NCBI GenBank assembly: GCA_903813345.2
Contig: CAIIXF020000002.1
Location: forward strand, 22,642,455 to 22,706,454
Source of the DNA: Owenia fusiformis
Taxonomy: Eukaryota > Annelida > Polychaeta > Sabellida > Oweniidae
Reading direction: 5' to 3'
DNA: 64,000 nucleotides
The translations under genes and the position numbers were made by a program. The notes beneath the pieces were generated by a model. That model was not told where the DNA came from and searched no databases. It saw nothing but the letters and a program-made list of their open reading frames with translations. Positions 1-64,000 of the stretch are shown here, in pieces. Position 1 is the stretch's first letter; the number at the start of each line of letters is the position of its first letter.

Positions 1-1270
1 GAATTGTTTATTATTTTGACGTTAATTTTGGTATAATTTTATCAAAAAGTGGCGCTGTAAAAGCAATTTCTTATGTTTATACTTAATAAAAAACTGTTTG
101 GTGGGAATATTATTAAATAATAACTGAAGACACTAATTTATCACATTTTATTGAAATAAAAGCAGAGAAAAAATTATCAAAAAAATATTCTTATTTGACG
201 ATTATTTTGCTGGCCATCTTGAATTTTAATCCCGAAGGAGTGAGAATCGTGCTTGGCAATGCGGATCGAGATCTTTAAAATATCCATATTAGTCTGTGTG
301 CCAAAAATCTAACATTTTCATTACAGATAACAGTTATTTAAGAATAAGCAAATTGGGTCAGCATGAATAAAATAATAATCATTAATTTATGTTTCAGAGC
401 AGTTCAATGCATATATACCTATAGGTGGGGCTCCCCAACACTCTTCTTCATTGATTATAATGAAATATTTTGACGGATATAAGTTGAAAATAATCAGTAA
501 GCCTTGATAAAATATAAACTTGTCAAATTTTATTGAAAAGAAGTAGTGAATAAGGGAAATGTTTGTTATTTTGACGTCAATTTTGGTATGATTTTATCAA
601 AAGATGGCGCTATTAAAGCAATTTCTTATGTTTATACTTAATAAAAAATTCATTTGGTAGGAATATTATTAGATAATACCTGAAGACACTAATTTATCAC
701 ATTTTATTGAAATAAAGGCAGTAAAAAAAATTATCCAAAAAATATACATATTTGACGATAATTTTGGCGGCCATCTTGAATTTTCACCATGAAGGAGTGC
801 GATTCGCGCTTGGCAATGCGGATCAAAATTTTTAGAATGTCCATATTAGTCTGTGTGCCGAAAATCTAAGAATATATATGATCGCGAACTATCACCATGT
901 TAGAAACCCATTAGTGATTTGACTAAAAGGGCAAGTTATGCCCAAAAGACCCAATTTTGGGCCCCAAAATTTTTTTTCTGTTACATTCATGATTTTGTAA
1001 ATCTTTATGTATTTTAAATCAATTATCATAAAAAAGCCATGATACAATAAATGGAAATGTTATTGAAATCTTAATCTGCTTTATCTAAATTATGATAATT
1101 TACATTAAAGTTGCAGATGTCAATGCATGTATTTATTTCAATGAGAACAAAAATGACAAAAATTCAGTATTTCACATGAATTATATTTTGAATACAAAGA
1201 AATGATATGTAGTAAGTCAAAAGAAACTTAATAAGACTCACATTTTGGAACAGTTGCTCTCTTTTTCTGA
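1..1270. repeat. Direct duplication (5-312 and 560-870) and AT-rich DNA
   Basis: Two ~310-bp copies in the same orientation, about 90% identical. Both start TGTTTxTTATTTTGACGT and both end in CCATATTAGTCTGTGTGCC. The stretch 870-1270 shows no gene or repeat I recognise. Confidence 0.75.
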
Positions 1271-1279
1271 TTCTACCTT

Positions 1280-1995
1280 TAAAAGACCACGTGCAGTATA
1301 ACAAGTGATTTTAGACAGTCATATCTTTCACAATGAGTACTTTCTGGCCATAAATACAGTGGCTCTTATTAAAACAATATGTTTTCTTTCAATTGAAGTC
1401 CCAATGATAGTAAAATATCAATCCAACTCTCTGAAAAATTATGGATTAGGAAAATGTTAGGCTTATTTTCTAAAAAGAGGATCTTGTTATACTCAATTTA
1501 AACATATTGGAAGTCTCTTCTACACTATATTAACAATTTCTGAAAAGGGGATGCATATTGAAATGAGTTAAAGTTAAAAACCACATAACCCATGTTATTT
1601 TCCCATAGGGAAAACTCGTGCTATCCATTGTTTTCAGCATCAGTTTGGTCATCGAAAATTGATATCTTCAAAACTAGACTTTCAATACCATTCTATTTTT
1701 GAACATGTCTTAGACCCCTTGTTGAATAATGTTTTCATGCAATAGAAATCAGAAAAAGAAGATCCTCTTTAGAGTAAATAGGTTCAATATTTTGAAAAAA
1801 TGTTGACATGGAGTCCCTATTCATAATTTTTCGAATTGTTTGATTTATATTTTTATCATCATGGGTACTTTACTTGAAAGAAAACATATTGTTTTAATAA
1901 AAACCACTGTATTTATGGCCAAAAATTAAAGTACTCATGGTGAAAGATATGACCATCTAAAATCACTTGCCATACTGCACATGGTCTTTTAATTT
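1280..1995. repeat. ~715-bp imperfect palindrome (MITE-like)
   Basis: AAAAGACCACGTGCAGTATA at 1282 pairs with the inverted end at ~1975-1995, and the arms (TTTCACxATGAGTACTTT, GGCCATAAATACAGTGG, CAATATGTTTTCTTTCAA) match for ~120 bp. Weaker pairing continues inward (GAGGATCTT near 1485 with AAGATCCTC near 1760). Confidence 0.7.
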
Positions 1996-2027
1996 TGAAT
2001 TGTACAGTGTATATTTAGTATTACATA

Positions 2028-3194
2028 CAGGGTGGTCCAAAAAATGGGACACTCGTATTTCAAAAAATTGAGGGCTATAATTGATCATAATGATGGACAT
2101 ATTGACCGTCTGTTTGTGTAAAGTTGACAAAAAACTTGTTTTTTGCAAGTTTTGGAAAACCCGTTTTGAAACTAAAATGACGTCATTTATATAACGGATG
2201 CTGGTTGACAGACATTATAATAAATTTCAGAATATCACTGATTATGAAAGAAATAAAGCACACGTACAAAAGTTCCTTACTCAGTCAAAGATTAGTAAAA
2301 TAATATACTGGGAATTTGTTCAGAATTTAGAAAAGAATTCAAAATATATAGAAGGATGGAATAAAGATCTGAATTTGTCACTTAATCAAAATGATTGGAA
2401 GAAGATAAATAAAATTAACAAACTGAGTAACTATGAACCTAAGTTATCATCCTTCACTTATAAAGTCCTTCACAGATTTTTAGCAACTAATACATACCTA
2501 AAAATGTGTGGACTCGTAGAGTCAAACATTTGCACTTTTTGTAAAGCAAATCCTGAAACGATTTGCCATCTTCTGTATGAATGTACTATTGTAAGTGCCG
2601 TATTAAATGACATTAAACAATGGCTTCCTTTAGAGCTCACATTGCTATGCACTAAACAAAATGTATTGATAGGACCTGAGAGTATAAATGAGAAGACAAT
2701 CATCTTAAATAATATGCTATGTATTTTTAAAAGGTATGTTTATTTGTGCAAATATTCTATGCTAAAACCAACACTTAAAGGTTTTATAAGTAATGTTAAG
2801 GAATATTTTATTATGGACAAACGGGTTGGCAGAGGCGATAAGTGGAAAATCATGGAAACAAAATTAAACAAATGAAACTGATGATTTTTTCCTTTAAATA
2901 AATAAAAAAATGCCAATGGTATAACGTCTCTTGAGACAAAATATTTAACCACTGTACTGTATTGTAAAATTGTTAAATGTAGGTTTACCATGTAACTGTA
3001 CTGTAATTGTTTTTTGTAATTGTTTTTTGCAATTGCTTTAACATGCTTATTCTTTGAAATAAAAAAATTATTAAAAAAAAGGAAAAAAAGATCAGTAAAT
3101 TCCCTATCCACTGGTATATAATATGACATGTTTTCATCAAGAAAATCAATATTTATTTTTGAAATATGAGTGTCCCATTTTTTGGACCACCCTG
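2028..3194. mobile_element. Mariner-like MITE (TA duplication) containing a LINE 3' fragment
   Basis: Ends CAGGGTGGTCCAAAAAATGG and its inverted partner share about 40 bp, flanked by TA (2026-2027 and 3195-3196). Only ~150 bp on the left and ~100 bp on the right look native; the middle is LINE-derived. The flanking DNA plus TIR match the IS630/Tc1/mariner pattern. Confidence 0.8.
2198..2875 (+). pseudogene. LINE reverse-transcriptase C-terminal fragment (zf-RVT-like)
   Basis: A 225-codon open frame with the zinc-binding tail typical of non-LTR retrotransposon ORF2: FTYKVLHRFLATNTYL, then C-x2-C spacing in CTFCKANPETICHLLYEC. The 3' side is A-rich (about 3056-3090). The polymerase core is missing, so this is a 5'-truncated copy nested in the mariner-like MITE. 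The open frame may also run a little upstream of the first Met. Confidence 0.75.
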
Positions 3195-3591
3195 TATATC
3201 CTTCTTGTAAGCCCATTGCCATCTTGACACGGTTCCTGTAACAAATAGCCAACTACCGATGCCAAGGTTAAACTGTGAAAAGGTTTTAGCAAGGTCGAAA
3301 TGGAGCAATTAGAGTCTAATTCATATCTAGTAGGCTGTATATTTCAAGACTTATAAGTAAGTATAGAAACATACACAAAGTTGCTAAAGATTGTCTCCTT
3401 TCTGGGGAATCTAGCATATTATATGTAAAACATGATAATAATGATAAGATTAAACGAGAGACACTGTCTGTGATATATTGATATATGTTTTACATTGTAT
3501 ATTCCACATTAAGGTTTTCCCATGTAAAAGCAGTTTAATATAATCTGGGAACATAATATTTTTAAGTTAAATATTTAAACTGAGTTTACTA

Positions 3592-5700
3592 TATCTACAT
3601 GTTCAGCTTCAAATAAACATGTTCAGTTTAATATCTACATGTTCAGTTTAATGTAAACATGTTCTGTTTAATGTCATCATGTTCAGTTTAATATCTACAT
3701 TTTCAATTTCATGTGAACATGTTCTGTTTAATATCTACATGTTCAGTTTAATATCTACATGTTCAGTTTCATGTTAACATGTTCTGTGTAATGTAAACAT
3801 GTTCGGTTTAATATCTACATGTTCAGTTTAATATCTACATGTTCAGTTTCATGTTAACATGTTCTGTGTAATGTAAACATGTTCGGTTTAATATCTACAT
3901 GTTCAGCTTCATGTAAACATGTTCAGTTTTTTATCTACATGTTCAGCTTCATGTAAACATGTTCAATTTAATATATACATGTTCTGTGTAATGTAAACAT
4001 GTTCAGTTCAATATCTACATGTTCAGTTTCATGTAAACATGTTCGGTTTAATATCTACATGTTCAGCTTCATGTAAACATGTTCAGTTTAATATCTACAT
4101 GTTCAGCTTCATGTAAACATGTTCAGTTTAATATCTACATGTTCAGCTTCATGTAAACATGTTCAGTTTAATATCTACATGTTCAGCTTCATGTAAACAT
4201 GTTCAGTTTAATATCTACATGTTCAGTTTCATGTACACATGTTCAGTTTAATATCTACATGTTCAGCTTCATGTAAACATGTTCAGTTTAATAACTACAT
4301 GTTCAGCTTCATGTAAACATGTTCAGTTTAATATCTACATGTTCAGCTTCATGTAAACATGTTCAGTTTAATATCTACATGTTCAGTTTCATGTAAACAT
4401 GTTCAGTTTAATATCTACATGTTCAGTTTAATATCTACATGTTCAGCTTCATGTAAACATGTTCAGTTTAATATCTACATGTTCAGTTTAATATCTACAT
4501 GTTCAGCTTCATGTAAACATGTTCAGTTTAATATTTACATGTTCAGCTCCTTGTAAACATGTTCAGTTTAATATCTACATGTTCAGCTTCTTGTACACAT
4601 GTTCAGTTTAATATCTACATGTTCAGCTTCATGTAAACATGTTCAGTTTAATATCTACATGTTCAGCTATATGTAAACATGTTCAGTTTAATGTCATCAT
4701 GTTCAGTTTAATATCTACATGTTCAGTTACATGTAAACATGTTCAGTTTAATATCTACATGTTCAGCTTCATGTAAACATGTTCAGTTTAATATCTACAT
4801 GTTCAGTTTCATGTAAACATGTTCAGTATAATATCTACATGTTCAGTTTCATGTAAACATGTTCAGCTTCTTGTAAACATGTTCAGTTTAATATCTACAT
4901 GTTCAGTTTCTTGTAAACATGTTCAGTTTAATATCTACATGTTCAGTTTCATGTAAACATGTTTAGTTTAATATCTACATGTTCAGCTTTATGTAAACAT
5001 GTTCAGTTTAATATCTACATGTTCAGCTTCATGTAAACATGTTCAGTTTAATATCTACATGTTCAGTTTCATGTTAACACGTTCAGTTTAATATCTACAT
5101 GTTCAGCTTTATGTAAACATGTTCAGTTTAATATCTACATGTTCAGCTTCATGTAAACATGTTCAGTTTAATATCTACATGTTCAGTTTCATGTTAACAT
5201 GTTCAGTTTAATATCTACATGTTCAGTTTAATATCTACATGTTCAGCTTCATGTTAACATGTTCTGTTTAATGTCATCATGTTCAGTTTAATATCAACAT
5301 GTTCAGTTCAATATCTCAACATGTTCAGTTTAATATCTACATGTTCAGTTTAATATCAACATGTTCAGTTTCATGTAAACATGTTCAGTTTAATATCTAC
5401 ATGTTCAGCTTCATGTAAACATGTTCAGTTTAATATCTACATGTTCAGCTTCATGTAAACATGTTCAGTTTAATATCTACATATTCAGTTTCATGTAAAC
5501 ATGTTCAATTTAATATCAACATGTTCAGTTGAATATCAACATGTTTGAAAACTACATGTTCAGTGCAATGCTATCATGTTCACTTAAAAATCAACATGTT
5601 CATTGAATATCATCATGTTCATTGAATATCAACAGGTTCAGTTCAATATATTCATGTTCAGTTTAATATCTATATGATCAGTTCAATATCAGTTTATCAT
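3592..5700. repeat. 2.1-kb minisatellite, 20-bp unit with 40-bp higher-order form
   Basis: Alternating units ATGTTCAGTTTAATATCTAC and ATGTTCAGCTTCATGTAAAC, about 100 copies. The middle (4000-4700) is most regular; both flanks degenerate. An open frame inside it (4359-4556) is only repeat translation. It lies 3' of C2CD3 exon 18. Confidence 0.95.
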
Positions 5701-6477
5701 CAACATGTTTAGTGTAATTCAAGATTACTCAGAAACTTGAATATACTATACAAGAATAAATAAGGACTGATCCAATAGTATTAAAATGTTATTTTGCTTG
5801 ATATGAAGCATGAGAATTTTGAAAAAAAGAGACAGAAATCCCTAAGAGCTTTCCTTGAGTGGTTTGGACTATTTTGAACTGATTTCTGTGAAACATTTAA
5901 TTACTTCAACTATCCTAATTAATCATGAATGTCCCATAAATTAACATGGTAAAATTGCTCAAGTTCATTGCGTGCGATAGACCTTCCCAATCATACCCTC
6001 CTCCCCTTTATAGCACAAAAGAAGCTAGGATTAATTGGAGGCAGATTCATGATGTCATAGGATGTAGGAACTAATGTTACAATCAGTATTCTAAGAAGTT
6101 TTCAACAAAATTAACAATTAGTTTATCCTATTTCTGAACACTTACAATCTAAGAGATCATGAATCTTAGTCAATATATTTTGGTTTCATCCAGTGTGTGA
6201 AACATGGCAAAATTTATACTAAAGGTGACAAAAGTGAATCGATTGGTTATAGAAAACACTGATGGCTACAACGATTTGCCATGTAAAGTCCATTATACAA
6301 AACTGAAACACTGTTTATACTACTATCCCTTATGGTAAATGAGACCATTTTTTCTTTCCTAAAATATATATCACTTTATTAGTTTTACTTTGAATAATGA
6401 GATCATTCCCCTTTTATCAGTGACTGATTGCAAATTATTTACCGATGTTGATTTTTTTTGAAAATCACTTACCCATG
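5701..6477. other. No gene or recognised repeat
   Basis: AT-rich sequence, presumed C2CD3 intron after exon 18. I found no exon with a good frame and splice sites. Confidence 0.6.
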
Positions 6478-6910
6478 TTGATGTTGACTGCAAATCACCT
6501 GGGTTGATTGATTGCAAATTATTAACCTGTATTGATTGATTGCAAATTATTAACCTGTATTGATTGATTGCACATTATTAACCTGTATTGATTGATTGCA
6601 CATTATTAACCTGTATTGATTGATTGCAAATTATTAACCTGTATTGATTGATTGCAAATTATTTACCTGTATTGATTAAATGCAAATTATTTACCTGCAT
6701 TGAATGATTGCAAATTATTTACCTGTATTGATTGATTGCAAATTATATACCTGTATTGATTGATTGCAAATTATCTACCTGTATTGATTGATTGCAAAAT
6801 ATTTACAGGTATTGAATGATTGCAAATTATTTACCTGTATTGATTGAATGCAAATTATTTACTAGTATTGATTGCAAAGTACTTACCTGTATTGATTGAT
6901 TGCAAATTGA
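6478..6910. repeat. 28-bp tandem array overlapping C2CD3 exon 18 donor
   Basis: About 14 copies of a unit like TTGATTGCAAATTATTTACC(TGTATTGA). On the minus strand each copy reads CAATCAATCAATACAG followed by GTAAAT, GTTAAT, GTAGAT or GTATAT. The copy at 6880-6910 is the real exon end and donor (GTAAGT). Confidence 0.92.
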
Positions 6911-7055
6911 AGGGTTGTGGGCCTGCCTGGAACTCGGGTAGTTCTTTTCTACAAGGTAAGATAGGGACCAATTTAGGATCCCTCATCTCTGCAACTCTCG
7001 TCCTTGCTAACTGAGTACTGAAGTCCTTGCTATCTGAAGCTAGTTCTATGTTAAC
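6887..7055 (-). CDS. C2CD3: C2CD3 exon 18 (last seen in window)
   Basis: 169 nt, phase 0 to phase 1. Encodes VNIELASDSKDFSTQL and ends FNLQSINT. The donor ACAG|GTAAGT at 6887/6886 matches the splice consensus closely. The last ~22 nt of the exon and the donor form one unit of the 28-bp tandem array that continues into the intron. Confidence 0.85.
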
Positions 7056-10000
7056 CTGAAAAGAGTTTAAGATGAACTTTAAGCTTAATATAAATATTCC
7101 TTGAGTCAACAATTCAGCTCTGCACATAAAATGGAATTTTTATAATGATTTTAATGTTATCAATTTTAAATTGGATCATTAAATTTAATATAATCACGAT
7201 GCCCATGTCAAGCAGCGTGCCTACTAGGCACGCAGTTTGAAACTCTGACAAACTGCGCGCATATTTCAAAATGTGAGACGGGGAGGACACGACTCCCAAA
7301 AAGATCCAAAATACGAAAAATACAAGGTTAGTCTCGTTCTAAAGATAGTACCATTCTGTGAAGATGAACTTAATTTACTCATAATACTCAATGTTTTTCC
7401 CGATGTAAACCTAGTTATCTCAATATAAGGGTCTTAAGTAACTTCTGTGTTCAAAATTTACAGTGTAAAGTTATATCTATGTCTTTTTATCGTCATTTGC
7501 CATTTATTCAGCCATCGTGTCTGTGTATGCTAGAATATATAGGATCACTCCATCTGATTAAATCAGCAAAGTTTGTGTTCAAAACGATAATACGCCATAA
7601 ACGTGATTTAAACATTTTTCTTGTCAAACTGCGCGCCTATATTCACATGTATTTCCCAAACTGCGCGCCTAATATTTCCAAACTGCTTGCCTATCCAAGC
7701 TTGTTTTGTATTATTAGAAAACATAAGCGCCATACAAGGCACATAGTCATATGTGTCTAATAGTAGAACCCCATAATTGAAACACTATGAGAGTCCATCC
7801 ACCAAGATGGTGATCTGAAAATAAAAGTTTTTTTCGTTCCCAACTAATTGTCACTTCTATTATACATTTTGACTTTCAATTTGAAAATCTCATTAAATCT
7901 GACGATAAAGCAAAATTTCCAAAGCTACATGAAAAACACCTACACGTGCCTCTGTAGAAATTCCAATGATAATATGTAGTTTTAATAGTGTATGCGCACA
8001 GTTTGTAATTTCTGGCTAAAATAGGCGCGCAGTTTGTGGTTTATTTCTTTTTAATCTCCTGATTATCTGTTTTATCTCGAAATATTTTGAATTATACATG
8101 ATAAATGTGTAAGGAATTAAATATAAAACGAGTCTAAAGTATTTGTCATTTATGTTTAAAGTGCAAGATCGATTTACGTATAAATTCCCGTTAAATCAGT
8201 GACGAAAATGCCATTAATCTGCTTATGTTTTAAAACTTAGATTCATTTGCACATAGTTTTTGCTAGTATTTCCAAGATTCGTTTATTCGCTACAGAATGA
8301 ACGCATTGAACAAGAAAACAATGTAGGATAAATGTCTTTAAATTACGTTTCAAAATACAGACTCCAACTTTAATGATGCAATGTTCTTAGGCACGCAGTT
8401 TGTGATCGAAACAAACTGCGCGCCTAAGTAGGCGCGCAGCTTGACATGGGCACCGTGATAATGTTTTGATGTGCAAAATGCAGATTTTAGGACATCAAGA
8501 CCAATAAGTATAGATTTTCATACTAAGAGGCCCTCAAAATTTTAAAAGAATCCCTTTGAACCTGTTTGTCACAGCTAGTTGAAACATAGCAAGATCGTAA
8601 TTTCTTTCTATTTGTGCGATAAAAAAGAGACAAATATCGAGAATGCCTAACAGACTTAAAGCTGGACTGCGCTCCGAAACGCAATCTTGGGTTGTTTCGG
8701 AGGGTGAACTTTATCATTTTGAGCCTAATGAAAGATTATAGAATGATGAACAAATGGGGCAAATCTTGTGTAGAAATACTTACGATAAATGTGTCATTTC
8801 AAAGATTATTCATTGAATTGCTTCGATCGGCGCCGACGATATGATTTTGGAAAAGTTTCTAAATGAAGAACGTGACGTCACTTCCAAATCATAGCATTCA
8901 AAATAAGTAGCGTTTAATTACATCCAACATTCATAAGAAGACGGTGGTCTAGGGGTACAATTCTCGCTTAGCACACGGGTTCGAATCCCGCATTCGCCTT
9001 TTTATTTTTTTTAACTAAATGATTGTTCTTTGATATAACGCAGAAAAAAACAATTTTTATTTACATGAACTTTATATTAGAGCTTAAAAATGTAAAAACA
9101 ATATATGTCAACATATTGCGTTTTGGAGCGATGTGCAGGTTTAAACAAATGTTACCTTGAGACATCCAATAATGTCCTTAGAGGCTCCATTACTACTACT
9201 GCTACTATTGCGTGACCTTGAGCTTGACCCCTGTAGCCTGACCTTGACTTCAAGGTCTTTCTCCAAGTGAAGGGTTTCTGCCTTTAGAACGGACTTTAGA
9301 GACATGAAACACGATCCAATCAAAGATGGCTGAAAATTAAATATGTTAAATAATACCCTGCTTTTGCTTTACTAATACATTGTATTAGACATATAAAACT
9401 TATAGAGATACACTCTTCAAATACACATCTGTTACCTATTGATACATTGGCAGACCTACATATTGGTATATATTGGCAAGATCGATGATGTCATATTTTA
9501 CTAAGCAATCTCCCAGAAAAATAGGATAAGCTAAGTAAATAGTCAATCTTGGAGCATTGATTATTAACATTTAACTATTACCTGCAACCTAGAACATCAT
9601 GAATCTCGCCAGTTTATTCAAGCTTCTATGATGTTATATGAAAGGTGACAGAGTTTATTGCAGGTCTAGTATGGTTTACATGTTTTATCATACATATAAC
9701 TGTGTGTAAAACTTCTTTTTTTTGTATTTCGGTCATTGTACCTTTTGTTTGAAATGTAAAGTCGACTCTAAATGATATAGAAAATTGTGCAAAATACAAC
9801 TGGCCTTTGTATAAAACTTAACTGTCAACTACCAATGCAATGCATAGATATTTACATCATTACCACAAGATGATTTTCTCATGATTTTTAATGAAGCATA
9901 TCTTACAGTTTTCTGTCCTCTGGGCCTTGCAAATATCTTGAACACAAGAACTGATGTCCACCATTTCTCTATACTTGCTGCATTGAACATCACTGGGAAT

Positions 10001-13000
10001 ACTGATCTGTGATTGAAGCCAATTTCTGCAAAATATCATTATGATATAAAGTACAGTTTGTTAGTTGTGGGGACATAAAGTGTACGAGTGTCAGGAATAA
10101 GAGTGAATTCACATGACAAAGTGTCTTCACCTTATTGTTATAATAAAGTGTAACAACTCATTACAGATACTGATTACAGGTCATAAAAGCACTGTCTATG
10201 AAGAGTTGTTAAAATTTCTTGGCCATGAAAAAGAAAAATCACAATGATTGTTATATTATAGGCCAATTTTATATTTTATTTTCAAGTGGTGCAAGCCTAT
10301 TTTCAAAATCATAAGTGGATGCAACACCCACTTGTTCCAATGCAAGAAGACCACTGCCATTTCATTCTTCAACTGGGTGTATGAGTAGTACATGTATATC
10401 AGAGTCTTTGTATTTATGTTAAAAGTAAGGAGTCTTATGCAGTGGGGATTTGCAGGTTCCGACAGCAAAATAATGGTAACTCTTTGAAGGTCTACGAGGG
10501 GTGATCAATAAGTAATGGAAAATTAAAGGAATTGGTCCATAAAAAGTATCTGTGTAAAAAAGCGTCCATTACTTATTGATCACCCCTCGTATATCTATGT
10601 GCATCTTGATAATCAAATTTCTAAAGTTGATAATGTGATACTTTACACAGTTCTTAATCTTCCGATTTGACTCACCATTTTCATTAACTTTCTTAGAAAC
10701 AACTCTCATCACCTCTGTTGCCATGGTGTTAGGGGTGTATTTATCTCTTGATGTGGCAACAACTGGGAACTGGTATTCAACAAAATATGTACTGGAAAAG
10801 GTGAACATGTTAAAACATTGTATAATGTGCATACATATAGCATAATATAAAGTATTATATATAACACATGACTGAAATAGTTTTTTACAATATGCATCAA
10901 TCATTCAAATTTGGCACACTTTTTATCATATCGACTAAATATTCTCAACCAAATGGCAATTCGAAGTTAATATAATATATGCTGCATTTCTCCTTCCTCC
11001 TTCCTCTTCCTCCTTAGATTGAGGCTTTCTAGAAAATCCATATAGAATCATAAAAAAAGGTTTTCATTTTAAAGTATCATTTAACCTTGTGTCATCTTAA
11101 GATTTGGCTCCTCAACTGGACATTTAACATATCTTTAATTTTGAATGGCTCATAGTCATATGTGAAAATACTTAAACATTCCATTTTTTTTCATTTTGAA
11201 AGAGACTTATATTATAAATGTTCTTTGTTACAAGGCAGTACCTATCTAAGATGTAGTCTAAATCTCACCATGTTTTAGTGCTTAGTTTAGGAGAGGGTCT
11301 TGGTGGCTTTCCTTTTAGCTTTGCTTTGGTTGGCTTTCCTCCTGGCAGGGTTAGATTTGGCACTTGTAGGAGATGAAGAAAATCAATATGGACCCTTCCA
11401 ACATGAACCCTGCCTAGGAGGGTGAGACGTTCAACACTAAGACCATCTACCACATCAATGTGTACATCTGGAAATATCATTATGTAGATGATAAATGATA
11501 ATAAGGTAAGTTTTATTTTATTATTACATGACATGATAACACTGTTTTTGTAAGCATTCCTCAGTTGAAATGCTCAATTGTCATTGGTTAACGGATGACA
11601 TTTTCACAACTCAGCATCACGATATATTGTTGGTTTTGCATCACGATATATTGTTGGTTTTGGTAAGTAATATTAAAAAAAATTCTTCTTTATTGTCTTA
11701 ACAATCGATAATTAAATTGGTGAGATGTTATTAAAACCAGTAATTGATCCTTTGTCAAACTTTAAAACACATTGTTGTTTTTCTTAGGGTTCATCCAGAT
11801 TTTAATCATTTTTCTGTAATTTTTATATTATAATAATACAATCAATAAAGATTCATTAGAAATAACTATATGGCAGAATAAAGTGCCAGGCCATTCAGTT
11901 AATTCTCTCATCTAAAATTATATACAATACTCATTGCTTTAAATAAATTTCCACATGGTTTAAAACGAATTCAACATGGTTCATTTTCATTTTGTAGATC
12001 ATGACAATATTTCTAATAATGATAATTAATTTACCATTTTCTTTATTTTCACTCTCTTCGATATCTGATGTCATATCAAATGACACCCTTGAACCCTGGG
12101 ACATGACATCATCATCACTTGACATCGTAGACTGACGTGATTTATTTGAAGATCTCTTCTTGCGTTTAGATTTACCAGATTTCTTTTGTTGTGATTGCGA
12201 CTGTTGTTGGTTTGTTGATGGGGGCTGATCGTGCGATGGTGGGGGGTAATCATGTGTGGGAGGGGTAATAGTGCCCAGACTTGATTTACGTGATGGGGGT
12301 CTCTGAAATTTTAACATAAAATTCATTCTGATGATCAGCTATTCAAATTTGTAGAGATGCTTGATCTATTGTGTTTGCATTGATCATCATCATTTAAATC
12401 AACTAAAATGGAACATTTGAGTTGTGTAACATTACATCATGTTATCTTGATTAGAACCCATCACAATTCTCAAGATTCTCAAAGACTGTGCTATCAGATA
12501 AGTACTTAATGACAACATAAAAGTACTCAATGTACTGTAAGACATCATACAGATGTTTTAGATTAGACTGCTCATTGATCTCATACAAATACTCAATAAC
12601 ACCATTCAAATTCTTCATAAAAGTACTTCATGATATCACTTATAAAGTACACACCATGTTCCCAGGATCCTCGAGTGACACTTGGCTCGCAGATCTCACA
12701 ATAGGTGGCAGGTCCTGCTCAGCTGTCCTTGGAGTAATTTTCTTACGATGAGTCTCATCCCCACTGTTTTTATCACTTTCCTGAATAGTACAGAATGCAG
12801 CATTTCAACAAATATGTAAATAAAATGTTATTATTTGTAACTTGGATATTTGATCAGATATATTAATCCATATTTCAATAAATAAAACAAGGCATTAACA
12901 TGCAAAATGTCACCACCTGCCATTTGTTATAGATGCTGACCTTCACCCGCCAAATGCCAGCCCCAGAACACTGATCACAGAAAAATTGGAGACAAAAACA

Positions 13001-16000
13001 CTTGTGATGGTGACATAATGAAATAAGATTTGTAAGGGAAAGATTGGCATGTTACTAGAAAGGTTTGCTTTCAACATTTTTCACTAACTATCCCTTCTGC
13101 TTAGTTTTTTTAAAATCTAGAAGTGTATTATTATTTGCTCGGTTCATAGACCCCTTGTTATGTAACTTACACTTTGAGCATAGAAGAGATCTTCTAGCAG
13201 ACTATCGTCATGTATGGGGTCCCCAAGGTCACTTGTGACGTCATCTCCTCCAGATATACTCTCTGGCAAACTATCCAAGTCTTCGTGAAGAGCAAACTCC
13301 TGGAAAATGAGAGTAAATATAAAGGTTATTCACTAGGGGGGATTGAATATGGATTTCATTTCTCGGGTCAGGAAATATGATATAGTCATTTATTCAATTT
13401 TTTTTTATTAAGAAATATTTATTGCTTCATAAAAATATCATAATATAAATCCCTTCAGTCGCCCGAAGGCATTATAGAAGGGTACATTAATAGCACAAAA
13501 TACAAAATTATGATTAGGTCAAGGGGTTCACTCTGCACTTGTGGTTGGCCATGGGGTGGAAATATAAAATAAAGTATAGTATATATAGTATGTAGGGAGG
13601 GGAAAACGTTATAGGTTCATTTCAATGAATTCAGCGATTGAGGTTTGGAGATGTGAATTTAGATCAAGGGAAATATTGTCCGAGCCATGTTTCATTAAGT
13701 AAAGGAGATCATTCTGAGTTAAATGATTATCTGATAGTCCAGTTATATTAATAATATCAGTTTTTAATTTTGTTATCTTTTCTTTAATAAGGGGACACTG
13801 AAAGAAGAAGTGTTTTTCCGTCTGGGGGGCTCCACATTTACAGTTTGGATTCTCAACATAAGTGAAGTTGTGAGCATAAAGTTGGGCTTTGAAAAGAAGA
13901 TCAGCTCTAAATTGGTTAATCAAAATTTCATGAGATCTTTTTAGATTGAGTTTGGAGGTGCTAATAAAACTTTCTTGGTTTTTAAACAAAATCTTTTGGT
14001 GTTTTTTAAAGGATTGGAGAGTATTCAAATTACGTAATCGTTTTGGTAGTCGTGACCAGTTTGATATTGCTGATGGAACTGATGAATTCAAGAACCTCTT
14101 TGAGCATATAAAAATAAATAAAATAAAAAAAAAAAATTTATTCAATGATGATCACCAATGTATTCTTGAAATCAAGTTCGTCAAGATCGGATATATTCTC
14201 TGGTAAATTATCTATGTTTCCATACAGTGCAAACTCTAAGACAATGACAGTACATATAGAAGAAATTTACGAGGAGAGGCTGAATTTTATTCCTCAGAAT
14301 CAAAATATGTCCTTTATCAAATGTTGATTATGAATGGATCAATGAAATCGGGTTAGCCAGGAATGGATACACCCTTGAAATATTCACACATTTACTAACT
14401 TACTGTGAAATCATGAGCTGGTATATTGTCTCCAATGACAAGGTCAATAGTTCGACTGTCCAGGTCAGCTGATGCTACATCAGGCATATGTCCTTTGTCT
14501 CCTAGGATCTCCTTGAACAAGTTTCCAGCTGATCCCCTGTAAAATATTCATGTGTTAAATGATGGTGTTTCAAGCAATCTTATTGGCTCATGTAACACAA
14601 ATCTATCCTCTATTTTCATAAAAGTACAGGACTGTCAGGGTGGTTCAAAATAGGAATCAGAACTTGAATATATGAAAAACAAGATATCCCAAAAAAATTT
14701 GATATCACTTTTATATTATCTTGGTTTCAAGATCAAAACATTAAATATAAAAAACCAACCTTTGTCCTGTTTTTGCATTTGTTGAACAGACCTCTGTTGT
14801 CATGGTTTGTTGCCTAGAAACAGGCTCCCCAACCTCTAATTCAGAATTAATAGCTGATTTTAACATTTTTGATCTTAATTCAGTCCCTCGATTCAAAAGT
14901 GTCGCAATCAGATCTTGTTGGTTGTTACTTGCTGTTGTTGTGTCCTTTTTGTCATCTAAATAAAAACATAAACTTATGCATCAATGATTTTGTAAAGAAA
15001 ATTGCTACAAGATTCATGAAATGTAAATGCAATACAATACAAGTACTTTATGACATTATAAAAAACTTCACAATATCTCCAAAGTGCGCTACATACAAAT
15101 TTTTAATATAAGTAACTGTTTAATTAGGCCGTAAAAAAGGTTTGAAGTTGTGCTTTATAACATGAACATAACAAGAGCATTTCTGAATTTTTCAATCATA
15201 TCAGTAAATTCACAATCTTTTCTAGATATGTTTTATTTTTACAATACCAACCTCTGAATTTAGTTTGCATGCTTTTGTCCACATCAGACATTGAATCTGT
15301 AGCGTTAGTTGTAACAGTGCGTGTGGTTATATCAAGACCTGGCTGTGTATTAGTATGACTGACAAGATGACGTGTCTTTTCTGGTGTAGAGAGACAATCA
15401 CTCAGCAACATGGACATTGGCCGTGATATGTCTGGAAGTTAAAATTCAGTAAATCAAAATTTCAATGAAAGTACAGTAAAACCTGTGTAAGTGGAACACC
15501 TTTGGAACCTCTAAAAAGTGTTCCACTTGTGAGGTGTTCAACTTATAGAGGTTCATTTAACATTAAGTTAGTTGGTCTTGGGACTCTGAAGTGTTCCACT
15601 TACAGAGGTGTTCCACTTCTAGGTGTTACACTTCACAGGTTTCACTGTATTAATATTATTGCATTCTGTGTTGTACCTAAAATACTGTAAAATTAATGTT
15701 AAAATGGTGGCCATTTTGAAACCAGCAGCCAATTTGAAAATTGGCTTTCAAGCAAAACATAGGGACAATTCCACAAACAAATGCTCTAATGTAATCCAAT
15801 GGGAAAATATTGAAATCTTTGGATTGATTATGAAAATACGAGGATTTTCGGTGCATAACCCCATATACCACGGGATAGCTCCATATGTCCCCTTTCAAAT
15901 CATAGATCACCCATTGAGAAAAAAAGATATGACCGTTCTTTCCGCCATCTATCCGACTTTTAAACAATTTTCAAAAGATTTCAAACTCAAGACCACCGTC

Positions 16001-19000
16001 ACAAAAAGTCAAATATTTGAAGTGAACCGAATCATTTCGTCATACTTTTTGTAAAATTATATACACACAGGATAAACAAAATAAAATATAAAATCAATAC
16101 ATTTTCACTAGTGATTGCACTGATAAATATGGATTTCAATCAACCATCATCCCGATTTTAAATTTAGATTTTTTGTCTTCTACCTTTTCACTAGCGCCCT
16201 CTGTGGAGTTATCCCATAGGGCATATATGTATATAATATAATATGTATGTAATTTGATATTTTCCTCTGCTTACATCTACTGTACTGGCTACTGTGATCA
16301 GTTTGTTATCACGTTCACTATAGCAGTTAAAGCAGATGTCAGCAATTCAACATTATTAACATTTGGATCCTGTAGATCAGTTTGTTATCACGTTCACTAA
16401 AGCAGCTAAAGCAGATGTCAGCAATTCAACATTATTAACATTTGGATCCTGTAGATCAGTTTGTTATCACGTTCACAATAGCAGTTAAAGCAGATGTCAG
16501 CAATTCAACATTATTAACATTTGGATCCTGTAGATCAGTTTGTTATCACGTTCACTATAGCAGTTAAAGCAGATGTCAGCAATTCAACATTATTAACATT
16601 TGGATCCTGTAGATCAGTTTGTTATCACGTTCACAATAGCAGTTAAAGCAGATGTCAGCAATTCAACATTATTAACATTTGGATCCTGTAGATCAGTTTG
16701 TTATCACGTTCACAATAGCAGTTAAAGCAGATGTCAGCAATTCAACATTATTAACATTTGGATCCTGTAGATCAGTTTGTTATCACGTTCACAATAGCAG
16801 CTAAAGCAGATGTCAGCAATTCAACATTATTAACATTTGGATCCTGTAGATCAGTTTGTTATCACGTTCACAATAGCAGTTAAAGCAGATGTCAGCAATT
16901 CAACATTATTAACATTTGGATCCTGTAGATCAGTTTGTTATCACGTTCACTATAGCAGTTAAAGCAGATGTCAGCAATTCAACATTATTAACATTTGGAT
17001 CCTGTAGATCAGTTTGTTATCACGTTCACAATAGCAGTTAAAGCAGATGTCAGCAATTCAACATTATTAACATTTGGATCCTGTAGATCAGTTTGTTATC
17101 ACGTTCACTATAGCAGTTAAAGCAGATGTCAGCAATTCAACATTATTAACATTTGGATCCTGTAGATCAGTTTGTTATCACGTTCACAATAGCAGTTAAA
17201 GCAGATGTCAGCAATTCAACATTATTAACATTTGGATCCTGTAGATCAGTTTGTTATCACGTTCACTATAGCAGTTAAAGCAGATGTCAGCAATTCAACA
17301 TTATTAACATTTGGATCCTGTAGATCAGTTTGTTATCACGTTCACAATAGCAGTTAAAGCAGATGTCAGCAATTCAACATTATTAACATTTGGATCCTGT
17401 AGATCAGTTTGTTATCACGTTCACAATAGCAGTTAAAGCAGATGTCAGCAATTCAACATTATTAACATTTGGATCCTGTAGATCAGTTTGTTATCACGTT
17501 CACAATAGCAGCTAAAGCAGATGTCAGCAATTCAACATTATTAACATTTGGATCCATACGATTTTACGATTATTCAAAAATTGCCCTCCCCGGGATTTTT
17601 TGTGTGGAGGATTTTGTTATTTTTTCATGCAACATTTTAGTATTTTGTCACTTTTTACAACATTTATGATTTTGTAATTTTTTGTACAGTAATTTACGAT
17701 TTTGTAATTTTTTGTGCAACATTGTAGAATTTCCTTACTTTTTAAACTTCTGTTGAAAGCCCATGCTTTTTATTGTATTACTCATTGTGTAAATGATGCT
17801 ACTTCACAAGTACAGTATTTACAGGAGCCTGTGACTTTAAGATAGGTGCTATTGACTTTTAATCATATTACCATGTCATGAGGAAGAAAAAGAAGCCTGC
17901 ATACTTTGGTTGGGATGTTAAAGTCCGGGATTAAAGTGCTAGGCTTAGGAAATAAGCAATAGATTTTCAAACTAAATTAAATAGAATGTTCCTTCCGAAA
18001 CGGATTTGCTTATAGATGCCTAAGACTCTTATCTCAAGGAAAGAATTCACAAATGAAGAAAAAGTTTTGCTATTATAGGTGGAGGGGTTTGTGTAAAAAA
18101 CCGGGTGACCGGGTAGCCGGGTGGTCGGGTAAGGTAGGGTTACCAACTTTCAAAGTTGCCCATTTGTAAGAGACTGAATTTCGGAAGTCCTAGGTAGTTA
18201 TTTACACAGTTTACACATACGATGACGTTAGTTGCTTGATTTATTGTCTGAGTGATTGACAGGATATCGATGATTGTTTTCTATGATTGCGATTTCTACT
18301 AGATATTAAAAAAATCTGGAAGATTTACGTACGCGTAAATTAAAACGTCATTTGCCTTTTTTATCTGTTAATTAGTGTACGATGTGCAATACAATTTTAG
18401 TTGCTTGATTTATTGCCTCACTGATTGACATTATATTAATTTAGTTGTCATTTTGCTGGTTGATTTATTGGTAAATAAATTTTGTTGCTTGTTTGGTTGT
18501 TTGCTTGATTGGTTGTGTCACTGGTACATTGATTGGGATGTCAGTTGGGCGTTTTGAGGCATAAAATGAAAAAATCAAATTCCTAACCCTGGTAGGAAGG
18601 TAGGGTACCCGGTCGCCCATCTACCTGGTTACCCATTTTTTACACACACCCGTCAATCTCTCAGTAAATACTTTTGCTGCATAATACCAGAATGTTTAAA
18701 CTGGTTTACAGGAGGAACTTTTCTCTGATTGGTTGATTTTGCTGCTTTCTGATTAGATGAAAATATACTGCAACCCGATTGGTTAAAATAATGAATGAAA
18801 ATATACTGTACCCCGATTGGATCAGATAATACAAAACATACTATCCCTGATTGGTTGTTATAATTCTGCAACTCAAAACCTAATTGGTTGAAACATACTG
18901 TACTCTGATTGGTTAAGTGAAAACCTGATTGGTTAAAATAATCAAAACCTGATTGGTTGAAATATTCAACCTTACCACGTGACCAATGCTTTCACTTCCG

Positions 19001-22000
19001 GTGACTATCTTACCACGTGACCTATGATGTTACTTCCGGTGGAAGTCGAACATGTGACCTATGACATCACTTCCGGTGGAAGTCGAACAAGTGACCTATG
19101 ACGCTACTTCCAGTGGAAGTGGAAGTGAAACAGTGCCAGAAGGGGGGGGGGGTCTAAATGGACGCCATATACTACTCCTACGTGCTCCCTTGAACACCTG
19201 CCAATTTGAATGTTTTTGGCTGGTCCCATGGGTGTTCGGATTAGACAGGTTTCACTGTATATATATTAAATGCTATGAAAAGTCTCATTTGATTTTGGAC
19301 TGGACATAGGAAGGATGGCAAAAATCTTCTCTGAGAGTCACCTCAGATGTATTACAATAACATCATTTATTGTAGCATGTATGGCTAAATTCTGGATTGG
19401 AAGTGTGTTTATTTTCAATGTATATTCACTGGCATTGAAACACACCTTCAACTACACACAGGGTGACGTTGATATGATGGCTGCCCTGCAACACTTTGGA
19501 TTTCATTTTGCATTCCCAGCTGGGATAGTCCAGGATATGTTCGGACCTACGATTACATCATCCATTGGATTAATCCTAACATCTACAGGATACTTATTGT
19601 TATGGAGCTCAACAAAGAGTATCGAGTTTTACACTTCCAAACCAGGATTGTTAAAGTTATATTTCTTCATGATTGGACTTGGAGTGTCCTTCACATACAT
19701 GGCAGCTTTGACGACCACTATAAGTAACTTCACCAGCAAACACCGTGTTCAGGCTTTAGCTATTCTGGAATCATTCATGGGAGTAGGTGCCTTTGCATTC
19801 TCCCTCTTATATGCTGTTGTTTTTACAAATGGCCACATATATGATGAACAGAACCAAAATTGGTCAGACTTTATAATGATGCTAACAATTGGTTCAAGTC
19901 TCGCAAACTGTTGCTGTGTTGCCTTTTTACGAATTGTCCCTCAGTCAGATGACAGTGATGGAGATAAAGAAATTGAAACCGCAGATGAGAATGATCTAAA
20001 GGATAACTTTAATGAAACTAGAGATGACTCGGAATCTACAGAACTTTTTCATCATGAAGATGCTGAAAGGAGCAATAAGCCCCCGATATACAGTGTGTCC
20101 CAAAAAAAAGGAAACCGGCAATAGATTGCTTATTTCTCAAATATGAATAATAATAGGAAAATTTCACAGCTACCATCTGATAGGTTATGATGTCCTTTTT
20201 CTTATGATACAAAAGGTGTTTATTTTTCTTCACGGATGACTGAGTTTTAAGAGATTTAAGTGACCATGTCAGAAATTGGTTTGTGCCACTTTTTCTGTCA
20301 TGAATGGCTGAACAATGAGGGATTAAAATGGCTATGCAAGACATTGTCCTATTCGAAATACACATTTCTGAACAAGCATTCAACATAGCAAGTTCATGCA
20401 GCTGACCCAAGATCAAAGAGTATTTGTAATGCTCCTCCTCATTGTCAGATTATCGTTCGGGACAGATTAAGGGCGCTGTTCAACAGAAGAGTGATTGCTT
20501 TGAACCACGAGATTGAGTTCATCGAGATCCCCAGACCTGACACCCTGCGACTTCTCCCTTTTTGGGTTATCTCAAGGGTAAAGTCTTCACAACACCACCA
20601 AGAGACGTTGATGATCTAAGGGCCAGGATTGTCGCAGCAGTGGAGGATTTAAGGGGACAGAGAGACATCATCGGGGATGCCGTACGTGCGATGAGATCAA
20701 GGGCAGACATTTGCATTGAAAGGAATGGGGGTCATGTTGAAGGACACTGGGGTTAAAACAACTTTGAATGGACATTGGGATTTAAAAGGGGTGTTAAATA
20801 TGATATGTGTAATTTTAATTGGAATAAATGAGTAAAAGAGTGATATCCTGATGTTTGTTGTTACTTATCACTTTGTTATGATGCTGAAATTGACTTGGCT
20901 GAAAGTGGTACAAACTCATTTCTGACATGGTCACTTAAATCCCTTATTACTCAGTCATCCGTGAAGGAAAATAGACAACTTTGGTATCATAAGAAAGAGG
21001 ACATCATAATCTATCAGATGGTAGCTGTGAAATTTTCCTATTATTATTCATATTTGAGAAATAAGCAATCTATTGCCGGTTTCCTTTTTTTTGGGACACA
21101 CTGTATAAACTGATCAAAGAAAGCTGGCTGGATTTCAAAAGGACTTTTATAACTAAAAACTTCCAAATAATGCTCTGGTTATCGAGTATTATCCCACAAG
21201 TAGGTTTTGTATATTTAATAAACATCACAGTAATCTTGAAATCTGCCGGACTTCAGTCATATAGTGGTATATTTACAATTCTGTGCCCAATCACAGAAAT
21301 GTTAGCACGTGCTATACTAGCTGTGATTTCTCAATTGCTAAAGGGGAAGTTAAAGAAACCTATTCTTTTTCTTATTACCAACATGGGTTTTGTTGTAGGG
21401 CAAGGATTACTGATTAGTCTAGGCACTAACTTAACAGCATTACACATAACGAATATTGTCATGTCCATGGCTCGTTCATGCTCGTTTGTGCTTATTGTGG
21501 CAATATTAAGTGATATGTTTAGCAAAAAGAAATTTGGCCGTATTTGGGGATTCATTTTATTTGTTTCCACAATATTTAGTTTTTTATACCCAGCTATATT
21601 TGGAATAGTCTATGATGCACATACAAAAATTGGCAACGTAGATTGTTCTGGACTAGCCTGCACTCAACTTACATTTATATTCACCAGTGTGTTCACCTTT
21701 GGTGCTATTATATTGAATATTGTACTTATTATAGACACAATTCGTAAGACCTGATTTACTTAGGACACCATTCAAGTAAAAACACAAATGTGTACAACAT
21801 GTCGCCACCAAGGCTTATCCTATAAACTGCAAATAAACTAATCACTTGAGAAAGGAAAATTTTAATGAAATAAAAGGTTTACTTTAATTTTTAATCTATT
21901 TTGAGGGTTTTTGTTTTAATTTTTTGAATACTTTTGGTCAACCAACCAAATTTTCCTTTGTATAACTATAATATTGAGAGGGCAAAGAAAATGTTGCATA

Positions 22001-25000
22001 TACTTTTTTGTTCCAACAAGGTTGAGAAATATATTTCAATTCATGCTCAAGAATTGGTAGAAAGGAACAAAAAAACTGCATTGAAAATCAAAAAATGTTA
22101 ACAAAAACAGTTATAAAAATATATTTAAATAGTTTTTGCATTAGATTGTTGTTAATCAGTGAGCATTACATAAAGGACAGTGTTTTTTTACAGAATGTTT
22201 TTAATAATTGGAGAAAACCAATGTTGAATTGTCTAACCAGGTTAAAAGATAGAATATGTTAGTTCTAGATATCATATTTGGTGGATTTACAGATTTGCAT
22301 CTTGTATATATTTTGACAGTATCACAGTTCTAAATAGTATGTAAAAGTGCTTTAAAGTGACAGAATCAATATCATATGGCCTTCATCCACAGACAAGCTA
22401 CTTATGTGTAATTGAAAATTAACAGTGGGATAATATTTCTGTACAATGTACATGTATATGGACTTGTTTTTTATTTGAAATTTTACATTATAATCTGTAT
22501 ACTTTATTTCAGCAGTTCTTAATTTGTCATTCCATTTGGATTATGTAATATGGAAATCAGACAACAGCAAAAGCAAAACTAGGTTGTAGCAAAGTCCATC
22601 AAACATCTGGTCATAAAGCAGTCAATTTGTAAGTGTCCAAGTACATGTATTGTAAAAAACTATGAAAAAATCGCTTATATTTCAACACAAGCCTTACATT
22701 ATTTTTAATTGTTTTTCTTACTTCTCTAATCGCTACATTACTTTCTCAATGTTACCCTGTTTTTGAATGATGGCTTTAACATCTTTATATACGAGGGTTT
22801 ATCATAAAGTTCTCATAATATATCTCAATTTTTTCTATTTTTCAATATATTCTAATGAAATTTTCATAGAATCTGCAGTATAGAATACTTTATTAATCTA
22901 TCAACAAATATTTGGTATAACAGAAATATTAGATAAGTAATAGTTGCCATAGTAACCGGAAATCAAGGCACCCTGGGCATTTTTTTAACAAGAAGTTTAC
23001 CTAGGTCCTGACTGGGCTGTTCTCTAACTGGTGGTTCATTGGTCAACTTCCTTGAGAACAGCTGATCATCCACTCCCCTTGGTGTACTTCTGGAAGAGTC
23101 TTCTGTTGGAGTACTTCTGGATGATCCCAGTCCTCTTGATGTAATTGATCCCTCTGTGCCCCTTTCTTGAGACAATCTGTAGGTCTGAAAAAATAAATTT
23201 GGATCATTTTCCAGCATTCATCATTTGGTAAATTATTTGTACACTGGATGCCATTCTTGCTTGGTATTTGAACTTATGTGCAACAGCTCATTCTAATTTG
23301 CACCAACTTTTTTTGTTCAAATGGTTATGGTTCAAACTAATTCTGACTCACTAAAGACGCACTCATTGTGTAAACTTGGATGGAAATGTGACCAAACTTC
23401 AAAAAAACTGATTTCATTATCTGAAATAGTCTAGTGTGTAAATATATGCTGTGGTCGCTTTTGCTCTGATCTACAACAAAGGCGCCTGGCCATTGAGTCT
23501 TTTGTTCAAAACTGAATGCAATTTTGAACACAAAATGCTCCTCCGCCGGGTGCAGGTACTGAAAATCAGAGCAAATGTGACCACTGCAATATTGAAAATG
23601 ATTTATATCACAGCTACATTTCAAATAATTATTTTGATCTAATAATGGTCAAGAAGTGTACATAAATGATTGTGTGTAAAAATAATATTATCCACCTTCA
23701 TTGGGGCATCAGTTGATGAACTTGGTCCTGACTTGGGTCCCCATGTCCTACTTGAAGTGGACCCTAAATCCTGATGGGACCTCAAACTCTGGAGGGACCT
23801 TGAGTCTGGGTTATCAGAATCACTCTGTGTCAGGCCTATACTCATATCAGTGGTAGGTATAGACCCCGAGCTGTCATAAGAACCTGGAAAACATTCAAAA
23901 TCTTAAATAATGTGTGTACATAGGTATTATGATGAGATCAGATTTGTCAACAAACAATTGAAATAAGAGTTGTTCACAATCAAGTCCAAAACAGAGAACA
24001 TCTTCCTACAGTATTTATTCATTACCCGTTTTTTGATGCTATAAGACAATCTTCCTCTAAAAAATTTCAGGTGGAAATATTAAAAATTATCAGTTTGGAG
24101 ACAATATGTGGGAATTTATGGATAAACCTATGTTTTATGGATTTAATCAAACTTGGTAAAGCAATGCTACTTTGGTTTGAAAGTAAAAATTCTATACTCA
24201 CTCATTACTGACTCTAATCCAACTGAAACTTGTAACTCTGCAAGTTTTTCACCAGATGGGGCAAACACGGGATATGCACTACAACACAGACACGTAGAGA
24301 GAATAAATATTGTGCAATATTTGTAGACCTTAAAACAAAAGCACCCCTTTCCTATTCGATGCTGATAGTTGATGCTCAATGCAATGTTTCATAGGATGTG
24401 TTTGTGCTATTGATTTTCTAAAGTATTCTATTAAACTCTTCTGGATTATCAAAATGCTAATATGTAATGAAATTTTTTTTTAATGATATATTCATCATCT
24501 CAATTTTAGAGCTTAAAACAAGGAAAGGCATTAGGGGGAAATGTATAACCTCTAGCTGGATTTGTTAACAACATGAAAAGTTCATTGTTAGTAGACTCAC
24601 CCACTAATGGTCCTTGTAGGGGACAACAAGGATATTTCATCAACATGTGCTCTACCAACGGGTGATTTGGCCCCATCTAGGACTTCTAACAACAATGAAC
24701 CCATGTCTACAAAAAAGGTTTGAAAAAATCATAGCAAAACCTGCAAAAATTAATATACGCAACTTTCAGTACCTTAAAAAGTGAATGTTGGTCAGAAAAA
24801 ATGGTGACTTCTATATAATAAAAATGTTGTACATGGATCAGGAATCTATGGAGATATAACTGTAAAATTTTCCCCAGACTTTAACAAATTCTGTGAAACT
24901 TTCATCTATCTAAAAAACCTATGGACATTTCCACTACCTGTAAGATAAGTTGCAAACTGCTTAGGACCAGACCTGACAGCATATCTAGCAGTGGTCACAC

Positions 25001-27883
25001 ACTGAGATTTCTCAACTCTTTTACCACACAGGGGCCTGAAAATGAGGAATTAGACATTTTAAATAGGGAGAATATAAATCAGATTTAAAACTGGAAAAAT
25101 AAAAAGTATTGAAAATGTAATATGTTAAGAACCTATGTAAGTGTAATTACACAAACGCAGAATGGATATTACAAAAGGAAGGTGAAAGGGAAGTTAGATG
25201 TCACAAATACAAAAAAATACAAAAACTGGCAAAAACCTAAAATGTAATATGTTAAGAATATATGAAGGTAATTATACAAAATGCAGAACTGATAGTAAAA
25301 CAGGAAAGCAATACGAGAAAGTAAATTTTTGAAAAATATCAAGTTTGCATAAATACCTGAAATATGATCCATCCCCATCTTCTCCCCACCACAACACCCT
25401 GACATATGTGTCCTCTGGGGCCGTTTGGATGTTCCATGTTAACTCTTTTACGGATAACTTCAGGTAGCATCTCAACTGGCCTTCAACCTGGGGAGGTAGA
25501 CCCGTGTGAACTCTCACATCTTCTCTCAACCCTGCAAAACAACAGAAGAAACATTAAAACTGTAAATAAAATGTGAGACCTGTATCTTGTTCTTCCACCT
25601 CTTTTCTAATGCACACCTGCAAAATGAATATTTTTATAAAAAAAATGATTTATAAAAACCTCCCAATTTGTATGTGCTTGATCATATTATTGTATTACAA
25701 TTACAAATAATAGAACTATCTTGCCACTTGGCAAAAGTTATCATTGTCTGCTATCTATGGAAATAAATTGTGAAACAAAGTTCAAACCATTCCCCCAAAG
25801 AGATACAAATTATTCACAGAGGAGATTTTGAAGCAATGCAAGCTGATTATGACTGTGACAATGCTATAATATATTGCAAGACTTGTCATGACTGTGGTTA
25901 GGTTAAAGCCTGATATGACCGTAACAATGGTTGCAAGGCCTGTCATGACTGTGGTAGTGTTAAAGCACAACATGACCGTGATAATGGTTATATTAAGTGA
26001 CATTTATTAGCATGAGAATACTGCAGCGCTTGCATTAGGTTAGAACATTTGTGAGTCCCAAGGACGCAATTTTTAAAAAAAAGTGTGTCCTTTGAAAAAT
26101 AAAAAGTGTGTCCCCTATTTCTAGTCATATTTTCAGTTTTTGATTTCTTGCCGCGAATTCAAAACGGAAGTAAACGTTAAGCACGGACTGAATAAATGCA
26201 TGTTCGTTCATTCGACAATGAATACATTTTATTTCATGAATAACCTAATATTTGTTTCTGAATAGGAAAAACTGTGGCGTGTCATGGTTTCAAATCTAAA
26301 AATAAACAAAGTCGAAAAAATTCGAGAGAATCATGATTGTTTGTAAATATTCAACATGTTGAGCCTTATTTACGATTCAAATAAAGGTGAGAGATCATAA
26401 TTATTTGTTTTTGTTAGGTATCGTTGTAAACACATTGTAGTATTGACCTAAAAAAAATTTGAGTCCAAAAAACGGAAATATTTTCAATTTTTGCGTCCTC
26501 CAAATTATTTTTGAGTCCTTAACATGTATGGGACGCCGTTAATGCAAGCCCTGATACTGTAATGAAAAATGTCATCGTTTATCTACCTTAAATATGTAAA
26601 TCTAGACTACTACTACTTTAACTCATAATTCATTTCCACAAACTATAATTCTAATCTCATTCAAGAGTCATATCAGGCTTTAACATTACCACGGTGATGA
26701 CAGGCCTTACAACCATTGCCACGATCATTTAAGGCGTTAACATTACCACGGTCATGACAGGCCTTGCAATATAATATAGCATTGTCACAGTCATATCAGG
26801 CTTTAACATTACCACGGTCATGACACGCCTTGCAATATAGCATAGCACTGTCACGGTCAGGCTTTCACGATAACAATACCATGGTCATGGCATGATCCTT
26901 GCGAAACTTCAAAACACCTAATAACATGGTGACAGTTGTGCCAGGCATAAGTCTTGCAATAGATGCATGTGTTACAATGGCGAAAGTCTGATCAGACCTA
27001 GGATTTCAAGATGGAATCAGATCTTTATTTCAATAAATATTGCATAATGCCTCTGACAGTGACTACAACACATTTGTTCAAATATAAGCTAAATCTTGCA
27101 GTTTTCTAAACTGATACAAATTCCTGTCCTGAGTCTGGTCTATGCCGGAACTTCGATGAACCAACTTAGGGGGGCAAGTGGCCCCGTCTACACCTTACTC
27201 TATCAACCTGACTTCGATAAAATGTACAGCTGAACCTGAATGTACAGTAATCTACAACCATGAAAATGCCTAAATTGGGCTAGGCCTAGAAGATTTGTCT
27301 AGAGTAGAACTAAAGAAAATATTGATTCAAAACATAGGCTAAGGGTTAAGTAATAGTAAGCTGTATATAGAAGTACAGCTTACTATTACTAGGCTAATCC
27401 TTAGCCTAGAGTCCATTTCACTGCTTCATTTCGTCAGTAGAATGGCAAAAATAAGAAATTGGGAGACCATTGTGCAATAATATATGGAAAAGTATATTCA
27501 TAATGTACATGAATGACATTTGTATATTTCAGATCTTTTAGTTTTTTGTGCAATAAGCCTGTGCCGTCTTGTAATTTGAAGAATTTCAGCCATGTTAATC
27601 TTGAAAATAACATGGCAGAGAAACATCCAAATATAAGAGGCCACACACTTTATAAGCCAAACTAGAAGCAATCCAAGATATACAAATGCCATTCATGTAC
27701 ATTATGAATATACTTTTCCATATATTATTGCACAATGGTCTCCCAATTTCTTATTTTTGCCGTTCTACTGACGAAATGAAGCAGTGAAATGGACTCTATG
27801 ATTCAAAAAGTTGAGTAAATTATTATAACTTCCTTACCGCGTTTTTTGATCTTTTTAGATGTCTTCAATTTTTTCTTAACCAT
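6887..27883 (-). CDS. C2CD3: C2CD3 homologue, coding exons 1-18 (N-terminal ~894 codons; 3' part outside window)
   Basis: C2 domain-containing protein 3 is a centriolar protein needed for distal centriole elongation and ciliogenesis. Exons on the minus strand, in order: 27838-27883, 25357-25531, 24938-25035, 24601-24706, 24202-24278, 23696-23883, 23001-23184, 15252-15431, 14760-14955, 14404-14536, 13171-13299, 12655-12780, 12035-12302, 11269-11467, 10676-10791, 9907-10025, 9156-9329, 6887-7055. All junctions are GT-AG and all phases agree. Diagnostic segments are GLPPQVEGQLRCYL plus VRVLWWGE near the N-terminus (residues ~20-70), SGPKQFATYLT (~95), a C2-like block EKLAELQVSVGLE (~150-165), and a second C2 region (~640-800) with VERLTLLGRV, TYFVEYQFPVV and FPVMFNAASIEKWW. 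Residues ~165-635 are Ser/Thr/Pro/Gln-rich linker. The vertebrate protein is over 2,000 residues, so more than half is missing. Family identity is recognised from known sequence, not a search. Confidence 0.92.
7193..8459. mobile_element. Non-autonomous TIR element with GCGCGCC subterminal repeats
   Basis: Ends ATCACGATGCCCATGTCAAG (left) and, inverted, ATCACGGTGCCCATGTCAAG (right). Inside, AAACTGCGCGCCTA or close variants occur about ten times in both orientations, clustered near the ends (7219-7258, 7625-7690, 7984-8035, 8390-8440). No transposase frame is visible. Repeated subterminal motifs of this kind are typical transposase-binding sites. Confidence 0.75.
8460..8935. other. C2CD3 intron 17 remainder
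   Basis: No gene seen. Contains a short hairpin (CTCCGAAAC and its partner GTTTCGGAG, 8671-8702) and a perfect CRE-plus-ETS word TGACGTCACTTCC at ~8873-8885. Confidence 0.5.
8936..9000 (+). ncRNA. tRNA-Pro-like sequence with intact A and B boxes, shortened anticodon arm
   Basis: GGTGGTCTAGGGGTACAATT (A-box and D-arm) and TTCTCGCTTAG match tRNA-Pro, and GGGTTCGAATCCCG is a perfect B-box/T-arm. About 14 nt between the anticodon loop and T-arm are missing, and the acceptor stem does not pair. T-runs at ~8999-9003 and 9005-9012 could terminate Pol III. A tRNA pseudogene or SINE head, not a functional tRNA. Confidence 0.6.
9156..9329 (-). CDS. C2CD3: C2CD3 exon 17
   Basis: 174 nt, phase 0 at both ends. 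Encodes PSLIGSCFMSLKSVLKAETL, the family's 'GS..LPL..LL' type strand, with a short poly-serine insertion before DIIGCLK. Confidence 0.9.
9907..10025 (-). CDS. C2CD3: C2CD3 exon 16
   Basis: 119 nt, phase 1 to phase 0. Encodes FNHRSVFPVMFNAASIEKWW followed by VLVFKIFARP, the core of the second C2 domain. Confidence 0.93.
10492..10592. mobile_element. ~100-bp mini-mariner MITE
   Basis: Starts TACGAGGGGTGATCAATAAG and ends with the exact inverse, CTTATTGATCACCCCTCGTA, with TA at both ends. These are mariner-type termini. Confidence 0.85.
10676..10791 (-). CDS. C2CD3: C2CD3 exon 15
   Basis: 116 nt, phase 2 to phase 1. Encodes TYFVEYQFPVV and TEVMRVVSKKVNEN, C2-domain strands of the family. Confidence 0.92.
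11269..11467 (-). CDS. C2CD3: C2CD3 exon 14 (start of second C2 region)
   Basis: 199 nt, phase 1 to phase 2. Contains VVDGLSVERLTLLGRVHVG, a strongly family-like motif leading into a C2 fold, then a Lys/Pro-rich loop. Confidence 0.9.
11612..11662. repeat. Short tandem duplication in intron 13
   Basis: GCATCACGATATATTGTTGG is present twice in a row (26-bp period), in the C2CD3 intron between exons 13 and 14. Confidence 0.85.
12035..12302 (-). CDS. C2CD3: C2CD3 exon 13
   Basis: 268 nt, phase 0 to phase 1. Low-complexity: a Pro/His/Gln tract, a basic patch KSGKSKRKKRSSNKS that could act in nuclear or microtubule contacts (inference), then an acidic tail. Confidence 0.83.
12655..12780 (-). CDS. 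C2CD3: C2CD3 exon 12
   Basis: 126 nt, phase 0 at both ends. Linker including PPIVRSASQVSLEDPGNM. Confidence 0.8.
13171..13299 (-). CDS. C2CD3: C2CD3 exon 11
   Basis: 129 nt, phase 0 at both ends, so it could be skipped without shifting frame. An acidic segment beginning EFALHEDLDSLPESISGG. A degenerate copy of its 5' half lies upstream at 14157-14245. Confidence 0.83.
13320..13387. repeat. Half copy of the 46421-46603 palindromic MITE
   Basis: GGTTATTCACTAGGGGGGAT and ATTGAATATGGATTTCATTT match the left arm of the element at 46421. It stops at the LINE insertion point. Confidence 0.6.
13388..14152 (-). mobile_element. 5'-truncated LINE insertion in C2CD3 intron 10
   Basis: Minus-strand frame to the stop near 13609 encodes SSVPSAISNWSRLPKRLRNL and CKCGAPQTEKHFFFQC, the usual end of CR1/L2-type ORF2 (S.I..WN.LP, then a Cys-rich tail). 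A poly-T run at 13398 on the plus strand is the A-tail. The flanking words ATTTATTCAAT at both ends form an 11-bp target duplication. Same orientation as C2CD3. Confidence 0.75.
14157..14245 (-). pseudogene. Degenerate duplicate of C2CD3 exon 11
   Basis: Starting after a TTAG acceptor at 14245, the minus strand reads EFALYGNIDNLPENISD, against EFALHEDLDSLPESISG in exon 11. Similarity continues into the upstream intron (ATGAGAGTAAATAT versus ATGACAGTACATAT on the plus strand). The copy then loses similarity, reaches a stop and abuts the LINE, so it is probably a dead tandem exon copy. Confidence 0.65.
14404..14536 (-). CDS. C2CD3: C2CD3 exon 10
   Basis: 133 nt, phase 2 to phase 0. Encodes GSAGNLFKEILGDKG, then an acidic stretch ending AHDFT. 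Donor ACA|GTAAGT. Confidence 0.82.
14760..14955 (-). CDS. C2CD3: C2CD3 exon 9
   Basis: 196 nt, phase 1 to phase 2. Contains LIATLLNRGTELRSKMLKSA, resembling a conserved helical segment in the vertebrate C2CD3 linker. Confidence 0.88.
15252..15431 (-). CDS. C2CD3: C2CD3 exon 8
   Basis: 180 nt, phase 1 at both ends, so it joins exon 7 directly without needing a missing exon. Encodes a linker including MSMLLSDCLSTPEKTRHL. Confidence 0.82.
15474..15647. mobile_element. Pogo/Tigger-like MITE
   Basis: CAGTAAAACCTGTGTAAGTG at the left and CACAGGTTTCACTG at the right, TA-flanked, with internal GTGTTCCACTT repeats. Same family as 30589-30744, 36226-36392 and 62224-62310. Confidence 0.75.
15660..16295. 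other. C2CD3 intron 7, nothing recognised
   Basis: A 143-codon open frame (15623-16054) starts in the MITE and has no family features. No splice-supported exon. Confidence 0.5.
16296..17555. repeat. 79-bp tandem satellite, 16 near-identical copies
   Basis: The unit begins GATCAGTTTGTTATCACGTT and ends ACATTTGGATCCTGTA. Copies differ almost only at two spots: CACAATAGC, CACTATAGC or CACTAAAGC, and CAGTTAAAG or CAGCTAAAG. Such homogeneity implies recent amplification. Located in C2CD3 intron 7. Confidence 0.97.
17556..17760. repeat. Irregular ACGATTTTGTAATTTTTTG repeats
   Basis: Several diverged copies of a word around ATTTTGTAATTTTTTGTGCAA. Similar ATACGATTTTTTCCCGGGG words occur at 46715-46830. 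Confidence 0.5.
18085..18651. mobile_element. ~570-bp TIR element with GGGT-rich ends
   Basis: Left GGGTTTGTGTAAAAAACCGG and right, inverted, GGGTGTGTGTAAAAAATGGG, continuing as ACCGGGTA/ACCAGGTA-like pairing for ~50 bp. No coding frame; the interior has repeated TTGCTTGATTTATTG words. Confidence 0.7.
18690..18965. promoter_or_regulatory. Array of inverted CCAAT boxes (NF-Y type) upstream of the MFS gene
   Basis: ATTGG occurs at 18728, 18778, 18816, 18850, 18883, 18908, 18928 and 18952, mostly as CTGATTGGTT or CCGATTGGTT, the reverse of a good CCAAT box. Spacer words AAAATATACTG and AACATACTG recur, so the array grew by tandem duplication. It ends ~350 bp before the MFS start codon. Binding is inferred from motif only. 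Confidence 0.6.
18974..19125 (+). promoter_or_regulatory. Four tandem E-box / CRE-like / ETS composite repeats
   Basis: Units of about 37-41 bp. Each has an E-box (CACGTG at 18976 and 19014; CATGTG at 19051; CAAGTG at 19088), then GACC, then a CRE-like half and an ETS site. The best copy is TGACATCACTTCCGG at 19062-19076; others are TGATGTTACTTCCGG and TGACGCTACTTCC. CRE-ETS composites of this form are known from mammalian promoters. Together with the CCAAT array this is the likely MFS promoter or enhancer. Confidence 0.6.
19315..21754 (+). pseudogene. Nodulin-like MFS transporter gene interrupted by a mariner-type element
   Basis: A single-exon gene nested antisense inside C2CD3 intron 7. 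ATG 19315 has a strong context (A at -3, G at +4). Part one (19315-20090) encodes six hydrophobic helices, starting near FWIGSVFIFNVYSLALK and including FPAGIVQDMFGP, the G-x-D-x-x-GP type loop of MFS proteins, then an acidic loop (DDSDGDKEIETADEND). Part two (21106-21754) encodes the other six, ending IIDTIRKT. The 1013-bp element 20091-21103 splits them in the central loop. Without it and one TA, the frame is a clean 1425 nt (474 codons plus stop), normal for an MFS protein. As it stands, translation stops at 20124 after 269 residues; an internal ATG at 21170 could start a 194-residue second half. Pattern resembles Pfam Nodulin-like/NFD4 transporters; substrate unknown. Polyadenylation-like AATAAA lies near 21832. 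It may be a disabled allele rather than a fixed pseudogene. Confidence 0.85.
20091..21103 (+). mobile_element. Tc1/mariner-type element with ~210-bp TIRs, transposase remnant, TA target duplication
   Basis: 1013 bp. Terminal ~210 bp at each end are inverted copies (about 90% identical), starting CAGTGTGTCCCAAAAAAA and flanked by TA (20089-20090, 21104-21105). Between them a transposase C-terminal remnant reads DLTPCDFSLF (third catalytic Asp region) in one frame and GYLKGKVFTTPPRDVDDLRA to GHVEGHWG (20562-20756) in the next. A frameshift separates the pieces and the N-terminal half is deleted, so the copy is non-autonomous. Confidence 0.9.
21755..22960. other. 3' flank of the MFS gene and C2CD3 intron 7
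   Basis: Polyadenylation-like AATAAA words near 21832 and 21869. A mariner-like end TACGAGGGTTTATCATAAAG at ~22790. Otherwise no feature. Confidence 0.5.
23001..23184 (-). CDS. C2CD3: C2CD3 exon 7
   Basis: 184 nt, phase 0 to phase 1. Ser/Thr/Pro/Arg-rich linker with a repeated SSRSTP motif (SSRSTPTED, SSRSTPRGV). The following ~7.6-kb intron contains the nested MFS gene. Confidence 0.83.
23696..23883 (-). CDS. C2CD3: C2CD3 exon 6
   Basis: 188 nt, phase 1 to phase 0. Serine-rich linker, for example TDMSIGLTQSDSDNPDSRSL, with no fold apparent. Assigned by open frame, splice sites and phase agreement with both neighbours. Confidence 0.85.
24202..24278 (-). CDS. C2CD3: C2CD3 exon 5
   Basis: 77 nt, phase 2 to phase 1. 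Encodes YPVFAPSGEKLAELQVSVGL, the closing strand of the N-terminal C2-like domain. Confidence 0.92.
24601..24706 (-). CDS. C2CD3: C2CD3 exon 4
   Basis: 106 nt, phase 1 to phase 2. Encodes DMGSLLLEVLDGAKSPVGRA, beta strands of the N-terminal C2-like domain. Confidence 0.92.
24938..25035 (-). CDS. C2CD3: C2CD3 exon 3
   Basis: 98 nt, phase 2 to phase 1. Encodes RPLCGKRVEKS and ARYAVRSGPKQFATYLT, matching the family's conserved SGPKQF-type segment. Confidence 0.92.
25113..25320. repeat. Diverged tandem duplication in C2CD3 intron 2
   Basis: AATGTAATATGTTAAGAA plus the following ~70 bp at 25117 recurs at ~25241, an offset of about 124 bp. Confidence 0.7.
25357..25531 (-). CDS. C2CD3: C2CD3 exon 2
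   Basis: 175 nt, entered in phase 1 and left in phase 2. Contains GLPPQVEGQLRCYLKLSV and VRVLWWGEDGDGSYF, the most conserved N-terminal block of the family and the main basis for the assignment. Confidence 0.93.
25840..26000. repeat. ~62-bp tandem repeat, left block
   Basis: Units around AAGGCCTGTCATGACTGTGG, TTAAAGCCTGATATGACCGT and GTAACAATGGTTGC. The inverted counterpart is at 26660-26870, across the element 26024-26553. Confidence 0.8.
26024..26553. mobile_element. hAT-like 530-bp non-autonomous element
   Basis: Ends CAGCGCTTGCATTA and, inverted, CAGGGCTTGCATTA, flanked by ATACTG on both sides (26018-26023 and 26554-26559). CAGGGxTTGCA-type termini recall hAT elements, though hAT duplications are normally 8 bp. 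Interior has GTGTGTCC and GAGTCC words, no transposase. Confidence 0.7.
26660..26875. repeat. ~62-bp tandem repeat, right block (inverted relative to left)
   Basis: CAGGCTTTAACATTACCACG and GTCATGACAGGCCTTGCAAT repeat about 3-4 times; this is the reverse complement of the block at 25840-26000. Confidence 0.8.
27338..27800. repeat. Two palindromes in C2CD3 intron 1
   Basis: A small hairpin at 27338-27408 (AGTAATAGTAAGCTGTA with its inverse). Next to it, a ~390-bp inverted repeat (27409-27800) has ~120-bp, nearly identical arms beginning GAGTCCATTTCACTGCTTCA. It ends 38 bp from the exon 1 donor. Confidence 0.85.
27838..27883 (-). CDS. C2CD3: C2CD3 exon 1
   Basis: 46 nt starting at ATG 27883, with A at -3 and G at +4. 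It encodes a lysine-rich start, MVKKKLKTSKKIKKR, as in vertebrate C2CD3, whose N-terminus is also short and basic. Ends in phase 1 at a G|GTAAGG donor. Confidence 0.85.
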
Positions 27884-28361
27884 AATTAATGTAATATTCA
27901 CACCAAAGAATGGATCAGATGTGGATACAGCATCGTGGAATACGCAAAATCGTATAAAATTCTGATCAAAATATTTTTATTTTGAGCGCCATTTTTATTC
28001 TCGTCCAAAGTCTCGTTTTCCGCGAGAGCTAAAACTGAAAAATCAAAAGTGGAAGTAGAATCTTTAATTCATCCAGTTTTCAGGTAATTATGATTTAAGA
28101 TCAACATATATTATACTTTCATTGCATCACAATTTATGCCTACTCAAATATCGTAAATTTTACAAAGTGTTGACTTACTTCTATAACAAGTTTGTTTACC
28201 CTGAAACAAAATCAACCCAGCGATTCATTTCAATAAAATATTTTTCCAGTCGAGTTTTTATGACCACTGACCATAGCCCCTGACTGTGGTTCAGGTTGAC
28301 TACAGATGATCAACATTTCCTCAAGAGAAAACCTGTAATGCGCTTCATTTAGACCTTCACT
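27884..28361. promoter_or_regulatory. Putative bidirectional promoter between C2CD3 and TBC1D1/4
   Basis: The 478 bp between the divergent start codons must hold both 5' UTRs and, unless there are upstream non-coding exons, both promoters. A GCGCCATTTTT stretch near 27986-27996 contains the YY1-type core GCCATTTT, common in divergent housekeeping promoters. A relatively GC-rich patch follows (28010-28035, TTTCCGCGAGAGC). No TATA box is placed convincingly. Confidence 0.6.
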
Positions 28362-28709
28362 ATGACAGACAATACCAAAGAAGAGGAAAAGGGAAGAACA
28401 TGTTTCCCGCTGATTTATCTAGGAAATACAACATTGGATAGGCGATATACACAGCAAATGCTACCATGGATTATGTCGGAAATCAGACGTAAAAGAGAGT
28501 TCATCGAAATCGATCTCCACATACTTCACAATTGGCAATGTCTGAAAGCTGTGACGTTAGATAGTGACATCTTATTTGAACACCAATTACATAGTCTTTC
28601 AAGGTTTGCCAGAATGCAAAATGACCAGACTATATTTGCATATCTCATGAGGTCAAATGTAGATGCACCATTTTCCTGCCACGTCTTTCAAGTTTCTGGG
28701 GAACATATG
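28362..28709 (+). CDS. TBC1D1/TBC1D4: TBC1D1/4 exon 1 (first PTB domain)
   Basis: 348 nt, phase 0. ATG 28362 has A at -3. Encodes most of the first PTB domain: [51 protein letters not shown]. Donor ATG|GTGAGT; reading on runs into an intronic stop at 28725-28727. Confidence 0.94.
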
Positions 28710-31700
28710 GTGAGTGTTTATTTCTAGTTTACAGCAGTCCCCGCCCTAGTCCGCACCCAAAAGACTAAAAGTCAATCAAGCTTATGTTCTGTCCTGTGGG
28801 AATTGCAGAGAAATTCTTTGCACAAAAATATCAATTATAAGAAGCTTCACTTCCCAAAAATAAACACTATAACTATTCAATTAAGTAGTAAGGTGCAATT
28901 AAATGCTATATTTGACCATACAAATACGTCTCCGTACTCTATTATTTTCATGCAATAATTACTCAGATGCGAGTAGGTAGTAACCAGTTTCGCCACCAGT
29001 TACCAGTTTCGCCACCAGGTGGCTAATTCGGGGAAATAACATGGCAGGGTATTACAAAGTTTTCTAAAACATGAATATTCTTCAGTTTTAGTGGTTCACT
29101 TTTCATATTGCCCTGATATATGTGATAGTTATACAAATTAAAATATGTCCACTAAAAGAAAATATTATCTGCCCAACACATGAAAAGATATTTCACTTTT
29201 TGTGATTTTACAACATGGGGTCTATGGGGTCACATTTCAAAGAAAATTCAATTTTCAAAGTTGATAATTTCTAGATGTAACTTCTAGACTCCCAGGTATT
29301 ACCATTTTCAAGATTTGCTACTTGGGTGACAGGATAATCAATCAGGTATCTCCCAGATAATTTAAGTTGACTATCTCATCACACTAATATGTAAGAATAC
29401 TTTATAATGTTTATGAGGACCTTGTAAAGATAATATTCATTATAATAATATTTACACAAGTTAGTACAATCTGTAATGTAGGGACATATACATGGCCATC
29501 ATTTTTGTCTAAGTCACTTAAACACGTTGGGATGCAGTTTAGTACACTAACTTTCCAAATTACTGTACCCTTTGCATTCGTTTGACTTCACTTCTTGAAA
29601 GAGAGCTTCGTCTTCACTCTTTCAAACTAAAATAAACCTATGAACTCACCGCGCCAATCAGTGTTTGTCGGCCAATTTTGACCGACGTTCTTTATATGGT
29701 CATTCCTTCTGACGTCATCGTTGAGTCCGGAATTGACCAATGACATGCGCATAATTAATTAGAACGCATTTGGCAGATGTTTCTTCAAGCTCGCTGATTG
29801 GTGGAAGGTCAGCGCGTAGGTCAAAAGTGATTTACCCAAACTGTCACCGGTACCCGTCGTGGGGGTGGGGCTACTAAACTGTAATATGGTCTCTACTAGG
29901 CAGAGTGTAGTTTAACTAGACTCTGAACGCAGGGTAAATTACTTTTATCCTGAGTGAAAATGCACAAAGTCCTGAACACTTTGAGACTAAGTTCAGAATA
30001 CTTTCCTGGACATAGTTATTTTGAAGAGCGAAATACAGAAAAGTCAAGATATTTATATTATATTCTCAGATAAATATCATTAAAGAAGTGGTTATTATTG
30101 TTTTATAATATAAATATCCTTTCTCATCCTTGGTCTATGGGTATTTCACTTCTTTCCAATTTATTTTCCATAAATGAAGTCCTTTCTTGATGTCAACCTC
30201 TCACACTGAAGACCATGGTACAATGGTATATTTTGTAATCATTTTAACAGAAATAACAGGAAAATACCATGAGTATCAGAGCCTCATGCATTCATTTTTT
30301 CATGTCATGAAGCTCTCTTTTAAGGTGGCAATACCAAACTATTATAAAGGTAAAAATAGGAAACAATACTGTAAATACACACAACATAGTCACTATATAC
30401 CAGGCACTGTTATCTGATATTGTAATGTAATGTCCTCAATAAATACCAGATCTATTGCTTTGTTTAAAATTGATGGTTAACCAGTTTTTATCTGTTGTTC
30501 AGATTAACATATGCATTGTACATATTACTTTGCAACTCCCATCAATATTCATAAACTGGTAGTTATATGAAATCAAGAAAAACAGATACAGTTGAACCTG
30601 TATAAGTATAATACTCTAGCTACAAAAGATGCTCTACTTGGGTGTTCCTGTTATGGAGGTTCATTGGTGGGTCACTAGACATTTAAGGTGTTCTACTGCA
30701 AGGTGTTCTACTTACAGAGGTGTTCTACTTGACAGGTTTTACTGTAGTTGACCTTAGATTGCTCTTATTCAATCAATATTCAAATACTATTAAATTTTAG
30801 GTAGGCTAAGCAGCATTAACAATCTAGCTAAATAGCAAGATTAACATTATCAGGCATGTCTAAAATATTCTACCAGAGCTACCTTAATGAAGGTTTACAC
30901 ATCAAATGCTTGTATTGTTTAACCCTGAAGCTAAGATACTAGATTTTTACTCTATGATTTGGACAAATATCAAATTTTGATCCTGAAAAGATCTTTCATC
31001 CTCCGATTACAAGGCTTCAAAATCCAGAATATATTCTTTCTTTTTACCCCCTGCGATAAGCAGTTAGCATTTTCCCGATTACATACTCGCCATCTGATTG
31101 GCTGTCGCAACACTGCGACAGAAATCATGCAAAAGTCATTGCGCATAATTAAATCATGTGATTCAGTTTAATCGGGCGCTTCCAAATTGGTTATAGCAGG
31201 GGGAAGAAGGAGGTACGGATTCTGGATACTTAGGAGGATGAAGATCTTTAGACCCCAAATCTAGCTGTTCTATTGAATGTGTGTTATATGTTATGGCCTT
31301 CCCTAGAAGATCGGAAATGAAGTAATAGCTGGTATACTAGTTTCTGCTTTGGACAAATATCCAGTTTGAAGTTTGAAAATATCTTTACTAACCCTGAATG
31401 CACCTTTCATGGCCTCTACTGTAGATGAACATTACGAAGTAAAGCTAGATTTTGATTGACTTATTCTGATTATGTAAGACCAGATCAAACGATAATCCAA
31501 ATAGTGTAGTGGATGAAGCTTTCATTTAATCAATCAATCAAAATTAAATTATTTTCATTAATATATATACCTTTTATTATTTTAGGTAAAGATAATAATC
31601 AGACTTATTCATTGGCAAATCTTCTTATTTTTGAGTACGATGCACTCAGAATGCATTGAGATAATATTGGCTTATGGATGTTTTTGTTACATGTATTGTG

Positions 31701-34700
31701 CATATGTATTTGTTATCTGTAAAGGTCACTTTTTATGAGAACAATACTTTAGGTCCTTCACCCATCAGATATGTCTCTTATTTTGACATTGAAATGTCCA
31801 TTTATCACCTGACTGATTATTTCAAATAAAATTATTCATAAATTATCTTTTTGATGTTCTTTTCTGTAGTTGCGCCAAGAATTTCGTCTTAAGTGTGTGT
31901 AAATTAAAATTCTTATTTTTACAATTCTTCTCAAAAATGGTCAAAATCTGCCAATTTTAAGTTCAGTGAGTGCAAATTGGTGTAAAGTATGTGCAAGCCT
32001 TTTCAAAATCTCAAATTGGAACGTTCAAAACAATATTGTAAAAAAGTGTCCTTCATCTGAGTTGTATTTATTTGGAAAGTGCTTTTAGTCAAAACAAATT
32101 TTGCAAGTGAAAAACAAAATTAAAAATGAATGTTGTCACTTTTTTGCTTGACATTTTGCTCCATCATCTCAAAACCATTGTCTCATGGGATCAGCCTGCG
32201 GCTTCGGGAATAGTATATTTTAGAAGATATTCCCTTGAGGAAATAATTTACACTATTGCTGGAAATTAGGCAGTCACTATTTCAAATGTATATTCCCACT
32301 GACATCACATTTGAGGGAATATAACTTTTGGAAGGAAATAGTAAATCTGTTTCGGAACACGTGACTAGGTATTGACCAATCAGGATTAGTGTTACAAATT
32401 GGGTAGAAATAAATATCATACTATTATTATACACAATACAAATATGTTTTATATGGAAAGCTAAATATGCCATGAGTTTGAGGTTAATACATGTTTAATC
32501 TATATTTTCAAGTTTGGAATTTTAAGTGGCAATCTGTTTAAATACATTAGTAAAGACCAATTTTGAGGCCTTTCCCCTTTCTCCTAACATGGACTCATTG
32601 TGTACAATCTTCTATCTTCTTAGACCCTTTTTAATACACTCCTGATATTGCATTGGTCCAAGACACATTTTATATGAAATAGCAGTCTGATCACAGGTTC
32701 AAATTCAGAGAAATTGAATGTTCCATTTCAATGAAGGAGATTAAAAAAACACAATGACTCCCCACATAATGGATGGAGGGAGATCATACTAGAATGAAAA
32801 TGCAGTCCTTTTAAATACAAGTCAGAAAAAGCATTTGGATTAGAAAAACTCACATCTGAGCACCTAGTTTTTTGCAGCATTAATGGGCAAACCCAAAAGG
32901 GAGAAAGCTTGTTCAGTCTCAGTTAAGAATGGAAAGTTATGTTGCCATAGATTTGTTCCAATACTACTGTACTTTTAATCTGCCTGCTTTATCTATTAAT
33001 AGCTCTTCAGATTACCACAATTTACATAGAATTAATGACATTTTGATTACTTAATCAAAGGCGGACTTTGATAAAGAGGATATTATTGAATGATGAAGTA
33101 TTTCCTTCTTGTGTAAAGGTTGGTTTAGACTATATATTCAATTCTACATTTTCATACAGTAAAAATCATTGTAAAGAGGTTTAAGACTATGTTCTTTCAG
33201 GCATATTTTAAGAATCATCTAAGGTTTAGTACATGAATTTGAGGATTAAAATTATATAAGAACCTTACATTGTGTTAAAGAATTTCATATCTAGCTCATG
33301 ATATCAGGGTAAAAAATAGATGGGCTAATGGCAAAGGCTAAAACAGGAGATGTCAAAAAACAAATAAAAAGTTTATTGATTTGTAAATATATTCCTACGT
33401 TTATACAAAAGATGGCAGCTATATAGAAAAGGGCATTACAGGATTCCACGAACTTTATATTCTGCCATATATGGTGTCATGTTTTGAGTACAAAATTCAA
33501 AACAAACAGCCACCAATTTTCACTTCAGAATTTTAATTTGCGAGTTTTGGTTTTAAATCAAGCAAAAATTCAAAACACATAAGAAGTGATCAAGATATTA
33601 GTTCGAATCTTTTAGATCGCTGATAATGAATTTATAGTCGGTTATAATGTCAGAAAATAACGACATTTTCATTGTTGTTGTCAATATTGCTAGAATATCG
33701 TCAGTCTTCGTGTAGTTCATTCGAATTCATGCATTCTTTGCCATAGAAATCAGCAGTGAACAAATTGCTTGGAGATTGAAAATATTGAGTTGGAACTCTG
33801 GGAGCCAACACTCCTTGCTGAAAGTTGATTGTTTCAACATTGTTTCATATGAGATTTAAACCATATGTACTCTCTGTGTTTATGTCAAATGTAATGCATC
33901 ATGTTATTTACAAAGATATACATCAATGCCATCATCAACTGGGTTAATTGAAAACAAATAGTTCATACAATATGTTTTAATCATCGGTGTAGAGATATTA
34001 TTTTGAAGATATACTGTATACTTTGATCTCCCCAGGATTTTTTCTCAGGTGGGTGCAAAATTCCCATTTTCACAATTCAGACCAAAATTGGTCAAAATAT
34101 GCCAATATTTCATGATTTTTCTCATTTTCAAGTGGGTGGAAATGGATTTTCATGTGGGTGCAAGCCTATTTAAAAAAAATCTCAGGTGGGTGCTGCATAC
34201 TATATGAAGTTTGTCTAATCATACGAACTAATACATCAGTTTTTAGTTTTAGTGAATTGCCCAAAGACAACGACCTCCTGTATGTTTGTTGTGTTCTTGT
34301 ATTTCCTTTAAAACTTTTCTTATGAATTTCCTAAGTAAATAAACATATAGATATGTGCTCTTAGGTTTATATCAATCATAATTCATATAAATTCACAAAG
34401 TTAAAAAGTTGGAATATGCCAATTTTTCAATTTCTCATATTCAAGCAAGTGTAACAGTAATGATATTAGGAGAAATTTATTTCAGACAAAGGAGATTATT
34501 TGAGGGGTAAGGTATGTATTTCAGGCAAGGGATGAGGTCATTTAAGAATATGTCAATTCAGTTTATGGATTATATGGGGGGGGGGGTATTTTAGACTAGG
34601 GAGGGGGTCAATTCACGCAAAAGGGAGTCTAGAGATAATGTCATTTCAGGCCAGGGAGAGGGTCATTTCAGAACATGTTGACGTCATTAGATAATTGATG

Positions 34701-37700
34701 AAACAGATGATTGGAATGTATTGTTCGCACCAATAAGTGAGTAAATGCCAGATAAGTGTTCCTATCTGGGGAAACTTGAGACGTCACTTGTCTGTAACAT
34801 TGACCTTCGAAACAAACTGGAGTAGTTTTCAAACAAAATAGATTTCCAGGCCTTCAAGCCTAGAAGCAAGTAAAGAGTTCCTGGATTTAGAATGTAAACC
34901 ATATGACTGGCCTAAAACATGTTATTTCCTCAAGCTGAGCAGTATTATGATTAGTGTTATTTTGTTGTCCACTCTGTCAAATATGTCTATTTAGCAGTCC
35001 ATGGGGTTGAACATGTTTATTTATGAGCCAATAGAGTCAAAACATGTCTATTTATAAGCCCATATGGTCAAACATACATATATTTATTTAGTAGCCCATA
35101 TGGCCAAACATATCTATTTATAAGCCCATATGGTCAAACATACATGTATTTATTTAGTAGCCCATATGGTCAAACATATCTATTTATAAGCCCATATGGT
35201 CAAACATACATGTATTTATTTAGTAGCACTGGTCAAACATATCTATTTATAAGCCCATGTGGTCAAACATACATATATTTATTTAGTAGCCCATATGGTC
35301 AAACATATCTATAGATGGTCAAACATGTCTGTTTATAATAGCCAATAGAGTCAAAACATGTCTATTTATGAACCCACATGGTCAAACATATCTATTTAGT
35401 AGCCCACATGGTCAAACATGTCTGTTTATAAAAGCCAATAGAGTCAAAACATGTCTGTTTATAATAGCCAATGGAGTCAAAACATGTCTATTTATGAACC
35501 CACATGGCCAAACATATCTATTTAATAGCCTTCATGGTCAAACATGTCTGTTTATAGTAGCCAATAGAGTCAAAACATGTCTGTTTATAATAGCCAATGG
35601 AGTCAAAACATGTCTATTTATGAACCCACATGGCCAAACATATCTATTTAATAGCCTTCATTGTCAAACATGTCTGTTTATAGTAGCCAATAGAGTCAAA
35701 ACATGTTTGTGAATTGGTTGTAGTAGCAACTGTATCATCAGTGCCTGTGTAGTAGCCCCCTATTATTTAGAACTCAGCTGTGTTTGTTTACAGTCTCTGT
35801 ATCATTTTCACAACACGCTAATAAGTAAACGGCACAAGTCAACTTAACAAACCTTTCCAGGTCACAAGCTTATACAAAAGACACATAAAATAAATACTTT
35901 AAAAATGTTGAAAGCTATTTTATAACAACATATAGAAATAGGAGTTTTGCTCTGTTTGACACAGACAACTTCATTATTTTCTTAAATTCAAAACATGCGG
36001 CTTAAAAAGAGAATATGATGCACATGTTGAATACAAATAGAAAATAACAAAGTGCAAGTAATAATATAGTATGTTGTAATCAAACAAGTGGAAAGCGCAT
36101 TTAACATGGATGATGTAAAAAGAATTTTAACAACGAATCATAACTACTGGGATAACATCGATAAAAGAGGAGGATAAAATTGATCAGATACAAAATTAAT
36201 ATACTGTTTATTGTGCTTGTGTATACAGTGAAACCTGTTTTTACTGAACTTTTTTTTGCCAAGAAAAAACGTTCAGTGTTGGTGGGTGTTCTCAACAGAA
36301 ATGGTAGTTTATACAGAAGTCAATAGAGTATATGTGGAGGAAGGGTATCCACTAGAGATAGATAGAGGTGTTCACTTAGACAGGTTTTACTGTATAGTGT
36401 GCTGTAGCATATTTGAGGGGTCTTGTTATATGGAAGCAAATGATATTAAAGAAGAATACAATAAAACCTCTCTAAAGTGAACACCACTGGGAATGGCTGA
36501 AAGTGTTCATTTTGATTTTTGATAGGTGTTCAGAGTCAATGTTTCAAACGTAATATATATGTCTGTGGAGTATCCAAAAATGAGAGTGAAAATGTGAATG
36601 AGATGTTCATTTTAGATAAGTGTTATAACATGCAAAGGTTTTATTGGATTCATTATTGTGTTTTGCTTTTTATATTACTCAACATTTTTTGTGTTTGTGC
36701 ACTTTGTCTCGTGTTACTAGATAGAAATCTCTGAACTTTTGACTTTGTCCTCGGGAATCATTTTAACTAATATATTACTGAAAATGTGAATGAGGTGTTC
36801 ATTTTAAAGAAGTGTTCACAAGCAAAGGTTTTATTGTATCCATTATTGTGTTTTGCTTTTTATATTACTCAACACTTTTAATTTTTGAGCTCTTTGTCTT
36901 GTGTTACTAAATAGAAATCTATGAAATCTTGACTTTGTCTTCGGGTTTAACTGTATTGATTCATGTGTTTTGCTTTTTTATTATTAGAACATACTAATCA
37001 GAATCATTATCAGTGATCTCCACAGGATTTTTTCTCAAGTGGGTGCAAAATTCTCATTTTCACAATTCAGACCAAAGTTGGTCAAAATATGGTCATTTTT
37101 CATGAGTTTTCTCATTTTAAAGGGGGTGCAAATATATTTTCAGGTGGATTCAAGCTTATTTTCAAAATCTTAGTTGGGTGCTGTACCCACTTGCTTTAAT
37201 GCTGGGGAGATTATTGTACATTTTATGCTTTTGCGCTATGTCATGTGGTACTAAGTAGAAATCCATGACCTATCGACTTTATCTTCGGGGAGCAACATTT
37301 AATGAATAATAAATGCAAATAACAAGGTAAAGCTTGTGTTGATTAACTTAGAATGAATGAGAAGTTTTTTAATCAACCTTTCTAATTCATTAGAGGCATG
37401 TCAACATGTTTGTTGTTTGAATTAAAAATAGGAATTTACATATAATTTGATGAGGGGATTGGGTTCTGGGAAGTGAAGGGAATTGTATGTTTGCTTGTAA
37501 ATGAGAATATCTTTGTAAGTAGAATTAATTGTGGGACTGGGGATAATATAACTAGACTGGGGAATGAAACATGTGTGCTTGGGAGAGAGTGGGGATGTGT
37601 CAGGAGTTGTACAAGGGCAGCTTCAGAAGTTCTGATAAAAATGCTCTCACTTGAAATTTTATCATTAGTTTTCTACAATATTTACAGAGTAACTGGGTCA

Positions 37701-40700
37701 TTCATTTCACTGTAAGTTACATAAAAATTAAGATGATGATAAGGACTATTTCTTAATCTATGGTTGCTATGGTAACCTCAAAAAGATACAGCATTTTTAT
37801 CAAAAATTCTGGATTGGCCTTTGTATGTTTGGGAATAAAAATCAGATAATTTAAGTAGTTGTTCGGGAATAAAACTTTTTTATGGCAACAGATGTAATTT
37901 CAGTTCAAATCAATATAATTTCCCATCCCTTTACATATTATAACCTTTCCAATGGTACCAAAATCATTTGTGAGTCAATTGAATTTTAAATTCCAGTCGT
38001 TTTTGGTTTCCCAGTCAGCTATCATACTAATACATGAGTATAAAAAAGAGGATCATTTAGGGTCTCTGATTTTTGTCCTAAAGATGTCTTCGAAAATCAG
38101 AACAAACTATTTTTGCTCGAATATTCATGTTTGACTAGTATATCTTGCCATATTAATATCCCATTCCCAAGGATTTTGAATATCACAAACTTTTGTACCT
38201 ATTTTTCTATTAAAGGTCTGATCTCTTATTATAGTAGGTACAGGAATACATTTCACTTTTGCAAATATTATTCTCATTTGACTCTCTGGCAAATGTAAAA
38301 TAAAACAAAGACATAATATCAATTTGCTGAACAGATTTTCTGATAATTTCTTCATCAGATGCTTCGATATCCTGTGAAAAGACTCAATTATCAGCATTTA
38401 TCACTGCAAATTTGTTTTTAAATATCATACTGATATTTGATCAGGAAAGTGTCTTTAATATTACATCCTGTATACTGAATTACACGTTTTCTGCTTAATG
38501 GCAAAATAACTCAAATTATGGAACAAATTATTGTAGCTTCATAACTATAACAGTTACATTATGCTTCAAAGCTTGATGCGAGCCACTTGGGAGCGAAAAG
38601 TAGCAGAAATTCTTTGATTCTTTAATTTGAAATTGAATTTGCACGAGCAATATTGGAGAAATTATTGGAGTTTGTCCTCAAAGGGGGATTATATTGATTG
38701 TTAGATCACCGTAGATGCTACTGATCGATTGATCCTCAAATCTTATTGGAATATTTTACTCTATTGGGTAGATTTTGGTATCTTTGCTGGATCAGCAATT
38801 AATATCAAGGAAATTATTATTTCGCTCATTGTTGATTACTTTCAGTTTTTTCTCACTTCCTCCAAATGCAGGACTGCAGATATTATTCACTCTGTTCCTT
38901 CCTGGAGGATTGATGTTTGGAGTATGTTGGAGAGTGTGTTCTGAGAGAGATAGTTTAAACTTTTTTGATGTAGTAGGTCTAGGCCAGAAGTCCAGGCTCT
39001 GGAGGAAACAATAGAAGCAATTATCAAGTGGATTACTAGGATATATTTGGAATAAAATTTTACAGCAAGACTGACGAAAACGATGAGCAATTCTAAGAAA
39101 CTAGAATAGAAAACCAAACAAAAATCAAATAAGTTTCAGATTCAGGAATAATTGGGAGGATATACTAACATAGGGAGTTATGAGAAGTATGAGGAGATAT
39201 AGTTGTCCGGGTGGTAGGATAGGTGGTGTACCATCTGTGATCTTAAGGGACGTCTCCTCAGCATCTAACCTATCCCAGGTAGTCATAGCAATATGAGTTT
39301 GCCATAGCAACATAATTGTTATAGCAGTATTATGAGATGTCATAGCAACAGTAGATTTTTCATAAAACACCATACATGTACATGAATACTATTGTTGATT
39401 TTAAGGGTTACCAAAAAAGGTTAACATTTAACTATTTATAAGTGGAATTATATTTCAGAACAATAGTATTTGTTGACATAGCAACATAATATTATTGTCA
39501 GTTTTGAACATTTGATATCAAAACAGCTGTTTAATCTGTGGCTAAGTGCTTTTTCAATTCTTGGATGAAATTTTCATTTTATTCAAAAATCAGCATTACA
39601 AATTAATAGACTTTCTGACATTCCTTTGAAAATATTCTGACCAAGTTTTGAACATTTATTCAACATATTTTTATTTATTCAAAATTAGAATTCATTTTTT
39701 CAACAACATTAAAAAATCTTCAGGTTAATACAAATGTTCTGGTATTTGATTGATGAATTGATAACTCCTTCAAAGTTTAACAGCACATTATTTTTACATT
39801 TATTTTTCAGGTACCAGAGCTGTTTAGTGCAATAAGGGAAGCAACCAAGGATCTAAAGGACAATCCAACAATAAAGACCGGCCGATCCTTCGATGATTTA
39901 CAAGATCGCACAGGAAGTCAAGTTTACGAGGTTCTATACACTGGTAAAGTTACGGTATCTGAGAAAAAAGCGCCACCTACTTTTATCGATATTGCAGTTG
40001 AACAATTTAAGAATCATGAATTACAGAGGGAAAGGGCGGAAAGACGTCGCAGGAATAGCAGTGGAAGTAACGCAGGTTTACGCTCTCAGGAAAATGGTAT
40101 CCACGATAGTCAATCAATGTCGAAGCTGTTGTCCCGGAGTCAGGACGATCTACTTGATGGTTCTGATAATTTTAATAACAATGGAACTGGAGGTTTAACA
40201 GATTCAACTGAAGTAAATCCAAAAACTAAAATCATTGCCTTAGACAATATCAGCTTGGCTGGTAGTGTTTTTGGGAGCTCCCAGGATGAAACTGACGCTC
40301 AAAATGAATCTAAACCAAAACAGGAGAAGACTGTTGCTAAAGAAGGGAGGGTTAGGCGTAACAGAACAATGGTGTTACAGATTGGTAGCACAGATTTATG
40401 CCTCGTTAGTCCAGATAAGAAGAGTATTATACTAGAAAGAAGATTTAAAGACATTTCTTTCTGTTCACAGGTATGTATATTTAAAGCCTTCTCCCCCACC
40501 CTTCAAGCTCACCGCTATCTCCAGAAAATCTAAATCTAAATAACAAATACCAGTAATCCAGTATGACAATTATGCAGTGATTCCATTTTTAAAAGTTGCT
40601 CTTTCTTAATAATTATATTGAAGAGCAATGAAAAGCACAATTGCTCTGCTTTGGTTGAGAAGATCAGGCTCGTGGCCAGCTGTTTCCAAGGCTTCACTTT

Positions 40701-43700
40701 TCAAAAAATTCTAGGGTGTTCACATTTCACAACCTTGGGCCAAAATCACTTGAAAAGTACTAAGAATGGCGTGATTTTGAAATTTTTGGGGGTTAAGGCC
40801 TGAAGGTCGTTTATTATTTATTTAAACTGTTAGTTCGCTCAAGGCGTCTGCCTGACTCACATCTTCCTGTTTCTGAGGGAGACAGAATGAAAAGGGGAAT
40901 AGCAACATAGGGCTTGTCGGAGTACTAATCTTAAATTTTTCACTACTTGTTGAAAGATATGAGCCTATGATATGACTAAATATGGTTCCATAATACACTG
41001 TTGCCATCTATGTTTTGTTGTAAATATTCATTTCTTTAGAGGCAATGTCTGTTTTCAGATTAACATTTTTGTATCCCATAAAATTCATTGGCAGATGGGT
41101 ATAGGCTAAAGTACACTGATTTTTTCAATAACTAGACCTTTTTGAGGCCCTTTTGGCTAAATCTATGAAATTGCCCACTCATTTCTTTGTTCTCAGTTCT
41201 TAGACAAATGAGAACTGCTATTCCTCTGAACTAATATATCCCTCTCATGGGATACATACTAGTTATTCACACCGTTGATCTCGATCCCTATTTTCGCCTC
41301 TTTTTGGAGAAATCAGCTTTTCTCACATGTGAACCCACTGAATGCTGCAATGATTCATAAAACTGAACCTTTGAGTCTATCACATGACGTTACCCCATTA
41401 GTCATTTGATTAATCCATATACATGATTTGTAACCTTATTGTTATGGCATTTGCAGGGTATTAAGCATCCAGATTACTTTGGTTTCATCTCAAGAGAGCC
41501 TAGCACTGGAAGATTCCTGTGTTATGTCTTCCAATGTGCTACAGAGGGAGTGGTAAGTCATATTATCTATATTTATTTGTTTTATTTATCATAAAAATAT
41601 ATACAAAACATGCAACATCTAAGACATGTCACAATCTTAGACACCACAATGGCATATAAAAGAAGGATCATGTGCTAGAAAAATGTCCTCTATGGTCTTT
41701 TATAATTCAATTTATGTAACTTAATTTATTTTGAAATTTTGTAAATTTATTTCTCAGCCTTTTGCCCGGTTTATAGGTTTGAGTTAATCTTTTGGTTTAC
41801 TCTAGCAGGTTATCTTTCAGTCCACTTTTGGTCTTTGTCCCCATGATTCAAAAATGAAAACAACACACATGTTCAATTTGAATTTTTTAGGGATCAAGAG
41901 CAGACTAGTGTCAAGGTCTCATTGGGTTTTTGGACTGCTGGTTAAATTGCTTGGCGGCCATTTTGATTTTTCTAGAAAATGACACCTAGTGTCGGCCACA
42001 TTAGGTTTTTGGCATGCTGTTTAAATTACTTGGCAGCCATTTTATTTATTTTTATTTTTTTAAATTTTTTTCTATAGTGAAGTATGATACTGAGTGTCTT
42101 GTTTATGGTTGGATAGGTACTTGATGATTAGTTTGACAATTATCATTCTGATGGCTGAGTAGTCATTTGTGAAATAATTTTGGGGACTAAACTTAAAGGA
42201 AATGATATTATTTATGAGAAGCCAGATCACATTTGTGAAATATTGTCAACGCAGGGCTTTTTAAGTCTGAAGTATTCAATCGTGACATATTTGTAATTGA
42301 CAAACCTCGCAGAGCACCTAATTAAGCACTAAGCACTGTTAGTCCTTTACAAATAATTTCCATTTCTAAACAACATGTACATGGATGGATCAGTACTTCA
42401 TGTTAATGATGAGGAACAACATTTTGTGTGTTATGTACCTGTTTATCCTTTTGTAGTAACATAATCTATAAAAAACAAGCACATTTAGTATATAATAGTT
42501 CATATATGAGCATAGTCATTTCACGCAAACACCTGAGATAAAATCAAATAAAACTACAAGCACTTCAGGTTTTTACATCAACGCTACAAGTGGTGACATA
42601 TTGTTAAAGTCTCCAACGTTTTTGTGAATGGTGTTTGCATGTTGGTGTTTTTCATTCAGCGGTTGGTGTTCGGTGTCTGTAACAAATGGTGGGTGGTGAC
42701 ATTTTGCCTTGTTATGTAACTGCAAGAGACATTGAACCTTTTGGCTTTGAAAAATCATATTTAGAGTCCATATCACTTCATTGGAAAGACCATTGTCCAA
42801 ATCAATCATTCATTATGCAAGGTTTTCAAAATGTTATAAGTAGAGCTTTATTATCATTCCCATGGAGCCAATGTCATATTTCTATCTCTATGTTAATTTT
42901 TAAATCAATAGAAAGTCTGAAGATCTGAAGATAATTCACCAGACAGTAAGAGTGGAAAAATAGGAATGAACGAAAAAATTATTTTCATCACAATTAAAAG
43001 CTGTTTAAGTGGAACTCTACTGGGACTGGCTTAAATGTTTAGATTGACAGATGTTCACATTTTTATTTAACATATACTATATGGTACCCTTTGCATTCGT
43101 TTGACTTCACTTCTTAAAAGAGAGCTCCGTCTTCACTCTTTCAAACTAAAATAAACCTGTGAACTCACCGCGCCAATCAGTGTTCGTCGGCCAAATTTGA
43201 CCGACTTTCTTTATATGGTCATTCCTTCTGACGTCATCGTTGAGCCCGGAATTGACCAATAACATGCGCATATTTAATTAAAACGCATTTGGCGCATGTT
43301 TCTTCAAGCTCGCTGATTGGTGGAAGGTCAGCGCGTAGGTCAAAAGTGATTTACCTAACTGTCACCGGTACCCGTCGTGGGGGCGGGGCTACCAAACTGT
43401 AATGTGGTCTCTATTAGGCAGAGTGTAGTTTAACTAGACTCTGCACGCAGGGTAACTATATGGCAGGTGAAAAATAAGACTGAGAAGTGTTCATATGAAG
43501 ATGTATCCAAATAAGAGAGATGATCACAAATATACAGGTTTTACTGTAGTTCATTATATTATGGTTGACATTTTCGCAATCTGTGTTTATAAAGTCGAAA
43601 GCAAAAATAAGCATGTTATATAATAAGCAAAATACCAGACACTTCTATAGCTATTTATTCATGAATAAGAAAAACTGATGAGATTAGAAAATTTTAAGGG

Positions 43701-46700
43701 GGCGGACATTTTTATAATTATGTTACCTCTGGGAGGCTAATTCAAGTATGGGATTAAGAATACAGTATCTGGAAACAATCGCTCTGTAATGCAGATAGAG
43801 AATTTGAGATATAGAGCCAAACAAGTGCCCAGTGGCACCAGGGAAGTATAGAGCCAGAAGAGTAGTAATATGATAGAAGCATATTATCATATGAGATGCA
43901 TGGTGATATTATGGAAGCATAGTGGCATAATTGAAGCATATTGGCATAATTGAAGCATGGTGACATTATGGAAGCATAGTGGCATACTTGAAGCATAGCA
44001 GCATTCTTGAAGCATGGCGGCATTATGGAAGCATAGTGGCATACTTGAAGCATAGTGGCATTCTTGAAGCATGGTGACATTATGGAAGCATAGTGGCATA
44101 CTTGAAGCATAGCAGCATTCTTGAAGCATGGCGACATTATGGAAGCATAGTGGCATACTTGAAGCATAGTGGCATTCTTGAAGCATGGCGACATTATGGA
44201 AGCATAGTGGCATACTTAAAGCATAGCGGCATACTTGAAGCATGGCGACATTATGGAAGCATAGTGGCATACTTAAAGCATAGCGGCATACTTGAAGCAT
44301 GGTGACATTATGGAAGCATAGTGGCATACTTGAAGCATAGTGGCATACTTGAAGCTAAGTGGCATAATTGAAGCATAGTGGCATAATTGAAGCATAGTGG
44401 CATAATTGAAGCATAGTGGCATACTTGAAGCATAGTGGCATACTTGAAGCATAGTGCCATACTTGAAGCTTAGTGGCATAATTGAAGCATAGTGGCATAA
44501 TTGAAGCAAAGTGGCATAATTGAAACATAGTGGCATAATTGAAGCAGAGTGGCATAATTGAAGCATAGTGGCATAATTGAAGCATAGTGGCATAATTGAA
44601 GCAGAGTGGCATAATTGAAGCATAGTGGCATACTTGAAGCATAGTGGTATAATTGAAGCATGGCGACATTATGGAAGCATATTGGCATAATTGAAGCTTA
44701 GTGGCATACTTGAAGCATAGTGGCATAATTGAAGCATAGTGGCATTAAAGAAGCATAGTGGCATATTGGCATATAGATGAATATACACAGTGAGGTCCAA
44801 TAAAAAGGGATAAAATGAAAATTGTAAGTTGGGATGAAAGTACATAGAGCTATGATAGAAATACAGAGGCAAAATACAAATTAAGAATCAAAGCAGAAAT
44901 AGAGACATAATAAAGATAGAGATGCACAATACAAAAACAGATATAGAGGCACAGAAAAAAAAAATATAAGCATGATGCTGATATAAAGCAAAGAGACCAA
45001 ATGAAGAATAAAGAGGCACTAAAGCAGCACTATGCAAATAAAGACACTGTTTCACCTAGGAGATAATACAAAAGAACAACAGAGAATACAAAGCAAACTG
45101 CAATAAGCAAGATAAAAGTTCATTTAACATTAATAATTCAGAGAGTAAATGATTTAATGAAAAAACACACTTCTGAGGCATAGTATGAGAAGCAATGAAA
45201 CAAGGTGTTATAGTCTTTCCAGGTATTTATGTACTTTGAAATGATATATAACTTTGGGTATTACAGGAATCAAAATAATTATTACATAAATAACAATGAA
45301 TATGACATGAATAACAATGATTATGACATGGATAACAATGAATATGACATGAATAGCAATGAATATGACATGGATAACAATGAATACAACTCTCCATGAC
45401 CAGACAGGATTTATTTTAGAACATTCGTATCAAACGGAAAGAAATATTTATTGTCTGAAAAACTATTTATTGTCAGGAACTCTCGATAGCAGGTGAATCT
45501 CGATGAGTTGATCGGTTAGGGAGGTAAATTGACTGGATTGATTAATGTCTTGATCGTGCTCTGAGGAGCTGTGGTCAGTAGATAATCATGGATCATTCCA
45601 ATGTAAAAATTCAGTTTGATGAGGTAAGCAATGCTAATTTCCTGATACTCACAGTCCACTCCTTGGTCTCTCTATGAATGCCTGATTCAGTCAACCAGTT
45701 TTTTGTCATGGCTTAAAATATGGTGACATAATGTTATATCACAAATTTTTACACTATTTGGACCCCTATATTATGTCACCCCCACAATTGATATTGTTAT
45801 GAACTTTTTTGTGACGGTGGTTAGTGGTCGGCAGTCAGTGATCGGCGTTTGGTATCTGTTGCAGTTTGCAATAGTTACAAGGTGGTGACATTTTATTGCT
45901 GTGTTAATACCAAGTTTGAATATTTTACGCAGGGTATGTAGTTATGTCACCACTAAGAATTTTTGCGACTCCAATTCAGCTTTGGCTTTGACTTTTTACA
46001 GGAAAATTAATGCAAAGACTAACTTGAAACCTTTACATTAAACACATATAGACATGTTATACGAATAATTGATTTCTGGCAATCTCTGTTTCTATAGCAA
46101 CAAATTAGTGGGTTTAAGTAATTAAATTAGTAATTCAAATTGTAATCCATTAACTCAATAGTTACATGGTACAGGGTACAGGTTACAGGTACATACAGAT
46201 ACTCACATAGGACGCATCTATAAATGGGACCAATGTTTATATCTGTTACCATTGCAACTGTTACCATGGCAACAAATAATTTTGAACAGTGTTGTAGTAT
46301 TTGTAGGATAGTGAGGATAATTTGAGAAGTAATATTCATATTAGCTTAGCTTTGACTCTTTCAAAAGCTGCCACTAATGTTTCTAACTTTGGCAGTCTAT
46401 ATATTTTTTGTATATATATAGGTTATTTACTGGGAGGGATTGAATATGGGTTTTATTCCGAGGGACAATATGATATTGACCGAAGGGTGATATGATATTG
46501 ACCGAGGGAGCGCAGCGACCGAGTGTCAATATCATATTTCCCAAGGTCAATATCATATTTTCCGAGGAATGAAACCCATATTCAATCCCGACCAGAAATA
46601 ACCTATTTATTCCATAATACATTCCTCTAAAATGTCACATTTTGAAAATGCTTTTATCAATTAGCTAAGGTTAAAAATAACAGGAAAACCAAAAATAGGT

Positions 46701-49700
46701 TAATATTTTCCAATACGATTTTTTTCCCGGGGACAATACGATTTTTTCATGTAATACGCTCCAATACGATTTTCTTCCCGGGGACAATACGATTTTTTCA
46801 TGTAATACGATTCAATACGATTTTTATTCCTTCATATTTCCCTGGGAAAACAGTAGTATTATGGAATAATTAAATGTATTAACAGGAATAAAGAAAAAAA
46901 CTCTCAAATACTGTATAACCAGGTGGTAACATTTTGTCACGATATAACTTTGTTTACTTATATTTTAGGATTATGTACAGGCCCGTAGCCAGGATTTGCC
47001 AAGGGGGGTTCAGTTTTCAAAAAATTCCAGGAGGGTTCACATTTGACAATTTTGGCCCAAATATGGCTAAATTCACTTGAGAAGTGCTCAAAATGGTGAA
47101 AAACTGCATGATTTTGAAATAATTTTTGGCTGGGGGGGGGGGGGGTTCGCCCGAATCCTGGCTACGGGCCTGATATATATATTTTGTTTTATTTTGTTGT
47201 ATAAAGATTATATATATTTCTAGGTGGAGAGTATAATGACAACATTAAAACAGTCCTTCCATAACGCATTCCAACAAAGCGCCAAGAATAACATTGTCTG
47301 TGAGAGGTGCCCTATGCATCAATTACATAAGCTCTGCCTAGAGGTTGAAGGTAACTACACTGTTCTTACTTAGGGACCTGGTCATTTTTGTTATGGGGTA
47401 CAACCTATTTAATCTAAACAAAATTGAAGAAAGATTGCTGAGTATGCTTATCTTTCAAATTTATGTGATCTAATGCCTCGGCCAAATTTAATCTAGGAAT
47501 ACTGCACAGTGGCTCCAAAATCGAGAAAAATATGCAGCATAAAATATAGGGATTAAAGTTGTACAATGTAGCAGTACATTTCCATATCGATAAAACTATG
47601 GCCACCCTGTACAGACGCCGTAGAGCAAATGTGATTGAAGCTTAAAAGTTATCCTACCCTTTGCATTTGTTTGACTTCGCTACTTAAAAGAGAGCTTCAT
47701 CTTCAAAAGGTTTAACTAGACTCTGGACGCAGGGTGCAGGCATCAAACCTCTTTGAACGGTTGCTTGATCAAAATTTTTCAAAATTAGTTTTAATGAAAC
47801 ATTCTTAATCCCCATGAAACTATAAAACCCATTCAGGTTTGAACACATCATAAGGAACTAATGTTTGCTGCTTGTTATTAGCTGTAATATTAAACTAATA
47901 TCTCCCAATATCTATGAATCACAATTTGTTGTGTTTTGTGTTTCTCCTCATTATTTTGATACACGATACATCAATTACGCTTAATGTAATGTAATGGGGT
48001 GTAAGTGACATTGAATTCTTATGACACTGCTATGTTAGAGAGATGAAAGTCACGGAAAAAGCTGGAGTCGACTCGACAATGGACAATATTGGACTGGAAG
48101 TCGATTAAAAAACATGTTTTTTGATGTCTTCATTTTTGCAAAGTTGAATGATGGAGATTTTATATATTTACTTCCAAAACAGTATATTGCTGCTACATTC
48201 TTCAAGTAACAGCTCAATTTCTCCTTAATTATCATTAGACTTTCATCATATTTTGTACTTTCCTCTGCGTACGTCTAAAATTGGTTGTTATAATGTTTGT
48301 TATAAAATATTTAATTAAAATGCTCCTGAGACTTTCATCTGCATGAATAAGATGTCATTTGGAAGGTAAATTGTTCCATAAATGAGATAAATATGTGCCT
48401 CTTTCGAACATAGATTAAGGCGGAAGTTCGTAATCATTGGTTAGCAGGTAATACATTGTATAACCATCAACTGAGACAAATCAAATCTTATACATGAACT
48501 TCTTGATTGGTGTTTCAAAAACATTTCCATATACAGTTTTCATTGCCAAATTAGAATGCTTATTACTTTTCTTATTTAATGTCAGATTCAGTCATGTCAA
48601 GTTGACATGCTGTGTTTGTGTTGACACAACTTGTGATGTCATCCCTAGATGTCAGGAATATGTTTGATGGATTATGTCTAACAGGATCACATCACTGATA
48701 TATCACAATATAACGGAGGATTTATAAGACAAGTCATTCTCCTTATAGCAACTGAACCCTGTTGAAATAATAAAAGGGATTTTGATTATTAGAAGAGGTT
48801 AGTTTAAGGTAGTTCCACACCCTTACAAAATGTTGAAACATATGGGATCATTAAATTCCAAAAAGTTGAAAAATATGGGATAATTAAGTTCCAAAAAGTT
48901 GAAAACTATGGGATAAATAAATTCCAAAAAGTTGAAAAGCATGGGATAATTAAATTCCATGTAATCAGAATATTTTGATTTTCAACCAATAAATCGTTAT
49001 AAACATAAAAATTACATAAACAAAAATTCATTCTGCAGATCTTCCTGAATCAACTTAATTGTTCAAAAAAACTTTTGAAATTTACACTACCACTTACCAG
49101 GGCAACAAAGTAAGGGCCAAGATTTCACTAAGTTTCCCATTGAAATTAGGTTATTATTAGTATTATCACCGCCTATTGAAAACTATGTACACTATGACAT
49201 TATTCACCCTGGACCAGGGCGGATGGTGAAAACTATGGCCTACCACTGGCCCGACACTATGGTTCCACTTACTACTCAAGTCAGTATAGTAAAATATAAG
49301 TCTTCTAAACTAATACCTTAAGAACAGGCTTCGCAAGGTGATGATAATATAGGTTCTTCAGTTGATAATCAAAGTCATGTTTATTTCTAATAGAACACTA
49401 AACATGACTAACTTGACTCTGAGGAACTCATTGAAGATTGAATTGTTAAGCCCTTGGGAAAATGTTGATCTTATTAGCTTCTGTAATAGTCTTTTATGAA
49501 AAATTCTTTCCCTCAAAGAAGTGATATATTGCCCCTTGTGCCCAAAGCCAGAGTCATTAACCACCCATTCTCATAGAAACTACTGTTTCCTAGGTTACCA
49601 TACCTTATTTTCTTCCTGAGCGTTGCATAGATATCAAAAATATTGTTATTGCAGATATAATGTTCTGCCATTTGTGGTGTACATTTCGGGAACTGATTCC

Positions 49701-52700
49701 TAAAAACACTTTGAAATACTATTTAAAAGGTGGTATCTAAATGTCAAAAGAGTTGAAAGAAAAAAATTAATTGTATAAGGGGAGGGGGGGGAATTTTATG
49801 CAAATATGATTAATTATTGTTTTAACATTTTTTATATGGGAGGAAATATTATAACAAACCATAATAAAATTTACTTTATTTGGAGACTCTTTCTACACCC
49901 CCAATTCTCACTCTAAAATCATGGTACCGTACGGTACATTAAGGGTGTGGTACCGTATGGTACCATTGGAGTATAGTGGCGTACAGTGTTCATGGTACCG
50001 TATGGTACCTTTTTAGTCTATGGTACTGTACGGTACCATATTTCATGGTAACATGCAGTACCATTTCTGAAACGGTACTGTTGCAAATTGACTGTGTAAT
50101 CCTGCTGTTGTCTGTTGTAGGCATGGCACCTGAAAAGATATTTGATGTTATCCAGGCCAGGATAGATCAACTTGGAGAGAAGGAACAGGCGGAAATTGTT
50201 ACACGATTTAAGGTAAAATCTACTTGTAGGATCATTTCTTCACTACCATGTCATGCTCAGTATCCTCTGCGCTGTATGTAAGCACATCGAGTTGTTCATA
50301 TTCCAACTTATATTTCTGTTCGAGTTTAGTTTGTTTTCTTCTTCGGAGAAATTTTTGATTAAATATTTTGTTTGCTTTTATTTTCAATGATAAGTAGTTT
50401 TTACATATTTCGTTTTTACTTATGTGTTTACTTTTTTGAGTACAATAGTTTACATTATTTATGTTCTTTAATATTTCAGCTTTATTGGGATAGAATATTG
50501 AAGGTTTGATGATGATTTTTTCTATGTGTTATAATAACTTTACTTCCGTGTGCTCCTTCCCTACTTCTGAAACTAAGATACAATTAAAAATAATTCAGAA
50601 TAGCCTACTGTGAGTTGCACCATTAGTAAACTTTTATTACACTTAATTTTTTGAAGATATTAGAGCTTGAAAAAACTGCTTGCATAGTAAATGAATTACT
50701 GTACTGTAATTTGCATTTAGAAATATAAGAAGTGCATCTACACTCTGTAATTTGCACATGTCATTTTGCTTATTAGATGACCATTTTTCTAGCCTTGGTA
50801 TTTTCTAGAGGTGTCACGGAAAAAATCAGAGTGGCTCAGTTCGGAATTAGGCTTTGGAACGTAACAATTTCAGGTTTGGGACATAGTGACTTTGTGTATT
50901 AGATTAGAAGAAGTTGATTGACTAGTTCTGTCTGGTAGCGAAGATTCAATGAAAATGAGTGAAAAAGATGAACTTCTCTCAGAGCAAAAAATTGAAAGAA
51001 AAATGCAGTTTTATGGCAATTTGAGGGCCAAAAATTTTTCTTGTTCCATAACTGAGCTGAAATGTTGACTTTTTGATCTGGTTCTGAGTGCCTAATTCCG
51101 CAGGTCATAACCAAATCTGTTGCACTGGAAAGAAACTGTAATAAAGTATGCTAATGATGCAAATTAGAGGCTGTAATAAATAAAACAAAAATCTAGGGTA
51201 TTTTAGAAACAGAACCCTTTAAATATAAGGTATTTTAGCGTGAAAATGACATCAGAGTTTAAACTTTTACTTTAACTTCTATCATTCATTAAGAACTTTA
51301 AGGTAACTGATTAAGGCGTTTTGTGTGTCTATTTTCCCTTCCATTCCATCTGCATTTAAAAGTGTATCCTCCCAATTCTTTTATACTGTTCTGTATTTAA
51401 TGTGTCTAATTCAATATTTCACCCTTTCATTCTTGTAAGATGTATTAATATATATAATCTTTTCATATATGTGAATCCCTGTGTTTTATAAAGCTTTATT
51501 TTAAAATTCAAAATGAAGTGTTGAAGAAATGTAAAACACAGACCTCCAGTTAAGGAAGGCAGAAGGCAAAATGGGCCAAAAAATTGCATGAGAAGGACCT
51601 GTTACACATAGGCCCTAATACTGGCATGAAAACCTTTGCACTTTGCCTTTCTTAAGCAGCAGGCAACAGGCGATTTTTGCTGGTTGTTTTCACAAAATCG
51701 CCTGTTGTTTTTAGAAACGTTCAACTTTTCCATGTTAAAGGACCTTATACACCCTCCATTGGGATCTCCCCATGAGAAAAAAATAATTCATCTGATTTTT
51801 CAAAATAAAAATACTGCTTTTATTATTACATTTATATGTACACTAGTATCTTTTTGACCTATATTCAGCACTGTATTGATGAATGGGCCACTTATTAGGG
51901 CCAATATTCAATCATAAAGTGTACAGGGGTCGAGATGCCAAACCAGGAAGTGTTTTTGTGTCTGTCAAAATCCATTTGCATCCTACACATCCCTACATCT
52001 TATCCAAATATGTTATTAATACATGAAACATAACAGTATAATCTTTGGATTTACAAAGTTGTATGGGATTTCATAAGTGTAAAAGTTGCTTTTGAAGCAT
52101 TTTCCTATAGCCATTTTGTAGGAAAAAAATGATGAAAAAAATGTCTAAGCCTTTAATTTGAAGTATGACCTGAATCGATTGCAAACTTTATATTTGCACA
52201 TCTGATGTGATATACCATTTGTGTCATATTGTGAAATTATTTAATTTGCAATCGATTCAGCACTGCTACCCACCTAATTACACAGACGTATCGTCGGTGT
52301 ATCATGGCGGAACTTCCTCCGGGACTAGGTTTCGGTAAGATTTTTTTATTTCCCGATTTACACCTACTTATAAGTCACGTTGTGGATAATAATTTGGCTT
52401 GAAGTTAAGGAATATAGTCTAGTTTGAGAATGTGTCGATGGTTTTAGGTTTTATATGTTAACAAAGACACAATTCACGTATTTAGTCCCTCGCTTTTCTT
52501 ACACTGACGATCGGCATTAATATTGCCAATATTACACTGACATTGGTCGTTCGTCAGTGTAAGAAAAGCGAGGGACTAAATACGTGAATTGTGTCTTTGT
52601 TAACATATAAAACCTAAAACCATCGACACATTCTCAAACTAGACTATATTCCTTAACTTCAAGCCAAATTATTATCTACAACGTGACTTATAAGTAGGTG

Positions 52701-55700
52701 TAAATCGGGAAATAAAAAAATCTTACCGAAACCTAGTCCCGGAGGAAGTTCCGCCATGATACACCGACGATACGTCTGTGTAATTAGGTGGGTAGCAGTG
52801 ATTCAGGTCATAGTGTATTTTAGGTATTTTTGTGAAAATCAATAGAAACCAATGGCCTCCATTGGAATCTGATGATATCCACATGTTAAGTCAATGGAGC
52901 ACATCCAATGGCAAGTCAATACACCCTTGCTGAACTTAATGACCTCAACCTCAGCCCATGTGGGTCCAAACGCTTAAATATTTTCCACAGTATTATATGA
53001 CATTGTATTCTTTATGTTACACCTAAAAATGATTCATTTTGTTCATGGGGAGATCATAATGGCGGGTGCACTAGATCCTTTATGATTTCCATCAACTTGG
53101 CCTCTTGTTTTCATTTATTGAGCCTGTTGTGAGAAATTATTCTAGTGAAACGCCTGCTTTAATATATTAGAATTGACAGACTTCAGACATTCTATGGTAA
53201 ATTGATGAAGTTTTTTAATATTCCTTATTATATGCCTATTTCAAAACATTAAATAAAGAAGAGCAAATAGGAAAAAAAGAAAGCCTAAATGACTCATCCC
53301 CTCATCAAAAATTAATGAATGTTAAACACTTATTCACTTATCTTTGCCTTAGGCCCTGGGATTGTAAAGCATTGTCATGGTGACATTAAAGAATGAGTAA
53401 TCAAGTCTTTATTTCCTTTAATCCCCATGACTTTAATTTTCAGTAGAAGCATTGTCAATTGTGGTGATATAACAGATTATTATGAGTTTTTAGAGTAAAC
53501 GGTTTAATGTTCACTATCGTTAAGGAGGATTAGATCCCAGAATGCAATCTCGATATTTTCCATTTATGAACTGGTTATAAAATTATATAATAAGCAAACC
53601 AACAGATTTGAGCTAATTATCTTGATCACTTCTTGTGCGTTTTGAATTTTTTGTTATTTGATAATGCCAAAACGCGCGATTCAAAATTTGAGGTGAACAT
53701 CGCAACATCCTTCAAGATCAGATTAATTGTTGGAAAATATTGAGTTGCGTCCCTGAGATCCAGTCCTCCTTTCTGTCATATTATTATCTTACTTTAAAAG
53801 GATAGGATGTCACAGAAATGCATTATGTTTATGAAACTGTGTGGAAGTGTCATTCGTTGGGATTCATTACTTTTGGTAACATAACAGTATCCCACACATG
53901 TTTTTGTTGAATATTTAAATAGTATATTTATTCAGAGATCCAAATCTAATTTGATATCTTTCTGTAGTCAATCAAAGGATAGCTACAAAAACAAAACAGT
54001 TTTTGAACTTTCTTTGGTGCAATAATATAACATATATTTAGATAAGATTCTTATATTACACATGTCGATATAATACAGTCTCAAACTGCAGAGGTTATCC
54101 TTGGATGATTTTTTGTGATTTTACAATTCAGTGATTTAGATTTTATAATCCAGCTCTATATATGACATTGATATTTCCCATCAAGTAGCGAGATTGCATG
54201 CTATCTAACTATCTCATCAAAAACCTGTAGAATTTCCTCAATTCAATAAGCACCGCTATAATCAACGATAATGGAAAACATAATTTGTGACATTTTCGAA
54301 GTAGATTTCAAGCTAGATCGAATATTGAATGTGAAGTTGATTGAGCTATATACTGTTTATTACAACATTGCCTCTGGAATAGCTAGGGGTCAGTTTAATG
54401 AACTCTACTTCCAACAAAATGAAACCGCAAATGTTACTTCAACATATTCGCCAAAATCGCTGAAAAAAACAAAAATCAAGGGCATCATGAAACAGAATAG
54501 CCATTTACCTCACCCCCTATAAAATATTTGAATCTCACAGATATTTTTATTGTAAATTTTATATGTCGACATGAAACGCCCGGGAAGGAATTCACCCCAA
54601 CCTTGCATATGAATGTATGATATAAACCTATAAGTTAAACAAAGCAATCCCTCAATTGTATCTGAGAGAATTACTAAGGTACTAAATTCAGTTTCATCAG
54701 CCAACGAATCATCAGCAAGAATACTGCTTATTAAAAAGACAGAAATGATTTATATATCCCAAGTGTCTCTTAGATGTAGGGAATTAGCCAAATCAACCAA
54801 GATAATATTTCGAGTACATGATTGATATTGTTTTTCCTCACTTTCTTCCACATTTTCAAAACAGGTATTTCCCTTGCGGCATCATGTTTTACCATATTTT
54901 TAAATAAGGAGAACATAATAAACAGGCTTATCAGACACTTTTCCGAAAATGGGGTGCGCTTTCACAATTTTCACCGGAAGTATAACCTCAGAGATGTGCT
55001 GATTTCAAGTCTATTATGATCGCTTAATTTACTTAATTTGATAATGACCTCAATATTACATACAGGTGCAAATTTTAAAAACAATGTAAATAGCAAATGG
55101 ACAAGATTGTAGGGTGAGATCACACCCAACGTACCCCCCTAATCTGATGGTCCTGTTGAAAGATACAAGGTCCTTTAAAGACACCTTTCATGTTATTGAG
55201 AAATTTTATTTTCTTGATCATATCTGATATCAGACTCCACAATGATAAATCATGTTATTAGGCTGTTCAATTTAAGCTACAGGCATATTATATATGCACT
55301 ACCATGTAGTGTTCTCTCAAACAATTTTCAGGATTCTTATTTTCACAATTCAGATTGATCAGAGTTACAATGCTCTTATTTAATGTTGTGTTTACAGGAG
55401 GTAAATCCCCAGTGTTCCTATGTTCTTATTTCCTAATCTTGTGTTTACAGGAGGAGAATCCCCAGAGTTATGAGGAAATGAATGAAGTTCTGATGTCATC
55501 GCTGAGACAGATTTGTGAGGCAAGGCAACAGGAACATGTCCACATTAGTGCCTATAATGAAGAAAAATCGAAAACATCTGAGGTTAGTCAGAAAACAGTC
55601 ATGCATGCTATTAGCTATGCTATGTACATTTTCTATATTATTGCAATGAACTGACTGATAGTCCAACACCTTTACATTACATTAAGGCCTGCTAAATTTA

Positions 55701-58700
55701 TTTCACAATGATTCCACAATTTTTCACTCCTACGATTTTCAAAACCCTACATATTAACCCTCATATTTATCTCTTTTTTATTACGTCACCACCACAAGAG
55801 GTGGCATATTGTTACAGTCTCAAACTTTTTTGTGGACGATATTGGCTGTTGTTGGTTGGCGTTTGGCATCTGTAACAAATGGCATGAGGTGACATTTTGC
55901 CTATTGATAACTTGTTTCTTATTGTGCCATTCCTTTTAATTTCCATTTGATTAACGGTTCACTTGAGGCAGTTACGTTCAATTTGTATATAGGGAAATCA
56001 TTATAAACTATGGCATCTACGTATTTCCTACTGTTAGGCAGAAAGATGCAGAGTTCACGACTCGGTTGAAAACATTTTTGCCAGGCATCGACATTGTAAT
56101 TAATAAATTAATAAGAGGGATAATTATTCATTAGAAAAGCAATGGAGTATATTTACAGTTTATTTACGAATGTAGGCACACATTACATGTGTAATTGACA
56201 GGATGAAGCTCTCTTTTAAGGATGCAGAATCAAAATATTAAAAAGGGTAGGAGGAAAAATGTACTAGTGCAAAACAAGGTACACCCTTTTGTGACACTTG
56301 GTCTCATGATATAAAAGATTACTGAACTATGCAAATCTCACTTCTCTACTTGATAAGCACTTGTTGATGGAAAATAGAATCTTATTTGATGATGTTTTAT
56401 CACGCATGGAGTAGTATTCTTTCATGTCTAATAAAAGCTGATATATATTTTACTCGTTGACTACCCAGTGGAAGGAATATCACAAAAAATTGAAAATCCA
56501 CCAATTTTTCCCGTTTTCCAATTTGCATAATCACGATAACTTCAGTATCCCATTGCATAAAATAAATAGTTTAAGTGCATATATCTGAGGGGATAGAATT
56601 AAAAATGACAACACATGAGATGGCGTTCAATTATCATCAGTTGTATAAGGGGGTCAGTAAATTGAGGGGTTGCTTGTAGAAAATGTTTATTTTCAACTGA
56701 AGTTCTTGTGAATGACAAATCGATATATTAAAACAATATATGGGCGATAGAAAACTGTCAACAGTTGGACACATCCTGAATTGACTGATGATCTTTATGA
56801 AGAAAACTCCAGGCTTTATCAAGATTCATTGTTATAAAGCAGGCCCGTAGCCAGGATTTGCCAAGGGGGGTTCACTTTTTGAAAAATTTCAGGGGGGGTT
56901 CACTTGTGACAATCTTGGTCCAAAAATGGCCCAAATCACTTAAAAAGTGCTCAGAATGGTGAAAAACTGCATGATTTTGAAAGATTTTTTGGCCATGGGG
57001 GGGGGGGCTACGGGTCTGTAAAGTCACAAATATTTGAATAGTCTTTACTTAATTGTAACCATAGTCATGTTAACCCTGTCCCCTTTTCTATATTAGAGTG
57101 TGCTTTTGTTCCAGTGTATACCTTCAGTCACATGAAATACCACAATGGGTCGAGAAACTGTTGATGAGAAACAGATTGTTTAATACATTTCTATTTCCAT
57201 TCCTCTGTGGAATTATTCTTAATAGGTTATTCTTCTCTAATTCATCTTATATTGCATAGACAAGACTCCCTTGAATTTTACTTAATAGAAATGAATGGGA
57301 GCCTGTCTGTATTGTAATTTGTTCTTGAGATGGGTGAATGGCTAGATTATCTGGGTAATTTTTCTGTTAAGCACCGATTAACTTAAGTTCATGAGCCTCA
57401 GTGCTTCAGTTAAGAAGCTACCTACAAAATACACTTTATAAGAGTTTGACAGGGCATCTTTTGGCTTGATGGTCTGTCAATGAATTAGTGTCCATGTAAG
57501 CATAGAATGGAAGAAATCAGGAAATATTTTCTACAAGAAAAAATGACATTCCTTAAATAATAAAAGTTTAGTTCAATTTTTGTTTTACTGTTGATATTGC
57601 TATAATTGTGGTATAAAAGTTTTGTGTAAGTAAGGCTGACATTTTGTAAAATAGGTAAAATGAATAAATGAATTTATCAATTAATGTATACCTTATATAT
57701 TGTAGTTCTATATTTAAACACAATATGTCTCTTTTTTAGTTTCACCTCATGGATAATGCAAAGAAAACGGCGTCCATATTTGATAGTCTCAAAACCAAAG
57801 CTAAAAAGTCTCTTGCCCTATCCTTTGAGAATCTTCTGAAGGTAAGCTTTATATAAGACTTCTACACAGTGGAGATTGCCTAAAAAATTTTGCATTACAT
57901 TCTTTGTGCAATCGATAAATACAATTTGACATTTTTAGCAAATGAAACATTTGTTTATCACATGACCTCTGAAAAATCAAAATTGAGATGATGTCTTACT
58001 GAAAGGGACTTAGAGCTAGTTTAATACAAGATTGATTCATATAGCTTTATAAATAGAAATAACATAAAGATTAAAGACATTCATCTTTAAGGAGAAACAA
58101 CAAAAATCTAGAAAAATTAGAAAATCTCAAAACAAATCATTAAAATCATATTTAGCTTAAAACTGTATTCCAAATAATGTGTCAAAAATATTTTGGAAGA
58201 TGACTTGTTATGTTACGTTTATTTCTAACATTTTAGGCTGGTTCAAAGAAAGAAAAGTTTCCTCACTTTCGTCAGAGGAGTTTCACATCTGAATCGCTTG
58301 CTAGTCACGCATATGACCCCTCGGTAAGACTACTCACAATATGAAGAGGGGAAAATACTCCAGAATTCATTTCATCTTAACATGGACATAGGTTCAGCTA
58401 AGAATTCTGGGTATTTCTTCCTCAACACTGTATTATTTAAAATGTAATTGTCTTATCATGGATTGTCGGTCAAGGGCATAAAACTTGTATACGTTTTAAA
58501 GCTTTTTGAAAGACCAAAATCTCCTGAAATTGAAGTAATTGAAGTTAAACTGAACAGATACAGGATAAATGTGTCGGTCAAAAAATCCACATGGAAGTAG
58601 AAAATCGATGTAAGATTTTAGGTGAATAGAAATTAGTCATAATACCTGTTGCTAAGGTAACTACTGTCATTATACTTCCTCATTTGGCCCAATTGGCTTA

Positions 58701-61525
58701 TTTCCCTGGCGCCTCTGACAATACAGAAACAGGATTAACCTGTTGCTCAAAAGAGTCCACCTATAAGTCCAAAATCCATGTATGAGTTTAAAATGAATAA
58801 AAATGGATTTTTATCATTAAATAATTTGGCAGGATATAATTCACAAAAATACCAAGTTTAGAATGTGTTCGATAAAATTAGGAGCCAATCTGGGAGCATA
58901 CCAATGAACCTACCAATGAACTCAGGCCTTACCCACAACAGGCCAAGCTTTAACATAATCACCCGACCTCCTCTTAAGCGTAGCTAAATCTTGAGTCTTT
59001 GTACTTTGTCTTTAGACATCACCTTCTGGGAAACGGTCTCCGGGAATTCCATCTCCAAAGAGATCACCATCTACAGAAGGCAATCCAATCCTCGACACAA
59101 TCGTGAATGAGTCTCGGCGCCCGAGAAGTTCGACGATAGGAAGTACTCTGGATGATAACCAGTTGAAGGCACTCCAGCATTCTAGACTGCTTGAAATTAA
59201 AACTGAACAGAAACAGGATAAACCTGTCGCTCAAAAGAGTCCACCTAGAAGTAGAAAATCCATGTAAGATTTTAAAGTGATGAAAAAAATTTTATCATTA
59301 AATAAATTGGTAGGATAATTCACAAAAAATTCTCTCATAACTACCTGTATCGCAAAAAGCAGAATTTGCTTCAGAAGATTGGCAACACTGTATTGTATTG
59401 TACACATTGTATAGACATGTACCTAATCTATAATATGTAAAGTTTTAGGCAGATTAAGGCATATGTAAAGTTTTAGGCATATGTAAAGATTTAGGCTTTA
59501 GGCAGATTCAGGCATATGTAAAGTTTTAGGCAGATTTAGGCATATGTAAGGTTTTAGGCAGATTTAGGCATATCTAAAGTTTTAGGCAGATTGTGCAGAT
59601 TAATGTTATTATTACAATCTGATAATCATTTTCAGGTTTATTCAAGCAAGTGCTCTTCCTGATGGAAGTCACATGAGTTCAGGTTCTACTTCTCCGTTGC
59701 TATCCCCTGGGTCAGGCTGCACAACCCCTGCTGAGCACCACACCCCACCAGAGACCCCCACAGGCCATGATGCAGCAGAGACCAATCAGGTCACTCCTGC
59801 TGCTGGTGAGGCACGTCGCAGACGGCAGTCATACAGGATGGGGATATTCAACAAAGTTGTGACTCCTGCAAGACACAGTCGTAGAGAATCACACAGTATA
59901 ACAGGTACAGCATTGTGAATTGTATTGCATTGATGTTAATCTATTCTCCACATTTATGCTGGAAAACATACTCTAATACTCTACGTCTTCATTAAAGTTC
60001 CATAAAGTCATACTGTATGTTTTGAGATATACTGTGGAAATGTCGGTACAATTCTGCTGACAGTAAGATTTTGTGTGTACCAGAGCAAAGGACTAGTCTC
60101 GGTTTGGAAAACGAAGTTTATCAGTCTACTGCACGTTAGGCCTGCTTGGACAATTTTGATACTTTTACATATTATAGATTTAAATGTTTTCTTTTGAATA
60201 TGCATAATTTAATTTGGGTGTTATTTCTACATTTTTCATAAAAAAAATTATTAGCCGAGTAGACTCTTCTCCAAACCGAGACTTGTCTTTTCAACAATTC
60301 AGTTGAGTCAATTTTTCACCAAAGTTTTCACCAGGATACATACCAAATGGATGAACTACACAGAAACTAAGTGTAGTAGCCTGAATATTAGGAATATTTT
60401 TGTTTGATTTTAGATGATTTACTGGAGAATGATCCCTGGCATCCACCTGAAGGGAGAAGGTTCTCCTGTAAGGAAGACATCCATATGCTTTGGAAGAAAG
60501 CAATCCAGGATACCATACTGCTGATCAGAATGGAGAAAGAGAACCACACTCTTCAAGGTATGTTTTGATTAAATTCCCTTTAATGTATTCACTTTTCAAA
60601 AGCCTTCCAACTTTAAACATTCAGGCAAAGTTTTTTGTGATCATAAGCCCCTCAAGGTATACATTAAGATGTCAATTCATGGCATCATTTCAACAGCAAA
60701 CTTTATAGCTACCATGGTGCTGTTTGAATTAGTGATAATACGAAATCAGCAAAAGCCTATTTCTCAACACATTTATCCTACAGCACATGACATTGAATTC
60801 TGTGTTTTTTCAGTGTTTTTAGGGCTTGTTTTTTCTAGCTTCACTAATATTGCTTTTTGAGTATACCATGATTCATTCATTGGTTGAAATAACTAATTTC
60901 ATTGTGAAACAGGCAGCATTTTTGATGGTGCTACAGCTTTTAATAGTTGGATCCTTGCGGTCAAAGGTAGGAATTGAGCAACAGTGTTATCATGATGGCT
61001 TATATAATCGTGTGTATAATAGTCTTTTCGTGTGTAGTTTTTGTCACCTTTGTAGTTTTTAGGTAAGTTTAAAGATGCAAGCTACAGTCAAATGTCATTT
61101 AGTTGCTTGTATTGTATTGTGCATCTTGTGTGTTTTAGGTTCATCACATTGCTTCATATTTGTATCAATACTTTACATTATAGTCATTTTTTTTGTATCT
61201 CGAAATTGCTATTGTCTCATTTCAAAGCCATTATGAATAGGACCTCTCTTATAGTTTCAGCATTTCACTTTGTATAGATGTCATTTGAGTTATGTAGGAA
61301 ACACCAATCATTTTATGTATAGATGTCACTTCACTTCAGAGGGGGATATTTCCCATGAGCCTCTCTGTTATTAACAACTTATTTGTACCATGAGAGAAAA
61401 TTCTTTGATGGTTTATGTTTAAAGACATCCTTTACTAAAATTGAAGTTTGTGTCACATTTAACAGTTCAATCAGCCCATGATGACCTGCAAACAATGGGA
61501 ATGCTGTATGAATCGGTATCAAGGG
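28362..61525 (+). CDS. TBC1D1/TBC1D4: TBC1D1/TBC1D4 (AS160) homologue, coding exons 1-12 (3' part outside window)
   Basis: A Rab GTPase-activating protein that restrains GLUT4-type vesicles until phosphorylated by Akt or AMPK (family knowledge). Exons: 28362-28709, 39811-40470, 41457-41552, 47224-47350, 50121-50212, 55451-55582, 57740-57841, 58237-58323, 59016-59263, 59636-59904, 60414-60557, 61466-61525. All are GT-AG with agreeing phases. First PTB domain about residues 14-130 ([20 protein letters not shown]). Second PTB about 150-411, split by a ~130-residue low-complexity insert ([16 protein letters not shown]; later [43 protein letters not shown]). Then a conserved helical segment ([17 protein letters not shown]), Akt-type sites and the pre-GAP block [17 protein letters not shown]. 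The TBC domain is not here and should start beyond 64000. Invertebrates usually have one gene for the vertebrate pair, so the D1/D4 choice is left open. Confidence 0.94.
29566..29936. mobile_element. 371-bp TACCCT-ended element, copy 1
   Basis: Ends TACCCTTTGCATTCG and, inverted, TACCCTGCGTTCAG. An imperfect 8-9-bp flanking duplication (AAATTACTG / AAATTACTT). Carries TGACGTCA and several CCAAT/ATTGG words. Very like copy 2 at 43085-43454. Confidence 0.8.
30589..30744. mobile_element. Pogo/Tigger-like MITE
   Basis: CAGTTGAACCTGTATAAG at the left and CAGGTTTTACTG at the right, flanked by TA. Repeated GGTGTTCTACTT inside. Confidence 0.75.
31860..32040. repeat. Diverged copy of the GGGTGCAAAATT dispersed repeat
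   Basis: Shares TTTACAATTC, AAAATGGTCAAAATCTGCCA and GTGCAAGCC with the copies at 34022 and 37014. Confidence 0.5.
34022..34200. repeat. Dispersed repeat, GGGTGCAAAATT family
   Basis: TTGATCTCCCCAGGATTTTT, then GGGTGCAAAATTCCC and repeated GTGGGTGCAAG words. Close copy at 37014-37215; an inverted fragment around 10280-10345. Confidence 0.75.
34970..35715. repeat. Minisatellite, ~31-bp units
   Basis: Units such as GCCCATATGGTCAAACATAT followed by CTATTTATAA, grading into GCCAATAGAGTCAAAACATG then TCTGTTTATAA, about 24 copies. A 114-codon frame inside (35368-35712) is repeat translation. Confidence 0.9.
36226..36392. mobile_element. Pogo/Tigger-like MITE
   Basis: CAGTGAAACCTGTTTTTACT at the left and CAGGTTTTACTG at the right, TA-flanked. 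Confidence 0.75.
36460..37300. repeat. Duplicated MITE remnants
   Basis: A ~190-bp unit (AATGTGAATGAGxTGTTCATTT to TTGACTTTGTCxTCGGG) occurs at ~36588-36770 and ~36780-36950, with a partial third at 37228-37295. The GGGTGCAAAATT repeat (37014-37215) lies between. Confidence 0.7.
39811..40470 (+). CDS. TBC1D1/TBC1D4: TBC1D1/4 exon 2 (second PTB domain, first part)
   Basis: 660 nt, phase 0 at both ends, after an ~11.1-kb intron. Begins [15 protein letters not shown] and continues FEVLF-type strands as [18 protein letters not shown]. It then holds a charged, Ser/Asn-rich insert with a basic RRRRNSSGS patch (Akt/AMPK-like), and resumes the PTB fold with [19 protein letters not shown] and [11 protein letters not shown]. 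Confidence 0.95.
40471..41456 (+). other. TBC1D1/4 intron 2
   Basis: 986 bp; apart from the degraded MITE nothing is recognised. Confidence 0.6.
40670..40803. repeat. Degraded AGGCCCGTAGCC-type MITE
   Basis: CGTGGCCAGCTGTTTCCAAGGC, then TTCACTTTTCAAAAAATTCT and CACTTGAAAAGTxCT, matching the interior of the complete copy at 46978-47172. Confidence 0.65.
41457..41552 (+). CDS. TBC1D1/TBC1D4: TBC1D1/4 exon 3
   Basis: 96 nt, phase 0. Encodes [20 protein letters not shown] and [11 protein letters not shown], the central strands of the second PTB domain. Confidence 0.95.
43085..43454. mobile_element. 370-bp TACCCT-ended element, copy 2
   Basis: Nearly the same as 29566-29936, flanked by ACTATATGG on both sides (a 9-bp duplication). 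It sits inside a pogo-like MITE whose right end is CAGGTTTTACTG at ~43533-43544. Confidence 0.85.
43910..44765. repeat. Minisatellite, 19-bp unit
   Basis: GAAGCATAGTGGCATAATT with variants (ACTT, GCGGC, GGTGACATTATG), about 45 copies. Three units equal 57 bp, so all frames stay open; the long predicted frames here are artefacts. Confidence 0.95.
45270..45395. repeat. 24-bp tandem repeat
   Basis: About five copies of AATAACAATGAATATGACAT followed by GGAT or GAAT. Confidence 0.85.
46421..46603. mobile_element. 183-bp palindromic MITE
   Basis: GGTTATTTACTGGGAGGGAT pairs with its inverse at the right (ATCCCGACCAGAAATAACC). Internal ATATGATATTGACCGAGGG pairs with CCAAGGTCAATATCAT. Confidence 0.85.
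46978..47172. mobile_element. MITE with CAGGCCCGTAGCCAGGATT ends, copy 1
   Basis: CAGGCCCGTAGCCAGGATT at the left and AATCCTGGCTACGGGCCTG at the right, 19-bp perfect TIRs, with a poly-G tract inside. Ends 51 bp before TBC1D1/4 exon 4. Confidence 0.9.
47224..47350 (+). CDS. TBC1D1/TBC1D4: TBC1D1/4 exon 4
   Basis: 127 nt, phase 0 to phase 1. Encodes [20 protein letters not shown], the C-terminal PTB helix, and the cysteine-bearing [18 protein letters not shown]. Confidence 0.95.
47655..47735. mobile_element. Internally deleted TACCCT-ended element, copy 3
   Basis: Keeps only TACCCTTTGCATTTGTTTGA to CTTCATCTTC, then TTTAACTAGACTCTGGACGC and AGGGT. The ~290-bp middle of copies 1 and 2 is gone. 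Confidence 0.75.
48831..48962. repeat. 33-bp tandem repeat, 4 copies
   Basis: GTTGAAAAATATGGGATAAT then TAAxTTCCAAAAA, in TBC1D1/4 intron 4 (47351-50120), which otherwise shows nothing distinctive. Confidence 0.9.
49918..50075. repeat. Cluster of GGTACC palindromes before exon 5
   Basis: GGTACCGTACGGTAC, GGTACCGTATGGTACC (twice) and GGTACTGTACGGTACC, in about 150 bp ending ~45 bp upstream of the exon 5 acceptor. Confidence 0.85.
50121..50212 (+). CDS. TBC1D1/TBC1D4: TBC1D1/4 exon 5
   Basis: 92 nt, phase 1 to phase 0. Encodes [17 protein letters not shown] and [12 protein letters not shown], a helical linker. Preceded by a cluster of GGTACC palindromes (49918-50075). Confidence 0.92.
52164..52812. 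mobile_element. Outer MITE into which the foldback element inserted
   Basis: Left TATGACCTGAATCGATTGCAAA at 52164 is the reverse complement of the right end obtained by joining TTTGCAATCGATTCAG (to 52260) with the bases after the insert (GGTCATA, to 52812). The pre-insertion element was about 100 bp with ~22-bp TIRs, cut in its right TIR. Confidence 0.75.
52261..52800. mobile_element. 540-bp near-perfect foldback element carrying a first-exon-like sequence
   Basis: Arms 52261-52510 and 52551-52800 are 250 bp each and differ at one base by my reading; the spacer is 40 bp. Ends read CACTGCTACCCACC, flanked by direct repeat ATTCAG (52255-52260 and 52801-52806), a probable 6-bp target duplication. 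Each arm holds, from 52304 (or inverted from 52757), an ATG followed by AELPPGLGF and a GTAAGA donor, looking like a 5' UTR, short first coding exon and intron start of some gene. I do not recognise the gene, and no continuation exon is nearby. Confidence 0.85.
55368..55470 (+). repeat. Duplicated 3' splice site of exon 6
   Basis: TGTGTTTACAGGAGGTAAAT then CCCCAGTGTTCCT at ~55387-55420 is repeated 53 bp later as the real acceptor TGTGTTTACAGGAGGAGAAT then CCCCAGAGTTAT. Confidence 0.85.
55451..55582 (+). CDS. TBC1D1/TBC1D4: TBC1D1/4 exon 6
   Basis: 132 nt, phase 0. Encodes [20 protein letters not shown] and [19 protein letters not shown], matching the family's EKQKEHIHI-type helix. Its acceptor is duplicated 53 bp upstream. 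Confidence 0.93.
56840..57018. mobile_element. MITE with CAGGCCCGTAGCCAGGATT ends, copy 2
   Basis: Left end as in copy 1. The right end is shortened to CTACGGGTCTG after a poly-G tract. TBC1D1/4 intron 6. Confidence 0.85.
57740..57841 (+). CDS. TBC1D1/TBC1D4: TBC1D1/4 exon 7
   Basis: 102 nt, phase 0. Encodes [20 protein letters not shown] and [14 protein letters not shown], the conserved L.KNKAKRSL.ESLE-like segment of the TBC1D1/4 linker. Confidence 0.93.
58237..58323 (+). CDS. TBC1D1/TBC1D4: TBC1D1/4 exon 8
   Basis: 87 nt, phase 0. Encodes [27 protein letters not shown] fits the Akt consensus RxRxx(S/T), like the main regulatory threonine site in the vertebrate proteins (inference from position and motif). 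Confidence 0.85.
58530..58860. repeat. Two degraded copies of the exon 9 3' end in intron 8
   Basis: 58536-58625 and 58722-58860 resemble 59195-59330 (exon 9 tail, donor and intron start): AAACAGGATxAACCTGT, GCTCAAAAGAGTCCACCT, AAAATCCATGTA, then TTTTATCATTAAATAA. The second copy has an in-frame TAA. Confidence 0.8.
59016..59263 (+). CDS. TBC1D1/TBC1D4: TBC1D1/4 exon 9
   Basis: 248 nt, phase 0 to phase 2. Serine/proline-rich: [20 protein letters not shown], then [10 protein letters not shown] (RxRxxT, Akt-type) and [11 protein letters not shown] at the junction with exon 10. Degraded copies of its 3' end lie in the preceding intron. Confidence 0.87.
59445..59600. repeat. ~30-bp tandem repeat in intron 9
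   Basis: GGCATATGTAAAGTTTTAGG then CAGATTTA, about five copies. Confidence 0.9.
59636..59904 (+). CDS. TBC1D1/TBC1D4: TBC1D1/4 exon 10
   Basis: 269 nt, phase 2 to phase 1. Pro/Ser/Thr-rich, then [17 protein letters not shown] and RHSRRESHS. In vertebrates the equivalent block (RRxSWRQxIFLRV) precedes the GAP domain and has been linked to calmodulin binding; calmodulin binding here is inference. Confidence 0.9.
60414..60557 (+). CDS. TBC1D1/TBC1D4: TBC1D1/4 exon 11
   Basis: 144 nt, phase 1 at both ends. Encodes [20 protein letters not shown] followed by KENHTLQ, nearly the family's LWQKAILQQILLLRMEKENQKLQ motif just upstream of the TBC domain. Confidence 0.95.
61466..61525 (+). CDS. TBC1D1/TBC1D4: TBC1D1/4 exon 12 (last seen in window)
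   Basis: 60 nt, phase 1 at both ends. Encodes [20 protein letters not shown], aligning with the short segment (..SRDELQ....LDYEE..) that follows the LQ motif in the family. Short and less conserved, so less certain than the others. Confidence 0.72.
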
Positions 61526-61644
61526 GTAAGGCCCTTATTTAAGGCTAAGGGTTCCTGTACTTTATATTGGGGTAAGACCCTATGTAGTTGAGGGTCAGAA
61601 TGTGTCCTTTGGGTTAGGTGAGACCTATATTGTACATACATATA

Positions 61645-61740
61645 CAGGGTGTTCCATAAAGACTTTCTCTCTTTCACAGCCAATCTTGTGATATCTAGCA
61701 GCAACAGTTGATGGGGGAATAGTCATTTTGAAACACCCTG
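61645..61740. mobile_element. 96-bp mariner-like MITE
   Basis: CAGGGTGTTCCATAAAG at the left and TTTTGAAACACCCTG at the right, TA-flanked. 119 bp after exon 12. Confidence 0.8.
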
Positions 61741-62223
61741 TATATGTAGAGTTGATGGTCAGTCTGGTGCCATTTTGTAAGGTTGAGGGTTGAAACTTTT
61801 ATAGTCTTGTCTTTGCAGAACTTTTGACTTCGAGATCTCACAGAGATTGGTAGTTCTATTTGAATGTTACTTGTTAGCTTAGCATATTATTAGCTTAGAG
61901 TATAAGATTTCCTTTTTTCTTTATCATAATTTTCAGTTAGTATATATACGGTAGTATATTTACCTTGACTCAGTGCTAGGTTTAGCCTTGCCCTTAGTCA
62001 GTCTCTTTTACTTATCTTGATTTCTATTATGGTAATAATTCAAGATCAGATAAGTAAAAAATACCGACTTGGGCAAGGCTACGTACGCTTGGTTGCAATT
62101 TATGATATCTTGTGTTTTCTCTCTCTTTAGTAGTTAGTTTGCTTGTTTCGAGTTATATTGCTTGGTGTTGTTTTCTAGAGTAGTACATATAGCATGGAAT
62201 GTAGTTCATAGTAGTAATTGTAC

Positions 62224-62310
62224 AGTGAAACATGTAATGTGGAACACCTCTAGAAGTGGAACACTTTTTAGATGTTCCAAAGGTGTTCCACCTCGACAGG
62301 TTTTACACCA
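62224..62310. mobile_element. Pogo/Tigger-like MITE, short copy
   Basis: CAGTGAAACATGTAATGTGG at the left, GACAGGTTTTACACC at a mutated right end, with AAGTGGAACAC words between. Confidence 0.6.
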
Positions 62311-64000
62311 TGTTGTACTTGTATATTGTGATTGAAATATTGGTCGATGACATGAATTTTATTAGAATATTTGATAACAGGCAAAACAACTGAAAACAAC
62401 AAGAAATTATTTGAAATTTTAATATCAACATGAAAACAAAACTCGGGACAAGCAACAGGCAATTTTGGTAGAATCAACCTGAGAAAGTTGTCTGTTGCCA
62501 GCCGAAACTTCAGATGAAGCAATGTTTTTCTATCCAATATTAAGCAAGGATAGAGAAATTAAAATGCCATATTGTAAATAATTGTAGTTTTGAAGGTGAA
62601 GAAGTTCCCTATTAAATAAACTTCACGTGCCAGTTGTAGATTTTTGGAAATATTTTTAATTGCATTACATTTTCAGTTGCAAAACTACGTTAACAATGGC
62701 CCCCAATGATTATTTCCTATACTTGTGAAACACATGATTTTCTAATCTTGAATAATATACACCCAATTAAAGAACTTATGAAACGTGTGTCCTGGGAATT
62801 CACCAGATGTGTTGATAAATAAACCTCGCCTTCTATTTCATGTTGATCATGTTCATTCACGATGATTTACCTTAAACAATGTCAACATTTTACGAACTCT
62901 TATGAAATATTTACATTTTAATAGATAAGTGGAATATTTTGTTCCAATTTTGCTGAATTTTTGTATTTAAATATGACCATCTCATTTATTCACGGTTTTT
63001 CTTGAAGAAAAATATGCGAGAGTTATTTCACGTGATTCAAGTTCACACGTGTCAATTCGTGTCAAATACTTCACATGTAGAGTGCATCAGGTTATAACCT
63101 GCTTGAAATCTGTCCTCGTTCTGTATACCCTTGACAAGAGTTTCATTTCAATTACACTCTTTAAATGATGCATGATTCTTTGATCTGGCTTGTATTTAAC
63201 TTACTAATGATCTTAGCCTCAGCAATTTGCTTTATGGCAGCTCTACATTGGCTGTAGCTTCATAAAATTGATTTAGAAAATTTAAATCGTACTGCTTATC
63301 CCTATGTTTTATGCTGCATATTTATTTTGATTTTCGGAAGTTTGGACACCATATGGTTGCTGTAGATCAAATGTGGCTGAGACTTTAATCTGAAATCATT
63401 GAATCGGAAATCATTGTCCATAATAAGGGGAATGTCTTTTGAATTACTATATACCAAAAAAGGACCTGATAGAAGGCTGTTATGGTACTTGGGTGAACAA
63501 TTCTTTAAACAATTCTTTTTCCAGCCCTGCAATTTTTGCGCTGAGCCCATTTGTCTCTATGTACATCAAATATTTTAACAGTTTTTCCAGTTAAAGTTAT
63601 TAGTTATATAATTTGCTATATCTCAAAAACAAATCTATTCTGCACATGAAGTCAAAGTCTAATTAACTTTACTTTAGTTGGGGACTTTTGGAACTGATGT
63701 GCTTAGTTAAGAATAAGTTAAGAATTGTTGAACAGGAGAGGGTAGAGCTTTGATAAATGAGCCTACCAGTCACCCAGATTTATTGCAAAAGCAATAGAAT
63801 TGAATTGAATAAGATATTCTTTAATGATAAAATAAGTTTTGAATCAAACGCTCAATTCACCCTAAATTATAACCATTATACTGTTCAAATCACATACTTT
63901 TTTCATGGCCATATCTGCTATTTGTAATTTATTTTTTATATTACTATTGATATGATATCAAAGATAGGGGTCAGGTCAAAACAATCCAATGTCAATCAAA
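62311..64000. other. TBC1D1/4 intron 12, nothing recognised
   Basis: AT-rich. The next exons, carrying the TBC domain, are expected to the right. No coding frame here shows TBC motifs (the RxxxW or IxxDxxR type). Confidence 0.55.

Follow-up and report, generated by a model that had tools for sequence, protein, structure and literature searches.

Within a TBC1D1/4-type gene of the polychaete Owenia fusiformis lies a 540-bp foldback structure, each arm of which contains an ATG followed by an open frame and a GTAAG donor, as the initial annotation of the window (the whole 64,000-nucleotide stretch analyzed here) had noted. Do these strings represent the first exon of a host gene captured by a transposon, as was proposed there, or do they belong to the element itself? 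We conclude that the exon-like string most likely belongs to the ends of the element, and we assign a probability of about 0.87 to the reading in which the structure represents one copy of a foldback DNA transposon, non-autonomous and non-coding, that was moved in trans and acquired its palindromic form by the stepwise history proposed below.

The palindrome and its insertion site

The inverted repeat is real and exceeds chance by far: the predicted RNA fold of the palindrome has an energy of -470.5 kcal/mol, compared to -120.6 +/- 5.9 kcal/mol in 100 shuffles, and the structure is one among many copies in the genome. The arms had been read as differing at a single base; we count two mismatches, at arm positions 124 (52384/52677) and 251 (52511/52550). 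The coordinates of the features are collected in the table.

The element has a PTB-domain exon (39781-40530) on one side and a match to DUF3350 (60449-60556) on the other, both on the plus strand, which places it inside a TBC1D1/4-type gene, in agreement with the intron setting given originally. DUF3350, which we take to be a marker of TBC1D1/TBC1D4 proteins, had this sole match in the genome searched (498 Mb in 525 contigs, C1-C12 measuring 31.9-62.2 Mb), and the PTB exon queried against PDB sequences gave no match. Elsewhere in the window, positions 43757-44744 resemble a tandem array, with repeated open frames that are for the most part on the minus strand, and positions 2195-2872 contain a non-LTR retrotransposon fragment, as judged by a zf-RVT match.

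The insertion itself interrupts another repeat, which is very high-copy and young-looking. When the flanks were joined (202 bases) and searched against the genome, all 40 scored places (of 1046 first-look candidates) were 98-100% identical, with matches spanning all 202 bases in 38 of them, 200 bases in one, and 199 in one; four places elsewhere reach the full score. Two matching places that were read have the same repeat limits as the flank in the window. In other copies of this repeat the site is undisrupted and ATTCAG occurs once, so that the two ATTCAG copies bordering the element constitute a 6-bp target duplication, and the earlier view that they favor transposition holds. That undisrupted sites can be seen elsewhere reflects the high copy number of the flanking repeat; they are other copies of that repeat, not the same locus in another animal. 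A search of 51600-53500 against Rfam gave no match at the gathering threshold.

Table. Features of the element and its host repeat (positions in the window)
Feature	Position	Strand	Remark
High-copy repeat hosting the insert	51736..53082	+	about 800 bp without the insert; 46-bp imperfect inverted ends
Target-site duplication ATTCAG, left copy	52255..52260	+	
Palindromic non-autonomous transposon copy, subfamily BB	52261..52800	.	540 bp
Left arm	52261..52513	+	253 bp; B-type at 18/19 diagnostic sites in the BB consensus
Subterminal inverted pair ACACAGACG / CGTCGGTGT	52280..52300	.	element-own motif; right-arm mirror 52761-52781
Exon-like string ATG...GGTAAG	52304..52339	+	12 residues; end region, arm positions 44-79
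Spacer	52514..52547	.	34 nt; deletion junction common to the sister AB subfamily
Right arm	52548..52800	-	253 bp; B-type
Mirror of the exon-like string, right arm	52722..52757	-	
Target-site duplication ATTCAG, right copy	52801..52806	+	

A dispersed family with two arm types

A genome search with one arm yielded 770 first-look candidates; the 40 that were scored each had a best arm at least 98% identical. The 23-bp end (one position A or G) has 331 exact matches (163+168), and a reversed-pattern control has 0. The terminal sequences CACTGCTACC...GGTAGCAGTG are present in 25/25 tabulated two-ended copies (one with a single change), all of which were chosen for having both arms start at position 1; the family ends carry CACTGCTACCCACC. 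Among 56 full-length short copies, comprising 34 of subfamily BB (the window copy included) and 22 of subfamily AB, 48 carry a target duplication of 5 bp, 5 carry one of 6 bp, and 3 carry none. This set consists of loci with both ends recognizable 480-600 bp apart. Loci L009, L049-L057, L076, and L077 were excluded by name, and the filter also removed copies that were truncated or had a single arm, together with full-length copies whose ends had changed, namely, L061, L065, L067, and L072 (kept for the consensuses described below) as well as L082, L097, L110, and L115; 36 of the 40 loci of a later-fetched set were used. Mean divergence from the consensus is 1.03% for BB and 1.44% for AB, figures that represent a lower bound, since the copies gathered were those that best matched one arm or contained exact strings, and intermediate arms may have been missed.

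The family displays three features of non-autonomous TIR transposons of the MITE or foldback type: terminal inverted repeats with constant ends, target duplications of near-constant length (with an undisrupted site for the window copy), and numerous dispersed, similar copies without coding capacity. A Pfam scan of the 32-residue arm frame in the window returned nothing. The element is a member of a young, MITE-like, non-autonomous foldback family, new as a family but of a known kind, and the proposal that a young foldback element arrived by transposition is borne out by the family copies, target duplications, and undisrupted sites. Taken with the dispersal of the copies, the constant ends and the short target duplications suggest cut-and-paste movement by a transposase supplied in trans.

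The subfamilies differ in their arms. The two arms of the AB consensus differ at 19/253 positions, and those of the BB consensus at 1/253. All 22 AB copies have, with few departures, arm A on the left and arm B on the right; six of them carry B states at left-arm positions 49 and 73. Eighteen of the 22 had been fetched for a left-arm match to A, and their right arms were unselected. Comparison of the BB and AB consensuses, built from 14 and 8 copies, respectively, reveals 24 differing positions in the left arm, 7 in the right arm, and an identical spacer junction. The BB left arm has the B state at 18 of the 19 diagnostic sites, and position 251 alone keeps A. Most simply, these sequences can be read as the product of an AB-like element in which the sequence of arm B was written over arm A, with the end of the tract between 218 and 251.

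Longer relatives of about 2.1-3.6 kb have ends and interior in common; L009, L050-L053, and L055 are two-ended, and L054 and L056 are incomplete or interrupted. Two of these, L009 and L055, are B on both sides except for A-side positions 151 and 251, and the single-armed L062 is a mosaic with other bounds (A at 67, 218, and 251). Because of these long BB-type elements and the mosaic, more than one deletion or conversion event, or recombination between copies, is needed.

The exon-like string

The string ATGGCGGAACTTCCTCCGGG has 146 exact matches in the genome (76+70; reversed-pattern control, 0). We read 101 of them, counting identical contexts once and setting none aside for short flanks, and all 101 lie within the element. 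The element end upstream of the string is present within 8 mismatches in 96 and with a small indel, by our reading, in 4; in the remaining one (L002), the arm is truncated at position 31. No donor gene and no copy of the string outside the element was found among these 101. The sequence that had been taken for a 5'UTR is the element's own subterminal inverted pair, a form of a motif seen again at the inner ends of the arms and in L009; only 3 bases separate it from the ATG.

Variation within the string was compared with that in the rest of the arm. Arms A and B differ at 6/33 sites in the stretch 44-76 and at 13/220 elsewhere (P = 0.024), which leaves coding constraint on this stretch unsupported. 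Divergence within BB is 0.85% in the exon-like stretch versus 0.98% elsewhere (P = 0.64); within AB, the stretch evolves slightly faster (2.07% versus 1.35%; P = 0.044). The combination of an ATG, at least 8 open codons after it, and a GGTAAG or GGTGAG donor was encountered in 109/2000 arm shuffles on either strand, in 45/2000 on one strand, and in 161/2550 tiles of the window; the arrangement is uncommon but not rare.

Three other origins were weighed against a non-coding element whose ends happen to contain the string. Pack-type capture, in which a foldback transposon took up the 5' end of a host gene with its exon and donor, was suggested by the Kozak-like ATCATGGCGG and the open frame leading to GGTAAG in both arms, by the 55/68 BB arms that give the same 12 residues with the donor, and by the infrequency of such an arrangement in shuffles and tiles; the 45 exact matches beyond those we read leave it some room. 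However, its preservation in young copies is consistent with recency, the stretch varies more between arm types than the remainder of the arm, and four of the six A/B differing sites change amino acids, in two codons, by our reading of the consensuses. Pack-TIR and Pack-MULE elements are defined by a parental copy outside the transposon, and every occurrence read here is inside it. We consider capture very improbable, and the claim of a captured first exon loses its support. The string could instead be the true first exon of a lost or unseen autonomous element of this same family, the promoter and exon being housed within long terminal repeats. Both arm types, and most of the long elements aligned, retain the ATG and GGTAAG, and the string adjoins the outer conserved end, as this explanation would have it. 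Nevertheless, neither the 100 ends listed (of 331) nor the long relatives read revealed an autonomous copy or a transposase, the three longer reading frames scanned from the long elements yielded no transposase match and only two Pfam matches, both far below the cut-off, and the A/B differences are unlike those expected under coding constraint. We regard such an origin as unlikely, if less so than capture.

Long perfect palindromes are often misassembled, which would favor an assembly artefact or a local inverted duplication over a mobile element. For the family this is refuted by the undisrupted sites and by dispersed copies that have identical ends but differ in their target duplications, and we give the explanation as a whole a negligible chance. 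With no donor gene among the string matches read, the suggestion that a hairpin in the pre-mRNA could direct siRNA or RNA editing against the donor is without basis here, and a false lead of exon capture with possible RNA silencing is removed. The host transcript may itself form a hairpin.

Arm conversion, proposed history, and relatives

The initial annotation had raised conversion as one explanation for the near-identity of the arms, and the arms do bear its marks: arm A appears replaced by B, and private changes are mirrored between arms. General, ongoing conversion is ruled out, since the two arms of one BB copy differ by 2.15%, no less than the 1.91% that separates same-side arms of different copies; opposite sides of different copies differ by 2.28%. 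Conversion does happen at times in BB. Four of 53 private left-arm changes, in 3/34 copies, are mirrored in the right arm, compared to 0-2 (mean, 0.3) in 20 shifted controls; in AB, 0/32 are mirrored, and the shifted controls are all 0. The window copy holds two of the four BB pairs (140T and 153T), a sign of a second, smaller inter-arm conversion. Locus L046 shares the right-arm changes 388A and 401A with the window copy and does not have their left mirrors 140T and 153T, suggesting conversion from right to left in the lineage of the window copy. This direction is only probable, since L046, like two others of the 56 copies, has no target duplication and could itself have arisen by recombination.

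These data are consistent with the following history. Elements of about 2.1-2.4 kb with long, differentiated ends, arm A and arm B, would have been the starting point, moved by a transposase acting in trans that presumably makes mostly 5-bp and sometimes 6-bp staggered cuts. An internal deletion, by our reading at a 3-bp TGA microhomology, may have produced the 540-bp AB element, after which an inverted copy of arm B would have overwritten arm A, by inter-arm conversion or template switch, to give the near-perfect palindrome BB. BB then amplified, the analyzed copies standing about 1% from the consensus, and one copy inserted at ATTCAG within another repeat in the TBC1D1/4-type intron. In the lineage of the window copy, arm positions 140-153 were made alike once more, probably from right to left. 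It is conceivable, although we hold it rather doubtful, that inter-arm conversion is a recurrent by-product of the transposition cycle and that homogenized palindromes then amplify; the AB-to-BB replacement, the L062 mosaic, and the 140-153 tract of the window copy would then be successive instances of one process. This is an ordinary class of element with a neat record of arm conversion. Its young copies, with 19 diagnostic sites and one arm replaced, allow conversion between foldback arms to be traced at individual positions, and the BB/AB copy set bears on the origin of near-perfect palindromic transposons.

A search of the published literature found no paper on this family, which is no proof of absence. 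As described in the available sections of the papers, the Galileo two-TIR elements of Drosophila (P superfamily; PMC4168063, PMC3573991) likewise have long terminal inverted repeats, copies cut to two arms, many non-autonomous copies, and target duplications mostly of one length with a few 1 bp longer, and it has been proposed that long arms draw recombination and conversion, from which subfamilies arise (PMC3573991). Galileo, however, duplicates 7 (8) bp, has transposase-bearing copies, and has internally repetitive arms, whereas the present family duplicates 5 (6) bp, yielded no such copies among the ends and relatives read, and has arms of 253 bp. The foldback and MITE pair Tetris and DAIBAM of Drosophila virilis (PMC4079207), in the portion of that report consulted, also includes a foldback without coding capacity, a second element with the same ends, and an autonomous partner not found; it differs in its 8-10 bp target duplications and in its internal 220-bp arm repeats, and its authors place it in Mutator. 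Animal Pack-TIR elements similarly have DNA transposon ends with sequence between or within them that does not look like transposon, but that study demanded an identifiable parental copy without transposon association (PMC8277862), and none was found for our family among the 101 string matches read of 146.

The 5-bp duplication expected of Transib/RAG was found in 48/56 copies. Transib makes a 5-bp target duplication, and hAT elements usually make one of 8 bp, with subgroups having short duplications; the duplications of our family recall Transib or these hAT subgroups. The Transib/RAG end motif is CACNNTG, which the element ends, reading CACTGCT, do not fit. A RAG1 family search gave no match, with its control silent too. 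The hAT dimerization domain has 138 genome matches, 36 of them on C1-C3, and none of these 36 comes closer than 26.8 kb to the 100 ends listed (of 331). Neither search placed the family.

Five single-ended loci (L060, L063, L070, L071, and L073), considered as a possible autonomous element, have arm B in common up to position 174, and two of them have an insertion at about 148. In the two loci that were read further, the similarity extends 58 bases upstream of the end, so that in these the arm is a truncated fragment carried by a larger repeat; two copies of that repeat have about 5 kb in common, in three main pieces at 98.7-99.6% identity. Nested in L055 is a piece that looks reverse-transcriptase-like to us, with no Pfam match to confirm it. 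A separate small, partly palindromic repeat, nested inside the long elements (L009:1287-1554), occurs in many other places at about 78-84% identity.
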